Notes under the pieces: model-generated
What the model was told of the DNA's origin: nothing
Databases searched by the model: none
What the model saw: only the letters and a program-made list of their open reading frames with translations
Translations under genes and position numbers: made by a program
DNA from: Promicromonospora umidemergens
Lineage (GTDB): Bacteria > Actinomycetota > Actinomycetes > Actinomycetales > Cellulomonadaceae
Length of the DNA: 64,000 nt
Assembly (NCBI RefSeq): GCF_024171995.1
Contig: NZ_JAMTCT010000002.1
Coordinates: forward strand, 361,458-425,457
Reading direction: 5' to 3'
Part shown: in pieces, positions 1 through 64,000 of the stretch
How the letters are laid out: each line of letters starts with the position of its first letter
Numbering within the stretch: the stretch's first letter is position 1

Positions 1-64
1 TGGTCTGCCGGGTCATGGTCTGCCGGGTCATGGTCGCTCGTGTCATGGTCGCTCGTGTCCTGGT
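1..64. repeat. 15-bp tandem repeat, about four copies
   Basis: Units start at 1, 16, 31 and 46. The first two are identical (TGGTCTGCCGGGTCA) and the next two diverge (TGGTCGCTCGTGTCA and a one-base variant). The array is cut by the left window edge. It lies where the helix-turn-helix of the following ArsR-type reading frame should be, and the frame reads through it as a low-complexity stretch. The period matches many other arrays in this window. Confidence 0.9.
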
Positions 65-596
65 GGGCGCAGGCCTGGTGACCTGCCAGCGCCGCGGGCG
101 GCACCGCTACTACTCCGTCGCTGGGGGCGAGGTCGCCACGGCCCTGGAGTCCCTCGGCGTGCTCACCGACGCCGCGCCCGTCTCCGGCTACCGGCGGAGT
201 CGACGGGCCGAGTACCTGGCCGCCGCGCGGTTCTGCTACGACCACCTCGCCGGGCGGCTCGGCACCGGCCTGACCGACGCCTGGGTCCGGTCCGGCTAGC
301 TCGCCGGCCGGGACGAGCTCGCCCTGACCGGTGCCGGTGCCGTCGGCCTGCGGGAGGTCGGGGTGGACGTCGACGGCGCCGTCACCGCCCGCCGCGCCAC
401 GACGCGGGCGTGCCTCGACTGGACCGAGCGGCGTCCCCACCTGGCGGGGGCGCTGGGCACCGCGGTCGGCTCCCGGTTCCTCTCCGCTGGATGGGTCGCC
501 CGTCACCGGTCCGGTCGCGGGCTGGACGTCACCGCGGCAGGGCGGGAGCTGGTCCGGACGGCGTGGGGCCTCGACCTGGCCGGCGGCGGCACCTGA
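1..596 (+). pseudogene. ArsR-type winged-helix regulator, disrupted
   Basis: The frame from about base 60 reads as the middle and end of an ArsR-type regulator of roughly 230 residues: a wing-like segment with RRGRHRYY, then RRAEYLAAARFCYDHLAGRLG, and after the break CLDWTERRPHLAGALG, the usual C-terminal signature of this subgroup. An in-frame TAG at 297-299 separates the halves, and homology continues in the same frame to the TGA at 594-596. The recognition helix is replaced by a 15-bp tandem repeat at the window edge. It therefore looks inactivated twice. Readthrough or a sequencing error at the TAG cannot be excluded, and the 5' end is outside the window. Confidence 0.7.
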
Positions 597-607
597 CCCG
601 AGCGGGG

Positions 608-1105
608 TCAGCGGTCCGTGATGGCTCCGGCCGCCGCCGCGGCGTCGGACTCCTGCGCCGGTGACCACGCACCCTCGGCCGCCGTCTCCTCCAGGAGATC
701 GGCGAGGGCCCGCAGCTTCTGGGTCACCCGTTCGCCGAGCGGCGTCAGCGAGTACTCCACGCGGGGCGGGATCGTCGTGACGACGTCGCGCGCGACCATG
801 CCGTCCCGTTCCAGGGCCTGCAACGTCTGGGACAGCATCTTCTCGCTGACCCCCTCGACGCGGCGGCGCAGCGCGTTGAACCGGTAGCCGCCCTCCCCGA
901 GCGCGAGCAGGGCGAGCGAGGCCCACTTGGACGTGACGACCTCGAACGCGGCCCGCGAGGTGCAGCCGCGCGCGAAGACGTCGGTCACCAGCTCCTGCGG
1001 GGGTCCGACGGCGCGGCCGTCCCCTGGCGGGCCGTCGGGCTCCAGGCCGTCGGGCTCCAGGCCGTCGGGCTCCAGGCCCTCGGGCTCCAGGTCGGCGATG
1101 CTCAC
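608..1105 (-). CDS. HxlR-family redox-responsive regulator (QorR-like)
   Basis: About 165 residues. The HxlR winged helix is clear: RGCTSRAAFEVVTSKWASLALLAL, then RFNALRRRVEGVSEKMLSQTL and PPRVEYSLTPLGERV. A single cysteine just before the first helix (FARGC) matches the redox-sensing cysteine known in Corynebacterium QorR. The gene is divergent from a qorB homologue, the same arrangement as ytfH/ytfG in E. coli and qorR/qor2 in Corynebacterium, so it probably represses that gene and itself until the cysteine is oxidised. The GTG at 1105 was chosen because TTG at 1174 would consume the intergenic operator; GTG at 1126 is also possible. The N-terminus carries four in-frame 15-bp repeats (GLEPD-type). 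Confidence 0.85.
   Translation of the reverse strand: MSIADLEPEGLEPDGLEPDGLEPDGPPGDGRAVGPPQELVTDVFARGCTSRAAFEVVTSKWASLALLALGEGGYRFNALRRRVEGVSEKMLSQTLQALERDGMVARDVVTTIPPRVEYSLTPLGERVTQKLRALADLLEETAAEGAWSPAQESDAAAAAGAITDR
1031..1090. repeat. 15-bp tandem repeat, four copies
   Basis: Unit GCCGTCGGGCTCCAG at 1031, 1046 and 1061, with a one-base variant at 1076. It lies in frame within the N-terminus of the HxlR regulator, where it encodes LEPDG-type pentapeptides on the minus strand that other family members lack. Confidence 0.92.
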
Positions 1106-1140
1106 GGGACCAGGGTACCGCTCCACGCTCGGAATATGGT

Positions 1141-1161
1141 GTACTTTCGATTCGTTAGTGC
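1141..1161. promoter_or_regulatory. Candidate HxlR operator between regulator and qorB
   Basis: Imperfect inverted repeat GTACT (1141-1145) and AGTGC (1157-1161) with an 11-bp spacer, in a locally A/T-richer stretch between the divergent genes. HxlR-family operators are typically TACT/AGTA dyads, so this is the best candidate for joint control. One arm has a mismatch. Confidence 0.5.
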
Positions 1162-1197
1162 TAGCCGATCGCAACTACCCAAGCAATGGAGAGTGTC

Positions 1198-2052
<855 letters not shown>

Positions 2053-2071
2053 CTGGGTCTGAGCACCAGCT

Positions 2072-2136
2072 GTGGTCGTCAGTTCGTCAGGTAGTCGGCA
2101 GCCCGAGCTGCCGACCACCTGACGGATTGCCGACCA
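2072..2136. terminator. Long hairpin after qorB
   Basis: Arms 2085-2102 and 2107-2124 pair over 18 positions with one mismatch around a 4-nt loop. A second outer pair GTGGTCG (2072-2078) / CGACCAC (2130-2136) extends it across an internal loop. There is no U-tract. It probably ends the qorB transcript before the next plus-strand gene and belongs to the class of long intergenic palindromes seen throughout this window. Confidence 0.65.
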
Positions 2137-2208
2137 CTCGTGCCCGGCCCGGCGCCCGGCGCCCGGCCCCGGCCCCGCGCACGGCTCCGGAGCGTGTTGA
2201 ATGGGCGC

Positions 2209-3222
2209 ATGCGAGGAGCAATCATTCATGGCCCTGGGGACGTCCGCTTCGAGGAGCGGCCCGACCCCGTCATCGTGGAGCCCACCGACGCCGTCGTCCG
2301 TACCGTCGCCTCCTGCGTCTGCGGCTCGGACCTGTGGCGCTACCGAGGTATCTCACGGGTCAAGCGGCCCACTCCGATCGGCCACGAGTACGTCGGCGTC
2401 GTCGAGGAGATCGGTACCGCGGTCACCACGGTCAAGCCGGGAGACTTCGTGGTCGGCGGGTTCAAGCACAGCGACAACACCTGCGCGGTGTGCCGCAAGG
2501 GCATGCAGGCCAACTGCCTGCACGGGGGCGGGTTCGACGGCTGCCAGGCCGAGAAGATCCGCATCCCGAACGCGGACGGCACCCTGCTCGCCACCCCCGG
2601 CGAGCCGGACGCCGAGCTGATCCCGAGCCTGCTGAGCCTCTCCGACGTGATGTGCACCGGCTGGCACGCGGCGGTCTCCGCCGGGGTCGGGCCGGGCTCG
2701 AGCGTCGTGGTGGTGGGCGACGGCGCCGTCGGGCTGAGCGGGGTGCTGGCCGCTGCGCAGCTCGGCGCCACCACGATCATCGCGATGAGCCGGCACGAGT
2801 CCCGCCAGAAGGTGGCCGAGGAGTTCGGCGCGACCCACATCGTCGCGGAGCGCGGCGAGCAGGGCCTGGCGCAGGTGCTCGAGCTCACCGAGGGCATCGG
2901 CGCCGACGCGGTGCTGGAGTGCGTCGGCACCGAGGAGGCCCGGGCGCAGTCGGTGGAGCTGGTGCGCCCCGGCGGCACGATCGGCCTGGTCGGCGTGCCG
3001 CACGGGGACCTGCCCACCGACACCCTCTTCTGGGGGAACAAGGGCATCCGCGGCGGGGTCGCCCCGGTGCGGGCCTATCTTCCGCACCTCCTGGACCTGG
3101 TGTGGAAGCGCGAGATCGACCCGGGGAAGGTCTTCGACCTCACCCTGCCGCTGTCCGAGGTGGCCGACGCCTACCGCGCGATGGACGAGCGGCGCGCGAT
3201 CAAGGTGCTGCTGCAGAGCTGA
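2209..3222 (+). CDS. Zinc-dependent alcohol dehydrogenase, MDR superfamily
   Basis: 337 residues. The GroES-like N-terminal domain has the catalytic zinc cysteine in ASCVCGSDLWRYRG and the GHEYVGVVEEIG zinc histidine/glutamate motif. The structural-zinc loop reads CAVCRKGMQANCLHG. The Rossmann fold is seen at VVVVGDGAVGLSGVLAA. It should oxidise an alcohol or reduce an aldehyde with NAD(P); the substrate cannot be read from sequence. ATG 2209 (MRGAIIHGPGDVRFEE) is the natural start; an upstream in-frame ATG at 2140 would add a low-complexity leader. The TetR gene 69 bp downstream may be cotranscribed. Confidence 0.9.
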   Translation: MRGAIIHGPGDVRFEERPDPVIVEPTDAVVRTVASCVCGSDLWRYRGISRVKRPTPIGHEYVGVVEEIGTAVTTVKPGDFVVGGFKHSDNTCAVCRKGMQANCLHGGGFDGCQAEKIRIPNADGTLLATPGEPDAELIPSLLSLSDVMCTGWHAAVSAGVGPGSSVVVVGDGAVGLSGVLAAAQLGATTIIAMSRHESRQKVAEEFGATHIVAERGEQGLAQVLELTEGIGADAVLECVGTEEARAQSVELVRPGGTIGLVGVPHGDLPTDTLFWGNKGIRGGVAPVRAYLPHLLDLVWKREIDPGKVFDLTLPLSEVADAYRAMDERRAIKVLLQS

Positions 3223-3291
3223 CGGCGGGCCGGTGCGATCATGGTCGGGACACTAGTGGAACAACCTGTCCGTTTCGGCGAAGTGAGTGCG

Positions 3292-3993
3292 ATGACGACC
3301 CCTTTGACCTCGGCGCCCGTCCCTGGGACGTCTGGCCCCGATGGGTCCGCCCCCCGGCCGCCCGAACCTGCCCGGCCCCCGCGCGACCTGCGTTCCGACG
3401 CGCGCGACAACCGCGAGCGCATCCTCCAGGTGGCCCGCACGACGTTCGCGGCGGAGGGCATCGGCGTCTCGATGCGTGAGGTGGCGCGGCGCGCCGGCGT
3501 CGGCCCGGCGACGCTGTACCGGCGCTTCCCTACCAAGGAGGCGCTGGTCACCGAGGCGTTCGGCGAGCAGATGGTGCGGTGCACCACGATCGCCGAGGAC
3601 GGCCTCGCGGATCCCGACGCGTGGCGCGGGCTTCGCACGGTGATCGAGCAGGTGTGCGTCCTGCACGCCCTCGACCGGGGCTTCACCGCCGCGTTCGTCA
3701 CGGCCTTCCCTCGGGCCGTCGACTTCACCGAGGAGCGCACCCGGGTCCTGCGGTCGCTGGCCGAGCTGGTCCAGCGCGCCAAGGACTCCGGCGACCTGCG
3801 CCGCGACTTCGTGCTGGACGACCTGATCATGCTGATCATGGCCAACTCCGGCATCCGGGCCGCTTCGCGTGAGGCCGCCGCGGCGTCGTCGCGCCGGTTC
3901 GCGGCGCTGGCTATCCAGTCGATCAGCGCCCGCCCGGCCGTCGGGCCGCTGCCGCCCGCCGTGCGGCTCCCGCTGATGGCCGCCATGCACTGA
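3292..3993 (+). CDS. TetR/AcrR-family transcriptional regulator
   Basis: 233 residues. A disordered Pro-rich leader of about 37 residues precedes a typical TetR domain: NRERILQVARTTFAAEGIGVSMREVARRAGVGPATLYRRFPTKEAL. The C-terminal ligand domain is helical and not assignable. ATG 3292 is taken because an upstream in-frame ATG at 3241 would add non-conserved sequence. It follows the alcohol dehydrogenase on the same strand and may control it. The palindrome CACTAGTG lies just upstream (about 3251-3258) and is a weak operator candidate. Confidence 0.85.
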   Translation: MTTPLTSAPVPGTSGPDGSAPRPPEPARPPRDLRSDARDNRERILQVARTTFAAEGIGVSMREVARRAGVGPATLYRRFPTKEALVTEAFGEQMVRCTTIAEDGLADPDAWRGLRTVIEQVCVLHALDRGFTAAFVTAFPRAVDFTEERTRVLRSLAELVQRAKDSGDLRRDFVLDDLIMLIMANSGIRAASREAAAASSRRFAALAIQSISARPAVGPLPPAVRLPLMAAMH

Positions 3994-4032
3994 CCCGGGC
4001 GCTCTTGGCACCCCGCCCTCGCCAACCTGCAC

Positions 4033-4057
4033 TATATTCAGAGAATGGTGAATCTGA
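4033..4057. promoter_or_regulatory. Promoter and palindromic operator overlapping the hydrolase start
   Basis: TATATT at 4033-4038 is a good -10 element only about 6 bp before the ATG at 4045, implying a leaderless or nearly leaderless mRNA. Overlapping it is a dyad ATTCA (4036-4040) / TGAAT (4049-4053), with a further TCAGA/TCTGA pair. A GbsR/MarR protein bound there would block initiation directly; the GbsR gene is the second gene of this operon, so feedback is likely. Confidence 0.5.
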
Positions 4058-4920
4058 CCGAGTCCCTCCCACGGCCCGGCGCCACGATCCGGTTCGCCGA
4101 CTCCGGTGGCCCAGGGCGCCCCGTGGTGCTCAGCCACGGCGCCGGTGTCGACCACACGATGTTCGAGCCCCAGCTCCCGGTGCTGCGCGACGCCGGCTAC
4201 CGCGTGATCGTCTGGGACCTGCGCGGGCACGGCGCCTCCGCGCTGGACGCCGGCACCCGGTTCACCGCCGACGACGCGCTCGACGACCTGGCGGCGCTGC
4301 TCGACCGGCTCGGGCTGGACGAGCACGCGCCCGGCATCCCGGGGGCCGACGACCTCCGGCGCGACCGGCCGGTGCTCGTCGGCCACTCACTGGGCGGCAA
4401 CCTCGCGCAGGCGCTCGTGCGGAGAGCGCCGGAGCGGGTCGGCGGCCTCGTGGTGCTCGACTCGGCCTGGAACGCCGGCCCGCTCGGCCGCCTCGAACGG
4501 CTGGCGCTCCATTTTGCCGCACCCATGCTCTCGGCGATCCCGGCGTCCCGGCTGCCCGGCCTGATGGCCCGCGCCTCGGCCGTGCACCCTGCGGCGGTCG
4601 CGCAGTCGGAGGCGCTGTTCGCGCGGATGCCGAAGGAGACGTTCCTCGACGTCTGGCGGGCCACCGTCAGCCTCGTCGACCCGCAGCCGGGCTACCGCAC
4701 GCCGGTCCCGCTCGGCCTCATCAGGGGCGCTGAGGACCGCACGGGGAACATCGCCACCGCCATGCCCCGCTGGGCCGCGGCCGAGGGCGTCCCCGAGCAC
4801 GTCGTCGCGGACGCGGGGCACATCGTCACGCTCGACGCACCCGACGCCGTGAACGACATTCTTCTGGCCCTCCTGGCGACCATGGGCGCAAGGACCGGCG
4901 AGAGCCCGGCCACGCCATGA
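4045..4920 (+). CDS. Alpha/beta-hydrolase fold protein
   Basis: 291 residues. Oxyanion motif SHGAGVDH, strand-turn RVIVWDLRGHGAS, nucleophile elbow GHSLGGN (catalytic Ser) and a late DAGHIVTLDAP containing the catalytic His. This is a soluble esterase/lipase-like or haloperoxidase-like hydrolase with no signal peptide; the substrate is unknown. It overlaps the downstream GbsR-type regulator by ATGA, so the two form a translationally coupled pair. The short spacing between -10 and ATG points to leaderless translation. Confidence 0.85.
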   Translation: MVNLTESLPRPGATIRFADSGGPGRPVVLSHGAGVDHTMFEPQLPVLRDAGYRVIVWDLRGHGASALDAGTRFTADDALDDLAALLDRLGLDEHAPGIPGADDLRRDRPVLVGHSLGGNLAQALVRRAPERVGGLVVLDSAWNAGPLGRLERLALHFAAPMLSAIPASRLPGLMARASAVHPAAVAQSEALFARMPKETFLDVWRATVSLVDPQPGYRTPVPLGLIRGAEDRTGNIATAMPRWAAAEGVPEHVVADAGHIVTLDAPDAVNDILLALLATMGARTGESPATP

Positions 4921-5360
4921 CCGATAAGCACGCCGAGGAGCGCGACCAGTTCGTCAACGCGATGGGCGACATCCTCGCGTCCTGGAACCTCTCCCGGTCC
5001 ACCGGGCGCACCTACGGCTACCTGCTGGTCCGCGCTACCCCGGCGTCGTCCGACGAGCTCCGTGTCGGGCTCGGGCTCAGCGCCGGCGCGGTCAGCACCG
5101 CCATGCGGGAGCTGGTCTCCTGGGGTCTGGCCCGGACGATCCCGCAGGCCGGGAGCCGCCGGCTGCTCATCGAGGCAGCCGGCGGCTTCGAGCAGCTGCT
5201 CGCGGCCAGCCAGGAACGTTCCCGCGCGTTCATCCGCACCCTCCGGTCGGGCCGGAGCCTCACGGAGGACGCCCGCGCCGCGAGCCGCCTGGACGCGGTG
5301 ACCGACCTCTTCGAGGCCTACGTCGACGCCGGCGAGCGCATGCTTCGCGACCGCGGCTGA
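4917..5360 (+). CDS. GbsR/MarR-family transcriptional regulator
   Basis: 147 residues. Starts MTDKHAEERDQFVNAMGDILASWNLSRSTGRTYGYLL, the usual GbsR opening, followed by a winged helix (SSDELRVGLGLSAGAVSTAMRELVSWGLART) and a helical dimer region. Its ATG overlaps the stop of the hydrolase gene (ATGA). Proteins of this kind commonly repress a neighbouring gene; the palindrome at the start of the hydrolase gene is the likely target. Confidence 0.88.
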   Translation: MTDKHAEERDQFVNAMGDILASWNLSRSTGRTYGYLLVRATPASSDELRVGLGLSAGAVSTAMRELVSWGLARTIPQAGSRRLLIEAAGGFEQLLAASQERSRAFIRTLRSGRSLTEDARAASRLDAVTDLFEAYVDAGERMLRDRG

Positions 5361-5439
5361 CGCCCTGCCGGCCGGAGTGGCCGGCCGGCCGGGCCAACTG
5401 GCCTGCCGGAGTGGCTGGGGCACGGTGTGCTGTTGTGGC

Positions 5440-5560
5440 AGGTGCCGGGTGGGCTGAATCCTGTTCACCTCAGGCTGGTCTCCGCCAGCTCACCTGAACT
5501 GTTCGGCTCTGGTGAATCTGGCGGGGCCAGGGTGAACGATCTTCAGCAGACCCGGCACCT
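5440..5560. repeat. Nested 120-bp inverted repeat between convergent genes
   Basis: Outer 30-nt arms at 5440-5469 and 5531-5560 share AGGTGCCGGGT/ACCCGGCACCT, GCTGAA/TTCAGC and GTTCACC/GGTGAAC, interrupted by small mismatched patches. Inside are further imperfect pairs such as 5475-5488 with 5518-5530 and repeated CACCTGAA/GGTGAA. The element lies between the GbsR gene and the PepSY gene, which converge. It may act as a bidirectional terminator, but it is far larger than needed for that. Confidence 0.75.
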
Positions 5561-5576
5561 ACGCCCTGGGCTCACC

Positions 5577-7085
5577 TCACCCCCGACCGGCCCCCGACCG
5601 GCCCGGCCTTCTGAGGAGGCCGACGAGGACGTCCGCGACGACGAACCCGGCGAGCGTCCAGCCGACCAGCGGCAGCCACCAGCCGATGGCGACGGCCGCG
5701 CCGAGCACGGCGGCGATCCCCCACCACGGCGCACCACGCAGCACGCCCCGCTGCGGCGGGGTCCCGCCCAGCGTGCGCGGCTCGCGCGTCGGACGCCGCT
5801 TCCACCACATGAGGTAGCCCAGCACCACCATCGTGGCGATGCCGCTCGCGAGCAGGAACAGCACCAGCTGGTTGGGCAGGCCGAACAGCGAGCCCATGTG
5901 CGCGTCGATCCCCCACCGGGCGAGCTTCGCCGCCAGCGGGAACTCGGCGAAGTCGACGCGGTGGAGGACCTGCATCGTGTCGGGGTCGACCGCCACCGCG
6001 TCGACCTCGGTCGGGTAGCTGCGCTGGATCTCCTGCACCACCCAGGCGGTACCTGGCTCGGTCGGCGGCGTGATCTCGACCAGGCCGGTGTTGATGTTCA
6101 CCGCCTGTGCGGTCGCGAGGACGGCGTCGAGCATGGCGGGATCAGCAGCGCCACCAGCCCCACCGGCCCCGCCGGTCCCGCCGGTCTCGTCGGCGCCCCC
6201 GTGGTGGGCGTGCTCCCCTCCGCCGTCGTCCTCCGCCGCGCCCTGCTCCGCGCCACCGCCCGGCAGCCGCGCGTCCACCGCGGGCGTCCCCCAGTCGAAC
6301 GCCGCCCGCAGGGTGTCCACGTTGCTGCCAGCGTGCTGCGACCAGGTGATACCCGTCGCCGAGAGGAACAACGCCCCGAGCAGCACCCAGATGCCGACGG
6401 AGGTGTGCCAGGTGAACAGGCGCCGGTAGCCGGAGCGCCCGCGGCCGGGCCGCACGAAGTCCTTCTTGGTGCGGGACTTCCGGATGCGCCGGATCCAGAG
6501 CCCGAGGCCCGCGAGCGCCACGATCCCGAGCCAGGAGGCGGCGAGCTCGCTGTAGAGCCGGCCGACGTCGCCGAGGTGGAGGTTGCGGTGCAGCTGGTCG
6601 AGCCAGGTGCGCAGCGGCAGGGCGCCGCTGGTGCCGTAGACGGTGAGGTCGCCGCGGACCTCACCGGTGCCGGGGTCGACGAACACGGCGCGGGACTCGC
6701 TCTCGCCGAGCTCGTCGTCGGCGAACATGATCCGGGTGGTGTCCCCGGGCTCGGGGGCAGGGCGCACCGCCGTCGGCGTCGCCGCGGCGTCGCCGATGTG
6801 GCTGCGGGCGATCTCGGTCTGCTCGGCCAGGGTCAGCCGCGTGTCCGTGACGGGGGCGTGCAGCTCGTGCTGGTAGACACCCTGCTCGATCGCGGGTGTC
6901 AGGGCGTACAGCGCGCCGCTGACCGCGGCGACGAGGATGAACGGGCCCACGAGGAGACCGGCGTAGAAGTGCAGCCGGAGCAGCAGGGCGCCGAACCAGC
7001 GGGGGCGCCCCTCGGGCCGGCTGGGTCCGGGCGGTGGCGGGTGCTCCCGGTCGCTCTCGGGTGTGGCGGAGACGGTGGTGGTCAT
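5577..7085 (-). CDS. PepSY-domain transmembrane protein (iron-regulated membrane protein family)
   Basis: 502 residues. Four membrane helices are visible: one near the N-terminus (LLVGPFILVAAVSGALYALTP), two central ones (ELAASWLGIVALAGLGLWI and TSVGIWVLLGALFLSATGI) and C-terminal ones from LVLFLLASGIATMVVLGYLMWW onward, with two extracytoplasmic PepSY regions between them. The loop before the third PepSY-like region is Gly/His-rich (GGEHAHHGG). Such proteins are often found with siderophore or copper uptake genes and may act in reductive metal handling; the exact reaction is not established. It lies downstream of the His-rich membrane protein gene on the same strand, 105 bp apart. Confidence 0.85.
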   Translation of the reverse strand: MTTTVSATPESDREHPPPPGPSRPEGRPRWFGALLLRLHFYAGLLVGPFILVAAVSGALYALTPAIEQGVYQHELHAPVTDTRLTLAEQTEIARSHIGDAAATPTAVRPAPEPGDTTRIMFADDELGESESRAVFVDPGTGEVRGDLTVYGTSGALPLRTWLDQLHRNLHLGDVGRLYSELAASWLGIVALAGLGLWIRRIRKSRTKKDFVRPGRGRSGYRRLFTWHTSVGIWVLLGALFLSATGITWSQHAGSNVDTLRAAFDWGTPAVDARLPGGGAEQGAAEDDGGGEHAHHGGADETGGTGGAGGAGGAADPAMLDAVLATAQAVNINTGLVEITPPTEPGTAWVVQEIQRSYPTEVDAVAVDPDTMQVLHRVDFAEFPLAAKLARWGIDAHMGSLFGLPNQLVLFLLASGIATMVVLGYLMWWKRRPTREPRTLGGTPPQRGVLRGAPWWGIAAVLGAAVAIGWWLPLVGWTLAGFVVADVLVGLLRRPGRSGAGRG

Positions 7086-7190
7086 GATGGGTGTCGCTTT
7101 CGGGTCCTGAGGGCAGCACCGACGGCTCCCGCCCGGGCGCGTCCAGGCAGGACGGCGGGCGCGGCAGAGCTGGTCGGTGCTCGGAAGAGG

Positions 7191-7859
7191 TCAGATCGCG
7201 AGCACGGCCGGCGGTCCCCGCCGTCGCGACTCCGACACCTCAGGACGAGCGGGTACGGAACCGGTGAACCAGTCGGGCGCCGTCACGCGCACGACGGGGA
7301 ACAGCGGGACTGCGCCCGCCGGGGCGGCGAGGCGGTGGCGCAGCCAGTCGGCCGTGCGCCCGGCCAGCTCCCGCAGGCGGGACAGCACGCACTCGCTGCT
7401 GTACAGGGCGGCCACGGTCACCGCCGCCGCGAGGCCGTGCCAGCACCACATGGTCGCGTCCGCGCCGATCAAGGAGCCGGTCAGGGAGAAGGGCGCGGCC
7501 CCGGCCGACGACGGCGCGAGCGCGCCGTGCAGGCCGTGCCCCGTCGGATGCCCCGTCGGATGGCCCGCCGCCACGGCTCCAGCGGCAGCCGACGTTCCCG
7601 GAGCACCCGCCACGAACAGCGTGTGGAACAGGACCTGGCTCGCCACGACGGACGTCGTCGTCCGCCACAGCGACACCCGGCGGGCCGCGAGCGCCGTGCA
7701 CAGCGTCAGCGACAGCACCCACGGCACGAGGATCCCGAGCCAGCCCGGCATCGCGCCGCCCCCCAGGAGGTGGGAGAGCAGCGCGGCCGCCGTCGCCGCC
7801 GACGCCACGACGGGGCCCCGCGCGTCGCGGAGCCGTCGGGGCCGGTGGGTCAGGGGCAC
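7191..7859 (-). CDS. Small His-rich integral membrane protein, function unknown
   Basis: About 222 residues from GTG 7859. Several hydrophobic helices (PVVASAATAAALLSHLLGG, LGILVPWVLSLTLCTALAA, TSVVASQVLFHTLFVAG, MWCWHGLAAAVTVAAL). A central loop is rich in His and Gly (HPTGHPTGHGLHG), which could bind a metal. Homologues of this kind are often seen beside copper- or iron-linked membrane proteins, and here the gene directly precedes the PepSY gene, so joint action in metal homeostasis is a reasonable inference. No family name is certain. Confidence 0.6.
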   Translation of the reverse strand: MPLTHRPRRLRDARGPVVASAATAAALLSHLLGGGAMPGWLGILVPWVLSLTLCTALAARRVSLWRTTTSVVASQVLFHTLFVAGAPGTSAAAGAVAAGHPTGHPTGHGLHGALAPSSAGAAPFSLTGSLIGADATMWCWHGLAAAVTVAALYSSECVLSRLRELAGRTADWLRHRLAAPAGAVPLFPVVRVTAPDWFTGSVPARPEVSESRRRGPPAVLAI

Positions 7860-7936
7860 GGCGACATTCTGGTGCACCGGGGGTAGGCCTGCCCAGGGCT
7901 CACAACGATTAAGCGGTCGCGCCGTCGGGCGAAGGT

Positions 7937-8623
7937 CTAACCGAGTGCCCCGCGCACCTCGCGGACGATCCGCGCCATCGCCTCCTCGGCGGCCGCGCCG
8001 TCGCCCCTGGCGACGGCGAGCGCCACCGCCTCGTGCGCGTCCAGGGCCTCCGGCTCGGGGTGGGCGGGCATCAGGCCGAGGTGGGTGCGCCCGGAGATGA
8101 CGACGGCGACGACGTCGGCGAGCGCGCTGAACAGCTCGTTGCCGCTGGACCGCATGAGGAGCTCGTGCAGCCGGATGTCCAGCGCGAGGAACTCCTCGCC
8201 GTCGCCGTGCCCGGCCTCTCCGAGCTCGCGCAGCCGGCGTGCGGTCGCGACCAGCTCGTCGCGGACGGCGGCTGAGGCGCCGCGCGCCGCGCACGCCGCG
8301 GCGAGGGGTTCGACCGCCTGGCGCAGCTCGGTGAGCGAGCGCAGCTGCGAGGCGCGACCCGGCCCGGCCAGCCGCCACTCGATGACCCGGGGGTCGAGCA
8401 CGTTCCAGGCGTCGTGAGGCAGGACGACGATGCCGACGCGCGGGCCGGAACGGACCAGGCCGAGCGCCTCGAGCAGCCGCATCGCCTCGCGCGCCACCGT
8501 GCGCGACACCTCGAACTCGGCGCCGATCCCGTCCAGCGTCAGCACCGCCCCTGCAGACAGCTCACCACCGGTGATGCGGCGGCCCAGGGCCTCGAGGACT
8601 GGGCTGTGCAGCACTGGGGGCAT
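7937..8623 (-). CDS. GntR/FadR-type regulator (FCD domain), likely gluconate repressor
   Basis: 228 residues. N-terminal GntR winged helix (VLEALGRRITGGELSAGAVLTLDGIGAEFEVSRTVAREAMRLLEALGLV) and an all-helical FCD effector domain with the metal/ligand residues of ALDIRLHELLMRSSGN and a late DAHEAVALAVARGD. ATG 8623 leaves room for the operator; an earlier in-frame start at 8686 would run through it. It is divergent from gntK-gntP, with a strong palindrome between, so it is very probably their repressor, relieved by gluconate or 6-phosphogluconate. Confidence 0.9.
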   Translation of the reverse strand: MPPVLHSPVLEALGRRITGGELSAGAVLTLDGIGAEFEVSRTVAREAMRLLEALGLVRSGPRVGIVVLPHDAWNVLDPRVIEWRLAGPGRASQLRSLTELRQAVEPLAAACAARGASAAVRDELVATARRLRELGEAGHGDGEEFLALDIRLHELLMRSSGNELFSALADVVAVVISGRTHLGLMPAHPEPEALDAHEAVALAVARGDGAAAEEAMARIVREVRGALG

Positions 8624-8668
8624 CGTCCAAGAATAGGGCGGTGCCGGGCCGCCGTCGGCGCGCCGCCT

Positions 8669-8706
8669 ATTGGTGACATGAATCACGCGTTAATGGTGTC
8701 ACCAAT
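8669..8706. promoter_or_regulatory. Operator between gntR-type gene and gntK
   Basis: Perfect 10-bp arms ATTGGTGACA (8669-8678) and TGTCACCAAT (8697-8706) around 18 bp. Two shorter dyads sit within it: GTGA-N6-TCAC at the left and GGTGTCACC at the right, suggesting two regulator dimers. It covers the region where the plus-strand promoter must lie, so binding would shut off gntK-gntP and could also autoregulate the repressor. Confidence 0.8.
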
Positions 8707-8722
8707 GGGTGAGGATGGGTGC

Positions 8723-9361
8723 ATGGACACAGAAGTCACCGAGACAGCGATGTTCTCGACCCACACAGCTGAGACACCGAGCGGCGGGGCGGACCGCAGA
8801 CCCAGGGCGATCGTCGTCATGGGCGTGGCCGGTTCGGGCAAGACGACCGTCGCCGCCCTCCTGGCCGGCCGCCTCGGCGCGTCGTTCGCGGAGGGCGACG
8901 ACTTCCACTCGCCCGCGAACGTCGCCAAGATGGCCGCCGGCCACCCGCTGGACGACGACGACCGCTGGCCGTGGCTGCGCGGGATCCGGGACTGGTTCGC
9001 GGCGGAGCTCGGCGAAGGACGCAGCGCGGTGGTGCCGTGCAGCGCGCTCCGGCGGAGCTACCGCGACCTGCTGGAGACCGCCGGCGACGTGCGGTTCGTG
9101 CACCTCACCGGTTCGTACGACCTGCTCCGCGAGCGCATCCAGGGCCGCGCCGGGCACTTCATGAAGCCCAAGATGCTCGACAGCCAGCTCGCCACGCTGG
9201 AGCCGCTCGCCGACGACGAGCCGGGTACGGCCGTCGACATCGGCCCGCGGCCGGACCAGATCGTCGACGAGGTCCTGCGCCTCCTGGACGAGCCCGCCGG
9301 CGCGCGCGAGCCCGTCGCACCGGCCGCTGCCGGGCCCCGCACCGAGCCCGAGGACCGCTGA
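8723..9361 (+). CDS. gntK: Gluconokinase
   Basis: 212 residues. P-loop MGVAGSGKTTVA, then the gluconokinase signature EGDDFHSPANVAKMAAGHPLDDDDRWPWL and the later VVPCSALRRSYRDLL and GHFMKPKMLDSQLATLE. It phosphorylates gluconate to 6-phosphogluconate, feeding the pentose phosphate pathway. ATG 8723 has GAGG at 8711-8714; ATG 8705 lies within the operator. Short N- and C-terminal extensions (about 30 residues each) are not conserved. Its stop overlaps the gntP start by one base. Confidence 0.95.
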   Translation: MDTEVTETAMFSTHTAETPSGGADRRPRAIVVMGVAGSGKTTVAALLAGRLGASFAEGDDFHSPANVAKMAAGHPLDDDDRWPWLRGIRDWFAAELGEGRSAVVPCSALRRSYRDLLETAGDVRFVHLTGSYDLLRERIQGRAGHFMKPKMLDSQLATLEPLADDEPGTAVDIGPRPDQIVDEVLRLLDEPAGAREPVAPAAAGPRTEPEDR

Positions 9362-10794
9362 TGCTCCACACCGACCTGCTCGCCCAGGGCGCCGTAGCAG
9401 CGGCCGCCCTCCCCCAGGCGGCCGACGCCGCCCCGACGGCCTCAACGCCACAGCTCGTCATCGCCGCGGTGGCCGGTATCGCCGTCATCATCGTGCTCAT
9501 CGTCTGGCTCAAGATGCACCCGTTCCTGGCCCTGGTGCTCGGGTCGGGCGTGCTCGCGGTGACGGCGGGCATCGGCCTCACCGACACGTTCACCAGCTTC
9601 TCCGCGGGCCTCGGGTCGACGGTCGCCGGGGTCGGCGTGCTCATCGCGCTCGGCGCGATCATCGGCAAGCTGCTCATCGACTCGGGCGGCGCCGACCGCA
9701 TCGTCGACACGATCCTCGACCGGACCCCGGCCAAACGACTGCCCTGGGCCATGGCGCTCATCGCCTTCGTAGTCGGCATCCCCCTGTTCTTCGAGGTGGG
9801 CGTCGTGCTGCTCATCCCGGTCGTGATGATCGTGGCGCGCCGCATGCGCACCAACCCCGTCCTGGTCGGCATCCCGGCACTCGCCGGGCTCTCCGCGCTG
9901 CACGGCCTGGTGCCGCCGCACCCGGGGCCGCTGCTGGCGATCGAGGCGCTCGGTGCCGACCTGGGCATCACCCTCGGGCTCGGCCTGCTCGTCGCTGTCC
10001 CGACCGTGATCGTCGCCGGCCCCCTGCTGGCCGTCCCGCTCACCCGCTGGGTGCGGCTCGCGCCGCCGGTCAGCATCCTTGGCATGTCCGACGACGCCGG
10101 CCTGCCGAACGCCACCGCCGGCCTGCGCAAGCCCACCTTCGGCATGTCGGTGCTGGTCGTGCTCCTGCCGGTGCTGCTCATGCTGGCGCGCTCCGTCGTC
10201 GAGATCGCCGGTGCCACCGAGACGGGCTACGGGACCGTGCTGGAGTTCCTCGGCGAGCCGCTCGTCGCCCTGCTGCTCACGGCGCTCTTCGCGCTGTTCG
10301 CCTTCGGCACCGCCGTCGGGCGCACGCGTCAGCAGCTCGGTGACCTGGTCGGCTCGTCGTTCGCGCCGATCGCCGGGATCCTGCTCATCGTCGGCGCCGG
10401 TGGCGGCTTCAAGCAGACGCTCGTGGACTCGGGCGTGGGCGAGGTCATCGCCTCCGGCATCGCCGACGCCGGGATCACCCCACTCCTGGCCGGCTGGCTC
10501 GTCGCCGCGCTGATCCGCATCGCCACCGGTTCCGCCACCGTCGCGACCATCACCGCCGCCGGCATCATGGCGCCCCTCGCCACCGGCCTCGAGCCCACCC
10601 ACGCGGCGCTGCTCGTGCTCGCCATCGGCGCGGGCTCCGTGTTCCTCTCCCACGTGAACGACGCCGGTTTCTGGCTCGTCAAGGAGTACTTCGGCATGAC
10701 GGTGGGCCAGACGTTCAAGACCTGGACCCTCATGGAGTCGGTGCTGTCGGTCGTCGCACTCCTGGTGGTGCTCCTCCTCGGGGCGGTCGTCTAG
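9361..10794 (+). CDS. gntP: Gluconate:H+ symporter, GntP family
   Basis: 477 residues, about 12-14 membrane helices. Family landmarks: PFLALVLGSGVLAVTAGIGL, GLGSTVAGVGVLIALGAIIGKLLIDSGGADRI, GIPLFFEVGVVLLIPV, ALSALHGLVPPHPGPL and the late HVNDAGFWLVKEYFGM. It imports gluconate, which gntK then phosphorylates. A short leader precedes the first helix. The ATG overlaps the gntK stop (TGATG), so the two are translationally coupled; a strong hairpin follows. Confidence 0.95.
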   Translation: MLHTDLLAQGAVAAAALPQAADAAPTASTPQLVIAAVAGIAVIIVLIVWLKMHPFLALVLGSGVLAVTAGIGLTDTFTSFSAGLGSTVAGVGVLIALGAIIGKLLIDSGGADRIVDTILDRTPAKRLPWAMALIAFVVGIPLFFEVGVVLLIPVVMIVARRMRTNPVLVGIPALAGLSALHGLVPPHPGPLLAIEALGADLGITLGLGLLVAVPTVIVAGPLLAVPLTRWVRLAPPVSILGMSDDAGLPNATAGLRKPTFGMSVLVVLLPVLLMLARSVVEIAGATETGYGTVLEFLGEPLVALLLTALFALFAFGTAVGRTRQQLGDLVGSSFAPIAGILLIVGAGGGFKQTLVDSGVGEVIASGIADAGITPLLAGWLVAALIRIATGSATVATITAAGIMAPLATGLEPTHAALLVLAIGAGSVFLSHVNDAGFWLVKEYFGMTVGQTFKTWTLMESVLSVVALLVVLLLGAVV

Positions 10795-10805
10795 GACCCG
10801 CTCCA

Positions 10806-10840
10806 CCGGGGCGGCAGAGCCGCTGGCCCTGCCGCCCCGG
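10806..10840 (+). terminator. Hairpin after gntP
   Basis: Perfect 12-bp stem CCGGGGCGGCAG (10806-10817) with CTGCCGCCCCGG (10829-10840), 11-nt loop, no U-tract. Placed 12 bp after the gntP stop and before ureA. Confidence 0.8.
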
Positions 10841-10896
10841 CCGCCCGGTGCTACGTTGAGCCGGAGATCGAACCGCCGCCGGCGCCGGGAGGTTTC

Positions 10897-11199
10897 ATGT
10901 TTCTGAGCGTGCACGAACAAGAACGGCTGATGATCTACGCGGCCGGAAAGCTGGCGCTGGAACGCAAGGACCGAGGGCTGAAGCTCAACTTCCCCGAGGC
11001 CACCGCCGTCATCACGGGGTTCCTGCTGGAGGGCGCGCGGGACGGCGACTCCGTGGCCGACCTCATGGAAGCCGGCCGGCACGTCCTGGGCCGCGACGAC
11101 GTGATGGAAGGCGTCCCGGAGATGCTCGCCCAGGTACAGGTCGAGGCGACGTTCCCCGACGGCACCAAGCTCGTCACCGTGACGGCGCCGATCCAATGA
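10897..11199 (+). CDS. ureA: Urease gamma subunit
   Basis: 100 residues, the family length. Starts [57 protein letters not shown], the conserved gamma core. It forms the outer part of the (UreABC)3 trimer. Preceded by GGGAGG at about 10887. Its stop overlaps ureB by ATGA. First gene of a tight operon ureABCFGD that hydrolyses urea to ammonia and carbamate. Confidence 0.95.
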
Positions 11200-11747
11200 C
11201 CGACCGCAGCGGCAACCCGTTCGCGAACCCGCAGCTCGACCCGGGCCGGCGCCCCACCCGGCAGCAGCACGCCTCGGACGACCCGGGCCGCGACTACCCC
11301 ACGGACGACTCCGACAGTGCGGCACCGTCCCGGTCGTCCGGACCGAGCGGCCCCAGCGAGCCGCGCAGGGCAGGAACCGGCGAACGCCAGGCCGCACGCC
11401 GACAGTCCGACCGGCTGTTGCGGGACGCCGACCCGCTGATCCCCGGCGAGATCCTCCATGCCAAGGACGACGTGCCGATCAACGTGGGGATGCCTGTCAC
11501 CACGATCCGGGTGGAGAACACCGCGGACCGGCCGATCCAGGTGGGCTCGCACTTCCATTTCGCCGAGGTCAACGCGGCGCTGCAGCTCGACCGTCAGGCC
11601 GCGTGGGGGCAGCGGCTGAACGTCGTGTCCGGGGGCTCGGTACGGTTCGAGCCCGGAGCCGCCGAAGAGGTCCAGCTCGTGCCGATCCGGGGCAGACGGA
11701 TCGTCCGTGGCCTGCGCGGCCTGTGTGGGGGGAGCCTCGATGCCTGA
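11196..11747 (+). CDS. ureB: Urease beta subunit with N-terminal extension
   Basis: 183 residues against about 100-110 for most beta subunits. The conserved part begins near residue 80 ([49 protein letters not shown]) and runs to [17 protein letters not shown]. The first about 75 residues are polar and low in complexity, with no recognisable domain. Overlaps ureA by 4 nt and ureC by 8 nt. Confidence 0.92.
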
Positions 11748-13449
11748 GATCTCGCGCTCCGAGTATGTCGCCTCGTACGGGCCGACCGTCGGCGACCGGA
11801 TCCGGCTCGCCGACACCAACCTCCTCATCGAGGTCGAGGAGGACCTGGGGTCCGGCGGGGACGAGGCGGTGTTCGGCGGCGGCAAGTCGATCCGCGAGTC
11901 CATGGGCCAGTCGGCAGCGACCCGGGCGGAGGGCACTCCTGACCTGGTGGTCACCGGCGTGGTCATCCTGGACCACTGGGGCGTCATCAAGGCGGACGTC
12001 GGCGTGCGGGACGGCCGGTTCACCGCGATCGGCAAGTCCGGGAACCCCGACACGATGGACGGCGTCCACCCGGACCTGGTGATCGGGCCGTCGACCGAGA
12101 TCATGTCGGGCAACGGCCTGATCATGACCGCCGGCACCATCGACACCCACGTCCACCTGGTCGGCCCCGACATGCTGGAGGTGGCCCTGGCCGCCGGGAC
12201 CACGACGGTCCTCGGCGGCGGCACCGGCCCGGCCGAGGGCTCGAAGGCGACCCTCACCACGCCGGGCGCATGGTGGATGGAGCGCATGCTGGAGAGCCTC
12301 GACGGCTGGCCGGTCAACGTCCTGCTGCTCGGCCGGGGCAACACGATGTCCCACGAGGCGATGTACGAACAGCTGCGCGCCGGCGTCGGCGGCTTCAAGG
12401 TCCATGAGGACTGGGGAGCCACCCCCGCCGTCATCGACGCGGCGCTCACCGTCGCCGACGAGTCCGGGGTCCAGGTGGCCATCCATTCCGACACCCTCAA
12501 CGAGGCCGGTTTCGTCGAGGACATGATGCGTGCCGTCGCTGGTCGGACGTTCCACTCCTTCCACACCGAGGGCGCGGGCGGTGGCCATGCCCCCGACATC
12601 ATCCGGATCGCCGGTGAGGCGAACGTGCTGCCCGCCTCGACCAACCCGACCCGGCCGTTCACGGTGAACACCGTCGACGAGCACCTCGACATGGTGATGG
12701 TGGCCCATCACCTCAACCCGCAGGTCCCCAACGACCTGGCCTTCGCCGAGAGCCGGGTCCGGGCCGGCACCATCGCCGCAGAAGACGTGCTGCAGGACCT
12801 CGGCGCGCTGTCGATCATGTCGTCCGACGCCCAGGCCATGGGCCGGATCGGCGAGGTCGTCATCCGGACCTGGCAGACCGCCCACCAGATGAAGAAGCTT
12901 CGCGGCTCGTTGCCCGGCGACGGGCACGCCGACAACCACCGCGCCCGGCGGTACGTCGCCAAGTACACGATCTGCCCCGCGGTGGCCCACGGCCTGGAAC
13001 AGGAGATCGGCTCCATCGCGGTCGGCAAGCTCGCGGACTTCGTGCTCTGGCAGCCGGCTCTGTTCGGGGTGCGTCCGACAGCCGTGTTCAAGGGTGGCTT
13101 CGCCGCGGTGGCCGCGCTCGGCGATCCGAACGCCTCCATCCCGACGCCGCAGCCGGTGTCCGAGCGGCTCGGGTTCAGCGTCGGCACCCGGACGGCCGCC
13201 GCGACCAGCTTCGCGTTCGTCTCGGAGGTCGCGATCGAGGACAAGCTGGCGGAGCGGCTGGACATCGACCGGCCGCTGGTGGCCATCGCGAACTGCCGCG
13301 GACGTACCAAGGCCGACCTGCCGGAGAACACCGCCCTGCCGCGGATCGAGGTCGACGCCAACACGTACGCGGTGACGGTCGACGGCGAGCTGATCGAGCA
13401 CGAGCCCGCGAGCCATCTGCCGATGGCCCAACGCTACTTCCTGTTCTGA
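11740..13449 (+). CDS. ureC: Urease alpha (catalytic) subunit, Cys-to-Ala flap variant
   Basis: 569 residues. Nickel ligands and catalytic residues are visible: His137/His139 (THVHL), the carbamylated Lys220 ([10 protein letters not shown]), His222, His249 (AIHSDTLNE), His275 ([13 protein letters not shown]), His323 and Asp363 ([12 protein letters not shown]). The usual flap motif MVCHHL reads MVAHHL, so the mobile-flap cysteine (Cys319 in Klebsiella numbering) is Ala322, codon 12703-12705. Other positions also differ from common ureases ([18 protein letters not shown]), pointing to a divergent lineage. In Klebsiella that cysteine is not essential and its Ala mutant keeps substantial activity, so the enzyme is probably functional. 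RBS GGGGGGAG precedes ATG 11740. Confidence 0.94.
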
Positions 13450-14181
13450 TGGGCACTGTTCAGACGGGCACCCCGATGGCCGACCTGACCGGGCTCCCCG
13501 CCCTGATGCAGCTGGCCGACGGGCGTTTCCCCACCGGCGGGCACGCACACTCGGGCGGGTTCGAGGCCGCGGCCCAGCGGGAAGGTATCAACGACCTACC
13601 GGCGATGGAGGAGTTCCTGATCGGCCGGTTGCGGACGACCGGCCTGGTCGCCGCGGCGTTCACTGCCGCGGCCTGTCAGTACTTCCACCAGGCGATGGCA
13701 GCCGACCAGGGGGCGAGCCTGCTGGACCGGCTGGCGCCGCTGGGCCGGGAGCTCGACGCGCGCACGCCGTCGCCGGTTCTGCGCACGGTGTCGCGGCGCC
13801 TGGGCCGTCAGCTGATCAGGACCGGCCGGGTGGTCTGGCCGCATCAGGGACTTGACCGGCTCGCCAGCGTTCCCGGCCAGGGCGTGCACCAGCCGGTCGG
13901 TCTGGGAGCCGTGGCGGCGGCAGCCGGCCAGCCCCCCGCGCACGCGGCGGTCGCGGCGGCGCAGGAGTCGATCGCCGGGCCGGCCACCGCCGCGGTCCGG
14001 CTGCTGGGCCTCGACCCGTTCGCCGTCAACGCGGTCGTCGCGCGGCTGGGCGCCGAGGTCGTCCGGGTCGCGTCCGAAGCAACCGGGCCGGCCGACGGCC
14101 CGGCGTCCGCCCTGCCGGCCAGTGCCGGATACCTGCTCGACGTCTCGGCGGAGTTCCATGCGACCTGGGAGGTGCGTCTCT

Positions 14182-14192
<11 letters not shown>
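13449..14192 (+). CDS. ureF: Urease accessory protein UreF
   Basis: 247 residues, all-helical. [23 protein letters not shown] near the N-terminus is the UreF signature, and [16 protein letters not shown] lies in the middle. UreF docks with UreD and UreG on apo-urease and gates nickel insertion. The start overlaps the ureC stop by one base (TGATG); a second in-frame ATG at 13482 would also fit. Its 3' end overlaps the proposed ureG start. Confidence 0.92.
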
Positions 14193-15029
<837 letters not shown>

Positions 15030-15030
<1 letters not shown>

Positions 15031-15836
15031 TGCGCGCGCACGCGAAGCTCGGGGTACGGCTGCGTCCGGGCGCCCAGGACACGCCGCGGAGCCACGTGTC
15101 CCGGCTGCGCTCGCACGGGCCGCTGGTGCTGCGGCCCACCGGCGAGCGGCTGCCCGGCTGGTTGTCCCGGTGGGGGGCCGACCCGGTCGACGGTGTGACG
15201 GTCCGGCTCGCCGCGGGCGCTGCCGGGCCGCTGGGCGGCGACCACTGGCGGCTCGACGTCGAGGTCGGCGACGGCGCGGCCCTGCAGCTGGGTGCGGTCT
15301 CCGCGTCCCTGGTGCTGCCGGGGGCGCATGCCGCCCGGTCGCTCAGCGAGACCACGATCTCGGTGGGCGCTGACGCGATGCTCGTCTGGTCGCCCGCCGC
15401 CCAGATCGCGGCGGCGGGCTGCCGGCACGCCGGGCTCAGCCGGATCGACCTGGCACCGGGCGCTCGGCTGTGCGCCCGGGAGGAGGTGGTGATCGGTCGG
15501 TACGGCGAGGAGCCCGGCGACTTCGCCCAGCGGCTGCGGGTCACCCGCAGCGGCGAGGCGCTGTACGACCAGGAGCTGGCGGTGGGAGCCGCGTCCGCCG
15601 GCTGGAACAGCCCGGCGGTGGTCGCCGACCGGAAGGCACTCGGCTCGATCGTCGTCGTCGATCCCGCGACCACGAACCTCGACCTCTTCACGGCCGCGGT
15701 CTCCCCGGACGTGCCGGACACCGCCGTCATGCGGCTGGCGCCCGATGCGGTGCTCATCACGAGTCTGGCGCCGGACATGATCAGCCTCCGTCACCGGCTG
15801 AGCACGACGTTCGCCGGCTTCGCTGCGACGCGCTGA
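15030..15836 (+). CDS. ureD: Urease accessory protein UreD
   Basis: 268 residues. RPTGERLPGWLSRWGADPVDG, GDHWRLDVEVGDGAALQLGAVSASLVLPG and RIDLAPGARLCAREEVVIGRYGEEPGDFAQRLRV are typical of actinobacterial UreD. It is the scaffold that binds apo-urease and UreF/UreG during nickel loading. ATG 15030 overlaps the ureG stop (TGATG). The stop codon lies in the first bases of a perfect 23-bp hairpin. Confidence 0.92.
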
Positions 15837-15890
15837 GTGCGGGGTATCTGCTGGGTCCATGGTCGCTGACCCAGCAGATACCCCGCACTC
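15835..15890. terminator. Perfect 23-bp hairpin between ureD and the glycosidase gene
   Basis: Arms 15835-15857 and 15868-15890 are exact reverse complements (starting GAGTGCGGGG, ending CCCCGCACTC) around a 10-nt loop. It begins on the last bases of the ureD stop codon and ends 16 bp before the stop of the convergent minus-strand glycosidase gene, so it can terminate both transcripts. No U-tract on either side. Confidence 0.88.
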
Positions 15891-15905
15891 ACCGTCCGGC
15901 TCGGG

Positions 15906-18900
15906 TCAGTCGCAGTCCACCGGCGGGTAGGTGTGCTCCGTCGTGACGCCGGCCGCCGTGACCGTGACGGATCCGGCCGCCAGCGCCGACGAGCGCGCTG
16001 GGAAGGTCTGGCGCCAGGTGCGGCCCGGCGCCAGGTGCTCGGTCGAACGGTTCCCGAGCTCGCCCGACACCCGCACGTCGAGCCGCTCGCCCGTGACGTT
16101 CTTGGTGCTGACGACCAGGAAGGCACGCGGCCCTCGGCAGACGCCCTCCACGGTGGTCTTGACGGCCTCGGCCCGCTGCGCCGCCGCCAGCGGCGACACG
16201 GTGATCCGGTCGACGACCGGTGCCCAGCGCGACCGCAGCGGGAAGTCCGGCCAGACGTCCGACGCGAAGGTGCTGCCGTCGAAGTTCGGCGCCTCCTGCG
16301 AGCTCAGCGTGATGGTGTTCTCGCCCTTCTCGAGGTCGAGCACGACGGTCTTCTCCCAGAAGCTGTTCTCGTGGAACGAGTGCGGGAAGAGCACAGGGGC
16401 CGACTCGCCCCCGTTCACCGAGATGTCCGCCCGCCGGGCGATCGGGTCCGGGTTGTAGTGCGACGCGGGCGACTGCTCCGGGTTCGAGTACCGCAGGACG
16501 ACGGCGTGCGGTCCGGTCCGGTCGGTGTCCACCCGGAACGTCAGGGTGTTGCCGTTGCCGGGCTCTCCCCCGACGTCGGTCACTGCCTTGCCGCCCTCGG
16601 CGAGGGAGAAGCCGGACACCGCGGCGGAACCCGCGAGCTCGGCGTCCTCGGCCTGGTACTCCGCCGCCGCGAGCGCCCCGGACCCGGGGGACGTCGTCAG
16701 CCGGTCGACGACGACGCCGTCGGCGCCGCCGGTCACGACCACCTTGTTCACGCCTCCGGACAGGTGTGCGGCCACCTCGTGGGTCCGCGCCGCCCGGCTC
16801 GGTGCGAGGTCGAGGACGTCGCGGCCGTTCACCGCGAGCGTGCCGCTGGCACCGCTGGCACCGCCGAGGGTGTCGACGCTGAGCGTCGCTTCCCCGTCGG
16901 TCGCCCCGTAGAGCCAGAACGTGGCGGTCTCGCCCTCGGCCAGCTCGACGCCGCCGGCGCCGGAGACCTCGGCCGGGTCGACACCGTCGGGCGCCTCGTA
17001 CAGCGCCCGCCCGCCGTCGAGCGTCGCGTGCTCGGCCTCGTACACGGACGTCTCGGCATCCGGGCCGGGCAGGGCCAGGGTGATGCGGTCGACGATCGCG
17101 TCGCCCTGCGTGGCGCCGCTGCCGTCGAGGCTGCGTGCGGCGAGCGAGATGGTGTGCGTGCCCGCCGTGAGGTCGACGGTCGTGTCGGCGTGGTCCCAGA
17201 CCACCCACTTGTAGCCGAGCGGCAGGTGGAGCTCCTGCTCCGCGTCGTCGTCGACCCGCACGAACACGTTGGTCGGGCCCTGCTCCGCCACGGCCTCGAA
17301 GGTGTTCTGGCTGTTGGCGAAGACCGACAGGTCGTAGGTGCCGTCCTGCGGCACCGTGACCTCGAAGTCCAGGACGAGGTCGGAGCCGGTGCGCAGGCCG
17401 CTGACGTCGTACCCGCCGGAGGTGTAGAACTTGCCCACGTCGGCCGGCGAGCCCTCCGGGCCGTTCAGGCTGTAGCCAGAGCCGGTGTGGGTGGCGTCCT
17501 CCGCCTCGTAGCTGCCCTCCCAGGTCGTCGGGGCCGTGCTGGTGGCCTCGCCGACGCCCGCGGGCGTCACGACGATCTCGTAGGCCGACGACTCCCGCAG
17601 GAGCGGCAGCGACTCGCCGTCGAACTCGACGACGACCTTCCCGTCGGTCACCGGCATCGTGGTCTCGGCGAGGTGGCGCGGCTGGGCGGAGTCCCCGAGC
17701 TGGCCGGTCCAGGGGATCTCGCGCACGGTGACGCGGACGTCGTCGCCGAAGACGTCCTCCGGGACGTTCACGAGCTCGACCGGGGCGGCACCGTCGGACC
17801 CGCCGACGATGGTGCGCGCCATAGCCCGCTCGGTGTCCAGGGTGGCGACACCCTGCAGCGTGTAGTTCTCGCCGGGGAACGGCGGCGTCACCTCGACGGT
17901 GTGCCCGCTCATCTGGGCGTACGCGTTGAACAGCCACCACTGCCCGTTGCCGCGGTCGGACTGGACCGCGGAGTCGGAGAGGTTGCCGTCGATGTTCCAG
18001 TACGCGATGTCGGCGTCGACCTTGGAGTCCTCGATCGCCGAGATCCACTGGATCATCTGCCCCGGCACCGACGTGTGGTAGTTGAACGCGTACTCGTTGA
18101 TGTTGACCGGCAGCTCGGTGCCCTCGTGCTCGGTACCGGCGAAGACGTCGGCCTCCCAGCCGCGGTAGGTGGCCACCGACTCGCGGATCTTCTCCGGGTG
18201 GGACAGCTCGTGCCAGGTCATCACGTCCGGGACCGTCCCTGCCTCGACGGTGTGCTCGAGGTAGCCCTTGACCTGGCCGTAGAGGATGCTGGTGTTCGGC
18301 CCGGCGATGCGCGCCCCGGGCATCCGGTCCTTGATGACCGCGTGGACCCGGTCCCAGGCGGCGAGGTAGTCCGTCGGGTCGTCGAGCCACGACGTGCCGT
18401 CGTAGCTCCACTGCCCGGTCCCGAACATGTTGCCCTCGGGCTCGTTGAACGGGACGAAGACGACGTTGTCCTGGTACTCGGCAGGCATCTCCAGCACCTG
18501 GTCGACCTGCGTGGCGATCTTGTCCACGAAGGTGTCGAGCTTCTCCTGCGGTGTGTCGCCCGGCCACTCGTACGGGAAGCCGCGGTGGATGTCGGTCATG
18601 TAGATGTAGACGTCGCCGTCGGTGGCGTCGGCGAGCGGCCGGACGACCTCGAGCGCGTCGGCGCCCGGGTGCTGGGGCCCGTCCTGCGCCTTGGTCGAGA
18701 CGGTCCGGATCCCCATCCCCTCGATGAGGTTGTCGCTCGGCAGCCCGTCGCCGTAGAGCCCGTACAGCGTGCCGGACGCGCCGCCGTGGAACGCCCCGGT
18801 CGCCGAGCCGAGGTCGACCCGCAGCTCACCCCTGTGCACCGTGATGACGGCGGTCACCGGCGTGCCGGCGGCGTGACCCGAGACGGTGAGCTCGCCCGGC

Positions 18901-19895
18901 TGCGCGTACTGCGCCGGGTCGATCTCGTCCCAGACCACCGGCACCGCGCGGTCGTAGCCGTCGGTGTAGGAGGCACGCACCGCCTCGGGAAGGTCGGGCG
19001 CGGCCGCGACCGTCGTGCGCACCTCGAAGGTGTCCTTCGTCAGCTCCACCATGTCTGGCCTCTGTTCCACGAGCTGCGCCACCTGCTCGGCGCTCAGCGC
19101 GGCCTGGTACAGGCGGAAGTCGTCGATCGCGCCGTCCAGGAGCGGGTCAGGGTAGAACGACTTGCCGAGGTAGCCGGCCGACTGCGCGGCATCCGTGAGC
19201 AGGTCACCGGCTGCCACGGCGGACGGAGCCGAGCCGACGGCCACACCGTCGAGATAGGTGGTGAGCTCGTCGGCCGCCGTGTCGAGCGTGACCGTGAGCG
19301 TCACCCAGTCCTCGGCACGCAGCGGGCCGTACCCACCGACCTGCGCCTCGCCGCCACCGCCGTTCGTGGTCAGGGCGGTACGCAGGCGCCCGTCACCGTT
19401 CGACGGCGTGGCGAACAGGTAGCGCGTCGAGTCCGTGCCGAGGTCGAAGACCCGCTGCCACGCCCCGCCGGCGCCGTCCCAGCGGACGCGCGCCGACACG
19501 GTGAGGTCCGTGGCGCCCTCCAGGGCGGCACGCGGGATCGTCACGTACCCGCCGTCCGCCCCACCGGGCAGGTCGAGCGCGGTGCCGCCGCCCTCGGCGT
19601 CGACCGGGCTCGTGGTACCGGAGATCGCACCGTCCAGCCCGTTCCCCGACGCATCGGGCACGACGTCGCCGGCGACGTCGTCCATCGTGTAGTGCAGGTG
19701 CGGCGCGGGCAGCTCCTGCTCGGCCGTCCGCGCCGTCGTGCCAGTGGTCGCGGTGACCGGAGCCGCGAGCGCCGCGCCGGCCGTGCTGCCGGCGAGGGCC
19801 AGCGTCGCGAGGGCCGCGACCGCGGTGCGCAGGGATCTGCGCCGGGCGGGCCCGCGCGCGGGGGCTCCGCTACTGCTTGAAGGTGTCGTGCTCAT
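15906..19895 (-). CDS. Secreted multidomain glycoside hydrolase (LamG, TIM-barrel, CBM domains)
   Basis: 1329 residues with a signal peptide (RRR then hydrophobic core, AALAA near 45). Domains by inspection: LamG/concanavalin-like about 62-280, Ig-like (Big_4 type) about 290-355, a clan-A-like TIM barrel about 355-785, then three beta-sandwich modules that open YEAED (about 796), YEAEH and YQAED, resembling CBM6/35. The barrel has FVPFNEPEGN (Glu485 as likely acid/base) and VNINEYAFNYH (Glu601 as likely nucleophile), a GH39/GH-A pattern, but no family can be fixed by eye. No sortase motif. A LacI operator lies about 120 bp upstream, linking it to the importer locus. It probably releases pentose-containing oligosaccharides outside the cell. 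Confidence 0.85.
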   Translation of the reverse strand: MSTTPSSSSGAPARGPARRRSLRTAVAALATLALAGSTAGAALAAPVTATTGTTARTAEQELPAPHLHYTMDDVAGDVVPDASGNGLDGAISGTTSPVDAEGGGTALDLPGGADGGYVTIPRAALEGATDLTVSARVRWDGAGGAWQRVFDLGTDSTRYLFATPSNGDGRLRTALTTNGGGGEAQVGGYGPLRAEDWVTLTVTLDTAADELTTYLDGVAVGSAPSAVAAGDLLTDAAQSAGYLGKSFYPDPLLDGAIDDFRLYQAALSAEQVAQLVEQRPDMVELTKDTFEVRTTVAAAPDLPEAVRASYTDGYDRAVPVVWDEIDPAQYAQPGELTVSGHAAGTPVTAVITVHRGELRVDLGSATGAFHGGASGTLYGLYGDGLPSDNLIEGMGIRTVSTKAQDGPQHPGADALEVVRPLADATDGDVYIYMTDIHRGFPYEWPGDTPQEKLDTFVDKIATQVDQVLEMPAEYQDNVVFVPFNEPEGNMFGTGQWSYDGTSWLDDPTDYLAAWDRVHAVIKDRMPGARIAGPNTSILYGQVKGYLEHTVEAGTVPDVMTWHELSHPEKIRESVATYRGWEADVFAGTEHEGTELPVNINEYAFNYHTSVPGQMIQWISAIEDSKVDADIAYWNIDGNLSDSAVQSDRGNGQWWLFNAYAQMSGHTVEVTPPFPGENYTLQGVATLDTERAMARTIVGGSDGAAPVELVNVPEDVFGDDVRVTVREIPWTGQLGDSAQPRHLAETTMPVTDGKVVVEFDGESLPLLRESSAYEIVVTPAGVGEATSTAPTTWEGSYEAEDATHTGSGYSLNGPEGSPADVGKFYTSGGYDVSGLRTGSDLVLDFEVTVPQDGTYDLSVFANSQNTFEAVAEQGPTNVFVRVDDDAEQELHLPLGYKWVVWDHADTTVDLTAGTHTISLAARSLDGSGATQGDAIVDRITLALPGPDAETSVYEAEHATLDGGRALYEAPDGVDPAEVSGAGGVELAEGETATFWLYGATDGEATLSVDTLGGASGASGTLAVNGRDVLDLAPSRAARTHEVAAHLSGGVNKVVVTGGADGVVVDRLTTSPGSGALAAAEYQAEDAELAGSAAVSGFSLAEGGKAVTDVGGEPGNGNTLTFRVDTDRTGPHAVVLRYSNPEQSPASHYNPDPIARRADISVNGGESAPVLFPHSFHENSFWEKTVVLDLEKGENTITLSSQEAPNFDGSTFASDVWPDFPLRSRWAPVVDRITVSPLAAAQRAEAVKTTVEGVCRGPRAFLVVSTKNVTGERLDVRVSGELGNRSTEHLAPGRTWRQTFPARSSALAAGSVTVTAAGVTTEHTYPPVDCD

Positions 19896-20013
19896 CGTTG
19901 AGTGCCTTCCTTCTCATCGTGGTGGAACGGGGATCGTGGGTGGAACGGGGATCGGCCAGGTGGCCTGCGTCTTCGAGATCGGCCGGTTGCTGGATCAGCT
20001 CCTTGAGATCGGT

Positions 20014-20025
20014 CGAACCGGTTCG
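20014..20025. promoter_or_regulatory. LacI-type operator upstream of the secreted glycosidase
   Basis: Perfect 12-bp palindrome CGAACCGGTTCG, identical to the two copies flanking the lacI-type promoter at 28974 and 29081. It lies about 120 bp before the start codon at 19895 on the minus strand. No clear -35/-10 pair was identified here. Confidence 0.75.
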
Positions 20026-20055
20026 ACAGTGCTCAGCCCGACGGAAGGAGAGTCC

Positions 20056-20152
20056 CGAGGTCGGCAGTCCGCTGCGGGCCGCCCGCGGGTTCGGCAGGTC
20101 GCATCGAGATCGGTCCAGCGCTGGACCGATCTCGATGCACGGGCCGACCTCG
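20056..20152. repeat. 38-bp perfect palindrome within a larger inverted repeat
   Basis: 20101-20138 reads identically on both strands (begins GCATCGAGATCGG, centre CAGCGCTG). It is embedded between CGAGGTCGGC (20056-20065) and GCCGACCTCG (20143-20152). Placed between the GH31 gene and the secreted glycosidase gene, which are co-oriented. It could extrude a cruciform or form a very stable RNA hairpin isolating the two transcripts. Confidence 0.88.
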
Positions 20153-20207
20153 CGCGGGAAGGCCGGCCTCGCGGAACGAGCCCCTGGCCGGGCCGCACCG
20201 GGCGCAC

Positions 20208-22424
20208 CTAGGCCGCCCCCGCAGTGGTTGGCCCAGAAGTGGTTGGCCCAGAAGTGGTTGGCCCAGCAGCACCCGGACCCGCCATCGACGCCCCGACAAC
20301 AGGCGTGCCAGGAGCGACTCGGCCCGTCGTACGGCCGACCACCTGGGGCAGCGCGCCGTCGCGCAGGAACACGGGCACGACGTCGAGCGGGGCGTCCGCG
20401 CGCACCGTCCCCCCGCCGTCGTGCACCACGCCGGTGGCGGCATCGGTCCAGCGCGCGCCCGCGGGCAGGTAGACGTCGCGCTCGCGGGCGCCGGCGGTCA
20501 GGACGGGCGCGACGAGGACGTCCGGGCCCAGCAGGAACTGGTCGTCGACGTCCCAGGCCCGCGCGTCGTCGGGGAAGTCGTGGAACAGGCCGCGCATCAC
20601 GGGCTGGCCGTCGGTGTGCGCGGCGCGCATGGCGTCGCGGACGTAGTCGCGCAAGGTCTCGCGCAGGTGGACGTAGCGTTCCAGCACGCCGTAGACCTCC
20701 TCGCCGAAGCTCCACAGCTCGTTGGGGCCGCCGGAGGGCAGGCGCGGCGAGCCGTCCGCCGCGACGACGTCCTCGCGCGGCAGCCGGTCGCCGTGCAGCC
20801 GCATGACCGGGCTGAAGGCGCCGAGCTGGAACCAGCGCACGAGCAGCTCGTGGAAGGCCGGGTCGGTGACGTCGCCCCGGTGGAACCCGCCGATGTCCGT
20901 GGTGAACCACGGGATCCCCGCGACTCCCATGTGGATGCCCGCGGTGACCTGGCGGGCGAGGTCCTCGAACGTCGAGGAGATGTCGCCCGACCACGCCAGC
21001 GCCCCGTAGCGCTGGCTGCCCGCCCACACGCAGCGGACCAGGTTGACGACCTCGTTCTCGTCGTCGGTCCCGCCGTCGGCACGCTGGCCCTCGTAGAAGG
21101 CGCGTGCGAACGCCTGCGGGTAGACGTTGCCCACGCGCAGGGCGGGGCCGAGGTGGTACCGGTAGGCGTCGTAGTCGTAGACGCCGTACTCGGGCTCGGC
21201 CTCGTCCAGCCAGAAGGTGCGGATGCCGTGCTCGCCGTAGTTGCGCCGGCACGTCTCCCAGAGCCAGCGCCGCGTCTCGGGGTTGGTCACGTCGAGGAAC
21301 GTGCTGGGCCCCTGGAACGCCATCTGGACGTCGATCCCGCGGTCCGCGCGGACGAGCAGGTTGTTCCGTCGCAGGTACGAGTCGTTCTCCGACTCCAGGG
21401 AGACCTGCGGCCAGACCGAGACCATGAGCTCGGCGCCGAGCTCCTTCAGCTCTGCGACCATCGCCGAAGGGTCCGGCCAGAACTCCTCCTCGAACCGGTA
21501 GTCGCCCATCTTCGGCCAGTGGAAGAAGTCCGCGACGATGACGTCCAGCGGCAGCCCCCTGCGGCGGTGCTCGCGCGCCACCTCCAGGAGCTGCTCCTGG
21601 TTCCAGTACCGCAGCTTGCACTGCCAGAACCCGAGCCCGCGCTCGGGCATCATCGGGGCGTGCCCGGTGGCGTCGGCGTAGGCGCGGGAGATCTGCGCGG
21701 GCGTGCGCCCGGCGGTCACCCAGTAGTCGAGCTGCTTCGTGGACTCGGCGTGCCACTCGGCGCGGTTGCGCGCGAACGTCGCGCGCCCGATCGCCGGGTC
21801 GTGCCAGAGGAACCCGTACCCGCCGCTCGACATCACGAACGGCACGCTCGCCTGCGAGTTGCGGTGCGCCAGCTCGAACGTGGAGCCCTTGAGGTCCAGC
21901 ACGTGCTGCTGGTACTGCCCCATCCCGTACAGCTTCTCGTCCGGGTCTGACTCGAACGACGCCGTGAGCGTGTGCCCGTCGTCGCCGAGGCGCGGGCGGA
22001 AGTTCCGGGCGCGCAGCTGCAGCGAGCCGCCGCGGTCGATCTCGCGCAGCAGCAGCCGGCCGTCGGCGTCGTAGAAGGCCAGCTCGCAGTGCGACACCTC
22101 GTAGCCGACGATCTCGTGGAACCCGGACGAGGCGGTGAGCTCCACCCGGATGGCGCCGTTCACCAGCGTCGCGCCGTCGGCCCTGACCTCGACCCGGGCG
22201 TCCTCGTGCGCTGCCGGGCCGGGCGGCAGCAGCGCCCAGTCGGTGTCCTCGACGTCGCCGAGGACCGTCGCGCGCACCCGCACGCTGTCGCGGCCCCACG
22301 GCTCGACGACCAGCGTCTCGCCGCCGCCCCGCCAGGTCAGGCGTGTGCCGACCGCGCGGACGGGCAGGTCGGCGAGGACCGGCGTGGGGACCGGCGGGGG
22401 GGCCGGCATGGGGAGGTCGGTCAT
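20208..22424 (-). CDS. GH31 glycoside hydrolase, probable alpha-xylosidase
   Basis: 738 residues. The GH31 catalytic barrel is clear: nucleophile Asp407 in FWLDEAEPEYG and acid/base Asp481 in WSGDISSTFEDL, with PFVMSSGGYGFLWHDP upstream and PWFTTDIGGFHRGD after. The FFHWPKMGDYRFEEEFWPDP stretch resembles YicI/XylS alpha-xylosidases more than alpha-glucosidases, though specificity is not certain. No signal peptide, so it should act on imported oligosaccharides. Starts with an ATGA overlap on GH127. The C-terminus ends in three in-frame 15-bp repeats (GPTTS). Confidence 0.9.
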   Translation of the reverse strand: MTDLPMPAPPPVPTPVLADLPVRAVGTRLTWRGGGETLVVEPWGRDSVRVRATVLGDVEDTDWALLPPGPAAHEDARVEVRADGATLVNGAIRVELTASSGFHEIVGYEVSHCELAFYDADGRLLLREIDRGGSLQLRARNFRPRLGDDGHTLTASFESDPDEKLYGMGQYQQHVLDLKGSTFELAHRNSQASVPFVMSSGGYGFLWHDPAIGRATFARNRAEWHAESTKQLDYWVTAGRTPAQISRAYADATGHAPMMPERGLGFWQCKLRYWNQEQLLEVAREHRRRGLPLDVIVADFFHWPKMGDYRFEEEFWPDPSAMVAELKELGAELMVSVWPQVSLESENDSYLRRNNLLVRADRGIDVQMAFQGPSTFLDVTNPETRRWLWETCRRNYGEHGIRTFWLDEAEPEYGVYDYDAYRYHLGPALRVGNVYPQAFARAFYEGQRADGGTDDENEVVNLVRCVWAGSQRYGALAWSGDISSTFEDLARQVTAGIHMGVAGIPWFTTDIGGFHRGDVTDPAFHELLVRWFQLGAFSPVMRLHGDRLPREDVVAADGSPRLPSGGPNELWSFGEEVYGVLERYVHLRETLRDYVRDAMRAAHTDGQPVMRGLFHDFPDDARAWDVDDQFLLGPDVLVAPVLTAGARERDVYLPAGARWTDAATGVVHDGGGTVRADAPLDVVPVFLRDGALPQVVGRTTGRVAPGTPVVGASMAGPGAAGPTTSGPTTSGPTTAGAA
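20224..20268. repeat. 15-bp tandem repeat, three copies
   Basis: Unit GTGGTTGGCCCAGAA at 20224 and 20239, with a one-base variant at 20254. In frame at the extreme 3' end of the GH31 gene, beyond the conserved domain. Confidence 0.92.
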
Positions 22425-24493
22425 CGGGTCTCCTCGGACGGGGTCGTGGGGATGAACACGCGCATCGTCGACGGGCCGCGCTCCGCCCAGCGGTGATAGG
22501 GCACGAGCGGCAGGTCCAGCCCGGCCGGCACGCCGTCGGTCCCGGTACTGCCGAGACCTCTCGGCTCTCCGGTGCTTCCGGGGGCGAACGGCGGCGTACC
22601 CGTCCCACCGCCCGGCAGCGAGAGCGCACGCGTGCTGACGACGGCGCCGTCCCCGTGCGCCCGGGGCGCGACGGCGGGGTCGAGCCGTACCTGGTCGAGC
22701 GCGACGCCGTCGGGCAGGTCCACCGACTCCAGCGCCAGCACGAGCGGGCCGCGTTCGACGGCGACGGTCCCGCGTACGGCGTCGACCCGGGGATCGGGCC
22801 AGGTCAGACGCGGGCCGACGGGCAGGTCGAGCATCACGACGTCACCCGCCGCGAGGGCACCTGTTGTCGCCCACCCCGGTCCGACGGCGACGGCCGGGCC
22901 GTCCGGGCCGGTGAGCGTGGCGCCGTCGGCCCAGTGCGGTACGCGCAGCCGCAGCGTGACGGGCCGCTCGGGGACGGCGGTGACCTCGACGCGGATGCGG
23001 CCGTCGTGCGGGTACTCGGTGGTCACCCGCAGGGCGAGCTCGCCGCCGTCGCCGAGCACGACCCGGAGGTCGCCCGCCGCGTACTGGGTGAGGGTCACGA
23101 CGGCTCCGCCGTCCGGTGCACCGTCCGGTGCGCCTGCGGGCGAGCCTGCGGGCGACTCCTCGACGAACGCCGCGTACGCCTGCCACGAGGCGAGGGTGCG
23201 CGCCACGTTGGTGGGGCAGCACGACACGTCGAACCACGGCGCCCGCACGCCGCCCTCCGCACGGGGGTTGACCGCGTCGGGCCGCACGTCGGCCCCGGGC
23301 TCGCGCTGCTGCAGCGGGTTCGCGTAGAAGAATGCGCGCCCGTCCGCGCGGGGCGAGGTCGCCACGACGTTGTAGAGGGTGCGCTCGATGAGGTCGGCGT
23401 AGCGCACGTCGCCGGTGGCCAGCAGGAGGCGCCAGGAGACCATGACGGAGGCGACGCCGGCGCAGGTCTCGCAGTACGCGCGGTCGGGCGGCAGCTCCCA
23501 GTCGTCGCCGAAACCCTCGTCCTGGTGCCGCGACCCCATGCCGCCGGTCAGGTAGGTCCGCCGCTCCACGGAGCGTGTCCACTGCCGTTCGACGGCGGCG
23601 CGGAGGTCGTCGTCGGCGGTGTCCACCGCGACGTCGACCGCCCCGGCCGCGAGGTAGAGAGCGCGTACCGCGTGCCCGCGCCAGACGTCGGCGTCGCGTA
23701 CCGGCACGTCGTCCTGGAAGTACGCCGGGCTGAGCAGCGCTGTCGGCGCCAGGGTGCCGTGCCCGCGGCGCTCGACGAAGATCCGCGCCTGCTCGGTGTA
23801 CCGGGGCTCGTCGAGCGCGCGGCCGAGCTCGGCGAGGCCGACCTCGATCTCGGGGTGACCGCAGATGCCGGCCCGTTCGTCGCTGTCCCGTCCGTCGCTG
23901 TCCCGCCCGTCGCTGCCCCGCCCGTCGGCGCCGAACTCGCGGCACACGTGGTCGGCGGCGCGGCGGGCGATCTCCACCAGGGCGTCCCCGCCCGCCGTCC
24001 GCCCGGCCGTCCGCACGCGGGCGACCGCCGCCTGCAGCAGGTGGCCGGTGCAGTACAGCTCATGACCGGACGACAGGTCGGTGTACCGCCCGGCCTGCCT
24101 CGTGTGCCCGAAGCAGGTGTTCAGGTACCCGTCCTCGTCCTGCGCGGCCGCCACCCGGTCGACGACCTTGCGCAGCAGCTCGTCGAAGCCCGCGTCACCG
24201 GTGCGGCCGTACTCCCAGGCCAGCGCCTCCAGCAGCTTGTAGACCTCGGAGTCCGAGAACTGCCAGCCCGGCCGGTCCCCGCCGGTGGCGCCCTCGGCGA
24301 CGCGGTCGAAGTTGCCGAACCAGCCGAGCTCCTCCATCCAGTCGAGGCAGTGCCGCAGCGTGGCCCGCGCGTTCGTCTCCTGGAGCACGCCCCAGAAGCC
24401 GCCGTCGAGCCGCAGCTCGCCGACGCCGAGCCCGCGGCGCGGGCCGCGGGGCGCGACCGGGGACGCCGTCGGCGTCGAGAGGTGATGTGTCAC
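22421..24493 (-). CDS. GH127 family protein, probable beta-L-arabinofuranosidase
   Basis: 690 residues, cytosolic. (alpha/alpha)6-barrel hallmarks: LRLDGGFWGVLQETNARATL, GWQFSDSEVYKLLEALAW, LSSGHELYCTGHLLQAAVA, then the zinc-thiolate region with CETCAGVASVMVSWRLLLATGD and WFDVSCCPTNVARTLASW, which supplies the Glu and Cys residues used for zinc-assisted catalysis in HypBA1-type enzymes. It should remove terminal beta-L-arabinofuranose or a related sugar from imported oligosaccharides. It sits 12 bp after the permease stop and overlaps GH31 by ATGA. About residues 187-202 hold a DSDGR repeat of 15-bp units. Confidence 0.9.
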   Translation of the reverse strand: MTHHLSTPTASPVAPRGPRRGLGVGELRLDGGFWGVLQETNARATLRHCLDWMEELGWFGNFDRVAEGATGGDRPGWQFSDSEVYKLLEALAWEYGRTGDAGFDELLRKVVDRVAAAQDEDGYLNTCFGHTRQAGRYTDLSSGHELYCTGHLLQAAVARVRTAGRTAGGDALVEIARRAADHVCREFGADGRGSDGRDSDGRDSDERAGICGHPEIEVGLAELGRALDEPRYTEQARIFVERRGHGTLAPTALLSPAYFQDDVPVRDADVWRGHAVRALYLAAGAVDVAVDTADDDLRAAVERQWTRSVERRTYLTGGMGSRHQDEGFGDDWELPPDRAYCETCAGVASVMVSWRLLLATGDVRYADLIERTLYNVVATSPRADGRAFFYANPLQQREPGADVRPDAVNPRAEGGVRAPWFDVSCCPTNVARTLASWQAYAAFVEESPAGSPAGAPDGAPDGGAVVTLTQYAAGDLRVVLGDGGELALRVTTEYPHDGRIRVEVTAVPERPVTLRLRVPHWADGATLTGPDGPAVAVGPGWATTGALAAGDVVMLDLPVGPRLTWPDPRVDAVRGTVAVERGPLVLALESVDLPDGVALDQVRLDPAVAPRAHGDGAVVSTRALSLPGGGTGTPPFAPGSTGEPRGLGSTGTDGVPAGLDLPLVPYHRWAERGPSTMRVFIPTTPSEETR
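23878..23922. repeat. 15-bp tandem repeat, three copies, in GH127
   Basis: Units of the type CGTCGCTGTCCCGTC at 23878, 23893 and 23908, differing by one or two bases. In frame, giving repeated Asp/Gly/Arg/Ser pentapeptides between conserved helices. Confidence 0.85.
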
Positions 24494-24505
24494 GAGGTTC
24501 CTTCG

Positions 24506-25363
24506 TCAGTCCTTGACGGCGCCGGCGGTGACGCCCGCCGCCACGTAGCGCTGAGCCACGACGAGCAGGATCGCGGCGGGCACCGAGGCGACGACGGCGG
24601 TCGCCATGATGGCGTTCCACTGCGTCGTGTTGTTGCCGATGTAGTTGTAGATGCCGAGCGTGATCGGGATGAGCTCGCCGTTGCGGTTCAGGGTCGAGGC
24701 GAAGATGAAGTCCGACCACGCCCACAGGAACGCGAACAGCGAGACCGTGAGCGTCGAGTTGCGACTCACCGGCAGCACTATCGAGCGGAAGGTGCGCCAG
24801 GCGCTCGCGCCGTCGACCCGGGCGGCCTGCAGCAGCTCGCGCGGGATGCCGGACATGAACGCCGTGTAGAGCAGCACGCCGAACGGCACAGCGACCGTCG
24901 AGTCGGCGATGATCAGGCCACCGAGGGTGTTGAGCAGGCCGAGGCTGTTGTAGACCGCGTAGAACCCCATCGCCATGACCACTGCCGGGATCATCTGCGC
25001 GACCAGCAGCAGGAAGTTCAGGGTGCGGCCGCCGCGGAGGTTCAGCAGCGCCAGCGCGTACCCGGCGGGCGCGGCGATCACCACGGTGAGCACCACGCAG
25101 CCGAGCCCCACGAGCAGGCTCGTCCCGAGGGCCGGGAGCTGCTGCTGGAACACCGCCGTGTACCCCTCGAACGTCGGGTCCCAGGGGAACCAGTGCGGTG
25201 GGTCGGCCCGCAGGTCGCTGGTCTGCGTCAGGGAGACGTTCACCATCCAGTAGACGGGGAACAGCATGAACGCGGTGAGGACGAGGCCGAGGGCGGTCTT
25301 CCACCAGGGCTTGCCCGGCGTGCTCCTGGTCGGGGTCGTCCCCGTCGTGCCGAGGCTGGTCAT
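24506..25363 (-). CDS. Carbohydrate ABC transporter permease (MalG type)
   Basis: 285 residues, six membrane helices. Opens with a short polar leader then TALGLVLTAFMLFPVYWMVNVSL. The EAA loop is DGASAWRTFRSIVLPVSRNSTLTV, which contacts the ATPase. No ATP-binding subunit is encoded in this locus, so it presumably shares an MsiK-like ATPase encoded elsewhere, as is usual in actinobacteria. ATG overlaps the upstream permease stop by 4 nt. Confidence 0.93.
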   Translation of the reverse strand: MTSLGTTGTTPTRSTPGKPWWKTALGLVLTAFMLFPVYWMVNVSLTQTSDLRADPPHWFPWDPTFEGYTAVFQQQLPALGTSLLVGLGCVVLTVVIAAPAGYALALLNLRGGRTLNFLLLVAQMIPAVVMAMGFYAVYNSLGLLNTLGGLIIADSTVAVPFGVLLYTAFMSGIPRELLQAARVDGASAWRTFRSIVLPVSRNSTLTVSLFAFLWAWSDFIFASTLNRNGELIPITLGIYNYIGNNTTQWNAIMATAVVASVPAAILLVVAQRYVAAGVTAGAVKD

Positions 25364-26334
25364 GAGTCCTCCTGTCGTCGCTGGAGCTGGAGGTGCAGGA
25401 ACCCGAAGACCAGGGCGATCAGGATCAGCAGGTTGCCCACCGCCGCGGCCGGCGAGAAGTCCGGCTGGCCCGTCCCGAACGCCTCCCGGTAGGACCAGAT
25501 GGCGAGCGTCGTCGACGCGTCGCCGGGTCCGCCGGTGGTCATGATCCAGATGACGTCCACGACCTTGAGCGTGTAGATCAACCCGAGCAGGATCGTGATG
25601 GCGGACACCGGGCGCAGCAGCGGGAACGTGATGCTCCAGAACTGCTTCCACGGGCCGGCGCCGTCGAGCGACGCCGCCTCGTACACCTCGCCAGGGATGT
25701 TCTGCAGCCCCGAGTACAGGATCACGAGGTTGAACGGGATGCCGAGCCAGATGTTCGCGATCGTCACCGAGAGCAGCGCGGTGCCCGGCGAGGTGAGCCA
25801 GTTGATCTGCCCCACGCCGAAAGCCGCCAGCACCGAGTTCACGATGCCGTTGTCGCTGTTCAGCATCCACGCCCACGTCGAGGCGGACACGATGAGCGGC
25901 AGCAGCCACGGCACGAGGAACATCGCGCGCAGCAGACCGGACAAGCGGAACCCGGACCGGAAGAACACCGCGAGCGCCAGGCCTGTCGCGTACTGGAAGA
26001 CGATCGAGACGACGGTGAAGACCGCGGTGTTCCACAGCGCCGTCGGGAACGTCGCCGAGCTGAACACCTCTGCGTACTTCTCGAACCCGACGAACTCGGC
26101 GTTGCCCTGGACGAACGCGCGGATCGTGTAGTCGTGGACGCTGAGATCGATGTTGCGCACGAGCGGGTAGGCGTAGAAGAGGATCAGGTAGACGAGCAGC
26201 GGCGTGGCGAAGCCGGCGGCGGCCCACTGGGAGGCCGCGGGGCCGCGGCGGCGCCGGGGTGCCGGTACCCGGCCTGCTCCGGGGCCGACGCCCGGGGGCG
26301 CTCCCGCCGTGGCCGTGGCCTCGGTGGTGGTCAT
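25360..26334 (-). CDS. Carbohydrate ABC transporter permease (MalF type)
   Basis: 324 residues. Pro/Arg-rich cytosolic leader, first helix FATPLLVYLILFYAYPLVRNID, and EAA loop EAASLDGAGPWKQFWSITFPLLRP. ATG 26334 has AAGGAA upstream on the minus strand. Together with the MalG-type permease it forms the membrane channel for the oligosaccharide bound by the lipoprotein encoded just upstream. A hairpin and a 14-bp repeat array separate it from that lipoprotein gene. Confidence 0.93.
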   Translation of the reverse strand: MTTTEATATAGAPPGVGPGAGRVPAPRRRRGPAASQWAAAGFATPLLVYLILFYAYPLVRNIDLSVHDYTIRAFVQGNAEFVGFEKYAEVFSSATFPTALWNTAVFTVVSIVFQYATGLALAVFFRSGFRLSGLLRAMFLVPWLLPLIVSASTWAWMLNSDNGIVNSVLAAFGVGQINWLTSPGTALLSVTIANIWLGIPFNLVILYSGLQNIPGEVYEAASLDGAGPWKQFWSITFPLLRPVSAITILLGLIYTLKVVDVIWIMTTGGPGDASTTLAIWSYREAFGTGQPDFSPAAAVGNLLILIALVFGFLHLQLQRRQEDS

Positions 26335-26362
26335 CACGGGGATTCCTTCATGAGTTCGGCGC

Positions 26363-26402
26363 GTCAGACGCACAGGTCGTTCCGGTGACCCGTGCGTCTG
26401 AC
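26363..26402 (-). terminator. Hairpin between binding-protein and permease genes
   Basis: 16-bp arms GTCAGACGCACAGGTC (26363-26378) and GACCCGTGCGTCTGAC (26387-26402), 8-nt loop. The only mismatch is A opposite C on the plus strand, which becomes a G-U pair in minus-strand RNA, the strand of the operon. It likely attenuates readthrough or protects the upstream mRNA so the binding protein is made in excess, as the malE-malF intergenic repeats do. Confidence 0.75.
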
Positions 26403-26424
26403 ACGGGCGCTGGGCTGACAGTGG

Positions 26425-26490
26425 CTCAGCTCGTCCGGGTCAGCTCGTCCGGGTCAGCTCGTCCGGCTCAGCTCGTCCGGGTCAGCTGGT
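26425..26490. repeat. 14-bp tandem repeat, about 4.6 copies
   Basis: Unit (G/C)TCAGCTCGTCCGG starts at 26425, 26439, 26453 and 26467, with a partial copy at 26481. The partial copy includes the stop codon of the binding-protein gene. Unlike the coding arrays, this mostly non-coding one has a period that is not a multiple of three. Confidence 0.92.
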
Positions 26491-27738
26491 GCCGGTTTCG
26501 GCATCCGCCTGGGCGGTCTCCAGCGCCTCCTGCGCCGTCGCCGCGCCGGACAGCGCGTTCTGCACCGCGGTCCACAGCGCCTCGGAGATCACCGGGTAGT
26601 CGGCGCCGAGGTCGTCGCTCGTGCGGCCCTTGGCGTTGCGCACTGCCTCGACCCAGGGCTCGAGCTCCGGCTTCTCCTCGACGAGCGCCGCCTGGCCGTC
26701 CGCCGTCGGCGGGACGTAGTAGGCGAACGTGTTCGCCGTCTCGACGAAGCCCTCCGGCGTCGTCATGCACTCGACGATCTGGCGGGTGACGTCGTAGCGC
26801 TCCGTGTCCTCCTGCACGGGGGCCAGGATGAACTCACCGCCCGTCGGGGCCTGCGCGACGCCGCCGTCGCGCCCGGGAAGCTGGACCACGCCGGTCTCGA
26901 AGTCGGCGCCCGCGGCGCTGTCGACCTGCCAGGTGCCGTTCACGGCGAAGCCGAAGTCTCCGGTGAGGAACTCCTCCCACGTCGTGTTCTGGGAGTTGTT
27001 GATCACCGAGTTGGGCGCGTAGCCCTCCTCGAGCCAGCCCGTCCACAGCTCGAGCGCCGCGACGGCCTCGGGCGAGTCGAGGTCACGCAGGTCGGCGCCG
27101 GCGCCCCAGAACCAGGGCAGGAACTGGAACGAGCCCTCCTCCGTGCCGATGCCGGCAAAGGTGATGCCCTTGTCCCCGTTGCCCGTGACGGCCTTCAGGG
27201 CCGCCGTGAGCGAGTCCCAGTCGGTGACCGAGGCCGGGTCGACGCCCGCGTCCGTCAGGATGTCCGCGTTGTAGTAGAGCGACAGCGTGTTGGCGCCGAT
27301 CGGGATGCCGTACGTCTCCCCGCCGACGACGCCTGCCGCGAGCAGGTTCTCGTCGATGGCAGAGGTGTCCAGGCCGAGCTCGTCGACCGTGGTCAGCATG
27401 CCGGTGTCCGAGAGGGTGGAGACCGCCGGGTTGTCGAGCAGGATGACGTCGGGGGACGTGCCCTCCTGCGCGGCGAGCAGCGCCTGGTTGGTCAGCGCCG
27501 TGGTGTCGTAGGCCGTGCGCTCGATGGTGACCCCGGCCTCCTCGCCGCAGGCCTGGACACGACCCGCCCAGTCCGACGCGTCGTCGTGCTGGGGGTACGG
27601 GTCCCACCAGGTGTAGGTGCTGGCGTCGCCGCCGGACTCACCGGCGGCTGCGCCCGACGAGCAGGCGCCGAGCACGCCGACCAGGGCGAGCGCGGCGACC
27701 GCCGCGAGGGTGGTGGGCTTGCGCCTCGGGTGGTGCAT
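26482..27738 (-). CDS. Carbohydrate ABC transporter substrate-binding lipoprotein
   Basis: 418 residues. Lipoprotein signal with lipobox LGAC (Cys26) after a hydrophobic core. The mature part has the type-1 sugar-binding fold pattern (SPDVILLDNPAVSTLSDTGML, YGIPIGANTLSLYYNADILTDAGVDP, NNSQNTTWEEFLTGDFGFAVNGTWQV). It captures the oligosaccharide released outside the cell. AAGGAGG precedes the ATG. An imperfect operator-like GAAC-T-GTTC lies just upstream (27750-27758). Confidence 0.93.
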   Translation of the reverse strand: MHHPRRKPTTLAAVAALALVGVLGACSSGAAAGESGGDASTYTWWDPYPQHDDASDWAGRVQACGEEAGVTIERTAYDTTALTNQALLAAQEGTSPDVILLDNPAVSTLSDTGMLTTVDELGLDTSAIDENLLAAGVVGGETYGIPIGANTLSLYYNADILTDAGVDPASVTDWDSLTAALKAVTGNGDKGITFAGIGTEEGSFQFLPWFWGAGADLRDLDSPEAVAALELWTGWLEEGYAPNSVINNSQNTTWEEFLTGDFGFAVNGTWQVDSAAGADFETGVVQLPGRDGGVAQAPTGGEFILAPVQEDTERYDVTRQIVECMTTPEGFVETANTFAYYVPPTADGQAALVEEKPELEPWVEAVRNAKGRTSDDLGADYPVISEALWTAVQNALSGAATAQEALETAQADAETGTS

Positions 27739-27835
27739 GGTTCCTCCTTGAACTGTTCCGGACCGACTGCGTCGTCGGCCGGCTGGGGGTGCTCTGTGCG
27801 GCTGGGGTGCTGTGTCCGGCTGCGGGGGGGGTCGG

Positions 27836-28858
27836 TCAGGCCGCGCGCGGCACGCCGGTGCTGCCGCGGTCGACCAGCTCGGGGGTCACGAACCGCACGA
27901 CGTGCGGCTCGTCGGCTGCCACCTCGCCCTCGATGCGGCGCACGAGCTGCCGCACGGCCATGCGGCCGAGCCGGTCGGGGGCGCTCTCGATCGAGGAGTA
28001 CGGCAGGGAGAAGGTGCGGGCGAACTCGTCCGAGTACCGCCCGACGACGGACAGGTCGCTGGGCGCCGTCAGCCCACGGTCGTGCAGGACGGTCGGCAGC
28101 GCCGCCGCCGCGGCCTCGTTGTTGATCAGCAGTCCGGTGACACCGGGCCGGGCGTCGAGCAGGGCGTTCAGGTCCCGGCCGACGTCGGGCTGGCGCGACG
28201 ACCCGGACACGGTGTGCAGCGTGATGCCGCGCGCGGTGGCCGCCTCGAGGGCGGCGTTCTGCAGGCGCCACACGTAGGCGCCGCCGCGTTCGATCACGTG
28301 CTCCGGCTGCGACACCAGGGCGACCTCGCGGTGCCCGAGACGGTGGAGGTGGTCCACCATGAGCCGGCCCGCCTCCTCGAAGTCGAGGTCGAAGACGTCC
28401 ACGCCGCTGCAGTCGGCGGGCAGGCCCACCAGCGCCCCCGGCTGCGCGGCGGACCGCAGGATCGGCAGTCGCTCGTCCCGCTCGGCCACGTTGAGCAGCA
28501 CTATGCCGTCGACCATGCGCGAGTCCGTGATGCGGCGCAGGGCGCGCGTGCCGTCGGCGTCGGACACCAGCAGGATGTCGTAACCCAGCTCGCGGGCCGT
28601 GTTCGAGACGCCCAGCATGTACTGGAGCATCGCGGGGGCGAACTCGTCCTCGAGGAACTGGGCGAGCAGCCCGATCACCATCGTCTGCGACGTGGCGAGC
28701 GCTCGCGCCCCGGCGTTCGGCGTGTAGCCGAGCTGCCGGACGGCGTCCTCGACGCGCCGGCGCACGTCCGCCGAGATCGCGCGCTTGCCCGACAGCGCGT
28801 ACGACGCCGTGCTGCGCGACACCCCTGCTGCCTGGGCGACATCCCCGATGGTGGCCAC
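27836..28858 (-). CDS. LacI-family transcriptional repressor of the glycan locus
   Basis: 340 residues from GTG 28858, which has AAGGAG six bases upstream. HTH: MATIGDVAQAAGVSRSTASYALSGKRAISADVRRRVEDAVRQLGYTPNAGARALA, followed by a periplasmic-binding-protein-like effector domain. First gene of the minus-strand run leading to the importer and cytosolic glycosidases. Identical CGAACCGGTTCG palindromes lie on its own promoter and before the secreted glycosidase, so it probably represses the whole set until an imported sugar binds. Confidence 0.93.
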   Translation of the reverse strand: MATIGDVAQAAGVSRSTASYALSGKRAISADVRRRVEDAVRQLGYTPNAGARALATSQTMVIGLLAQFLEDEFAPAMLQYMLGVSNTARELGYDILLVSDADGTRALRRITDSRMVDGIVLLNVAERDERLPILRSAAQPGALVGLPADCSGVDVFDLDFEEAGRLMVDHLHRLGHREVALVSQPEHVIERGGAYVWRLQNAALEAATARGITLHTVSGSSRQPDVGRDLNALLDARPGVTGLLINNEAAAAALPTVLHDRGLTAPSDLSVVGRYSDEFARTFSLPYSSIESAPDRLGRMAVRQLVRRIEGEVAADEPHVVRFVTPELVDRGSTGVPRAA

Positions 28859-28973
28859 TTTGTCTCCTTGCGTTGCTGCTCGTGCTTCCGTCTGCTGTCG
28901 TGCTTGCGTGCTGCACGCGCTCTGCGTTGTGCGCGTGCCCGGCGTCGCCGCTCGGGCCGGCCCGCTTCCGTTG

Positions 28974-29015
28974 CGAACCGGTTCGACTCTAACCACACCA
29001 TTCCGTGGACCGCAA
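28974..29015 (-). promoter_or_regulatory. lacI-type gene promoter with operator at the start site
   Basis: On the minus strand TTGCGG (29010-29015) and TTAGAG (28987-28992) are spaced by 17 bp, a plausible -35/-10 pair. The palindrome CGAACCGGTTCG (28974-28985) follows directly, where a bound repressor would block initiation. This predicts autorepression. Confidence 0.65.
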
Positions 29016-29080
29016 GATCGCACTTTTTGGACAGTTGCCTCGTACGACGTTCGAAACTAGCGTTTTGCCAGGTGAGACGT

Positions 29081-29092
29081 CGAACCGGTTCG
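29081..29092. promoter_or_regulatory. Second LacI-type operator, upstream of promoter
   Basis: Another perfect CGAACCGGTTCG, about 107 bp from the promoter-proximal copy, a spacing compatible with repression looping. The remaining sequence from 28859 to 29294 holds these operators, the promoter and a hairpin but no gene that I can support. Confidence 0.7.
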
Positions 29093-29161
29093 GACGTGCC
29101 GCAGCAGAACTCACCCGCCCGCCCGGACGAGGAGGTGCCGTGGGACGTGCCGAGCTCTGAC

Positions 29162-29224
29162 GCGCGTCTACCCAGCGATCCGGCCCGGAAAACACGTGAT
29201 CTCGGGCCAGATCGCTGGGCAGAC
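29162..29224 (-). terminator. 24-bp hairpin after the serine hydrolase gene
   Basis: Arms 29162-29185 and 29201-29224 pair at 22 of 24 positions with a 15-nt loop. Both mismatches are A-C on the plus strand and therefore G-U pairs in minus-strand RNA, so the structure is intact only in the transcript of the minus-strand serine hydrolase gene ending at 29295. Confidence 0.8.
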
Positions 29225-29294
29225 GCCCGCCGGGGCGGTGCGGCCGCGCGCCGGGCGGCCGGCTAGTCAAACAATCGGTCAGTCGGTCAGTCGG

Positions 29295-30404
29295 TCAGGC
29301 CGCGTTCCTTGCCTCGAAGACCGTCCGGACGAGCACCTGGGTCGCCTCCTGGAAGGCGACGCTCATCGACAGCGCGGCGTCGTCCACGTAGTTCACTGCC
29401 GCGGTCACCGTGCGGCTGCCGTCCGGCGTGCTGTACATCAGGGCCGCGTGGCCCGCGATGCCGCCGTTGTGGGTGATCACGGTGCCGCCGTCGCCTGTCG
29501 GCTGGACGAACACACCGAGGCCGTAGCCCGCCTTGGGGTGCGGTGTGCACATCTCGGCGAGCAGGCGATCGGGCAGCAGCTCTCCGCTCACGAGCGCGGA
29601 GATGAACGTGTGCAGGTCCTGGGGCGTCGAGATCATGTCGCCGCCGGTGGCGATCCAGGACGGGTTGTGGCGAGTGACGTCCGTCGTCTTCTCCTCGCCG
29701 CTGTCGTCGTACCGGTAGTAGGCATGGGAGTGCGGTGCGGGGATCTCCTTCGAGGTACCCGGCACCACAGTTCCGCTCAGGCTGAGCGGTCCAAGGATCA
29801 GCCGGTGCATCTCCTCGGCGAGCGAACGGCCGGTGACCCGCTCGATCAGCAGCCGGACCAGTACATAGTTGGTGTTGGAGTAGCTCCAGTCCGTGCCCGG
29901 CTCGAACCGTGCAGGGTTGGAGAGCGCGACCCCGACGAGCTCCTCCGGCGCGTAGGACTGGAACCGGTTGTCCACCCATTCCTTGCCGGACGTCGTGGCG
30001 GGGATACCCGGCACGAACGTGCCGTCCTCGTAGTACTCGCCGGTGAAGTTGAAGACGCCGCTGGTGTGCTGGAGCAGCATCCGCAGCGTGATGCGCTGGT
30101 CCAGCTCCAGCTCGGGCAGGCGGTCGTGCACCGGCGCGTCCAGCTCGAGCAGGCCTTCGCCCACCAGGGCCAGGGCGACGGTCGCGGCGAAGGCCTTGGT
30201 GTTGCTACCGATCCGGACGTGCCCGTCGGGCGGGGGCGGGGTGCTGTCGTCCAGGGACCGACGCCCGGCGACGCCCGTCCAGTCACCCTGCTCGTCGTGG
30301 ACGCGCAGCTGGACCCCGACGAAACCTGAGTCGACGAACTTGTCGATGACTCGCTGCAGCTCGTCGCGATCGGCTGCCTGCGGGGAGGAGGAGGGCACGC
30401 TCAT
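29295..30404 (-). CDS. Serine hydrolase, beta-lactamase/class C-like family
   Basis: 369 residues, no obvious signal peptide. Catalytic motifs: SxxK as IGSNTKAFAA, YxN as YSNTNY, and HNGG in place of KTG. Family members include esterases, D-amino peptidases and penicillin-binding-like proteins, so the substrate is not predictable. ATG 30404 has GGAGGAGG upstream on the minus strand. It is divergent from a LysR regulator that probably controls it. Confidence 0.88.
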   Translation of the reverse strand: MSVPSSSPQAADRDELQRVIDKFVDSGFVGVQLRVHDEQGDWTGVAGRRSLDDSTPPPPDGHVRIGSNTKAFAATVALALVGEGLLELDAPVHDRLPELELDQRITLRMLLQHTSGVFNFTGEYYEDGTFVPGIPATTSGKEWVDNRFQSYAPEELVGVALSNPARFEPGTDWSYSNTNYVLVRLLIERVTGRSLAEEMHRLILGPLSLSGTVVPGTSKEIPAPHSHAYYRYDDSGEEKTTDVTRHNPSWIATGGDMISTPQDLHTFISALVSGELLPDRLLAEMCTPHPKAGYGLGVFVQPTGDGGTVITHNGGIAGHAALMYSTPDGSRTVTAAVNYVDDAALSMSVAFQEATQVLVRTVFEARNAA

Positions 30405-30545
30405 GATGACTCCGTTCGATGAGTGGGAGGCGGCCTGGACCGGACGTGGTCCTGGCCGCCGCACTTATCATCGATCCCGACCAAACGCCCATCAACGGCG
30501 CAACTCGCATAGCAGCGATCACTTCCGCTGATCGACAGGAGGACC

Positions 30546-31436
30546 ATGGAGCTCCGAGAGATCGAGATCTTTCTGACCCTCGCTGAGGAGCTCCACTTCG
30601 GCCGCACCGCGGATCGTCTGCACCTGTCGCAGGCCCGGGTCAGCCAGGCCATCAAGAAGCACGAGCGCAGCATCGGTGCGCAGCTGTTCCACCGCACCAG
30701 CCGTGTCGTGCGCCTCACGCCTCTCGGGGAACGTCTGCGGAACGACCTGCGCCCGCTCCTGCGGGGCATCAACGAGAGCACGGAGCGGGCACGCCTGATA
30801 GCGAGCGGCAGGGCCGGCGTCCTGCGCGTCGGGACCACCGCCAGCAACACCCTGGAGCTACGCCCCTTCTGGGACGCGTTCCGCGCGGAGCATCCCGACT
30901 GGGACCTGCGCGTGCGCTACCAGCCCTTCAGCAACGCCATCGACGTGCTGCGCCGGGGAGACATCCACGTCTTCATCGGCTGGCTGCCCGTGACCGAGCC
31001 CGATCTGACAGCGGGGCCCGTCATGTTCACCGAACCGATGGTCGTGGCGCTGTCTCCCGACCACGACCTCGCCGCACGCGATGCGGTCAACCTGGAGGAT
31101 CTCGCCGCCTTCGCGGTGATCGACACCGCCGACGCCCTCCCGCTCGACTACATCGGCGTGTTCAACCCGTTCCAGACGCCCAGGGGGCGAGACATCGGCC
31201 GCGGCCCCGTGGCAGGGGACGTGGAACAGATCTTCGACGCGATCGCGAACGGCGAGATCGCCCAGCCCCTCAGTGGCCACGCCGCCCGCTACCACCTGCG
31301 CCCCGATGTCATCTACCGACCGTTCCGCCAGGACTGGACGGTCAGCTGGGGTCCCATCTGGCGGACCGAGAACGAGAACGCTGGCATCCGTGCCCTCGCG
31401 GCCGTGCTGTCCGCCCTGGGCCCGCGAGAGCTCTGA
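30546..31436 (+). CDS. LysR-family transcriptional regulator
   Basis: 296 residues. N-terminal HTH MELREIEIFLTLAEELHFGRTADRLHLSQARVSQAIKKHERSIGAQLFHRTSRVVRLTPLG, then the effector-binding domain (GVLRVGTTASNTLELRPFWDAFRAEHPDW). ACAGGAGG precedes the ATG. Divergent from the serine hydrolase across 141 bp, the classic LysR/target arrangement. Confidence 0.92.
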   Translation: MELREIEIFLTLAEELHFGRTADRLHLSQARVSQAIKKHERSIGAQLFHRTSRVVRLTPLGERLRNDLRPLLRGINESTERARLIASGRAGVLRVGTTASNTLELRPFWDAFRAEHPDWDLRVRYQPFSNAIDVLRRGDIHVFIGWLPVTEPDLTAGPVMFTEPMVVALSPDHDLAARDAVNLEDLAAFAVIDTADALPLDYIGVFNPFQTPRGRDIGRGPVAGDVEQIFDAIANGEIAQPLSGHAARYHLRPDVIYRPFRQDWTVSWGPIWRTENENAGIRALAAVLSALGPREL

Positions 31437-31440
31437 GCGT

Positions 31441-31497
31441 CCGGCCAGGATCACCGTGCCCGGCCAGGACTACCGCGTCAGGCCAGGATCACTGGGG
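31441..31497. repeat. 19-bp degenerate direct repeat, three copies
   Basis: The core GGCCAGGA recurs at 31443, 31462 and 31481 with the flanking ATCAC/ACTAC partly conserved. It lies after the LysR stop and at the 3' end of the MarR remnant. Confidence 0.7.
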
Positions 31498-31815
31498 CGC
31501 CGTGCCCTGGCCCGGGGAATTCCCCGGGCCAGCGTCCTGGTCCTCGGCCGTGCCCGCCAGGTCGTCGAGGAACCGGGTGACGATCTCGCGCCCCTGCGGG
31601 GTCAGGCGCGCTGCGGCGTCGAACCGGCAGGCGTGGGTACGGCCGACGGTCTGCCGCGCCGCGTGGCGCGTGTCCTCGGTGACCTCGATCCCGAGGCCGC
31701 GCCGGTCGGAGGGATGCGCAGACCGCAGCACGTGGCCGCCCGCCGCCAGCCGGTCGATCAGCTTCGTGGTCGACGCCGTCGTGATGCCCAGGTGCTCGGC
31801 GATCGCGAGTTAATT
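31489..31815 (-). pseudogene. MarR-family regulator, 5'-truncated
   Basis: The frame encodes LAIAEHLGITTASTTKLIDRLAAGGHVLRSAHPSDRRG, the recognition helix and wing of a MarR protein, then RLTPQGREIVTRFLDDLAG and a tail. A TAA lies directly before the first codons, and the preceding 45 or so residues (dimerisation helix and first DNA-contact helix) are absent; the sequence there is the A/T-rich promoter of the next gene. The 26-bp perfect palindrome CTGGCCCGGGGAA.. at 31507-31532 falls in its C-terminal tail. Probably non-functional. Confidence 0.75.
31507..31532. repeat. 26-bp perfect palindrome
   Basis: Self-complementary over all 26 bases with the centre GGGGAATTCCCC. It lies at the 3' end of the MarR remnant and after the LysR gene, so it could terminate both. 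Confidence 0.85.
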
Positions 31816-31826
31816 GCGTCATGTGC

Positions 31827-31856
31827 TTGAATGTAGCCTGGCTAGCTAATTATGCT
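31827..31856 (+). promoter_or_regulatory. Promoter region of the dimer glycosylase gene
   Basis: TTGAAT (31827-31832) and TATGCT (31851-31856) with an 18-bp spacer, in the most A/T-rich stretch nearby. It overlaps TAGCC-T-GGCTA (31834-31844), a palindrome of the sort MarR proteins bind; it may be a relic of the lost regulator's operator. Confidence 0.5.
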
Positions 31857-31902
31857 GGCGGATATCGGCGCGCCCCGACAACCGGAGATGGAGTCCTGCC
31901 GC

Positions 31903-32349
31903 ATGCGGCTCTGGTCCCTCGACCCTGCCCTGCTCGACCGACAGGGTCTCGTCGCGTGCTGGCGCGAGGCGCTCCTGGCGCAGGCGGTGCTCCTCGGCCG
32001 CACCCGCGGTTACACCGCGCACCCGCAGCTCGAACGCTTCCGGGAGCACCCGCAGCCCGCGACCGCCATCTCCGCGTACCTCCACGGCGTGCGCGACGAG
32101 GCGATCCGGCGCGGGTACCAGTTCGACGCACAGCGGATCGCGCAGCCCCTGGGTCAGCGCGTCCACGACACGCCCAGGATCCTCGTGACCACCGGGCAGC
32201 TCGACCTGGAGTGGCAGCACCTCCTGCACAAGCTCGCCGTCCGCTCCCCCGCCCACCACGCCCGTCTCGTCGCCAGCGAGACTCCGGCGCCCCACCCGCT
32301 GTTCGTCGTCGTACCCGGCGGCGTGGCGACCTGGGAGCGCGCCTCATGA
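31903..32349 (+). CDS. Pyrimidine-dimer DNA glycosylase family protein (T4 endonuclease V-like)
   Basis: 148 residues. MRLWSLDPALLDRQGLVACWREALLAQAVLLGRTRGYTAHPQLERF and DLEWQHLLHKLAVRSPAHH are typical of the bacterial Pyr_excise family. It should excise UV-induced pyrimidine dimers and nick the abasic site. ATG 31903 has GGAG nine bases upstream. It stands between pieces of a decayed MarR-MMPL locus, and its stop overlaps the start of the MMPL remnant (ATGA), so it was part of, or inserted into, that operon. Confidence 0.85.
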   Translation: MRLWSLDPALLDRQGLVACWREALLAQAVLLGRTRGYTAHPQLERFREHPQPATAISAYLHGVRDEAIRRGYQFDAQRIAQPLGQRVHDTPRILVTTGQLDLEWQHLLHKLAVRSPAHHARLVASETPAPHPLFVVVPGGVATWERAS

Positions 32350-32680
32350 CCCTCGGATCCCGCGTGCCGCACTGACTCCGGGTGACCCTGCCGGCCGTGT
32401 TCGTCGGCATCTGGTTCGTCGGCGCGGCGATCGGCGGGCCGTACTCCGGCCGGGTCGACGAGGTCTCCTCCGACGACCGCACCAGAGGGCTCCGCGGACG
32501 GGCTCGCTGCCCCACCTACGGTCCGACGGTGGTCCTCGCCCTCGGCTGCGCCGGGATCACTCAGCTCCGGGCGACGGGCGTGCCGAAGCCGGACTCGTCC
32601 TCGGCACCTCCGAGGCCTGGCAGGAGCGGCTCGTGGCGCCGCGATCCAGCACAGGGCCGGTCGCGCCCAGATCACCACGC
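32346..32680 (+). pseudogene. MMPL-family transporter remnant
   Basis: From ATG 32346 the frame meets a TGA at 32373-32375, then continues LRVTLPAVFVGIWFVGAAIGGPYSGRVDEVSSDD, the N-terminus of an MMPL transporter. Soon after, the frame loses similarity. A second piece, TQLRATGVPKPD then in another frame GLVLGTSEAWQERLVAP, resembles the conserved region before the first large loop of another MMPL member. The bulk of the roughly 700-residue protein is missing. MarR genes commonly neighbour MMPL genes, which supports one ancestral locus. Confidence 0.65.
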
Positions 32681-32695
32681 TCGGCGATCAAAAAG

Positions 32696-32742
32696 TTATC
32701 CACAGATCTTCTGCTCGCCCATTGATGCGAACTTTTGTTCGA
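32696..32742 (+). promoter_or_regulatory. DnaA box and LexA (SOS) box before the DUF222-HNH gene
   Basis: TTATCCACA at 32696-32704 is a consensus DnaA box. At 32727-32742, GCGAAC-TTTT-GTTCGA matches the actinobacterial SOS box TCGAAC-N4-GTTCGA at all but the first base. The gene starts about 80 bp downstream. DNA-damage control of DUF222/13E12-type genes is known in Mycobacterium tuberculosis. Confidence 0.75.
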
Positions 32743-32821
32743 TACGGTTGCAGGGTGCAGACGGGGTGCCTCAAGGCCACTCCGCACGGCGACGGACGGA
32801 TCGCAAGAGGGGGTGGGGGCC

Positions 32822-34390
32822 GTGGCGGCAGACCAGTACGACAGCGATGTCCCGCGCCCGGTCGAGAGCATCCTTGCTGAGCTGGAGCACCTGCTGGACG
32901 AGCTCGCTCATGCTGCCGGGCCGGACGCTCTGGATGGTGCTCGTGCGGGCCTCGGTGCCGGCCTCGGTGCTGGTTCGGCGTCACGCGGGGCGGTAGAGAT
33001 CTCGCGTCTGGTCGAGGTCTCGGCGCGGCTGCGGGTCGCGGGTACCCGGATGGATGCCGTGCGCTGGTCGGTACTGCCCCGCATCGAAGCCGCAGGACTG
33101 TGGGCCCAGTCGGGTGCCCGCACGTTCGCCCTCTGGCTGGCCCGCGCCGAGGACGTGCAGGCCGGGACTGCCAAGCGTGAGGTCCGTACCGCCCGGGCGT
33201 TGCGTGACCACCTTCCCGCGACCCTGACCAAGGCGCTCGCCGGACACATCAGCGAGGACAAGGTGCGAGCTCTGGTCGAGGTCGCGACCACCAGCACCGA
33301 GCGCACCCAGGCCCTCGGAGCGCCGGCGGTCGACCTGGCCACCATCGAACCGGCCCCGCACGAGCCTGCCCCGGACAGCACAGACACCGACGGCACCGAC
33401 GGTGCGCTCGATGGTGCGCTCGATGGTGCGGACGGCGTGGTGCCTGCGGTCGGGTCGCCGACGTGGGAGGAGCAGTTGCTCGACTGGTCGAGGCAGAACG
33501 GACCGGACCGGTTCAGGGGCCTGGTGCGCTACTTCGCCCGCCACGCCGACCCGGAGGCGGACGAGCGCGGCTACGTCAAGGCCAAGGACCGTGAGTACGT
33601 GGATGTCTCGCCGACGCTGGGTGGGTACCACCTGTCCGGGTTCCTCACCGAGGAACACGGCCAGGCCTTGACCACCGCGATCGGGTCGGTCATGGGCGCC
33701 CCCGCCGCCGGCGACGACCGCACACCCGGACAACGCCGAGCCCAGGCTCTGGCCGACATCGCCCGCGTCGTGCTGGACAACGCCCACACCGGCACCGGTG
33801 CCTCCGTGCGCCCACACCTGTCGGTCACCGTGTCCTGGAGCGAGCTCCAAGCACTGGCGGCCAAGAACCAGATCAACGACGACCGGCCCAGCACAGCGAC
33901 CACCATCAGCACCGCGGGCGCGGCCGGTCCAGGTAGCGCAGGCGCGAACGGGCGCCGCAGGCCGGGCGTGCCCACCATCAAGACCCCCGCGGTGTTCACC
34001 GAGACCAACCATCCCGTCCCGGCCAGCCTCCTCCGCCGCCTCGCATGCGACAGCCAGATCACCCGCATCGTGTTCGGACCCGACTCCCAGATCCTGGACG
34101 TCGGCCGTAGCCAGCGCACCATCACAGGACAACTACGACGAGCCGTCATCGCCCGCGACAAACACTGCGTCCTGGGCCAGTGCGACCAACCACCCTCACG
34201 CTGCGAGGTCCACCACGCCCTACGCCACTGGGCCGACGGCGGCGAGACCAGCGCGAGCAACGCCGCCCTGCTCTGCTGGCATCACCACGACCTCGTCGAC
34301 AGCCAAGGCATCACCATGCACTACGACAACGGCTGGCACTTCACCGACCGCGACGGCCACCCCATCCACACCACCAGCCCCAGCACGTGA
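32822..34390 (+). CDS. DUF222 and HNH endonuclease domain protein (13E12 repeat family)
   Basis: About 522 residues. N-terminal helical DUF222 region (EISRLVEVSARLRVAGTRMDAVRWSVLPRIEAAGLW, HLPATLTKALAGHISEDKVRALVEVA, PDRFRGLVRYFARHADPEADERG). The C-terminal HNH domain is RCEVHHALRHWADGGETSASNAALLCWHHHDLVD with upstream CVLGQCDQPPSRC zinc cysteines. GTG 32822 follows a purine-rich stretch; GTG 32813 is possible. Small in-frame repeats occur (LDGALDGADG, LGAGLGAG). Such proteins are abundant in actinobacteria and of unknown role; the SOS box suggests induction by DNA damage. Confidence 0.88.
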   Translation: MAADQYDSDVPRPVESILAELEHLLDELAHAAGPDALDGARAGLGAGLGAGSASRGAVEISRLVEVSARLRVAGTRMDAVRWSVLPRIEAAGLWAQSGARTFALWLARAEDVQAGTAKREVRTARALRDHLPATLTKALAGHISEDKVRALVEVATTSTERTQALGAPAVDLATIEPAPHEPAPDSTDTDGTDGALDGALDGADGVVPAVGSPTWEEQLLDWSRQNGPDRFRGLVRYFARHADPEADERGYVKAKDREYVDVSPTLGGYHLSGFLTEEHGQALTTAIGSVMGAPAAGDDRTPGQRRAQALADIARVVLDNAHTGTGASVRPHLSVTVSWSELQALAAKNQINDDRPSTATTISTAGAAGPGSAGANGRRRPGVPTIKTPAVFTETNHPVPASLLRRLACDSQITRIVFGPDSQILDVGRSQRTITGQLRRAVIARDKHCVLGQCDQPPSRCEVHHALRHWADGGETSASNAALLCWHHHDLVDSQGITMHYDNGWHFTDRDGHPIHTTSPST

Positions 34391-34475
34391 CCGGGCGCCA
34401 CCGCGTTCGCCACCGCCCACCACTCCTGCGGAAGCCCTCACTCTGGCCCCGGTCCTTGCCCACCAGCAGTCCGGC

Positions 34476-34522
34476 CCCGTGCACCAGGACCCGTGCACCA
34501 GGACCCGTGCACCAGGACCCGT
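34476..34522. repeat. 14-bp tandem repeat, 3.4 copies
   Basis: Unit CCCGTGCACCAGGA at 34476, 34490 and 34504, then CCCGT. It is non-coding, in the gap between the convergent DUF222 and TetR genes. From 34527 to 34665 degenerate copies of CGGCGAGTCCCGC continue into the 3' end of the TetR gene. Confidence 0.92.
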
Positions 34523-34606
34523 CGGCACGGCGAGTCGCGCTCACGTCGGCGCCCGGTACAGCGAGTCCCGCCGTGCGGTGCACTGTGTCCGTGCGGCGAG
34601 TCCCCC

Positions 34607-35524
34607 TCACGTAGGCACGCCGGGTCCGTACGGCGAGTCCCGCCCGTGCGACGAGTCCCGCTCGTGCAGAGCATCCTCGCGGTGCGGGTCCCCACCGCCT
34701 GTCGCGACGAGCCCGGCGAGCACCCGGCCCAGGCCGTCCCGGAACCAGGTGTCGGCGTCGGCGTCGAAGGCGTCAGGAAGCTTGCCGCCACTCGCCGCCT
34801 CGAGCCAAGGGTGACGCCGCCGCACGCCCGTGCGGTCGAGCCGTCGCACCTCCGCCGACCACCAGGCCTGGTAGGTCGTCCCGGAGTGCGCAGCCTCCTC
34901 GCGCTCGGCGAGGAGCAGCAGAGCCATGCCCTGCACGTAGCCGCTCAGGGCGAGGTATCTGCCGAGAGCTGACGGCGGATCGAGGCCGAGCGCCATGAAC
35001 GCCTCCGCGCTCGCCCGCGCAGCGTCCAGAACAGCGGGGACGAGGGGCGGGCGGCTGCTCGCGACGAGCGACAGGAGCCAGGGGTGCGACTGGTACGCCG
35101 CCCACTCCTCCTCGGCGAGACGCGTGAGCGTCCGGACCGGTGACCCGGACGACGGCACGGTGCGATGCGGTCGGACGAGAAGGTGCTGAACCACCGCCGC
35201 CACGAGACCGTCCCGACTCCCGAACACCCGGCGCACCTCGGGCAGCGCGACTCCGGCGTGATGAGCGACGGAGCGCAGCGTCACCGTCGCGATCCCATCA
35301 GCATCAGCAAGAGCGATGGCGACCCGGAGCAGATCGTCGCCAGCGTGGTCGGCCGCCTGGCCCGCCCCAGGTCCGGCCCCGGGCCGCGGCGTCGGAGCAG
35401 CGAGCCGACCTCGGTCCCTGCGCCGTCGGTACGCCCGCGACTGGCAGGAGCGGGAGCAGTAGCGACGGGGCCGACCGGTGCCCGCGGTCGGCCCCAGGTC
35501 CTGTCCGCACTCCACGCAGGTCAT
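34607..35524 (-). CDS. TetR-family regulator with N-terminal zinc ribbon
   Basis: 305 residues. Residues 1-35 form a CxxC...CSRSC zinc-finger-like module (MTCVECGQDLGPTAGTGRPRRYCSRSCQSRAYRRRR). A TetR HTH follows (DDLLRVAIALADADGIATVTLRSVAHHAGVALPEVRRVFGSRDGLV), then a TetR_C-type effector domain with RTLTRLAEEEWAAYQSHPWLLSLV. The C-terminal tail is repetitive (ERDSSHGRDSPYG). Divergent from a GNAT acetyltransferase across a palindrome, so it likely controls that gene and itself. The zinc module might sense metal or redox state or simply aid DNA binding. Confidence 0.85.
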   Translation of the reverse strand: MTCVECGQDLGPTAGTGRPRRYCSRSCQSRAYRRRRDRGRLAAPTPRPGAGPGAGQAADHAGDDLLRVAIALADADGIATVTLRSVAHHAGVALPEVRRVFGSRDGLVAAVVQHLLVRPHRTVPSSGSPVRTLTRLAEEEWAAYQSHPWLLSLVASSRPPLVPAVLDAARASAEAFMALGLDPPSALGRYLALSGYVQGMALLLLAEREEAAHSGTTYQAWWSAEVRRLDRTGVRRRHPWLEAASGGKLPDAFDADADTWFRDGLGRVLAGLVATGGGDPHREDALHERDSSHGRDSPYGPGVPT

Positions 35525-35579
35525 GCTCCGCCCTCCCCGGCGCTGGCTTCGTCGACGGCTTCGTCGACCACTTCGCCGA

Positions 35580-35613
35580 TAGTTACGTCGCGCACGTTCG
35601 TGCGACGAAACTA
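35580..35613. promoter_or_regulatory. TetR operator between the zinc-ribbon regulator and GNAT gene
   Basis: Dyad TAGTTACGTCGCGCAC (35580-35595) and GTGCGACGAAACTA (35600-35613) around GTTC; arms agree except for one substitution and a two-base length difference. It occupies the divergent promoter region, typical of TetR control. Confidence 0.7.
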
Positions 35614-35655
35614 CTCCACCAGACGTGCGACGTGCACGAGCGTGGGCGAATGCTG

Positions 35656-36279
35656 ATGTCTCACCTGACCGTCCGCCCGTCCGTGCCTTCGGAGTTCGAC
35701 ACCGTCCTCCCCATGTGCGTCGCGGCCTTCGCCGACGAAGCGGTCTCGGCGTGGGTCGAACCGGAGCCCGAGAGACGACAGGAACGCACCCGTGACCTCT
35801 TCGCCTCATCGCTTCGGGCGGCCGTCGGCTCCGGGCAGCTCGTCGTCGCGCTCCTTCCCGACGGGGACCCCGTCGCGGCCTCCGTCTGGGTCGATCTCGA
35901 CGGTGCCCCGCGGCTCGCCGACCTTCCCGACCTTCCCGACGACGATGGCACGGTCTCCCGCCGTCTCGCCGCAGTCCTGTCGGCCACGGGCGCCCGGCAC
36001 CCCGCGGTACCTCATGTCTATCTGTCGGCGATGGCGGCCTTGCCTCGGCACCGCGGGCTGGGTGCCGGGACCGCCATCCTTCGCTACGGCCTCGGTCGTG
36101 CGCGTGAGCTCGGTCTTCCCGTCTACCTGGAGGCGTCGACCCCCCGGAACCGGAGGCTCTACGCGCGGCACGGCTTCCAGGATCACAGCGAGCCCATCTA
36201 CTTGCCCGAAGGTGGTCCGGCCCTCCAGCCCATGTGGCACGGAGCCGAGTGGCCGACGGCGGACGGGGCGCCCTCCTGA
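35656..36279 (+). CDS. GNAT-family N-acetyltransferase
   Basis: 207 residues. Acetyl-CoA site RHRGLGAGTAILRYGLGRARELGLPVYLEAS and the late NRRLYARHGFQDHSEPIYLPEG give a standard GNAT core with an N-terminal about 90-residue segment for the acceptor. ATG 35656 chosen; ATG 35650 is two codons earlier. The divergent TetR regulator suggests inducible expression, perhaps detoxifying an antibiotic or metabolite, but the acceptor is unknown. Confidence 0.85.
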   Translation: MSHLTVRPSVPSEFDTVLPMCVAAFADEAVSAWVEPEPERRQERTRDLFASSLRAAVGSGQLVVALLPDGDPVAASVWVDLDGAPRLADLPDLPDDDGTVSRRLAAVLSATGARHPAVPHVYLSAMAALPRHRGLGAGTAILRYGLGRARELGLPVYLEASTPRNRRLYARHGFQDHSEPIYLPEGGPALQPMWHGAEWPTADGAPS

Positions 36280-36394
36280 GGTGCCTCACGCCGCCGTCGG
36301 GCCGGGCCGCACGACGCCGGACCGGCCCCGACCCCGCCGACCCGACCGACCCGGGCAGTACCGGTCGCTCAGGATCGCTCGCTACGGAACGGCG

Positions 36395-37318
36395 TCAGTC
36401 TGCCGCCGGGCCGAAGCGTTCGGTCCGGACTCGCGCAGGGTCGTGGCCCTGGGCCACGATCATGCGCGAGACCGCCTCGACGAATCCCGTAGGGCCGCAG
36501 ACGTACACCCGCGGCTCCAGCTCGGGCGGCCAGCCCCACGTCGCCAGCTCGGAGGCGGTAAGGCGCCGCGGCCCGCGCAATTCGGTGAGGGAGACGGCCC
36601 GCGTGAAGATCGTGCGGGCCTCGAACCCGTCAGCGCGGGCCGCGAGCGCCTCCAGCTCGTCCGGGTACAGCTGGTCCTCCGCCGTCCGGACCGAGTAGAT
36701 CAGGCGGACCGGCGTCCGGTCCCCGGCGTCGCGCCGGGCCCGGGCCATGGACATCACCGGGACCAGGCCAGACCCTCCGGCCAGGAGCAGCACCGGCGTG
36801 CCCGCGTCAGCCACGGGGTCCCAGACGAACCATCCGCCGATGGGCCCACGAACCTCGATCGCGGATCCGGGCGGGAAGTCGTCGACCAGGTACGGGGACA
36901 CCTCGCCGTCGCGCACCCTCTGGACGGTGACCTCGACCCGGCCTGCGCCGGTCGCCGTCGGTCCGCTCGCGAGGGAGTACGACCGTTCGGCGGTGTAACC
37001 GTCGGGTGCGGTGAGGCGCAGGTCGAGGTGCTGACCGGCCTGATGACCCGGCCAACCGGGCACGTCGAGCGCGAGCGTCACAGCGGACGAGCTCTCGGTC
37101 CGGCGCTCCACCAGGGTGGCGACCTGCCAGCCGGACCGGACGGCATACCGCTCACCGAGCCGGGCGCTCGGCTCCCCGGCAGGCGCCGTCACGGCGGGCC
37201 CCGTCACGGCGGGCCCCGTCACGGCAGATCCACGTCCCGCAGGCTCAGTCCCCGCAGGCTCAGTTCCCGCAGGTGCCACCTCGTCGGGCCGAACCCCCGA
37301 ACGCGGCACGTCAGTCAC
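36395..37318 (-). CDS. FAD-dependent ferredoxin-reductase-type oxidoreductase
   Basis: 307 residues. FAD-binding barrel with RSYSLASGP, then GPIGGWFVWDP, the NAD(P) domain LLLAGGSGLVPVMSMAR and the terminal VYVCGPTGFVEAVSRMIV. No iron-sulfur cluster domain. GTG 37318 overlaps the stop of the molybdopterin gene by 8 nt, so this is its likely electron-transfer partner. The first about 45 residues are low complexity, built from 15-bp repeats (GTEPA and VTGPA units). Confidence 0.88.
   Translation of the reverse strand: MTDVPRSGVRPDEVAPAGTEPAGTEPAGRGSAVTGPAVTGPAVTAPAGEPSARLGERYAVRSGWQVATLVERRTESSSAVTLALDVPGWPGHQAGQHLDLRLTAPDGYTAERSYSLASGPTATGAGRVEVTVQRVRDGEVSPYLVDDFPPGSAIEVRGPIGGWFVWDPVADAGTPVLLLAGGSGLVPVMSMARARRDAGDRTPVRLIYSVRTAEDQLYPDELEALAARADGFEARTIFTRAVSLTELRGPRRLTASELATWGWPPELEPRVYVCGPTGFVEAVSRMIVAQGHDPARVRTERFGPAAD
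37187..37277. repeat. Two adjacent 15-bp tandem repeat arrays
   Basis: CGTCACGGCGGGCCC at 37187 and 37202 plus a diverged copy at 37217; then GCAGGCTCAGTCCCC at 37239, a variant at 37254 and a partial copy at 37269. Both are in frame in the reductase N-terminus. Confidence 0.9.
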
Positions 37319-38003
37319 CCTGATACCTCTGCTCGCGCCAGGGGTCGCCGAGGTCGTGATAGCCGAGCTTCTCCCAGAAGCCCGGCCGGTCCACCGGCAT
37401 GAGGGTGAGCGAGCGCACCCACTTGGCCGACTTCCAGAAGTACAGGTGCGGCACCAGCAGCCGCGCGGGGCCGCCGTGCTCGGCGTGCAGCGGCGCACCG
37501 TCGAAGGTGTGCGCGATCCATGCCTTGCCGCCCAGCAGGTCGGCGACCGGCAGGTTGGTCGTGTAACCGCCGTAGGAGCCCACCATCGCGAAGTCCGCGG
37601 TGGACTCCACCTCCGCCAGCAGCACGTCGAGGGAGACGCCGCGCCACCGGGTACCGAACTTGGACCACCGCGTGACGCAGTGGATGTCCACGGTCGGCTC
37701 GTCCTGGGGCAGGGCCATCAGCTCGGCCCATGTCCAGGACTTCGTCACGCCGGCCTCGTTCGTGACGGTGAAGCTCCAGGTCGTCGAGCTGACGTTGGGC
37801 GTGGGGCCGGCGGAGAGAACAGGAAAGCCGCTCTCGGCGTACTGCCCCGCCGGCAGAGTCACGCCTTCGGGGCGCGCCCGGCCGCGAAAGCCGGGGGTGA
37901 GGGTGGCACCGGGGCCGCGGGCCAGCCCGGCGGAGTCGAACCCGGCTGCGTCGAACCCGGCAGAGTCAGGGCCACCCGGTGCGGGTGGAGTCGCACTGGT
38001 CAT
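37311..38003 (-). CDS. Molybdopterin-dependent oxidoreductase, sulfite-oxidase-like
   Basis: 230 residues, a short sulfite-oxidase fold domain. The molybdenum-ligand cysteine is in VDIHCVTRWSKFGTRWRGVSLDVLL; YGGYTTNLPVADLLGGKAWIAHTFDGAPL and GGPARLLVPHLYFWKSAKWV are also conserved. No Tat signal is visible, so it is likely cytosolic. The substrate is unknown; the reductase encoded next supplies or removes electrons. The N-terminal leader holds three 15-bp repeats (37929-37973, DSAGF-type). Confidence 0.9.
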   Translation of the reverse strand: MTSATPPAPGGPDSAGFDAAGFDSAGLARGPGATLTPGFRGRARPEGVTLPAGQYAESGFPVLSAGPTPNVSSTTWSFTVTNEAGVTKSWTWAELMALPQDEPTVDIHCVTRWSKFGTRWRGVSLDVLLAEVESTADFAMVGSYGGYTTNLPVADLLGGKAWIAHTFDGAPLHAEHGGPARLLVPHLYFWKSAKWVRSLTLMPVDRPGFWEKLGYHDLGDPWREQRYQGD

Positions 38004-38273
38004 GTCTCAAGGTAGTGCGGCGGTGGTCGTGCCGTCATCCGACGACGGCACGCCCCGGTCGCCCACCACGCGGCGAGCAGGCAGTCATTGCCTGCCGCTG
38101 CGCAGAGCTGGCCGACCACCGGGCGCGCGGTGTGCTGTTTCGGGTTCGGGTTCGGGTTCCATGGCTCCGTGCACCCTCGCCCCGCCCTCCGACGACCGGC
38201 GTGCTGTGACCACCACCACGTCACGTCTCGCCGCGCCGCGTTGTCGAAAGGGTAAGACCACCAGGAGGTTGCC

Positions 38274-39689
38274 ATGGAGAAGATTCTGATCGTCGGCGGC
38301 GGCTACGCCGGCTTCTACGCCGCGTGGGGACTGGAGAAGAAGCTCGGCCGGGGCGAGGCCGACGTCACCCTCGTGGACCCCCACGGCTACATGACCTACC
38401 AGCCGTTCCTGCCCGAGGTCGCGGCCGGATCCATCGAGGCGCGGCATGTCATGGTCTCGCTGCGCGGGCACCTGCACCGCACGACCGTCATCGCCGGACA
38501 GACGACGTCGATCGACCACGCGCACCGCACCGCCACCGTCCGGACCACCGACGGCGCCCCGCGCGAGATCGCGTACGACACGATCGTCGTCACCGCCGGC
38601 GCCGTGACCCGCACGTTCCCCGTCCCCGGCATCGAACAGGAGGCGATCGGTCTCAAGCACGTCGAGGAGGCCGTCGCGATCCGCGACCAGCTGCTGACCG
38701 CCTTCGACCGCGCCGCGCTGCTCCCGCCGGGCGTCGGGCGCCGTCGGCTGCTGACGGTCACCGTCGTCGGTGGTGGGTTCACCGGGGTCGAGGTCTTCGG
38801 CGAGCTGCTTTCCCTGGCCACGAGCATGCTGCGCGCCTACCCGGAGCTCTCCCGCGACGACCTGGACTTCCACCTCGTCGACTCGAACGACCGCATCCTG
38901 CCAGAGGTCACCGACGAGCCCGGCCGCTGGGTGGTGCGCCACCTGGAGAAGCGGGGTGCGCACCTGCACCTCGGCACCCAGGTGGTCTCGGCCGCCGACG
39001 GCCGGATCATGCTGTCCACCGGCGAGTCGTACGGCAACGGGCTGCTGATCTGGGCTGCAGGCAACGGCAGCAACCCCGTCGTCGCGCGCAACACCGATCT
39101 TCCGGTCGACGAGCGCGGCCTGGTCCGCGTCCGGGCCGACCTCCGGGTGGGGACCTCCGACGCACCGGTGCCGCACGCGTGGGCCGCCGGTGACAACGCC
39201 GCGGTCCCCGACCTGGCCGCGGCCGTCCCCGGCGCGCGGGCCGTGCCCAACGCGCAGCACGCGGTGCGCCAGGGCAAGCTTCTCGCGAAGAACCTGGTCG
39301 CGGACCTCCGCGGCAAGAACGTGCAGCCCTACCTCCACCACAGCCTCGGCACGGTGGCCACCCTCGGCATCGGGCACGGCATCTTCCAGTACCGCCGGCT
39401 GGTCATCACGGGCTTCCCCGCCTGGCTCATGCACCGCGGCTACCACGTCCTCGCCGTGCCGACGTGGGAACGCAAGATCCGCGTGCTGCTCGTCTGGGTG
39501 TCGGCGGTGATCTTCGGCCGGGACATCATCCCGCTCTCCACGGTGCAGCGGCCACGTGCGGCTTTCCTCGCCGGCGGCGACCCGTTCGCCGGGTCCGACG
39601 GCGAGCATCCGGCCGTCCGGCCCGCGCCCCACGACAGGCCCGAGCCCCACGACAGGCCCGAGCTGAGCGTGGTGCGCGATGCGGGCTGA
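38274..39689 (+). CDS. ndh: Type II NADH dehydrogenase-like flavoprotein (NDH-2)
   Basis: 471 residues. Two dinucleotide folds: FAD site ILIVGGGYAGFYAAWGLEKKLG and NADH site TVTVVGGGFTGVEVFGEL; AWAAGDNAAVPDLA is the second FAD motif. The end (VITGFPAWLMHRGYHVLAVPTWERKIRVLLVWVSAVIFGRD) is the membrane-anchoring region. It oxidises NADH and reduces membrane quinone without pumping protons. AGGAGG precedes the ATG. Its 3' end overlaps the cytochrome b gene by 11 nt. A 2x18-bp repeat (PHDRPE) sits near the C-terminus. In the 270-bp gap upstream the only notable features are small dyads and a CGGGTT triplet repeat. Confidence 0.9.
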   Translation: MEKILIVGGGYAGFYAAWGLEKKLGRGEADVTLVDPHGYMTYQPFLPEVAAGSIEARHVMVSLRGHLHRTTVIAGQTTSIDHAHRTATVRTTDGAPREIAYDTIVVTAGAVTRTFPVPGIEQEAIGLKHVEEAVAIRDQLLTAFDRAALLPPGVGRRRLLTVTVVGGGFTGVEVFGELLSLATSMLRAYPELSRDDLDFHLVDSNDRILPEVTDEPGRWVVRHLEKRGAHLHLGTQVVSAADGRIMLSTGESYGNGLLIWAAGNGSNPVVARNTDLPVDERGLVRVRADLRVGTSDAPVPHAWAAGDNAAVPDLAAAVPGARAVPNAQHAVRQGKLLAKNLVADLRGKNVQPYLHHSLGTVATLGIGHGIFQYRRLVITGFPAWLMHRGYHVLAVPTWERKIRVLLVWVSAVIFGRDIIPLSTVQRPRAAFLAGGDPFAGSDGEHPAVRPAPHDRPEPHDRPELSVVRDAG

Positions 39690-41349
39690 CCGTCGCCACC
39701 TCCGGCGCCAACAGAGCCAACAGAGCCAACAGAGCCAGCAGCGCCGCCGTCGTCCGCGGGCCGTCCTCGCCCAGCTCGACGCACGGTTCCCGGACCTCGC
39801 CCGACGGCGGGTGCGCCTGCGCTGGTCCAACCTGTTCGGCGTCGTTACGTTCGCCTGCCTGCTCGTGCTGGCGCTGACCGGCGTCCTGCTGGCTTCCTGG
39901 TACACGCCGTCGAACGAGCTCGTCACCTACGACGGGCCTTACGCACCGCTCCAGGGTGCCACGGTGACGAAGGCCTTCGACTCGACCATGCGCATCTCGT
40001 TCGAGCAGACCGGCGGCCTCCTGCTGCGCCAGACGCACCACTGGGCAGCGCTGGTCATGCCGGCGTCGATGATCGTGCAGCTCCTCGTCACGTTCTTCAC
40101 CGGCGGGTTCCGCCGTCCGCGGCAGCTGAGCTGGGTCCTGCTGGTCGTGGCCTTCATCCTGGTGCTCGCCGCCGGGTGGAGCGGCTACGCCCTGCCGGAC
40201 GACATGCTGTCGGGCACCGGCCTGCGCATCGTGGAGGGCGTGGTCCTCAGCATCCCGTTCGTCGGCACCTGGGTGGCGAGCTGGATGTTCGGCGGGCCGT
40301 TCCCCGGCCAGATCATCGAAAACCTCTACCCCGTGCACGCCGTCGTCGCGCCCGGGTTGCTCGTGCTGGTCCTGGCGGTGCGCGCGGTGCTCTTCGTCCG
40401 GCACGGGCAGGCAGCCCACCCGCGACCCGCACCGGCACCGTCGCTCGGGCTGCGCCTCTGGCCCGACGCCGCCCTCCGGGCCGCCGGGATGGTCGGCCTG
40501 ACCAGCGCGGTGCTGGTCCTGCTCGGGGCAACCTCGACGATCAGCCCCGTCTGGTCCTACGGACCGGCGTCCGTCGGCGAGGTGGGCGCCGGAAGCCAGC
40601 CCGACTGGTACATGGGCTTCCTGGACGGTGCGCTGCGGCTGGTACCCGTCGGCTGGGAGACCGAGTGGATGGGCTGGACCGTCACCTTCGCGACCCTGGT
40701 CCCCCTGGCCGTGATCGGCGGATACTTCGCGATCCTGATCGTCTACCCGTACATCGAGGCGTGGGTCAACCAGGACCGCGAGCCGCACCACGTCCTCGAC
40801 CGGCCGAGGAACGTCCCGGTCCGCACGGGGATCGGCGTCGCCGGAGCGCTCTTCTACGGCATCCTGTGGGGCGCCGCGAGCGCCGACATCGTCTCCACCG
40901 AGTTCAGCGTGCCGTTCGAGACGATCATCACGACGCTCCAGGTCGCACTGGTCATCGGTCCGCCGCTGGCGTTCGAGGTCGCTCGCCGCCTGTGCGTCGG
41001 CCTGCAGCGCAAGGACCGCGAGGTGGCGCTGCACGGGCACGAGACGGGCCGGATCGTCCGGATGCCGAACGGCGGGTACGCGGAGATCCACCAGCCGGCC
41101 GACGACGCGGAGCGGGCGCTGCTGTCCGTGGCTCCTGTCCCACCCGTGCCGGGCCGCCCGGACGGCAAGGGTCGGCTCAGCGGGCGGGAGCGGCTGCGTG
41201 GGGCGCTGTCGCGACAGTTCGGCACCGGGCATGTGGTGCCGGTCCTGGACGGCGACCGGACCCCGGTGATCGATCCGGCAGCCGGTCCGGGAGGTGATCC
41301 GGCAGCCGATCGAGCGATCGAACCGGCACCACGGCTCCACGTGCCGTAG
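39679..41349 (+). CDS. Cytochrome b (QcrB-like) lacking both heme bH ligands
   Basis: 556 residues, eight membrane helices as in actinobacterial QcrB. Helix B RQTHHWAALVMPASMIVQLL keeps His120 but has Gln134 where QcrB has His. Helix D LYPVHAVVAPGLLVLVLAVRAVLF keeps His220 but has Arg235 for His. So the pair that binds heme bL is present and the pair that binds heme bH is gone. The quinol-oxidation site motif is intact (QPDWYMGF, 308-311), as is DREVALHGHETGRIVRMPNGGYAEIHQP. There is no QcrA or QcrC nearby; the gene is coupled to NDH-2 by an 11-nt overlap. The N-terminus has a 9-bp QQS repeat. Probably a specialised single-heme quinone protein rather than part of the main bcc complex. Confidence 0.88.
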   Translation: MRADRRHLRRQQSQQSQQSQQRRRRPRAVLAQLDARFPDLARRRVRLRWSNLFGVVTFACLLVLALTGVLLASWYTPSNELVTYDGPYAPLQGATVTKAFDSTMRISFEQTGGLLLRQTHHWAALVMPASMIVQLLVTFFTGGFRRPRQLSWVLLVVAFILVLAAGWSGYALPDDMLSGTGLRIVEGVVLSIPFVGTWVASWMFGGPFPGQIIENLYPVHAVVAPGLLVLVLAVRAVLFVRHGQAAHPRPAPAPSLGLRLWPDAALRAAGMVGLTSAVLVLLGATSTISPVWSYGPASVGEVGAGSQPDWYMGFLDGALRLVPVGWETEWMGWTVTFATLVPLAVIGGYFAILIVYPYIEAWVNQDREPHHVLDRPRNVPVRTGIGVAGALFYGILWGAASADIVSTEFSVPFETIITTLQVALVIGPPLAFEVARRLCVGLQRKDREVALHGHETGRIVRMPNGGYAEIHQPADDAERALLSVAPVPPVPGRPDGKGRLSGRERLRGALSRQFGTGHVVPVLDGDRTPVIDPAAGPGGDPAADRAIEPAPRLHVP

Positions 41350-41357
41350 CTCGCGGC

Positions 41358-41655
41358 GCGCCCCGTGCAGCGTTCGGCCGGCCGATGACGCTGACCCCGT
41401 CGGTGGTGACCATGACGTTGCCGGGGTGGTAGTCGCCGTGCACAGGACCAGACCGGGCCGGCCATCGTGGTCGATGACGTCGGTCAGGACCGGCGCGATG
41501 CGGTGTCCCGCCAGGCTGGTCAGTGCCAGCGCCTCGGTGTGGTGCCCGTGATGTCCGTGGTGCCCGTGGTGCCCGTGGTGCCCGTGGTGCCCGTGGTGCC
41601 CGCGATATCCGGTGCGGCAGAGCTTGACGACTGCGTCACTACACCATGCGTACAA
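41358..41655 (-). pseudogene. Phosphotransferase (APH-type) remnant
   Basis: From 41655 downward one frame reads AWCSDAVVKLCRTGYRG, a GHHG tract, then TEALALTSLAGHRIAPVLTDVIDHDGRPGLVL, the N-lobe of an aminoglycoside-phosphotransferase-like kinase. A different frame then gives HGDYHPGNVMVTTDGVSVIGRPNAARG, its catalytic loop. About 100 residues between the two are missing and the frame changes. The GHHG tract is a 9-bp tandem repeat (41538-41600). Not functional. Confidence 0.72.
41538..41600. repeat. 9-bp tandem repeat, about seven copies
   Basis: Unit CCGTGGTGC with single variants (CCGTGATGT), in frame within the phosphotransferase remnant, giving His-His-Gly on the minus strand. Confidence 0.9.
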
Positions 41656-41818
41656 CTCGGCCTCGCGCCCGGAGCCTCCGCCACCTTGTTTCCGGGAACT
41701 GATCGATCACCCGGGTGATCTTGAGTTCTGTGGTGAGGATTCGGGTACAGAATTCGAGTGCGACGGCTAGCATCCGACGACCAGAGCAGTGACTGGTCAC
41801 CCGAACAGAGGCCCGCAC

Positions 41819-42913
41819 ATGGATATCGCCGAGCGAATCGCTTCGCTTGCAACCAAGATCGAACAGCAGAAGGCCAACATCGCGACGGAAGAGGCGACCA
41901 AGAACGCATTCATCATGCCGTTCATCGCCCATGTCCTCGGCTATGACGTCTTCAATCCCGGCGAGGTAGTTCCTGAGTTCACGGCCGACGTCGGCACGAA
42001 AAAGGGCGAGAAGATCGACTACGCCATCGTCAAGGACGGCGAAGTTCAGATCTTGATCGAGGCCAAGGCGGTCGGTGCTCCGCTAGCGCTGAACCATGCG
42101 TCGCAGCTTTTTCGCTACTTCGCGGTAGCGAACGCACGCATCGCGATTCTGACAAATGGTCAGCACTATCATTTTTTCACGGACCTCGACAGACCCAACC
42201 GCATGGACGAGACGCCATTCCTGCAGCTGGATCTCCTGGAGCTCGACGAGTCCCTCATCCCCGAGGTCCAGAAGCTGACCAAGGAGACCTTCGATGTGGA
42301 CTCCGTGGTCAGCGCCGCCGAGGAGCTCAAGCACATCGGAGCGCTCAAGCGGAGCCTCGCTTCCCAGTTTCGCGAGCCGGATGACGAGTGGATCAAGGGC
42401 CTGACCGGCCGGGTATACGAGGGACCGATCACGCAGAAGGTGCGCGACCAGTTCCGCGTCCTCGTCTCGAAGGCGATGCAGCAGTTCGTCGCGGACCAGG
42501 TGAACGACCGGATCAAGGCTGCGCTGGGGGGCAAGGTCTACGCCACCGCCGGTTCCACAGACCTCACCGCAGAGGCCTCCGTCGAAGCGGACCTCGACGA
42601 GTCTGGCTCTGGATCCGGTCGAGGGTTCGAGACGACGCTCGAAGAGATCGAGGCGTTCCAGATCGTGCGCGCGATCGCCTGCAGCGAGGTCTCGCCCGTT
42701 CGGATCGTCCAGCGCGATACGAAGAGCTACATGGGCGTCCTGCTGGACGACAACAACCGCAAGCCGATCGCGCGGCTCCACTTCAACACCGGGCAGAAGT
42801 ACCTCGGCCTCTTCGACGAGGAAAAGACCGAGACCCGGCACGCGATCGAGTCGCTCGACCAGGTCTACGAGCACGCAGAGCACATCCGGAAGACGGTGCA
42901 CTACTACGTGTGA
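41819..42913 (+). CDS. Solitary HsdR N-terminal domain protein (PD-(D/E)XK nuclease-like)
   Basis: 364 residues. The N-terminal half has the type I restriction R-subunit nuclease fold: EEATKNAFIMPFIAHVLGYDVFNPGEVVPEF, GEKIDYAIVKDGEVQILIEAKAVG (the D and ExK residues), NHASQLFRYFAVANARIAILTNGQHYHFF. The second half is helical and ends with a beta-rich domain (TKSYMGVLLDDNNRKPIARLHFNTGQKYLGLFD). There is no helicase and no HsdM/HsdS. AGAGG precedes the ATG. Codon use is clearly less GC-biased than its neighbours, suggesting transfer. A defence role is possible but unproven. Confidence 0.82.
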   Translation: MDIAERIASLATKIEQQKANIATEEATKNAFIMPFIAHVLGYDVFNPGEVVPEFTADVGTKKGEKIDYAIVKDGEVQILIEAKAVGAPLALNHASQLFRYFAVANARIAILTNGQHYHFFTDLDRPNRMDETPFLQLDLLELDESLIPEVQKLTKETFDVDSVVSAAEELKHIGALKRSLASQFREPDDEWIKGLTGRVYEGPITQKVRDQFRVLVSKAMQQFVADQVNDRIKAALGGKVYATAGSTDLTAEASVEADLDESGSGSGRGFETTLEEIEAFQIVRAIACSEVSPVRIVQRDTKSYMGVLLDDNNRKPIARLHFNTGQKYLGLFDEEKTETRHAIESLDQVYEHAEHIRKTVHYYV

Positions 42914-42924
42914 CCACAGCAGGG

Positions 42925-42961
42925 ACGCCGCAGGCCGGGCCCACCGCCCCGCCTGCGGCGT
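42925..42961. terminator. Hairpin after the HsdR-N gene
   Basis: Perfect 11-bp stem ACGCCGCAGGC (42925-42935) / GCCTGCGGCGT (42951-42961), 15-nt GC-rich loop, no U-tract. Lies 12 bp after the stop and before the convergent phnM gene. Confidence 0.75.
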
Positions 42962-43030
42962 TCACAGACACGGGCATCGCAGGTACCGGCGGCAGATGCG
43001 GATCGTCGATGACTGCTTCCCGTCGTGCCG

Positions 43031-44314
43031 TCAGCAGCGCCCCGGCTCCTCTTCTCGCGGCTGATCCTGTGTCGCCCGGAGCGTCGCGACGACGGAGGGC
43101 CACCGGCCCGCGGTCCGCACCAGGACGACGTCGGCCCGCGCACCCGGGACGAGCGATCCGCGGTCGGTCAGCCCCGCCGCTCGCGCCGGGCCCGAGGTGA
43201 CGAGGGCTACGGCGCGCGGCAGGTCGGCCAGGCCCTCCCGGACGAGCACCTCGATGACGGCCAGCAACGTGGCAGGCACGTAGTCGGACGCGAGCGCGTC
43301 CACGAGCCCGAGGGCCACCAGCTCGCGCGCCGAGACGTTGGCGGTGTGCGAGCCGCCGCGCACCGCGTTCGGTGCGCCGGCCACGATCGCGAGCCCGTCG
43401 GCTCGGGCGGCGCGGGCAGCCTCGACGGTCGTCGGGAACTCGGCGACGACGCCGCCGCGGGCCACCAGCGCCTCGATGTCACCGGCGGATTCCGGGTCGT
43501 GGCCCGCCAGGCGGATCCGGCCGGCGTGGGCGAGGTCACCGAGCCGGGTCAGGGTCGCGGCGGCGACGTTGGACCGGTCCTCGCGTTCCTGGCGCCAGCT
43601 CCGGACGTGGGCGCGTGCGTCGTCGGCCGAGAAGCCCTCCCTGCCCACGAGCAGGCGTTCCATGGCCGCCGGGTCGGCGTACTGCCCGATCCCCGGGGTG
43701 TGGTCCTCGTGGGAGACCAGGGGTGGGATGTCGCGGGGCGAGGTGTGCGCGAGCGCCGCCTCGAGCTCGGGCAGCGCGGCGGGGCTGCGGATGTCGAGCC
43801 GGTACAGCACCCGCGCGCCGGACGCCCGGGCCTCGGGCGCCTGGAGCGCGTGGAGCAGGTCCTCTGGTCCCGGTAGGCCCGCTGGCAGGCCGACGGGCGT
43901 GTGCGCGCCGAAGGGCACGCCGTGGAAGGCGGTGAGCACCCCGCAGCCGGCGAGACGTTCGGTGGCGGTGCGGACGGCGAGGTCGAGCGGGAGGTCGGCG
44001 CCGGGGCGCGGCTTGCGCTCGTGGGCGAGGACGTCGGTGTGCACGTCCACGAGGCCGGGCAGGCAGAGGGCTCCGCGGCCGTCGAGGTCGGGGCGCGCTC
44101 CGGGCGGTCGCGCGCCCACCTCGACGATGCGGCCGCCGCGCACGACCACCCAGGCGTCGTCGACCACCCGGTCGGGCAGGACGGCGGTGACGCCGCCGAG
44201 GGTCCAGTCCCCCGGAGTCTCCCCGAGCGGCCAGCCCCCGGCCGGCGCAGCCCGCGGCGTGCTCGACGCATGATTCACCGCCACAGCATGGTTCACCGCC
44301 ACAGCATGGTTCAC
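43031..44314 (-). CDS. phnM: PhnM-like amidohydrolase (phosphonate metabolism)
   Basis: About 427 residues. Metal-site motif CLPGLVDVHTDVLAHERKPRPGADLPLD, then LVSHEDHTPGIGQY, GHDPESAGDIEALVARGGVVAEFPTTVEAARAARADGL, GAPNAVRGGSHTANVSARELVALGLVDALASDYVP. These are PhnM hallmarks; in C-P lyase pathways PhnM hydrolyses ribose methylphosphonate triphosphate. None of phnGHIJKL is present here, so its substrate may differ. The GTG start is ambiguous: three 18-bp repeats supply starts at 44314, 44296 and 44278, and the repeated NHAVAV peptide is probably not functional. Divergent from phnDCE. Confidence 0.85.
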   Translation of the reverse strand: MNHAVAVNHAVAVNHASSTPRAAPAGGWPLGETPGDWTLGGVTAVLPDRVVDDAWVVVRGGRIVEVGARPPGARPDLDGRGALCLPGLVDVHTDVLAHERKPRPGADLPLDLAVRTATERLAGCGVLTAFHGVPFGAHTPVGLPAGLPGPEDLLHALQAPEARASGARVLYRLDIRSPAALPELEAALAHTSPRDIPPLVSHEDHTPGIGQYADPAAMERLLVGREGFSADDARAHVRSWRQEREDRSNVAAATLTRLGDLAHAGRIRLAGHDPESAGDIEALVARGGVVAEFPTTVEAARAARADGLAIVAGAPNAVRGGSHTANVSARELVALGLVDALASDYVPATLLAVIEVLVREGLADLPRAVALVTSGPARAAGLTDRGSLVPGARADVVLVRTAGRWPSVVATLRATQDQPREEEPGRC

Positions 44315-44375
44315 CGCCTCATGTTGTCCGGACGACCTGGCGGGACGGTGAACGACAGTTCACCCGCCGTTCACC
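44273..44375. promoter_or_regulatory. Cluster of GTTCACC heptamers between phnM and phnD
   Basis: GTTCACC or its complement occurs at 44291, 44309, 44347 (as GGTGAAC), 44358 and 44369, with ATTCACC at 44273. The pair 44347-44353 / 44358-44364 forms a perfect dyad with a 4-bp spacer. The first three are carried by 18-bp repeats that also encode the phnM N-terminus. This is a likely binding region for a phosphonate or phosphate regulator. Confidence 0.6.
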
Positions 44376-44473
44376 ACCGCAGGGCCGCCGGTTCTCTCCG
44401 CCCTCGCAGACTCGGCGACGGCGCCCGTACGGGGCTGCCAGAAAGCACCGCCTGAACGGCTACGACCGGAGAG

Positions 44474-45442
44474 ATGATGAAGAGCACCAAGACCCTCACC
44501 GCGGCGGCGTTCGCCGCCGCGACGGCGCTGACGATGTCCGCGTGTGCCGGTGGTTCCGGGGCCGCCGCGGAGAGCACCACCGCCGAGGGCTTCCCGTCGG
44601 TCATCCGGCTCGCCGCGATCCCGGCGGAGAACTCGACGGATCTCGCCGCCGGGTACGACCCCATCGTCGCGATGCTCGAGGAGGAGACGGGCGCCACCGT
44701 CGAGGTGAGCCAGGCCTCCGACTACGCGGGCGTCATCGAGGGTCTCATCGCCGACAAGGTCGACATCGCGTTCCTCGGGTCGTTCGCGTACGTGATCGCC
44801 ACGCACAACGACGCAGCGATCACTCCCCTCGGTGCGGCCATCGAGGCGAAGGACGCCGAGCCCGGCTACCACTCGCTCGGCATCGCCCCCGGCGACAGCG
44901 ACATCGACAGCCTCGAGGACTTCGCCGGGCACAGCGTGTGCTTCGTCGACCCCGGCTCGACGTCCGGCTTCCTGTACCCGAGCGCCGGCCTCATCGACGC
45001 CGGCGTCGTCGCCTCCGGCAAGGAGGCCGACGTCGCAGCCGGTGTCCAGCCCGTCTACGCCGGAGCGCACGACGCCTCGGCGCTCGGTGTCGCCGCCGGT
45101 GACTGCGAGGCGGGCTTCGCCATGGAGTCCATGGTCACCGAGACGCTCCCGGCGGCCGGCGACCTCGCCGACGGCGACCTGAAGGAGGTCTGGCGCTCGC
45201 CGAAGATCTCTGGCTCGCTCTTCGTCGGCAACGACGCGCTCGGCGAGGACGTCAACGCGAAGCTCACGAGCCTCATCACCGAGAAGGCCAACTCGGAGTA
45301 CCTGCTGTCGGAGGGCTACTGCGACGGCGAGTGCCTGCTCACCGACGAGGACGCCTGGGGCTTCGCGCCCGCAAAGGACGCTGACTACGACGGCACCCGT
45401 GAGGTCTGCACGCTCACCAAGTCGGACAAGTGCGAGGGCTGA
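44474..45442 (+). CDS. phnD: Phosphonate ABC transporter substrate-binding lipoprotein
   Basis: 322 residues. Lipoprotein signal with SAC (Cys24). Mature part: LAAIPAENSTDLAAGYDPIVAMLEEETGATVEVSQASDYAGVIEGLIADKVDIAFLGSFAYV, VCFVDPGSTSGFLYPSAGLIDAG, a PhnD/PtxB-type binding fold. It captures phosphonate or phosphite outside the membrane. GGAGAG lies directly before ATG ATG (44474/44477); either may be used. First gene of phnDCE. Confidence 0.93.
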   Translation: MMKSTKTLTAAAFAAATALTMSACAGGSGAAAESTTAEGFPSVIRLAAIPAENSTDLAAGYDPIVAMLEEETGATVEVSQASDYAGVIEGLIADKVDIAFLGSFAYVIATHNDAAITPLGAAIEAKDAEPGYHSLGIAPGDSDIDSLEDFAGHSVCFVDPGSTSGFLYPSAGLIDAGVVASGKEADVAAGVQPVYAGAHDASALGVAAGDCEAGFAMESMVTETLPAAGDLADGDLKEVWRSPKISGSLFVGNDALGEDVNAKLTSLITEKANSEYLLSEGYCDGECLLTDEDAWGFAPAKDADYDGTREVCTLTKSDKCEG

Positions 45443-45444
45443 CC

Positions 45445-45519
45445 GTGCAGCCCGACACCGTGCAGCCCGACACCGTGCAGCCCGACAACGTGCGACCCGA
45501 CACCGTGCAGCCCGACGCC
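45445..45519. repeat. 15-bp tandem repeat, five copies
   Basis: Unit GTGCAGCCCGACACC at 45445, 45460, then variants at 45475, 45490 and 45505. Each unit starts with GTG, so each could serve as a start codon for phnC; the array may hide or multiply initiation sites. Confidence 0.93.
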
Positions 45520-46284
45520 GGCGAGCCCGTCGTCCGGGTGCGCGGCCTCACCAAGGAGTTCGACGGGACGACGGCGCTGGCGGGCGTCGACCTCGACGTG
45601 GCCCGTGGCGAGCTGCTCGTGCTGCTCGGTCTGTCGGGCTCGGGCAAGTCGACGCTCCTGCGCTGCCTGAACGGCCTGCACCGGCCCACGGCCGGCGAGG
45701 TCACCGTGGCGGGCACGCGGGTCGACCGCGCGTCGGGGCGCGAGCTGCGCCGCCTGCGCACGGAGGTGGGCTTCGTGTTCCAGCAGTTCAACCTGGTCGG
45801 CCGGCTCACCTGCCTGGAGAACGTCCTGATCGGTGGGCTCGGGCGGGTCCGCGGGCCTCGGTACGGCGTCACGACCTACTCGCGCGCGATGCGGGAGGAG
45901 GCGCTCGCCCACATCGAGCGGGTGGGCCTCGCGGACCACGCCTACCAGCGGGCCGACACCCTCTCGGGCGGCCAGCAGCAGCGCGTCGCCATCGCCAGGA
46001 CCCTCATGCAGCGACCCCAGCTCGTCCTGGCCGACGAGCCCGTCGCGTCGCTCGACCCGGAGAACTCGGGCGCGGTGATGGACCTCCTCGTGCGCGTGTG
46101 CGCCGAGGAGGGGCTGACCGTCGTGTGCACCCTGCACCAGGTGGACCTGGCGCTCGGCTGGGCGCACCGGCTGGTCGGGCTGCGCAGTGGCGAGAAGGTC
46201 CTCGACCGGCCAGCAGCGGGCCTGACCCGGGACGACGCCATGTCGATCTACCGGCACGTCGAACCGGCAGAGGCTCTGGCGTGA
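45445..46284 (+). CDS. phnC: Phosphonate ABC transporter ATP-binding protein
   Basis: 279 residues. Walker [11 protein letters not shown]-loop [18 protein letters not shown], signature [15 protein letters not shown], Walker [15 protein letters not shown]-loop [12 protein letters not shown] 45445 follows the phnD stop by two bases; an earlier GTG at 45430 is possible. The first 25 residues are five 15-bp repeats (VQPDT), not part of the fold. GTGA overlap with phnE. Confidence 0.93.
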
Positions 46285-47893
46285 GCGCACCGACCACCCG
46301 GGAACGCCGCGACGGGCACAACACCGGAGCGCACAACACCGGCGGGCACAGCACCGGCGGCCGGCTCCCCCCGCCGCCCACGCCACAGCAGCGCGCGCTC
46401 CGCTGGATCGCCGGCGGTTCGGTGCTGCTCGCGCTCGTCGCGGCGTCGTCGATCGGCCTCGACCTGCCGACGCTGATCGCCGGGGGCGAGGACGTCGCGT
46501 CGCTCGTCGAACGGATGCTCCCGCCGCGCGTCGACGACCCCGCGCGCATCGCCGCGCTCACCCTCGACACCGTGCTCATGGCGTTCCTCGGGACGGTGCT
46601 CGCGACGTTCCTGTCGGTTCCCCTCGCGTTCCTCGCCGCCCGGACGACGACGCCGCACCCCGCCGTCGCCACCGTCGCACGCGGGCTGATCACCTTCTGC
46701 CGCGCGGTGCCCGACCTCGTGTTCGCGGTCCTGTTCGTCCGGGCGCTCGGGCTCGGTGTGCTGCCCGGCGTGCTCGCCCTCGCGCTGCACTCGGTCGGCA
46801 TGCTCGGCAAGCTCTTCGCCGACGCGATCGAGGACGCCGACCCGGGCCCCCGCGAGGCGGTGCGCAGCGTCGGCGTCGGCCCGCTGCGCGAGCTGCTCAA
46901 CGGTGTGGTGCCCCAGGTGGTGCCCGCCTGGGTGTCGGCGTTCGTCTACCGGGTCGACATCAACCTGCGCACGTCCGTCGTGCTCGGCTTCGTCGGCGCG
47001 GGCGGGATCGGGTTCGCCCTGCAGGACGCGCTGCGCGGCCTCGTGTACCCGAAGGCGCTGGGCATCGTCGCGATCATCCTCGTGGTCGTCGCGGCCATGG
47101 AGCTGCTGTCGATGGCGGTCCGTCGCGCGCTGCTGGCACCCCGCAACCCGCGCTTCGAGCGCGACCGGGTGGTGCGGTTCCTCTCCGGCGGAGCGGCGCT
47201 CGCCCTCACGGTGTTCGCGTTCGTCCGCCTCGGCATCGACCCTCTCGCCCTGGTGACGTCCGTGCCCGACCTGCTCGCGGTCGCCGGCCGCACCTTCCCC
47301 CCGGATCTGACGTCGCTCGGGCCGGTGCTCTGGGAGGCCCTCCTCCAGACGCTCGCCATCGGGCTCGTGGCGACGGCGATCGGCGTCGTGCTGTCGCTCC
47401 CGCTCGGCCTGCTCGCGGCCCGGAACGTGGCGCCGCACCCCGTGGTCCATGCCGCTGCCCGCACGACGGTGCTCGTGGTGCGGGCCGTCCCTGAGCTCGT
47501 CCTCGCGGTGATCCTGGTCGCCGCCGTCGGGCTCGGTCCGGTCGCGGGTGCCATCGCGCTCGGCATCGGCTCGATCGGGTTCCTCGGCAAGCTGGTCGCC
47601 GACGCCGTCGAGGAGATTCCCGCCGGGCCCGCCGAGGCGGTGCGGTCCGTCGGCGGCGGCTGGTGGAAGGTGCTCTTCGCGGCGGTCCTGCCCCAGAGCC
47701 TGCCGTCGGTCGTCGGCTCGACGCTCTACCTGCTCGACGTCAACATCCGGACCTCGACGATCCTCGGGATCGTCGGCGCGGGCGGCGTGGGCTTCCTGCT
47801 GTTCGAGGCGGTACGCACGCTCCGGTTCGAGGTGGTCGGCGGCATCGTGCTGCTGGTGTTCGTCGTCGTCCTGCTCATCGAAAGGCTCTCCGG

Positions 47894-47918
<25 letters not shown>
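46281..47918 (+). CDS. phnE: Phosphonate ABC transporter permease, two fused PhnE domains
   Basis: 545 residues, twice the usual PhnE. Each half carries the BPD permease pattern: first half TLDTVLMAFLGTVLATFLSVPLAFLAARTTTPHP and RTSVVLGFVGAGGIGFALQDALR; second half LLQTLAIGLVATAIGVVLSLPLGLLAARNVAPHP and RTSTILGIVGAGGVGFLLFEAVR. EAA loops are DPGPREAVRSVG and PAGPAEAVRSVG. The fusion makes the transporter dimer in one chain. GTG overlaps phnC (GTGA). N-terminus holds three 15-bp repeats (46317-46361). Confidence 0.93.
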
Positions 47919-49108
<1,190 letters not shown>

Positions 49109-49928
49109 GCAGCCGGCTCGTGCAGCGCCGGCTCGTGGGCACCGAGCTCCACGATGACGCGGACGGCGTCCGCGCGCACCCAGCGCTCCGTCGAGAGCAG
49201 CGGCGGCCCGTCGACGCCGTCGCGCGCGAGGCTCGCGATCAGCCAGGCGGGGTCGCCCGGCCGACAGCCGAGGCCGGCGCTCGCGTCGTCGGGCGCGGAC
49301 TCCATGCTGGCCCGCGTCCACGCGCGCTCCGGCCGCACCCTGGCGACCCCGCGCAGGATGGCGTCCAGCGACTCCTCGTGGCGCAGCGCGGTCGGCAGCT
49401 CGGGCACGAGCGCCACCGTCAGCCACTCGACGCCCCACGCGGCGGGCATGCCGTCGATGAACGACCGACGCACGAGGCGGAAGCCGGGCTCCCCCGGCTC
49501 GGTCCCGAGCGCGTTCGCGACGGAGGGCGGCAGCGGGACCTCGTCGCACGCCAGCACGACGGTGCGCGGCGTCGCCCCGGCCTCGCGGACCGTTCGGCTC
49601 CAGGACGGGGCCCGGCCCGGCGCGACGAGGTAGTCGACGCGCCGCCGCGTAAAGGTGCCGCCGCCCTGGATCCGGCTCACGAGCATCCGGCGCTCGAGCT
49701 CCACGAGGGCGGCGCGGGCCGCCGCGCGTCCGACGCCGAACCGCTGGCCGACGTCGGCCTCCGACGCGACCCGGGTGCCCGGCGGGACGTTCGCGAGCTC
49801 CTCCGCGAGCACCCGGACGATCTCGGTCGACTTGGTCACCCACGGACCGTAACCCGATCAGGTGGCTCCCGCATGAACTCGTACCCGTGCTCCACCGCGC
49901 ACCCGACCCACCGTCAGAAGGGCCTCCA

Positions 49929-51218
49929 ATGACCAGCTCCCGTCCAGCCCCGACGGCCGCCGGCCACGTGGTGGTCGTCGGCGCCGGAGTGGTCGGCCTC
50001 GGCGCTGCCGCCGAGGCCCACCGGCGCGGCTACCGTGTGACCGTCGTCGAGCAGGCCGCTTCGGTGGTCGGTGCGTCCGTGCAGAACTTCGGGCACGTCG
50101 GTGTCACGGCCCAGGCAGGCCCGGCCCGTGAGTACGCTCTCGCAGCTCGCGAACGCTGGCTGTCCCTCGGGTCCGCCGCGGGATTCGCCGTCGCACGGAG
50201 CGGCACGCACGTCGTCGCCCGGACGAGCACCGAGCTACGGCTGCTCGAAGAGTTCGCCGCCGAGCGCGGCGGCGACGAGGTCCACCTGCTCGACGCCGCG
50301 CAGACGCGATCGGCCGCGCCAGTGCGCCCGGAACCGGTGGTCGGCGGGGCGTACCTGCCCCTGGACCTCCAGGTCGACCCCCGGGTCGCGGCGCCGGCAC
50401 TGGCCGCCTGGCTCGAGAGCCAAGGAGTGACCTTCCGGTGGCGGACGGCGGCCCGCGCGGTCGGCACCGGCCGCGTCGAGACCACCACGGGACGCATCGA
50501 CGCGGACGTCGTGATCGTCGCCGCCCACCACGACCTCGACCGCCTCCTGCCCGACGTCGCCGCTCAGGCGCAGGTGCGTCGCTGCCGCCTGCACATGCTC
50601 CGGGTCCGGCCTTCCGGCACGACGCCGGGCCGCGCAGGGCAGGCGACCACCGGGGCGGGAACACCCGGAGCAGGGTCCGCCGGGGCGCGCTCGACCGGAG
50701 CAAGGTCCGCCGGGGCGCGCTCGACCGGAGCAAGGTCCGCCGGGGCGCGCTCGACCGGAGCAGGGTTCGCCGGAGCAGGGTTCACAGGCCCCGTGCTGAC
50801 GGGCTGGTCCATGGTCCGGTACGCGGCGCTCGCCGCCTGCCCGTCCGCCTCCCTGGTCGCCGACGAGCTCGCGGCGGCGGACCCGGTCGCGGCGGGCTGG
50901 GACGTCAACCTGATGCTGACGCCCCAGCGGGACGGGACGCTGGTCGTCGGCGACACCCACCTCCGCGCGATCGACGCCCCGGTGTTCCAGGACGAGGAGG
51001 GCTACGCCGTCCTGCTGCGGCTGGTCGCCGACCTGCTCGGCACGGGTCTCGACGTCGTCGAGCGCTGGCAGGGCACGTACGCGACGGCTCCCGAGGAGTT
51101 CCTGGTCGCCGAGCCCGAACCGGGGGTGCACGTCGCGACGGTCACCACCGGCATCGGGATGACCACGGGCCTGGGGCTCGCCGCCCACGTGCTCGACCAG
51201 GCCGGGCTCACGGACTGA
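49929..51218 (+). CDS. FAD-dependent oxidoreductase of phosphonate clusters (DAO fold)
   Basis: 429 residues. FAD motif VVVVGAGVVGLGAAAEAHRRGYRVTVVEQ, GASVQNFGHVGVTAQ, and the C-terminal VATVTTGIGMTTGLGLAAHVLDQAG. This is the D-amino-acid-oxidase-like clade (HpnW type) found with phosphonatase-like hydrolases; it is thought to oxidise (N-methyl) 2-aminoethylphosphonate-type amines to phosphonoacetaldehyde, but that assignment is from memory of the family. About residues 235-290 are an in-frame insertion of 30-bp repeats. Its partner, the HAD hydrolase, follows. Confidence 0.85.
   Translation: MTSSRPAPTAAGHVVVVGAGVVGLGAAAEAHRRGYRVTVVEQAASVVGASVQNFGHVGVTAQAGPAREYALAARERWLSLGSAAGFAVARSGTHVVARTSTELRLLEEFAAERGGDEVHLLDAAQTRSAAPVRPEPVVGGAYLPLDLQVDPRVAAPALAAWLESQGVTFRWRTAARAVGTGRVETTTGRIDADVVIVAAHHDLDRLLPDVAAQAQVRRCRLHMLRVRPSGTTPGRAGQATTGAGTPGAGSAGARSTGARSAGARSTGARSAGARSTGAGFAGAGFTGPVLTGWSMVRYAALAACPSASLVADELAAADPVAAGWDVNLMLTPQRDGTLVVGDTHLRAIDAPVFQDEEGYAVLLRLVADLLGTGLDVVERWQGTYATAPEEFLVAEPEPGVHVATVTTGIGMTTGLGLAAHVLDQAGLTD
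50671..50775. repeat. 30-bp tandem repeat inside the FAD oxidoreductase gene
   Basis: Three 30-bp copies start at 50671, 50701 and 50731 (core AAGGTCCGCCGGGG then GCGCTCGACCGGAG), differing by one base, with partial copies after 50761. Each 30-mer is itself two related 15-mers, encoding SAGAR/STGAR pentapeptides. Confidence 0.93.
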
Positions 51219-51391
51219 CCGTCCCGTCTCGTACCGCCGTTCGCCGCTCCTGCCCGACGGTCCCGTCGTTCCTGCGCACGCCCGCAACGCACCATCCCTC
51301 ACGCGTCTTCAGCCGCCACGTCGTACCCCACCCGTAGTACCCCACCCGTCGCGCGTCCACTCCCGTGCGACCCCTCTGGAAGGAATCACTC

Positions 51392-52102
51392 ATGATCGCT
51401 CTCGCCGCCCTGGACATCGCCGGCACCACCGTGGAGGAGGGAAGCGCCGTCTACCGCGCGCTGCACGACGCGGTGCGTCGGCACGGCAGCACGGCCGAGG
51501 TCTCCGACGTCGCGCACTGGATGGGTGCCGACAAGCGCACCGCGATCCGCTCGCTGCTCGCGCTGGGCGGCGATCCGACCGCCGTCGAGAAGGCGTTCAC
51601 CGACTTCGAGCGGCTGCTCCGCGAGGCCTACGACGCGACGCCGCCCGTGGCGATGCCCGGGGTCGTCGAGGCGTTCGCCGCGCTGCGTGACCGGGGCGCG
51701 AAGATCGCGCTGACCACTGGGTTCTCGGCAGAGGTCACGGACCTCCTGCTCGAGCGGCTCGGCTGGCGGGACGGCACCGTGGACACCGTCGTCTGCACCG
51801 ACGACGTGCCCGCAGGCCGCCCCGCGCCGTACATGGTCCACCGTGCGATGGAGCGCACCGGTGTGCTGCGGACCGCCGACGTCCTTACCGTGGGCGACAC
51901 CGTCCTCGACCTCGAGGCCGGGTCCAACGCCGGGGCCGGGGTCGTGGTCGGTGTCCTGAGCGGCGGAGTGCCCCGACAGACGCTCGCGACGGCGCCGCAC
52001 ACCCACCTGATCCCGTCGGTGGCGGAGCTGGGGGACGTGCTGGCCGAGCTGGACGACCAGGGCACCGGGTCGCCGCAGATCAGCCGACCGGCGGCACCGT
52101 GA
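51392..52102 (+). CDS. Phosphonatase-like HAD hydrolase (PhnX-related)
   Basis: 236 residues. LDIAGTTVEEG holds the nucleophile Asp and the AGTT variant seen in phosphonatases; the cap has HWMGADKRTAI, matching the MGxxK motif whose Lys forms the Schiff base in PhnX. VGDTVLDLEAGSNAGAG is the last acidic motif. It should cleave the C-P bond of phosphonoacetaldehyde or a close relative, giving phosphate. GGAAGGAA precedes ATG 51392. Its last 23 bp overlap the convergent S15-type gene. Confidence 0.88.
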   Translation: MIALAALDIAGTTVEEGSAVYRALHDAVRRHGSTAEVSDVAHWMGADKRTAIRSLLALGGDPTAVEKAFTDFERLLREAYDATPPVAMPGVVEAFAALRDRGAKIALTTGFSAEVTDLLLERLGWRDGTVDTVVCTDDVPAGRPAPYMVHRAMERTGVLRTADVLTVGDTVLDLEAGSNAGAGVVVGVLSGGVPRQTLATAPHTHLIPSVAELGDVLAELDDQGTGSPQISRPAAP

Positions 52103-53822
52103 AGCTCGGATCCTCGACGGGTAGGTCCGCCGTGTACGCCGCCAGGTAGGTGTCGAGCCAGGTGGCACGGTCACCCTCCGTCGCGGTGTCGTCCGCCGGG
52201 TCGTCCAGCGGCAGCTCCAGCCGTGCGTTGCTGACCTTGATCGTCTTGCCGGACGGCGTGTCGACCCAGGTGCCGGTCTGGATCGAGCCGATCTCGACGG
52301 CCAGCCGGTGCCCGGCGGCCAGGGTCCAGTCGGTCGACTCGAGGTCGATGGTCAGCCGGCCCCCGTGCACGACGGCGGCCTGCTCGACGAACGGGACGGC
52401 GGTGCCGTCAGGGGCGACGTCGTGCAGCTCGACCAGGAGGTTGCCCGTTCCCTTGGCGTTCAGGGAGATCTGCGGAGTACCGCCGACGCGCGTGTCCTGC
52501 CCGACGGGCTCGGACCACTTGAGGAAGCTCGACCGAGCCCCGTCCTTGTCCTCTGCCGGGCCACCGTCGTCCACGTACGAGCCGCGGCCGAGCGAGATCT
52601 TGGCGGTCTTGTCCACGACAGGCCACGTGTCCTCGCCGCGCCAGGCGCCGGTGCTGTCCTGGATCGAATAGGCCGGGTAGTCGACCTTCGGCTCGACACC
52701 CTTGAGATGCTCGTCGTAGAAGGCACCTATCTCCTGGAACCAGCCCTCCCGACCCATCTTGAGGGTCCCGTCCTCGGTGCGGTCGTTGCCCCGCACGTGG
52801 TCCCACGGACCGAGCCAACCGCGCTGAGGACCCTCGTGGTTGGTGAGGTACTCCTCCATGCCCTCGGGCCGGGTGTTCCACTCGAGGAAGCCCTGAGTGA
52901 CGAAGAGGGGGGTGTCGCTGCCCTCGGCGTGCTTCGCGAGGTCACGGTCCTTCCAGTACTGGGTCCGTGGGTCGGCGATCATCGTGTTCATGGTGTTCGC
53001 CGCGAGGCACTCCGGGTGCTTCGTCTCGTACGCGGCGTTCTCCACGTAGCGGGGGTCGTCGTCCGGCATCTGCGGGAGAGACGCGATCTGGTTGTACGTG
53101 CTGGGGGCGATGATGCCCTCCTGGCGGGGTACACCGTTCGACCTGACCCGGTCGTACATGTCCCAGATAGGCTCCTGGGCGACGACGGCCTTGAGCGCGT
53201 CCTGGTCCAGGTTGTTGCCGATCAGGCCGGTGAGGGCGTCGTAGGACTTGCCGTACATGCCCACCGCGCCGGTCGACCACGACTGGTCGGCGGCCCAGCC
53301 GACGGCTGCCTTGACGTCGGCCTGCTCGCCGGGTCCCGCGAAGTCGATGCACCCGGTGGACCCGCCGTAGCCCCGCACGTCCACCAGGACGAGCGCGTAG
53401 CCGCGGTCGAACAGGTCGATGCCCTCGACCAGATCGCCGAACCGGTCCGAGGGGCCGGTGTGCGGGTGGTCCTCGACCGTACTCTGCCCCGAGTGCCCGA
53501 AGTACGATCCCGCCGACAGGATGACCGGCACCTGCTCGCCCTTCTTCATGCCCTCGGGCAGCAGCACGTCGGCATGCAGCTCGACGTCGGAGCCGTCCGA
53601 CGACGGGAAGTAGTGCTGTGTCCAGACCGAGCCCTCCGGGACGCGCGCGTTCTCCTCGTGCGTCACCGGGTCGTCGGCGGTCGCGACCGACGCGCTGCCA
53701 GGTGCGGAAGACGCCGCCGTACCCGACGCCGCCGTAGCGGCGGGGATCGCGAGCGTTCCCGTCACTGCCACGACGGTGGCGAGTACCGAGGCCGTGCTGA
53801 CTGCCGCGCGTGATCTCTTCAC
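52080..53822 (-). CDS. Secreted CocE/X-Pro dipeptidyl-peptidase (S15)-type hydrolase
   Basis: 580 residues from GTG 53822, which has AGGAGGAG upstream. Signal peptide (KRSR then STASVLATVVAVTGTLAIPAATA). Alpha/beta-hydrolase core: ALVLVDVRGYGGSTGCIDFAG, nucleophile elbow GMYGKSYDALTG, VTQGFLEWNTRPEG where many relatives have Asp for the Glu, and LGPWDHVRGN with the His. The C-terminal beta domain is of the PepX_C type. It probably cleaves Xaa-Pro dipeptides or esters outside the cell. Divergent from a two-component system that may control it. Confidence 0.87.
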   Translation of the reverse strand: MKRSRAAVSTASVLATVVAVTGTLAIPAATAASGTAASSAPGSASVATADDPVTHEENARVPEGSVWTQHYFPSSDGSDVELHADVLLPEGMKKGEQVPVILSAGSYFGHSGQSTVEDHPHTGPSDRFGDLVEGIDLFDRGYALVLVDVRGYGGSTGCIDFAGPGEQADVKAAVGWAADQSWSTGAVGMYGKSYDALTGLIGNNLDQDALKAVVAQEPIWDMYDRVRSNGVPRQEGIIAPSTYNQIASLPQMPDDDPRYVENAAYETKHPECLAANTMNTMIADPRTQYWKDRDLAKHAEGSDTPLFVTQGFLEWNTRPEGMEEYLTNHEGPQRGWLGPWDHVRGNDRTEDGTLKMGREGWFQEIGAFYDEHLKGVEPKVDYPAYSIQDSTGAWRGEDTWPVVDKTAKISLGRGSYVDDGGPAEDKDGARSSFLKWSEPVGQDTRVGGTPQISLNAKGTGNLLVELHDVAPDGTAVPFVEQAAVVHGGRLTIDLESTDWTLAAGHRLAVEIGSIQTGTWVDTPSGKTIKVSNARLELPLDDPADDTATEGDRATWLDTYLAAYTADLPVEDPSFTVPPVG

Positions 53823-53883
53823 GTGCTCCTCCTGGGGGTCGGGGTGAGGTGCGAGCCGTGCTACCTGCCGTGCTGCCGGTCCG

Positions 53884-53915
53884 GATGAACCTGGCATGCG
53901 ATGAAACTGGCATGC
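53884..53915. promoter_or_regulatory. Tandem 16-bp direct repeat between S15 gene and sensor kinase
   Basis: GATGAACCTGGCATGC (53884-53899) followed directly by GATGAAACTGGCATGC (53900-53915). Each contains the GCATGC palindrome. Located about 60 bp upstream of the S15 gene start, it may be the response-regulator site. Confidence 0.5.
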
Positions 53916-54073
53916 CCTGATCACACCCGACGCACCACCCGGCGGCCAGTGCGACCACGTCACGACCTGACGGTGACATTCCTCGCGGTGCGGTCATGAC
54001 GCGACGTCACTGGTGGTGCCGTGGAGCGGCACGAATACTGGGGGCGTCCCTTCCCGCTCGAGACCGGAGACCC

Positions 54074-55273
54074 ATGGCGACCAGACTCCCGCCCGTGCTG
54101 CCCACGGGCAGCGCGACCGCCATGGCCGCGCGCGACGAGGCGTCGCACAAGAAGGCGTCGCGGGGACAGCTGCGCAGGCTCAATCTCGTGCTGCAGGTCC
54201 CTCCCGTGGTCGGCGCAGGGATCGTGCTGGTGGCCGTGGACGCGCAGACCTGGTGGGGCACGGCGGTCCTGGTCCTGGGCCTGGTCACCGCGGTGGTCGC
54301 GATGGAGCGGTGGGCGGCGGAGGACCTCCGCCGTGTCGCGGTCCCCTGCCTGGTCGTCACCGCAGCGGTGTGGCTGTTCGGCGCGTCGGTTGCCGACCTG
54401 CACACGGCGTTCTACGGCATGACCGTCGTGGGGTCACTCGTCGTGCCCCGTCTGTCCGGCCATCGGATAGCTGCGGCCTTCGGCCTGGTCACATTCGTCG
54501 GCGCCGTGGGTGCCGCCCGGCTCCTGGTCTCCTCGGACACCGTGCCCGATGTCGTGTTCTCGTACGTCGTGATCCCGGTGGGAGCGACAGCGCTGGCGAC
54601 CGTCCTCATGTTCGGCAACGAGATGTACAACGACGTCATGAAGGAGACGCGCGAACGCGAGGCGGAGCTGGCCGTCGCCCGGGAACGCATCCGGTTCGCC
54701 GGCGACCTGCACGACATCCAGGGCCACACGCTGCACGTGGTGAAGCTGAAGGCGACGCTGGCCCAGAAGCTCGTGCACAGCGACGTCGTGCGCGCCGAGG
54801 AGGAGCTGCACGAGATTCATTCCCTGATCGCCGACACCATCACGCAGACCAAGGCACTGGCACACGCGCAGCGCCGCCTGAACCTCTCGGCCGAGCTCGA
54901 GAACGCGAAGAACCTCTTCGAGGCCGCAGGCATCCGCGTCTGGGTCGACCGCGAGACTGACATCGACACCCGGACCAGCGAGCTCCTCGGTCAGGTCCTG
55001 CGCGAGACGACGACCAACATCCTGCGGCACGCCCAGGCGACACACGTGCGGATCACGCTGGGTGGGTCAGGCATCACCGTCGTCAACGACGGGGCACCGG
55101 ACGGACCGCTCCCCGAGCTCAGCGGCCTCGCCTCCCTCAAGGACCGGGTCGCCGACGACGGCGGCGAGCTGACCGTGGAGCAGCACGACGGGCAGTTCCG
55201 GACGGCGGCCGCGTTCCCCGGCGTCGGGCACCGCGCAAACGACCGAGCGACAGCGCTGGAGGGCAGGAGATGA
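54074..55273 (+). CDS. Sensor histidine kinase, DesK/HisKA_3 type
   Basis: 399 residues. Five or so membrane helices (PPVVGAGIVLVAVDA, WWGTAVLVLGLVTAVVAM, VAVPCLVVTAAVWLFGA and further), then the phosphoacceptor FAGDLHDIQGHTLHVVKLKATLAQKL and ATPase boxes LRETTTNILRHAQATHVRI and LSGLASLKDRVADDGGEL. It senses a membrane signal and phosphorylates the response regulator encoded next. ATG 54074 has GGAG five bases upstream. Overlaps the regulator by ATGA. Confidence 0.93.
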   Translation: MATRLPPVLPTGSATAMAARDEASHKKASRGQLRRLNLVLQVPPVVGAGIVLVAVDAQTWWGTAVLVLGLVTAVVAMERWAAEDLRRVAVPCLVVTAAVWLFGASVADLHTAFYGMTVVGSLVVPRLSGHRIAAAFGLVTFVGAVGAARLLVSSDTVPDVVFSYVVIPVGATALATVLMFGNEMYNDVMKETREREAELAVARERIRFAGDLHDIQGHTLHVVKLKATLAQKLVHSDVVRAEEELHEIHSLIADTITQTKALAHAQRRLNLSAELENAKNLFEAAGIRVWVDRETDIDTRTSELLGQVLRETTTNILRHAQATHVRITLGGSGITVVNDGAPDGPLPELSGLASLKDRVADDGGELTVEQHDGQFRTAAAFPGVGHRANDRATALEGRR

Positions 55274-55872
55274 CCACCGTCGTACTCGCCGACGACGAGG
55301 CCCTGCTCCGCAAGGCACTCGCGGCGCTGCTCCCCCTGGAGGGCGAGATCACCGTGCTGGCCGAGGCGGAGGACGGCGCGGCAGCCGTCACGGCGACGCT
55401 CCGCCACCGGCCCGACGTCCTCGTGATCGATCTGGAGATGCCGGGCATCGACGGACTTGGCGCCGTCGCGCAGATCCGCCGCGAGCTTCCCGACCAGGTG
55501 ATCCTCATGCTGACCCGGCACGCCCGACCCGGGGTGCTGCGCAAGGCCTTGCGGCTCGGCGTCCAGGGATTCGTCAGCAAGTCAGCGGAGCCGGCCCACA
55601 TCACCTCGGTCATCGCGACCCTGCACGGGGGCAAACGCTGGATCGACCCGGACGTCTCGGCGCTCGCCGTCACCGACGACTGCCCGCTCACCGACCGGGA
55701 GATCGACGTGTTGCGCGTGACCGGCCAGGGCTACTCGGTCGCCGAGATCGCCACGCAGCTCCATCTCGTGGAGGGCACCGTGCGCAACTACCTCTCCAAC
55801 GCGATGCAGAAGACCCAGACCCGGACCCGCCACGAGGCAGCCCGATATGCCCGAGAGCACGACTGGCTCTAG
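55270..55872 (+). CDS. Response regulator, DesR/NarL family
   Basis: 200 residues. Receiver domain with LADDEALLRKAL acidic pocket, phosphoacceptor Asp54 in VLVIDLEMPG and Lys in GFVSKSA; LuxR-type HTH LTDREIDVLRVTGQGYSVAEIATQLHLVEGTVRNYLSNAMQK. It pairs with the kinase gene it overlaps. The divergent S15 gene, preceded by a 16-bp direct repeat, is the obvious local target. Confidence 0.94.
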   Translation: MTTVVLADDEALLRKALAALLPLEGEITVLAEAEDGAAAVTATLRHRPDVLVIDLEMPGIDGLGAVAQIRRELPDQVILMLTRHARPGVLRKALRLGVQGFVSKSAEPAHITSVIATLHGGKRWIDPDVSALAVTDDCPLTDREIDVLRVTGQGYSVAEIATQLHLVEGTVRNYLSNAMQKTQTRTRHEAARYAREHDWL

Positions 55873-55885
55873 GCCCGGGTCGCGG

Positions 55886-56380
55886 TTAGCGCAGGGCCTT
55901 CTTGACGAGCTCGGCGATCGCGGCCTCACCGGCTTTGTCGAGGCCGGTCAGGGCGTACGACGTCGGCCACATGCCGCCGTCCTCGTCGAGCGCCGCCGCG
56001 ACGCTGAACCCGAACGTCGAGTAGCGCTCCTTGTCCACCTGTCCGCTGCGGAAGAAGCACACGACCTCTCCGTCCCGGGCGTAGGCGGGCTGCCCGTACC
56101 AGAGCTTCGGTGCCAGCTCCGGGGCGGCAGCCGTCACGATGTCGTGCACACGAGCGGCCAGCTCCCGGTCCGGCGACTCCATCTCAGCGATCTTCGACAG
56201 CACCGCCGCCTCGTCCTTGGCCGCCTTCTTCGCGCCGCGACCGTCGCGGGCCTCCTCCTTCAGCTCGGTGGACCGCGCCTTCAGCGCGGCGCGCTCCTGC
56301 TCGGAGAACACCCCGGCCGAAGACTCGGCCCGCTTGTCTTCGCCTGCCTTGGACGTGCCTGCCTTGGACGTGTTGCTCAT
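55886..56380 (-). CDS. DUF1801 domain protein
   Basis: 164 residues. A charged N-terminal coil (SEQERAALKARSTELKEEARDGRGAKKAAKDEAAVLSKI) precedes a DUF1801-like domain (HDIVTAAAPELAPKLWYGQPAYARDGEVVCFFRSGQ, ERYSTFGFS). Function unknown; small cytosolic protein. AGGAGGAG lies upstream of ATG 56380. The start of the protein repeats SKAGT through two 15-bp units (56347-56376). Confidence 0.8.
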   Translation of the reverse strand: MSNTSKAGTSKAGEDKRAESSAGVFSEQERAALKARSTELKEEARDGRGAKKAAKDEAAVLSKIAEMESPDRELAARVHDIVTAAAPELAPKLWYGQPAYARDGEVVCFFRSGQVDKERYSTFGFSVAAALDEDGGMWPTSYALTGLDKAGEAAIAELVKKALR

Positions 56381-56589
56381 AGCGATCTGCTCCTCCTGCA
56401 GCAATGGGCTCCCGCCCGCTCGTCGGTGACTCCGACGCTAGTCGCGGCGGCCGCGGCGGGCTTCTCGATTCCTGATCGCCTCGAGCCCACTCGACGTTCG
56501 ACCTGCCGGCGGGCGTGCGCTGGGTGTCGTAGCCGACCCCGTCACGCGGCCCCTGCCGTCCGCCGCGACCGGGGCGAGACTTTGCCGGT

Positions 56590-56602
56590 ACTGTCCGACA
56601 GT
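56590..56602. promoter_or_regulatory. Palindrome ACTGTC-C-GACAGT upstream of the DUF4184 gene
   Basis: Perfect 6-1-6 dyad 75 bp before the gene start, in the 296-bp gap between divergent DUF1801 and DUF4184 genes. It looks like an operator, but no adjacent regulator gene is present. Confidence 0.4.
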
Positions 56603-56676
56603 TGCCTACGAGCACCGCCCCGGTACGCCGTGCGCGACGTCGGCCATGATCCTGCTTGAGCCCCGAAGGACGACGC

Positions 56677-57489
56677 ATGCCGTTCACGCTCTCCCATCCT
56701 GCGGCCGTGCTGCCATTCCTGCGGCGCCCGTTCAGCGCCGCTGCGCTGGTTGCCGGGGCTGTGGCACCCGACATGCCGTACTTCGCCCGCAGCGTGCCGG
56801 TCCCGGTGACCGCCCAGTCCTGGTACGAGCCGTACATGAACGCGACGACGTCGCACGGCCCGCTCGGCGCCGTGACCGTCGCGCTCCCCTACGCGCTGGT
56901 GCTGTGGGGCCTGTACCTGGTTGCCCGGCGCCCGGTCGGCGCCCTCCTGCCCGCGGGAGCTCCGCCTGCTCCTGAGCCGGACGGCACGATCGCGCTGCTG
57001 CGGCGCGGCGGCTGGGTGCTGCTGTCCCTCCTGATCGGGATCGCCACCCACCTGGTCTGGGACTCCTTCACGCACAGCGACGGATACGTCGTGCTGCACG
57101 TACCGTTCCTGACCGCTCAGCTGGCCGGCGAGCTCACGTGGGCCAGGGCGCTGCAGCACGTCAGCACCGTCGGCGGGCTGGTGGTGCTCGCCGTGTACCT
57201 GTGGCGGCGCCGCTCCCGGCTGCTGCCAGGGAGCGCGCCGGGCCGGCGCCGGACCTGGTGGATCCTCGGGGTCGCCGGCGGGGTCGCCGCCGTCGGCGGA
57301 GCCGTCAGCACCGTCGAGCTCTGGGGCGGCGCCTCCGAGCTTCCGGCGCGCGACCTGGTCGAGGTGGTGCTCTCCGACGTCGCGACCGGCGCCGGCGCCG
57401 CGCTCATCGCCGCGCTGTCCCTCTACGTGGCGGTGTGGTGGGCGGTCCGAGGTGTCCGCGAGGTGGGTGCGGTACGCCAGACCCACTGA
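56677..57489 (+). CDS. DUF4184 family membrane protein
   Basis: 270 residues. Opens MPFTLSHPAAVLPFLRRPFSAAALVAGAVAPDMPYF, the DUF4184 signature, with TSHGPLGAV and IATHLVWDSFTHSDGYVV carrying conserved His/Asp residues reminiscent of metal-dependent membrane hydrolases. Five or six hydrophobic helices. AAGGA precedes ATG 56677. Function unknown. Confidence 0.85.
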   Translation: MPFTLSHPAAVLPFLRRPFSAAALVAGAVAPDMPYFARSVPVPVTAQSWYEPYMNATTSHGPLGAVTVALPYALVLWGLYLVARRPVGALLPAGAPPAPEPDGTIALLRRGGWVLLSLLIGIATHLVWDSFTHSDGYVVLHVPFLTAQLAGELTWARALQHVSTVGGLVVLAVYLWRRRSRLLPGSAPGRRRTWWILGVAGGVAAVGGAVSTVELWGGASELPARDLVEVVLSDVATGAGAALIAALSLYVAVWWAVRGVREVGAVRQTH

Positions 57490-57578
57490 CGGCTCTGCGT
57501 CAGGTGCGGTGCGCCGCCACGCCGCCCACAGTGCGTCGACTGCCGCTCCTCCCGGGCAGCCGCGGCCAGCTCCCCGGG

Positions 57579-58511
57579 TCAGAACGCCCGGTAGTCCGCG
57601 ATCGGTAGCTTCGGCCCACGACGCGGTGCCTTGTGCCGCCCGTCGATCATGAGCAGCCGGACCACCCGGTGCCGGTGCGGGGCGTACGGCGCCAGCAGCC
57701 GCAGCATGCCGCCGTCGTCCGTGCGCTCGCCGGACAGCGCCCAGCCGACGGCCGCGGGCAGGTGGAAGTCGCCAACGGAGACGGCGTCGGCGTCGCCGAA
57801 GGCCCGCTGCGCCACCTCCGCCGACGTCCACACCCCGACGCCCTGCACCTTCTCCAGCCGTAGCCGCGCCTCGGCGGGCGCCATCGCGCACGCCTCCTCG
57901 AGCCGCGGCGCCACCAGGGCGCACCGCGCCACGGTGCGGGCACGTCCTGGGTCGACGCCGGCACGGTGCCAGTCCCACACCGGCACCCGGGTCCACGTGC
58001 GCGCGTCGGGCACGACCCGCAGCCCACCGGGCACGTCCGCCGGCGCCGGGCCGGGCGCCGGCGTGCCGTGCCGCCGCACCAGCCACCGCCACGCCCGGTG
58101 CGCGGTCACGATCTGCACGCGCTGCTCCAGCACGGCGGGCACGAGCGCCTCCAGCACCCGGCCGGTCCGCACCATCCGCATCCCGGCCGCGCGGCGATGG
58201 GCGTCGCGGACCTGCGGCGGGGGCGCGAACCCCGTGGTGTCGTCGTCCTCGCCGAGCAGCGCCGGCAGGGTCTCCGCGGCCTCGCGGGCGCCGTCGCCCC
58301 ACAGGTGCACCACCACCTCGTGCGGCCCGGCCGGAACGAACCGCTGCGTCACCGGCCCGGTGTGCAGCAGCGACGTGCGCCAGACCGTCCCGTCGACCCC
58401 CCGGTGAAACGTCGGGTCCGCAGGCCCGTGCCCGAGCGGCCCGAGCGTCAGGGCGACGTCGAGCCGGCGGGGGGAGCTGTGACGGACGGTGAGCACATCC
58501 CAGTGGACCAC
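57579..58511 (-). CDS. AlkA-like DNA-3-methyladenine glycosylase (HhH-GPD)
   Basis: 310 residues from GTG 58511. The HhH-GPD motif LEKVQGVGVWTSAEVAQRAFGDADAVSVGDFHLP contains the hairpin and the catalytic Asp (GDFHLP). The N-terminal beta domain is AlkA-like. It should remove alkylated bases in base-excision repair. No cysteine cluster of the MutY/EndoIII type. Confidence 0.88.
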   Translation of the reverse strand: MVHWDVLTVRHSSPRRLDVALTLGPLGHGPADPTFHRGVDGTVWRTSLLHTGPVTQRFVPAGPHEVVVHLWGDGAREAAETLPALLGEDDDTTGFAPPPQVRDAHRRAAGMRMVRTGRVLEALVPAVLEQRVQIVTAHRAWRWLVRRHGTPAPGPAPADVPGGLRVVPDARTWTRVPVWDWHRAGVDPGRARTVARCALVAPRLEEACAMAPAEARLRLEKVQGVGVWTSAEVAQRAFGDADAVSVGDFHLPAAVGWALSGERTDDGGMLRLLAPYAPHRHRVVRLLMIDGRHKAPRRGPKLPIADYRAF

Positions 58512-58558
58512 GTGCCGCCCGGTGGACCGGAACCGGGCAGCGGAGCGCGGCCCCCGAG

Positions 58559-59281
58559 TCAGCCGACCGCATGCTCCGTCTCGACCCGCGCTACCTCACC
58601 CACGACCGTGTCGACGAGCAGCGGGTGACCGAGCGGCCGGAAGTGGCCGGACAGCGGGAGCTCGACGTTCCGCGCGCCCGGGAGCCGGCCGGTCTCGGGG
58701 ATGTGCGGGTCGAACCGCGGGAACACGGCGGTGATGCGCTCGTTGACGAGCAGCTCACCGGCGAGCGCCAGCAGCACCGGGTCACGCGGGTCGAACGACC
58801 GCAGGGCCCCCGTGAGCATGTACCGCGCCCAGCGTGAGCCGGTGAACGGCGTGGCGATGGCGACCATGCCGAGCACCCGGTCGCTCGCGGGCGAGAGCAG
58901 CACGCGCTTGCCGATGAGGCCGCCCTTGCTGTGCGCCACGAGCACCGCACCGCTCAGCCCGGTGCGCTCGAGGTGCTCGGTCACGACGTCGGCCGCCTCG
59001 GGGACGGGCCGGGCGTTGTGCCCCAGGCCCTGGACCGCGTGGACCGGGTGCCCCGCGCGGGCGAGGGCCGTCGCCACAGCGTCCAGGAACTCCCACGTCT
59101 CGTAGATACCGGGCAGGAGCACGACGGGCGCCCGGTGACCGGGAGCCCCGCCGGCCGCCGTGGGCAGCGCCGGGCGCCGGACGAGGTGGCGCAGCTGCCG
59201 GTCGGTGGCCCACGCGTAGTCGGCGGCCCACGCGCCGAGCCGGGCGAGCCTGCCGCCCGGTGAACGACGTCGCTCGGTCAC
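58559..59281 (-). CDS. Alpha/beta hydrolase, lipase-like
   Basis: 240 residues from GTG 59281, which overlaps the upstream hydrolase stop (GTGA). VVLLPGIYETWEFLDAVATALARAGHPVHAVQGLGHNARP and the elbow LVAHSKGGLIGKRVLL (Ser) identify a lipase/acyltransferase-like fold. The catalytic His is likely in LPLSGHFRPLGHPLL. Substrate unknown. Cotranscribed with the next-upstream hydrolase. Confidence 0.82.
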   Translation of the reverse strand: MTERRRSPGGRLARLGAWAADYAWATDRQLRHLVRRPALPTAAGGAPGHRAPVVLLPGIYETWEFLDAVATALARAGHPVHAVQGLGHNARPVPEAADVVTEHLERTGLSGAVLVAHSKGGLIGKRVLLSPASDRVLGMVAIATPFTGSRWARYMLTGALRSFDPRDPVLLALAGELLVNERITAVFPRFDPHIPETGRLPGARNVELPLSGHFRPLGHPLLVDTVVGEVARVETEHAVG

Positions 59282-60063
59282 TCGATGCCCCGTCCCGCCG
59301 ACCGCCACGCCTCGAGCACGATCTCAGCGACGCCGCCGGGGTCGGTGTCCATGGAGTGATGCCGGCCGCGCACGGTGCGGTGCCGGCCGAACGGCGCCCG
59401 GGCAGCGAGCAGCTCGATCCAGTCGGGCGGCGCGACGGGGTCACGCCTACCCCGGACCACGACGACCGGGACGGTGGAGCGGGGCAGGACGTCCTCCAGC
59501 CGGTACTCGATGACGTGGCGGAGCTGCCCGAGGTAGTACGGGGTGCGGCAGCGCACCAGGGCGTCGACGAGCAGCACGCCGATGGTGCGTGGACTCTCGC
59601 CGACCGCGTCGACCGCCAGGCGTGCCGCCTGGCTTCCGAGGCTGCGTGTGCCGGGCTCCGCCGTCGGCCCGATGAGGACGCCCGTGGACGCGACGTCGGG
59701 ATGGTCCGCGAGCAGCTGGCCCACCACCTGTGCGCCCATGGAGTGGCCCACGACGACCGGCGCGGGCAGCCCGGCGTCGAGCACGTGCTCCCGCACGTAC
59801 CGAGCGACGGCGGCAGCGTGCTCGGGGATGGTGACGTCGCGGGTCAGGTGCGGGGACGCGCCGTAGCCCGGCAGGTCGACCGCGTGCACCTCGCCGTGCT
59901 CCACGAGGTGGTCGGCCAGCTTCTGGTAGGCGCGCGACGAGGAGCCCACACCGTGCACCAGCACTACCGCCCGGTCGGAGTCGAGCGGCGCGCGCACATG
60001 TCCGACGACCGTGGAGCCGCCGTCGCTGGACCGGTTCACACGGTGCACGATAGCGCCAGACAT
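59278..60063 (-). CDS. Alpha/beta hydrolase
   Basis: 261 residues from ATG 60063. VVLVHGVGSSSRAYQKLADHL, VHAVDLPGYGAS, nucleophile elbow VVVGHSMGAQVVGQLLADHP, late VRGRRDPVAPPDWI (Asp) and VRGRHHSMDTDP (His). Resembles epoxide-hydrolase or esterase-like enzymes; substrate unknown. Overlaps the following hydrolase by 4 nt. Confidence 0.85.
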   Translation of the reverse strand: MSGAIVHRVNRSSDGGSTVVGHVRAPLDSDRAVVLVHGVGSSSRAYQKLADHLVEHGEVHAVDLPGYGASPHLTRDVTIPEHAAAVARYVREHVLDAGLPAPVVVGHSMGAQVVGQLLADHPDVASTGVLIGPTAEPGTRSLGSQAARLAVDAVGESPRTIGVLLVDALVRCRTPYYLGQLRHVIEYRLEDVLPRSTVPVVVVRGRRDPVAPPDWIELLAARAPFGRHRTVRGRHHSMDTDPGGVAEIVLEAWRSAGRGIE

Positions 60064-60138
60064 ACCGCCAGCATGAGGGCACACGAGCCCGCCCGCGAGA
60101 TGCGCCGCACGACAGCGCGGTGTGCTGTTGCCAGAGGG

Positions 60139-60366
60139 TCACCCGTCGGAGCGATAGCCGTTCACCTTGTGCGTCCCGTCGCACCAGGGCGCGATGGCGG
60201 TGCCGCCGCAGCGGCACAGCGCCACGGTCGCCCGGTTGCGCGGCACGGGCTCGCCGTCCGGTCCCAGGATCTCCGCCGGGCCGCGCACCAGCAGGGGCCC
60301 GTCGGGGCAGGCCGTGACGGTCACCTCCCCGGCATGCGTGACCCGGGCATCGTCCGACGTCGTCAT
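60139..60366 (-). CDS. CDGSH iron-sulfur domain protein
   Basis: 75 residues. The C-terminal motif CRCGGTAIAPWCDGTHK supplies the three Cys and one His that hold a labile 2Fe-2S cluster. Preceded by a short N-terminal strand region (GEVTVTACPDGPLLVRGPAEI). Role unknown in bacteria; electron or cluster transfer is assumed. It lies 10 bp downstream of the YihY gene and is probably cotranscribed with it. Confidence 0.92.
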   Translation of the reverse strand: MTTSDDARVTHAGEVTVTACPDGPLLVRGPAEILGPDGEPVPRNRATVALCRCGGTAIAPWCDGTHKVNGYRSDG

Positions 60367-60376
60367 GCGGCCTCCT

Positions 60377-61492
60377 TCAGGCTCGGTGGTCCGGGGTGTC
60401 GTGGTCCGGGGTGTCGCCGGTGCCGGACCGCTGGGTGCCGGACCGGTGTGCGGCAGACCGCAGCTCCCTGCCGCGCTCCACCTCCTTCTGGCTCTTCGCC
60501 GCGCGCTTCTCGCTCGCGCGCGCGTCCTTGGGCGGTAGCTGCAGCAACTCCTCCGCCGCGATGCCGGCCTGGAGCTCGCGACCGCGCTCGAGCTCCGCGT
60601 CGAGCTCGGCGCCGAAGAGCAGGGCGAGGTTCGTGATCCACAGCCACAGCAGGAACACGATGATCCCGGCCAGGGACCCATAGGTGGCGTCGTAGCTGGC
60701 GAACGTCGCGACGTAGAGACCGAAGGCGGCGGACGCCAGCATCCACACGAGGATCGCGACGAACGCGCCGACGCTGAGCCACCGCATCCTGGGCTGCCGG
60801 ACGTTCGGCGTGACGCGGTACAGGATCGCGACCAGCACCACGACCAGGAGCAGCACGACAGGCCACTTGGCGATGCTCCATACCGTCACGGCGGTCGAAC
60901 CGAGGCCGACGGCGTCACCCACCGCGCGGGCGACCGGTCCGCTGAGCGCGAGCGACGCGACGACCAGGGCGGCTATCACCACCGCCACGAGGGTGACGAG
61001 CAGGATCACCGGCCGGAGCTTCCACACCGGGCGGCCCTCGTCGACCTCGTAGATCCGGTTCATCGCGCGTCCGAAGGCGCCGACGTACCCGGAGGCGGAC
61101 CACAGGGCGAGGACGATACCGAGCACGAGTGCGAACCCGGCCCCGCCCCCCGCCGCGGCGGCGTTCTGGATGAGCGGTTCGACGACCGCCAGCGCGTCCG
61201 GTGGCACGACACCCTCGAGGGTGCCGATCACCCGCTCGACCGCTTGGCCACCGCTCCCCACGAGCCCGAGCACCGAGACCAGCGCCAGCAGGGCGGGCGC
61301 CGCCGCGAGCACGGCGTAGTACGTCAGGGCGGCGGCGAGGTCCAGGCACTGGTCTCGCGAGAACTGCCGCACCGTGTTCCGCAGGACGTACGTCCACGTC
61401 GTGCGGTGCAGGGCCTGCGGTGCGTCCGGCTTGCGCCGGTCGTCGGGCGCCGGCGCGCCGACCCGGTCGGACGTGTCGTTGGTGTCGGTCAT
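60377..61492 (-). CDS. YihY/BrkB-family inner membrane protein
   Basis: 371 residues. About six helices; DQCLDLAAALTYYAVLAAAPALLALVSVLGL and VVIAALVVASLALSG plus TNLALLFGAELDAELERGRELQ are typical. The C-terminal about 65 residues are charged and repetitive, with 2x15-bp repeats (60386-60415, TPDHD). ATG 61492 follows GGGAGA. The family is of unsettled function, perhaps transport or envelope maintenance. Confidence 0.88.
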   Translation of the reverse strand: MTDTNDTSDRVGAPAPDDRRKPDAPQALHRTTWTYVLRNTVRQFSRDQCLDLAAALTYYAVLAAAPALLALVSVLGLVGSGGQAVERVIGTLEGVVPPDALAVVEPLIQNAAAAGGGAGFALVLGIVLALWSASGYVGAFGRAMNRIYEVDEGRPVWKLRPVILLVTLVAVVIAALVVASLALSGPVARAVGDAVGLGSTAVTVWSIAKWPVVLLLVVVLVAILYRVTPNVRQPRMRWLSVGAFVAILVWMLASAAFGLYVATFASYDATYGSLAGIIVFLLWLWITNLALLFGAELDAELERGRELQAGIAAEELLQLPPKDARASEKRAAKSQKEVERGRELRSAAHRSGTQRSGTGDTPDHDTPDHRA

Positions 61493-61574
61493 GTCATCTC
61501 CCAGGACAGGTCGGCCGGTGCCGGCCGGGAACACCGGCACGGCACCGGCCGACGGCAGAGGGCTGCGCCCGGTG

Positions 61575-62201
61575 TCAGCCCTTCCGGGTCGTGTGCGAAC
61601 GGACGTCGGCGGCGGCCTCGCGGCCGTGCTCACCGACCGACTGCGCGGCGTCCTTCGCAGAGTCCCGGACGGCCTCCATGCTCTCCCTCGCGGGCTGCTT
61701 GAGGTCCTCCGCGACCTCGCTCGCCGTCGACTTCATGTCGTCGACGAGCGGTGCGGCCTTCTCCTGGGCGGCCGTCGCCGCGCGCTGCTCGGTGCGGCTC
61801 GACGGGATGAGGGACGCGACCGCGAGGCCGACGCCGAAGGCCACCAGGCCGACGCCGAGCGGGCTGCCCTGCGTCTGCTCCCGCATCGCGCGCGGTGCGG
61901 AGCCGACGGAGTCGGCGACGGACGAAGCGGTGTGCCGGGCCGAGTCGGCGGCCGACGCCGCCTTCTCGCGTCCGCGGTCGGCCGCGTGGTGCGCGGAGCT
62001 CCCGGCCGAGTCCCTCGTGTGGTGCGCCGTACCCATGACCCGGTCCTTGACCTGGGACATGCGGGAGCGCATCTTGTCCTTCTGGCGCTGCGCGACGTTG
62101 CTGGGGCGTACCCGGTCGCCGAGCGTGTCGACGTCGTAGCTGAGCTCGTCGCGCGTGCGCTCGATGTTCGCCCGGATCTCGTCGGGATCGCTGGTGCTCA
62201 T
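61575..62201 (-). CDS. DUF3618 domain protein
   Basis: 208 residues. Opens STSDPDEIRANIERTRDELSYDVDTLGDRVRPSNVAQRQKDKMRSRM, the DUF3618 motif, followed by long amphipathic helices rich in Ala, a single membrane helix (PLGVGLVAFGVGLAVASLIP) and another Ala/Glu-rich helix. Thought to be a membrane-associated structural or stress protein. Its ATG overlaps the stop of the holin-family gene by 4 nt. Confidence 0.87.
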   Translation of the reverse strand: MSTSDPDEIRANIERTRDELSYDVDTLGDRVRPSNVAQRQKDKMRSRMSQVKDRVMGTAHHTRDSAGSSAHHAADRGREKAASAADSARHTASSVADSVGSAPRAMREQTQGSPLGVGLVAFGVGLAVASLIPSSRTEQRAATAAQEKAAPLVDDMKSTASEVAEDLKQPARESMEAVRDSAKDAAQSVGEHGREAAADVRSHTTRKG

Positions 62202-62710
62202 GGGTTCTTCTCCTCGTGTCCTCGCAGTGCGTCGGGGATCTTCTTGACCGAGTCGGCCGTCTGCGGCAGTCCTTCCATCGCCTTGATCTCGCTGCGCCCG
62301 CGCGCGGCGAGCACTGCGGCGATCACGGCCCAGACCGCGGCGACGACCAGGGCTGACCAGCCACCTCCCATGAGGTAGCTGAGCCCCCACCACAGGGCGA
62401 GCGACAGGAACAGCAGCACCATGTGGCCCGCCACCCCGGCGCCGCCGAACATCCCGGCGCCCTTCCCTGCTCGCTTGGCCGTCTGCGCCGCTTCGGCCTT
62501 CGCCAGCTCGACCTCCTGCCGGATCAGCGTCGAGAGGTCCCGGCTGACCTCGCTGAAGAGCTCTCCTATGCTCTGGTCGCCGCCCCGGGCATGCCGGTCG
62601 GCGGGTCCGGTCGCGCCCACGCTCGTGGCGCCCAAGGGCTCCTGGCCCCTGGTGGTCGTCACTGGCTGCGCCGCGCTGGACGCGGCGAACGGGTCACGGT
62701 CGCTCGACAT
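62198..62710 (-). CDS. Phage-holin-superfamily (PF07332-type) membrane protein
   Basis: 170 residues. SIGELFSEVSRDLSTLIRQEVELAKAEAAQTAKRAGKGAGMFGGAGVAGHMVLLFLSLALWWGLSYLM is the family core: an amphipathic helix then two membrane helices. Despite the name it is a common actinobacterial housekeeping protein, not a prophage marker. Overlaps genes on both sides. Confidence 0.87.
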   Translation of the reverse strand: MSSDRDPFAASSAAQPVTTTRGQEPLGATSVGATGPADRHARGGDQSIGELFSEVSRDLSTLIRQEVELAKAEAAQTAKRAGKGAGMFGGAGVAGHMVLLFLSLALWWGLSYLMGGGWSALVVAAVWAVIAAVLAARGRSEIKAMEGLPQTADSVKKIPDALRGHEEKNP

Positions 62711-63572
62711 CGTGCTCACCCCCGGTGGTCCGCGGTCGGGTTCCGCCAGGTGTCGTGGGCGGCGGGAACACCGGCGGCGTCTCGCCAGCGGTCGTCGGCA
62801 CCTGCGGGTCCTGCGGAAGGTTGTCGTTTGCCATGGCCGGGAACGCACCGCTCCGCCCGATGTCCGGCTCACCGCCCTGCGCGCCGGACCCGACGGCCCC
62901 CGCGCCGGTACCGCTCAGTCCGCCGGCGTCCGTGCCGCCGGCGCCACCCGCGCTGCTCGCCCAGGCGTTCCCTCCGCCGTACGAGCCGCCGGACGTGCCC
63001 GGATCCCGCCGGGCCGCCTCGTCGTCCTGGCCGGACGCGTCCTTCGCTCCGCGCAGGAACCGCCCGACGAGCAGGCCGGCTCCCGCGGCCAGCAGGACGA
63101 ACGTGCCCGGCCGGCGCCTGGCGAAGTCCTCGACCTCGTGCAGGACGTCGGTGGGCTGCCTGTCCTCGAACCACTGCGCGACGTGGCCGCTGGCCTCGCC
63201 CGCGCGCTGCACCAGGTCGGTCGCGTAACCCGGGTCCTGGGTCCCGCCGGCCATCTGGTTCAGCTCGTCGCCCAGCGACCGGAGCCCGCCCGCGAGGTGC
63301 TGCTGCTGGGACTCCATCTGGGAGCTGAGCTCGGTCCGCGTGCGGTCCACCAGCCCCCGCGCACGGTCCGTCGCCTCGTGGGCGACGTCGCGCGCGCGCT
63401 CCTTCGCGTCGTGGGCAGTCTCCCGGCCTGCGTCGCCGACCCGCGACGCCGCCTCGCTGGCCCGATCCTTGACGCCGGTCGTGTCGCTACCCGCGTCGCC
63501 TCCCGTGCTGCCGGGCGCCCAGGCTCGCTGCGAACCGGCCCCCGTGCCGTACGGAACATTCGTCTCGCTCAT
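62694..63572 (-). CDS. Amphipathic-helix protein of the DUF3618/holin operon
   Basis: 292 residues. Central region with long Ala/Arg/Glu-rich helices (KDRASEAASRVGDAGRETAHDAKERARDVAHEATDRARGLVDRTRTELSSQM), one membrane helix (GTFVLLAAGAGLLVGRFLRG) and a Gly/Pro-rich C-terminal tail. LEA-like character; probably a membrane-surface or stress protein. First gene of the minus-strand operon; its stop overlaps the holin-family start by 17 nt. Confidence 0.8.
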   Translation of the reverse strand: MSETNVPYGTGAGSQRAWAPGSTGGDAGSDTTGVKDRASEAASRVGDAGRETAHDAKERARDVAHEATDRARGLVDRTRTELSSQMESQQQHLAGGLRSLGDELNQMAGGTQDPGYATDLVQRAGEASGHVAQWFEDRQPTDVLHEVEDFARRRPGTFVLLAAGAGLLVGRFLRGAKDASGQDDEAARRDPGTSGGSYGGGNAWASSAGGAGGTDAGGLSGTGAGAVGSGAQGGEPDIGRSGAFPAMANDNLPQDPQVPTTAGETPPVFPPPTTPGGTRPRTTGGEHDVERP

Positions 63573-63817
63573 GGTCGACTCCTGTCGTCGTCCACGCCCG
63601 GTACCAGCCGGACGGGTTCGCAGAGCACGAGCCACGGGTGGCCCTGCTCCACCGGTGCGGCCTCTTCCTGACCTCGGCCCAACGTAAGACGCCGTGCGGC
63701 ACTCGCAACCCGACCGCGATCGGCAGGCCCACCAGCCTTGCGAGCCGACCGCTTCGTGCCCACGATGGGCGCGGCGTCGAGCAGGGGCGCGGCCGGTGCA
63801 CGATCAGGAGGCTTCAC

Positions 63818-64000
63818 ATGACCTCAGCTCCCGTGCGGGACCCCGCGTCGACCGACGACGCCGTCCGGCGCCCCTCGGACGACGCCGCTGCCCACCTCCC
63901 GCTCCCGCGCCCGCGCGGCCCGTTGAGCGCCGCACTGCTCGCCGGGCTCACCGCCGGACCGCCCACCGACGACGCCCACGACCGTCTCGCACCCGTGCGC
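63818..64000 (+). CDS. Partial gene, possibly iron-containing redox enzyme (heme-oxygenase-like fold)
   Basis: 61 codons to the right window edge, from ATG 63818 with a good AGGAGG upstream. The readable part (LPLPRPRGPLSAALLAGLTAGPP) resembles the N-terminus of actinobacterial iron-containing redox enzyme family proteins, but too little is present to be sure. Divergent from the amphipathic-helix operon. Confidence 0.45.
   Translation, partial: MTSAPVRDPASTDDAVRRPSDDAAAHLPLPRPRGPLSAALLAGLTAGPPTDDAHDRLAPVR

Follow-up and report, generated by a model that had tools for sequence, protein, structure and literature searches.

Introduction

The Q cycle is usually considered to depend on a cytochrome b that carries two hemes. 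Several described systems bear on departures from that arrangement. In Streptomyces coelicolor, the orphan QcrB3 (SCO7236) is the product of a qcrB paralogue lying apart from the qcr-cta genes, and is reported to co-purify with parts of bcc-aa3 (PMC7931247). In Rhodobacter, heme bH has been removed by the engineered H212N substitution in asymmetric cytochrome b fusions, of which one half is bH-less; electrons cross from bL to bL, and this transfer is described as keeping such one-sided knock-outs turning over (PMC4330944). ECF41 sigma factors, in turn, are reported to recognize a promoter of consensus TGTCACA-n16-CGTC in regulons (COE genes) with Pyr_redox_2-type oxidoreductase and NmrA-type epimerase neighbours; the main text of that paper does not once use the word “cytochrome” (PMC3426412).

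Here we describe a cytochrome b gene within a 64,000-nucleotide stretch of Promicromonospora umidemergens DNA (the window) whose product is very probably a conserved, bL-only variant of QcrB. Its clade shares with the actinobacterial QcrB of bcc-aa3 a sequence relationship over residues 46-478, the bL ligands, a PDWY-type motif and a C-terminal extension, but lacks the bH ligands, has Leu in place of Gly155, has lost the Qn-site Glu and Phe, and does not adjoin qcrA. Like QcrB3, it is encoded apart from the qcr-cta genes; the Streptomyces copies among our sequences that have no qcrA match in the DNA examined (L113, L115, L117 and L120, none of them SCO7236) nevertheless keep all four heme ligands. 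Whereas the Rhodobacter variant was engineered, this is a natural clade with a remodelled bH/Qn region. In the literature that our search covered in part, we found no description of such a clade, which does not establish its absence from print.

A third qcrB paralogue overlapping an NDH-2 gene

The cytochrome b gene (39679..41349; this and all features below are on the forward strand) encodes 556 amino acids that match Pfam PF13631 (5.4e-40), and a score of 137.5 bits for Pfam Cytochrom_B_N_2, against a cut-off of 27, identifies the product as a member of the QcrB superfamily. Residues 46-478 align with the solved QcrB chains 7rh5, 6adq, 7e1v and 7q21 (E ~1e-103); 7e1v is the one we take to be Mtb. 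In a scoring confined to this protein, the NCBIfam model NF050120 (bc1_QcrB_actin) gave 499.3, marginally missing the curated cut-off of 500. An AlphaFold2 model built on a 14-row alignment was of low confidence (pLDDT 47.5), and its helix order was consistent with QcrB. Two full qcrB genes, each with all four His, are present elsewhere in the genome, making this the third qcrB paralogue and disposing of a concern raised in the first-pass annotation, that the gene might have to serve as the only qcrB. No qcrA match was found in the DNA examined at the clade loci, as compared with 18 loci with canonical qcrB where one was found.

Immediately upstream is a gene for a type II NADH:quinone oxidoreductase (NDH-2) of a cytochrome b-linked subfamily (38274..39689; Pfam Pyr_redox_2, 4.3e-40); the genome has one other long NDH-2 match, at 42%, and two weaker ones. 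As was recognized in the first-pass annotation, the cytochrome b reading frame begins 11 nt before the NDH-2 gene ends at 39689, and this overlap (39679..39689) recurs in 28 of the 30 named loci in which the two genes are linked. Divergent genes for a molybdopterin-binding protein and a flavin reductase also lie upstream in the window. Both were rejected as redox partners, the molybdopterin-binding gene occurring in only six Promicromonospora loci besides the window.

Predicted loss of the heme bH and Qn sites

Of 162 relatives, 80 were retained, with 8 falling outside the clade (L107, L113, L115 and L117-L121); L122 is in two pieces, and only the larger was counted. The clade comprises 78 rows from five actinobacterial families (SH-aLRT 100 in a fast tree computed with no bootstrapping), three pairs of which are identical. 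Selection by residue and selection by tree each gave a set of 78 rows; the counts below compare the tree-selected set with 27 canonical rows.

Both bL ligands, H120 (40036..40038) and H220 (40336..40338), are retained in 78 of 78 clade rows, and the window protein also has His121. The positions of the bH ligands are occupied by Q134 (40078..40080) in 77 of 78 rows, L114 being an exception that retains H134, and by R235 (40381..40383) in 76 of 78; in the alignment to solved QcrB chains, both residues fall on the bH histidines. The full H120/Q134/H220/R235 pattern is found in 75 of 78 rows and four His in none, against four His in 27/27 canonical QcrB and, in a second set, 25/25. A first family set separated the two classes in the same way, with Q134 and R235 in 21/21 other paralogue loci and His134/Arg137/His235 in 20/20 canonical rows (the genome's own two genes being counted more than once). 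Among the 30 NDH-2-linked homologues, none has His at 134 or 235; the four-His pattern beside NDH-2 that the first-pass annotation named as fatal to its idea is not seen in them. These counts bear out the ligand assignments made in that annotation, including its view that the loss is not random: given the frequencies of Q134 and R235, chance is excluded.

The same annotation held that exactly the two bH ligands had been lost; that both are lost is upheld, but the change extends well beyond them. V137 (40087..40089) stands where Arg lies near heme bH (Arg in 0/78 clade and 27/27 canonical rows), and L155 (40141..40143) replaces the bH-pocket Gly at what is presumably the position of bovine Gly116 (Leu in 77/78; Gly in 27/27 canonical). 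Gln134, Leu155 and Arg235 occur together in 75 of 78 rows. At the Qn site, V45 (39811..39813; Val 64/78, Phe 3/78, Phe 27/27 canonical), V55 (39841..39843; Val 64/78, Glu in 0/78 clade and 27/27 canonical rows) and A264 (67/78) correspond to Phe39, Glu49 and aromatic 262 in Mtb numbering, which we obtained by our own offset from the alignment to solved chains; these three are named as Qn-site residues for Mtb (PMC8616580). As judged from these substitutions, the Qn site is dismantled together with heme bH, a feature that the first-pass annotation had missed.

Retention on the other side of the membrane is far more complete. The PDWY Qo-site motif (residues 308-311; 40600..40611) is present in 78/78 rows, and the alignable length and long C-terminal region are kept, in agreement with the earlier description. 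W167 (40177..40179; Mtb Tyr161 by offset), at the Qp site, is Trp in 78/78 rows and Phe in 26/27 canonical ones. The P-side invariants R111 and R215 are mostly lost in the clade. Overall, of the canonical-invariant positions within residues 41-262, 14/35 on the N side and 2/41 on the P side have been lost (Fisher p 2e-4), with sides that we assigned ourselves. By these residue patterns, the clade has lost its N-side redox site and kept its P-side half (bL ligands and Qo motif).

Linkage to NDH-2 across the clade

At 30 of the 72 named clade loci, the gene immediately preceding cytochrome b encodes NDH-2. At the remaining 42, NDH-2 is nearby but otherwise arranged in 3, absent from the DNA examined in 37, and 2 are too short; a search of these 42 for remnants of the 11-nt overlap gave 4, no better than guessed chance. 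All 30 linked NDH-2 proteins have two Gly-rich dinucleotide motifs. The NDH-2 quinone motif is AQxAxQ, and AQHAVR, followed by Q where checked, occurs in 30/30, the last Q thus being one residue off. The cytochrome b-linked NDH-2s form one 43-row clade, including 7 unlinked members (UFB 100/SH-aLRT 100), and NDH-2 and cytochrome b have co-diverged (Mantel r 0.84). Three genomes with stand-alone cytochrome b and 100% estimated completeness (G342, G379 and G219) have near full-length NDH-2 matches of the housekeeping type only. As these three keep cytochrome b without the linked NDH-2 subfamily, we conclude that the linkage is old but dispensable. The first-pass proposal of a single-heme module working with NDH-2 therefore survives in part: a conserved, selected bL-only paralogue, the 11-nt overlap and a distinct subfamily are all there, but NDH-2 as the defining partner finds no support, given the 37 loci and the three genomes.

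In a search for a second conserved neighbour, the surrounding genes predicted by a crude gene caller were clustered, each cluster being viewed through one or two representatives; no extracytoplasmic redox partner was recognized among the clusters viewed in this way. An FrdA-like flavoprotein is encoded in the examined flank of 9/72 loci. Stand-alone copies in several Microbacterium loci are flanked by housekeeping genes, with DAP epimerase and IPP transferase as representatives.

A putative ECF41-type promoter

An ECF41-type promoter, CGTCACG-16 nt-TGTC (38219..38245), which matches 8/11 consensus positions, is predicted 28 nt before the NDH-2 start, and its position is much the same in most Promicromonospora orthologues. 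Taken in the window only, such a match is not significant (26/100 shuffles contain one), and the exact consensus has 0 matches there. The exact consensus has 8 matches across 1.17 Mb of clade loci, and 7 of these fall 38-102 nt ahead of the estimated cytochrome b start. A degenerate motif occurs in a fixed slot before NDH-2 or stand-alone cytochrome b in 58/72 loci, against 0.23 expected, and is missing from the slot in 14/72. Of 25 canonical genes, none carries it (0/25); however, 18 of these 25 lie inside an operon with qcrA upstream, so that the upstream stretch is coding and the control is weakened. Outside the slots the motif has 74 matches, above the base-composition expectation, and a reversed control gave 0. 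Because the degenerate motif and slots were chosen after earlier motif matches had been seen, while the exact consensus was set beforehand and agrees with that of PMC3426412, the exact scan is the cleaner test.

A SigJ-type sigma gene is found in the flank examined at 27/72 clade loci versus 1/9 loci outside the clade; none was found in the 64-kb window. We consider it highly likely that an ECF41-type sigma factor controls the NDH-2/cytochrome b operon or the stand-alone cytochrome b. This promoter, predicted on the operon and on many stand-alone genes, is a new finding that the first-pass annotation had missed, and it makes cytochrome b a predicted direct ECF41 target.

Discussion

That the gene is a decaying duplicate would fit a dN/dS somewhat above that of canonical qcrB in three of four clade pairs (0.14-0.29 in the four, versus 0.14-0.16 in three canonical pairs). 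Ratios of only this size, the Q/L/R triad in 75/78 rows, and matches free of internal stops in 12/13 genus genomes argue the opposite, and we rejected decay as having next to no chance; by these ratios the clade is under purifying selection. What, then, does a P-side-only QcrB do? A tentative answer, which we favour while rating it below even, is a role within bcc as one half of a mixed dimer. Under an ECF41-inducing condition, the cell would produce the variant, which would join existing bcc complex. Menaquinol would be oxidized at the variant Qp site, one electron passing to Rieske/QcrC and the second from the variant bL to the partner bL and on to the partner bH; one Qn site would then serve two Qp sites, altering Q-cycle stoichiometry. 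Linked NDH-2, where present, would feed the menaquinone pool without pumping. Stand-alone genes without the linked NDH-2 subfamily and without a qcrA match in the DNA examined make a universal partner, such as bcc, likely; the Rhodobacter bL-bL transfer and the co-purification of QcrB3 offer precedents. On the other side, loss of R111 and R215 could weaken partner contacts, the linkage observed involves NDH-2 and ECF41-type genes instead of qcr genes, and a bH-less homodimer would offer the second electron no clear route. Against the ECF41 layer stand the 14/72 motif-free slots and a window with neither sigma gene nor exact consensus. The entire chain, an ECF41-controlled P-side-only QcrB in a mixed bcc dimer with NDH-2 as optional feeder, is accordingly rather doubtful.

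An NDH-2-dedicated, single-heme quinone-binding membrane module, for docking or non-bifurcating electron transfer, would explain the overlap shared by 28/30 linked loci, the single subfamily and the co-divergence, yet it is improbable in view of the 37 loci with no NDH-2 in the DNA examined and the three genomes whose near full-length matches are of the housekeeping type. NDH-2, moreover, acts on the N side, whereas the heme that is kept lies on the P side. The retained P-side half, together with the promoter and neighbours, would also suit an independent menaquinol oxidase or electron outlet on the P side, in which bL moves Qp electrons to an extracytoplasmic acceptor (metal, peroxide or small cytochrome), or a Qc-type menaquinone electron store, in a redox-stress response; taken jointly, these versions are unlikely. 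If no Rieske protein takes part, two-electron quinol oxidation is difficult with a single low-potential heme, and the neighbour clusters viewed offered no recognized extracytoplasmic redox partner. The FrdA-like flavoprotein genes are in favour, as is a Qc menaquinone reported near bL in C. glutamicum (PMC8795186). Finally, a non-catalytic QcrB-like regulator or decoy, forming inactive mixed complexes that reduce bcc activity under stress, would account for a sigma-type promoter and for a chain that keeps its alignable length and C-terminal region while being incapable of a full Q cycle; the invariance of the bL ligands and PDWY (78/78) argues that redox chemistry is still under selection, and leaves this reading very improbable.

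Whichever role applies, a selected P-side-only clade offers a natural setting in which to test whether cells make physiological use of bL-bL transfer, a question that the Rhodobacter fusion study is reported to have approached with engineered proteins (PMC4330944), and ECF41 sigma factors gain a predicted respiratory target. If the variant enters a respiratory complex, it would be the natural counterpart of the laboratory-made half-disabled enzyme. The mixed-dimer proposal extends to a natural half-Q-cycle subunit, by which an ECF41 sigma factor would convert a share of the bcc-aa3 supercomplex into asymmetric dimers; this is unlikely, but, if true, such dimers would have two quinol-oxidation sites and one bH/Qn site, electrons would cross the bL-bL bridge as part of normal physiology, and stress would bring a change in proton yield or in the risk of superoxide.

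Probable joint loss of heme bH and the Qn site in a QcrB paralogue

The QcrB-like cytochrome b ORF at 39679-41349 on the forward strand encodes a 556-amino-acid protein that aligns, across residues 46-478, with QcrB chains of known structure (E about 1e-103). In this alignment H120 and H220 fall on the heme bL histidines and Q134 and R235 on both heme bH histidines, confirming the loss of the bH ligand pair described in the first-pass annotation. Other qcrB copies are also present: two further full genes, with four His each, lie in tandem on another contig of the same genome (C1). Directly before the second of these (locus L002, 1027-2859) is a gene at 215-982 that we take to be superoxide dismutase-like.

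A genome scan with paralogue alignment yielded 162 relatives, of which 80 were retained; 72 of the 80, together with the query and five further loci, form a single 78-row clade (SH-aLRT 100 in a quick tree, no bootstrap). All 78 rows keep H120, H220 and the Qo motif PDWY. Q134 is found in 77 and R235 in 76, L155 occupies the heme-pocket glycine position in 77, the Q/L/R combination (134/155/235) occurs in 75, and Arg137 in none; the 27 canonical proteins all have His at the four ligand positions, G at 155 and R at 137. Qn-site residues reported for M. tuberculosis QcrB (Phe39, Glu49 and Phe262; PMC8616580), placed on the clade numbering by our own offset, are changed as well (V45 in 64 of 78 rows, A264 in 67, E55 never present). 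Glu49 is probably the counterpart of C. glutamicum Glu38, which is reported to form the only hydrogen bond with the Qi menaquinone (PMC8795186). Among canonical-invariant positions in residues 41-262, with sides assigned by us, the clade has lost 14 of 35 N-side and 2 of 41 P-side positions (Fisher p 2e-4). These losses, and their distribution, indicate that heme bH disappeared along with the Qn site, whereas heme bL and the Qp motif were retained.

Decay of the gene is argued against by the uniform Q/L/R replacement and by dN/dS values of 0.14-0.29, versus 0.14-0.16 for canonical copies. Unusual heme ligation at the bH position may be compatible with the sequence, and His-Lys ligation is reported to function in an engineered case (PMC4807273); given the Gly-to-Leu change at 155, a bH heme in the clade protein is unlikely.

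Extent of the clade

Orthologues occur in 12 of 13 Promicromonospora genomes, at 71-88% identity versus 42-45% for canonical copies, and the sole genome without one is 83% complete. Nine genomes outside the genus carry a copy of at least 65% identity (200 family genomes scanned). Members of the 78-row clade come from Promicromonosporaceae, Cellulomonadaceae, Microbacteriaceae, Propionibacteriaceae (Microlunatus) and Nocardioidaceae. A sample of 396 genomes from the phylum added 25 best-scoring loci that were newly fetched; none was a clade member and all had the canonical residues (H,H,R,G,H,H plus F45 and E55), so the clade seems not to be common throughout the phylum.

Other QcrB-like variants were seen. 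Six loci of families f7 (L129, L130, L142) and f13 (L144, L146, L151) form a separate paralogue group that keeps both bL His but has I, V or Y instead of the second bH ligand; GALWF or GALWY replaces PDWY, and the Qo site itself is changed. A protein of Actinoplanes solisilvae (L119, 8028-9479), outside the clade, has Q134, F137 and S235 and keeps Gly155; heme bH may have been lost independently here.

Linkage to NDH-2 and other neighbours

The NDH-2 gene (38274-39689, forward strand) overlaps the cytochrome b start by 11 nt. Across 72 clade loci, a same-strand NDH-2 gene lies directly upstream in 30 and nearby in another arrangement in 3; the flanking DNA examined holds none in 37, and 2 are too short to judge. 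Of the 30 linked loci, 28 show an overlap of exactly 11 nt; NDH-2 and cytochrome b distances covary (Mantel r 0.84, a value reached by none of 2000 permutations), and the linked NDH-2s fall within a 43-row clade (36 linked, 7 unlinked; UFB 100/SH-aLRT 100) apart from housekeeping NDH-2s. The operon is therefore likely old. The cytochrome b does not depend on this arrangement: three genomes of 100% estimated completeness (G342, G379, G219) have it as a stand-alone gene, their near full-length NDH-2 matches being of housekeeping type only (G219 has an additional 34% partial match).

On the reverse strand, a molybdopterin-binding oxidoreductase and flavin reductase pair (36395-38003) is divergent from the operon, and the former gene is also upstream in 6 other Promicromonospora loci. 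Phosphonate-type ABC transporter genes and a PhnM-like amidohydrolase, read from translation only, occupy 43031-47918. Upstream of the operon in locus L043 is an NPP1-domain gene (6020-6478) whose cluster has members in 7 loci, the domain being assigned from one.

Probable ECF41-type sigma control

ECF-sigma-like genes, read from translation, lie near 5 of the 7 unlinked NDH-2-subfamily members (L185, L186, L188, L189, L190). Two sigma genes of clade loci exceed the SigX4/SigJ model cut-offs, and similar genes occur in 27 of 72 clade loci versus 1 of 9 outside the clade; NmrA-type genes are found in 21 of the 72 and a FrdA-like flavoprotein in 9. The reported ECF41 promoter, TGTCACA-n16-CGTC (PMC3426412), has 8 exact matches (spacer 15-17) in 1.17 Mb of clade loci, and 7 of these lie 38-102 nt ahead of the estimated start of a clade cytochrome b. 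At least 9 of 11 positions match in 59 of 73 upstream regions versus 48 of 1440 random stretches. A degenerate form of the motif sits where expected in 58 of the 72 clade loci (0.23 expected by chance; before NDH-2 in 23 of 30, before cytochrome b in 35 of 42). None of 25 canonical controls has it, though 18 of these have coding sequence upstream. In the 23 linked loci carrying the motif, 25-43 nt separate its end from the NDH-2 start, which fits the 22/23-nt leaders that ECF41 targets are reported to have (PMC3426412). The window's copy (CGTCACG-N16-TGTC at 38219-38245, with 28 nt between it and the NDH-2 ATG) is not significant by itself; the evidence is its conserved place.

Genome-wide, the pattern occurs 24 times versus 5 for a reversed control, one copy being flanked by an ECF-type sigma gene and by a divergent gene for a putative NAD(P)-binding protein. 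Elsewhere in the genome (contig C3, 86500-92000; L258), a SigJ-like sigma gene that scores slightly below the model cut-off stands beside a distant NDH-2-like gene, possibly another ECF41-oxidoreductase pair; the promoter motif is absent at this pair. Loss of sigJ in M. tuberculosis is reported to cause slight peroxide sensitivity, and ECF41 mutants of two other bacteria to show no significant difference (PMC3426412), so that the ECF41 link points only loosely to redox stress.

Possible mechanism

The first-pass annotation had proposed a single-heme membrane module working with the overlapping NDH-2; this remains a rival explanation, as does a separate electron outlet on the P side. In engineered cytochrome bc1, a Qo-site electron is reported to reach the other half's bH through a bL-bL bridge (PMC4330944), and a Streptomyces orphan QcrB is described as co-purifying with bcc-aa3 parts (PMC7931247). 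We infer that the simplest mechanism would be for the clade cytochrome b to join the bcc complex as a mixed dimer, since this would use the kept half of the protein, need no dedicated partner gene and fit the presence of canonical copies.
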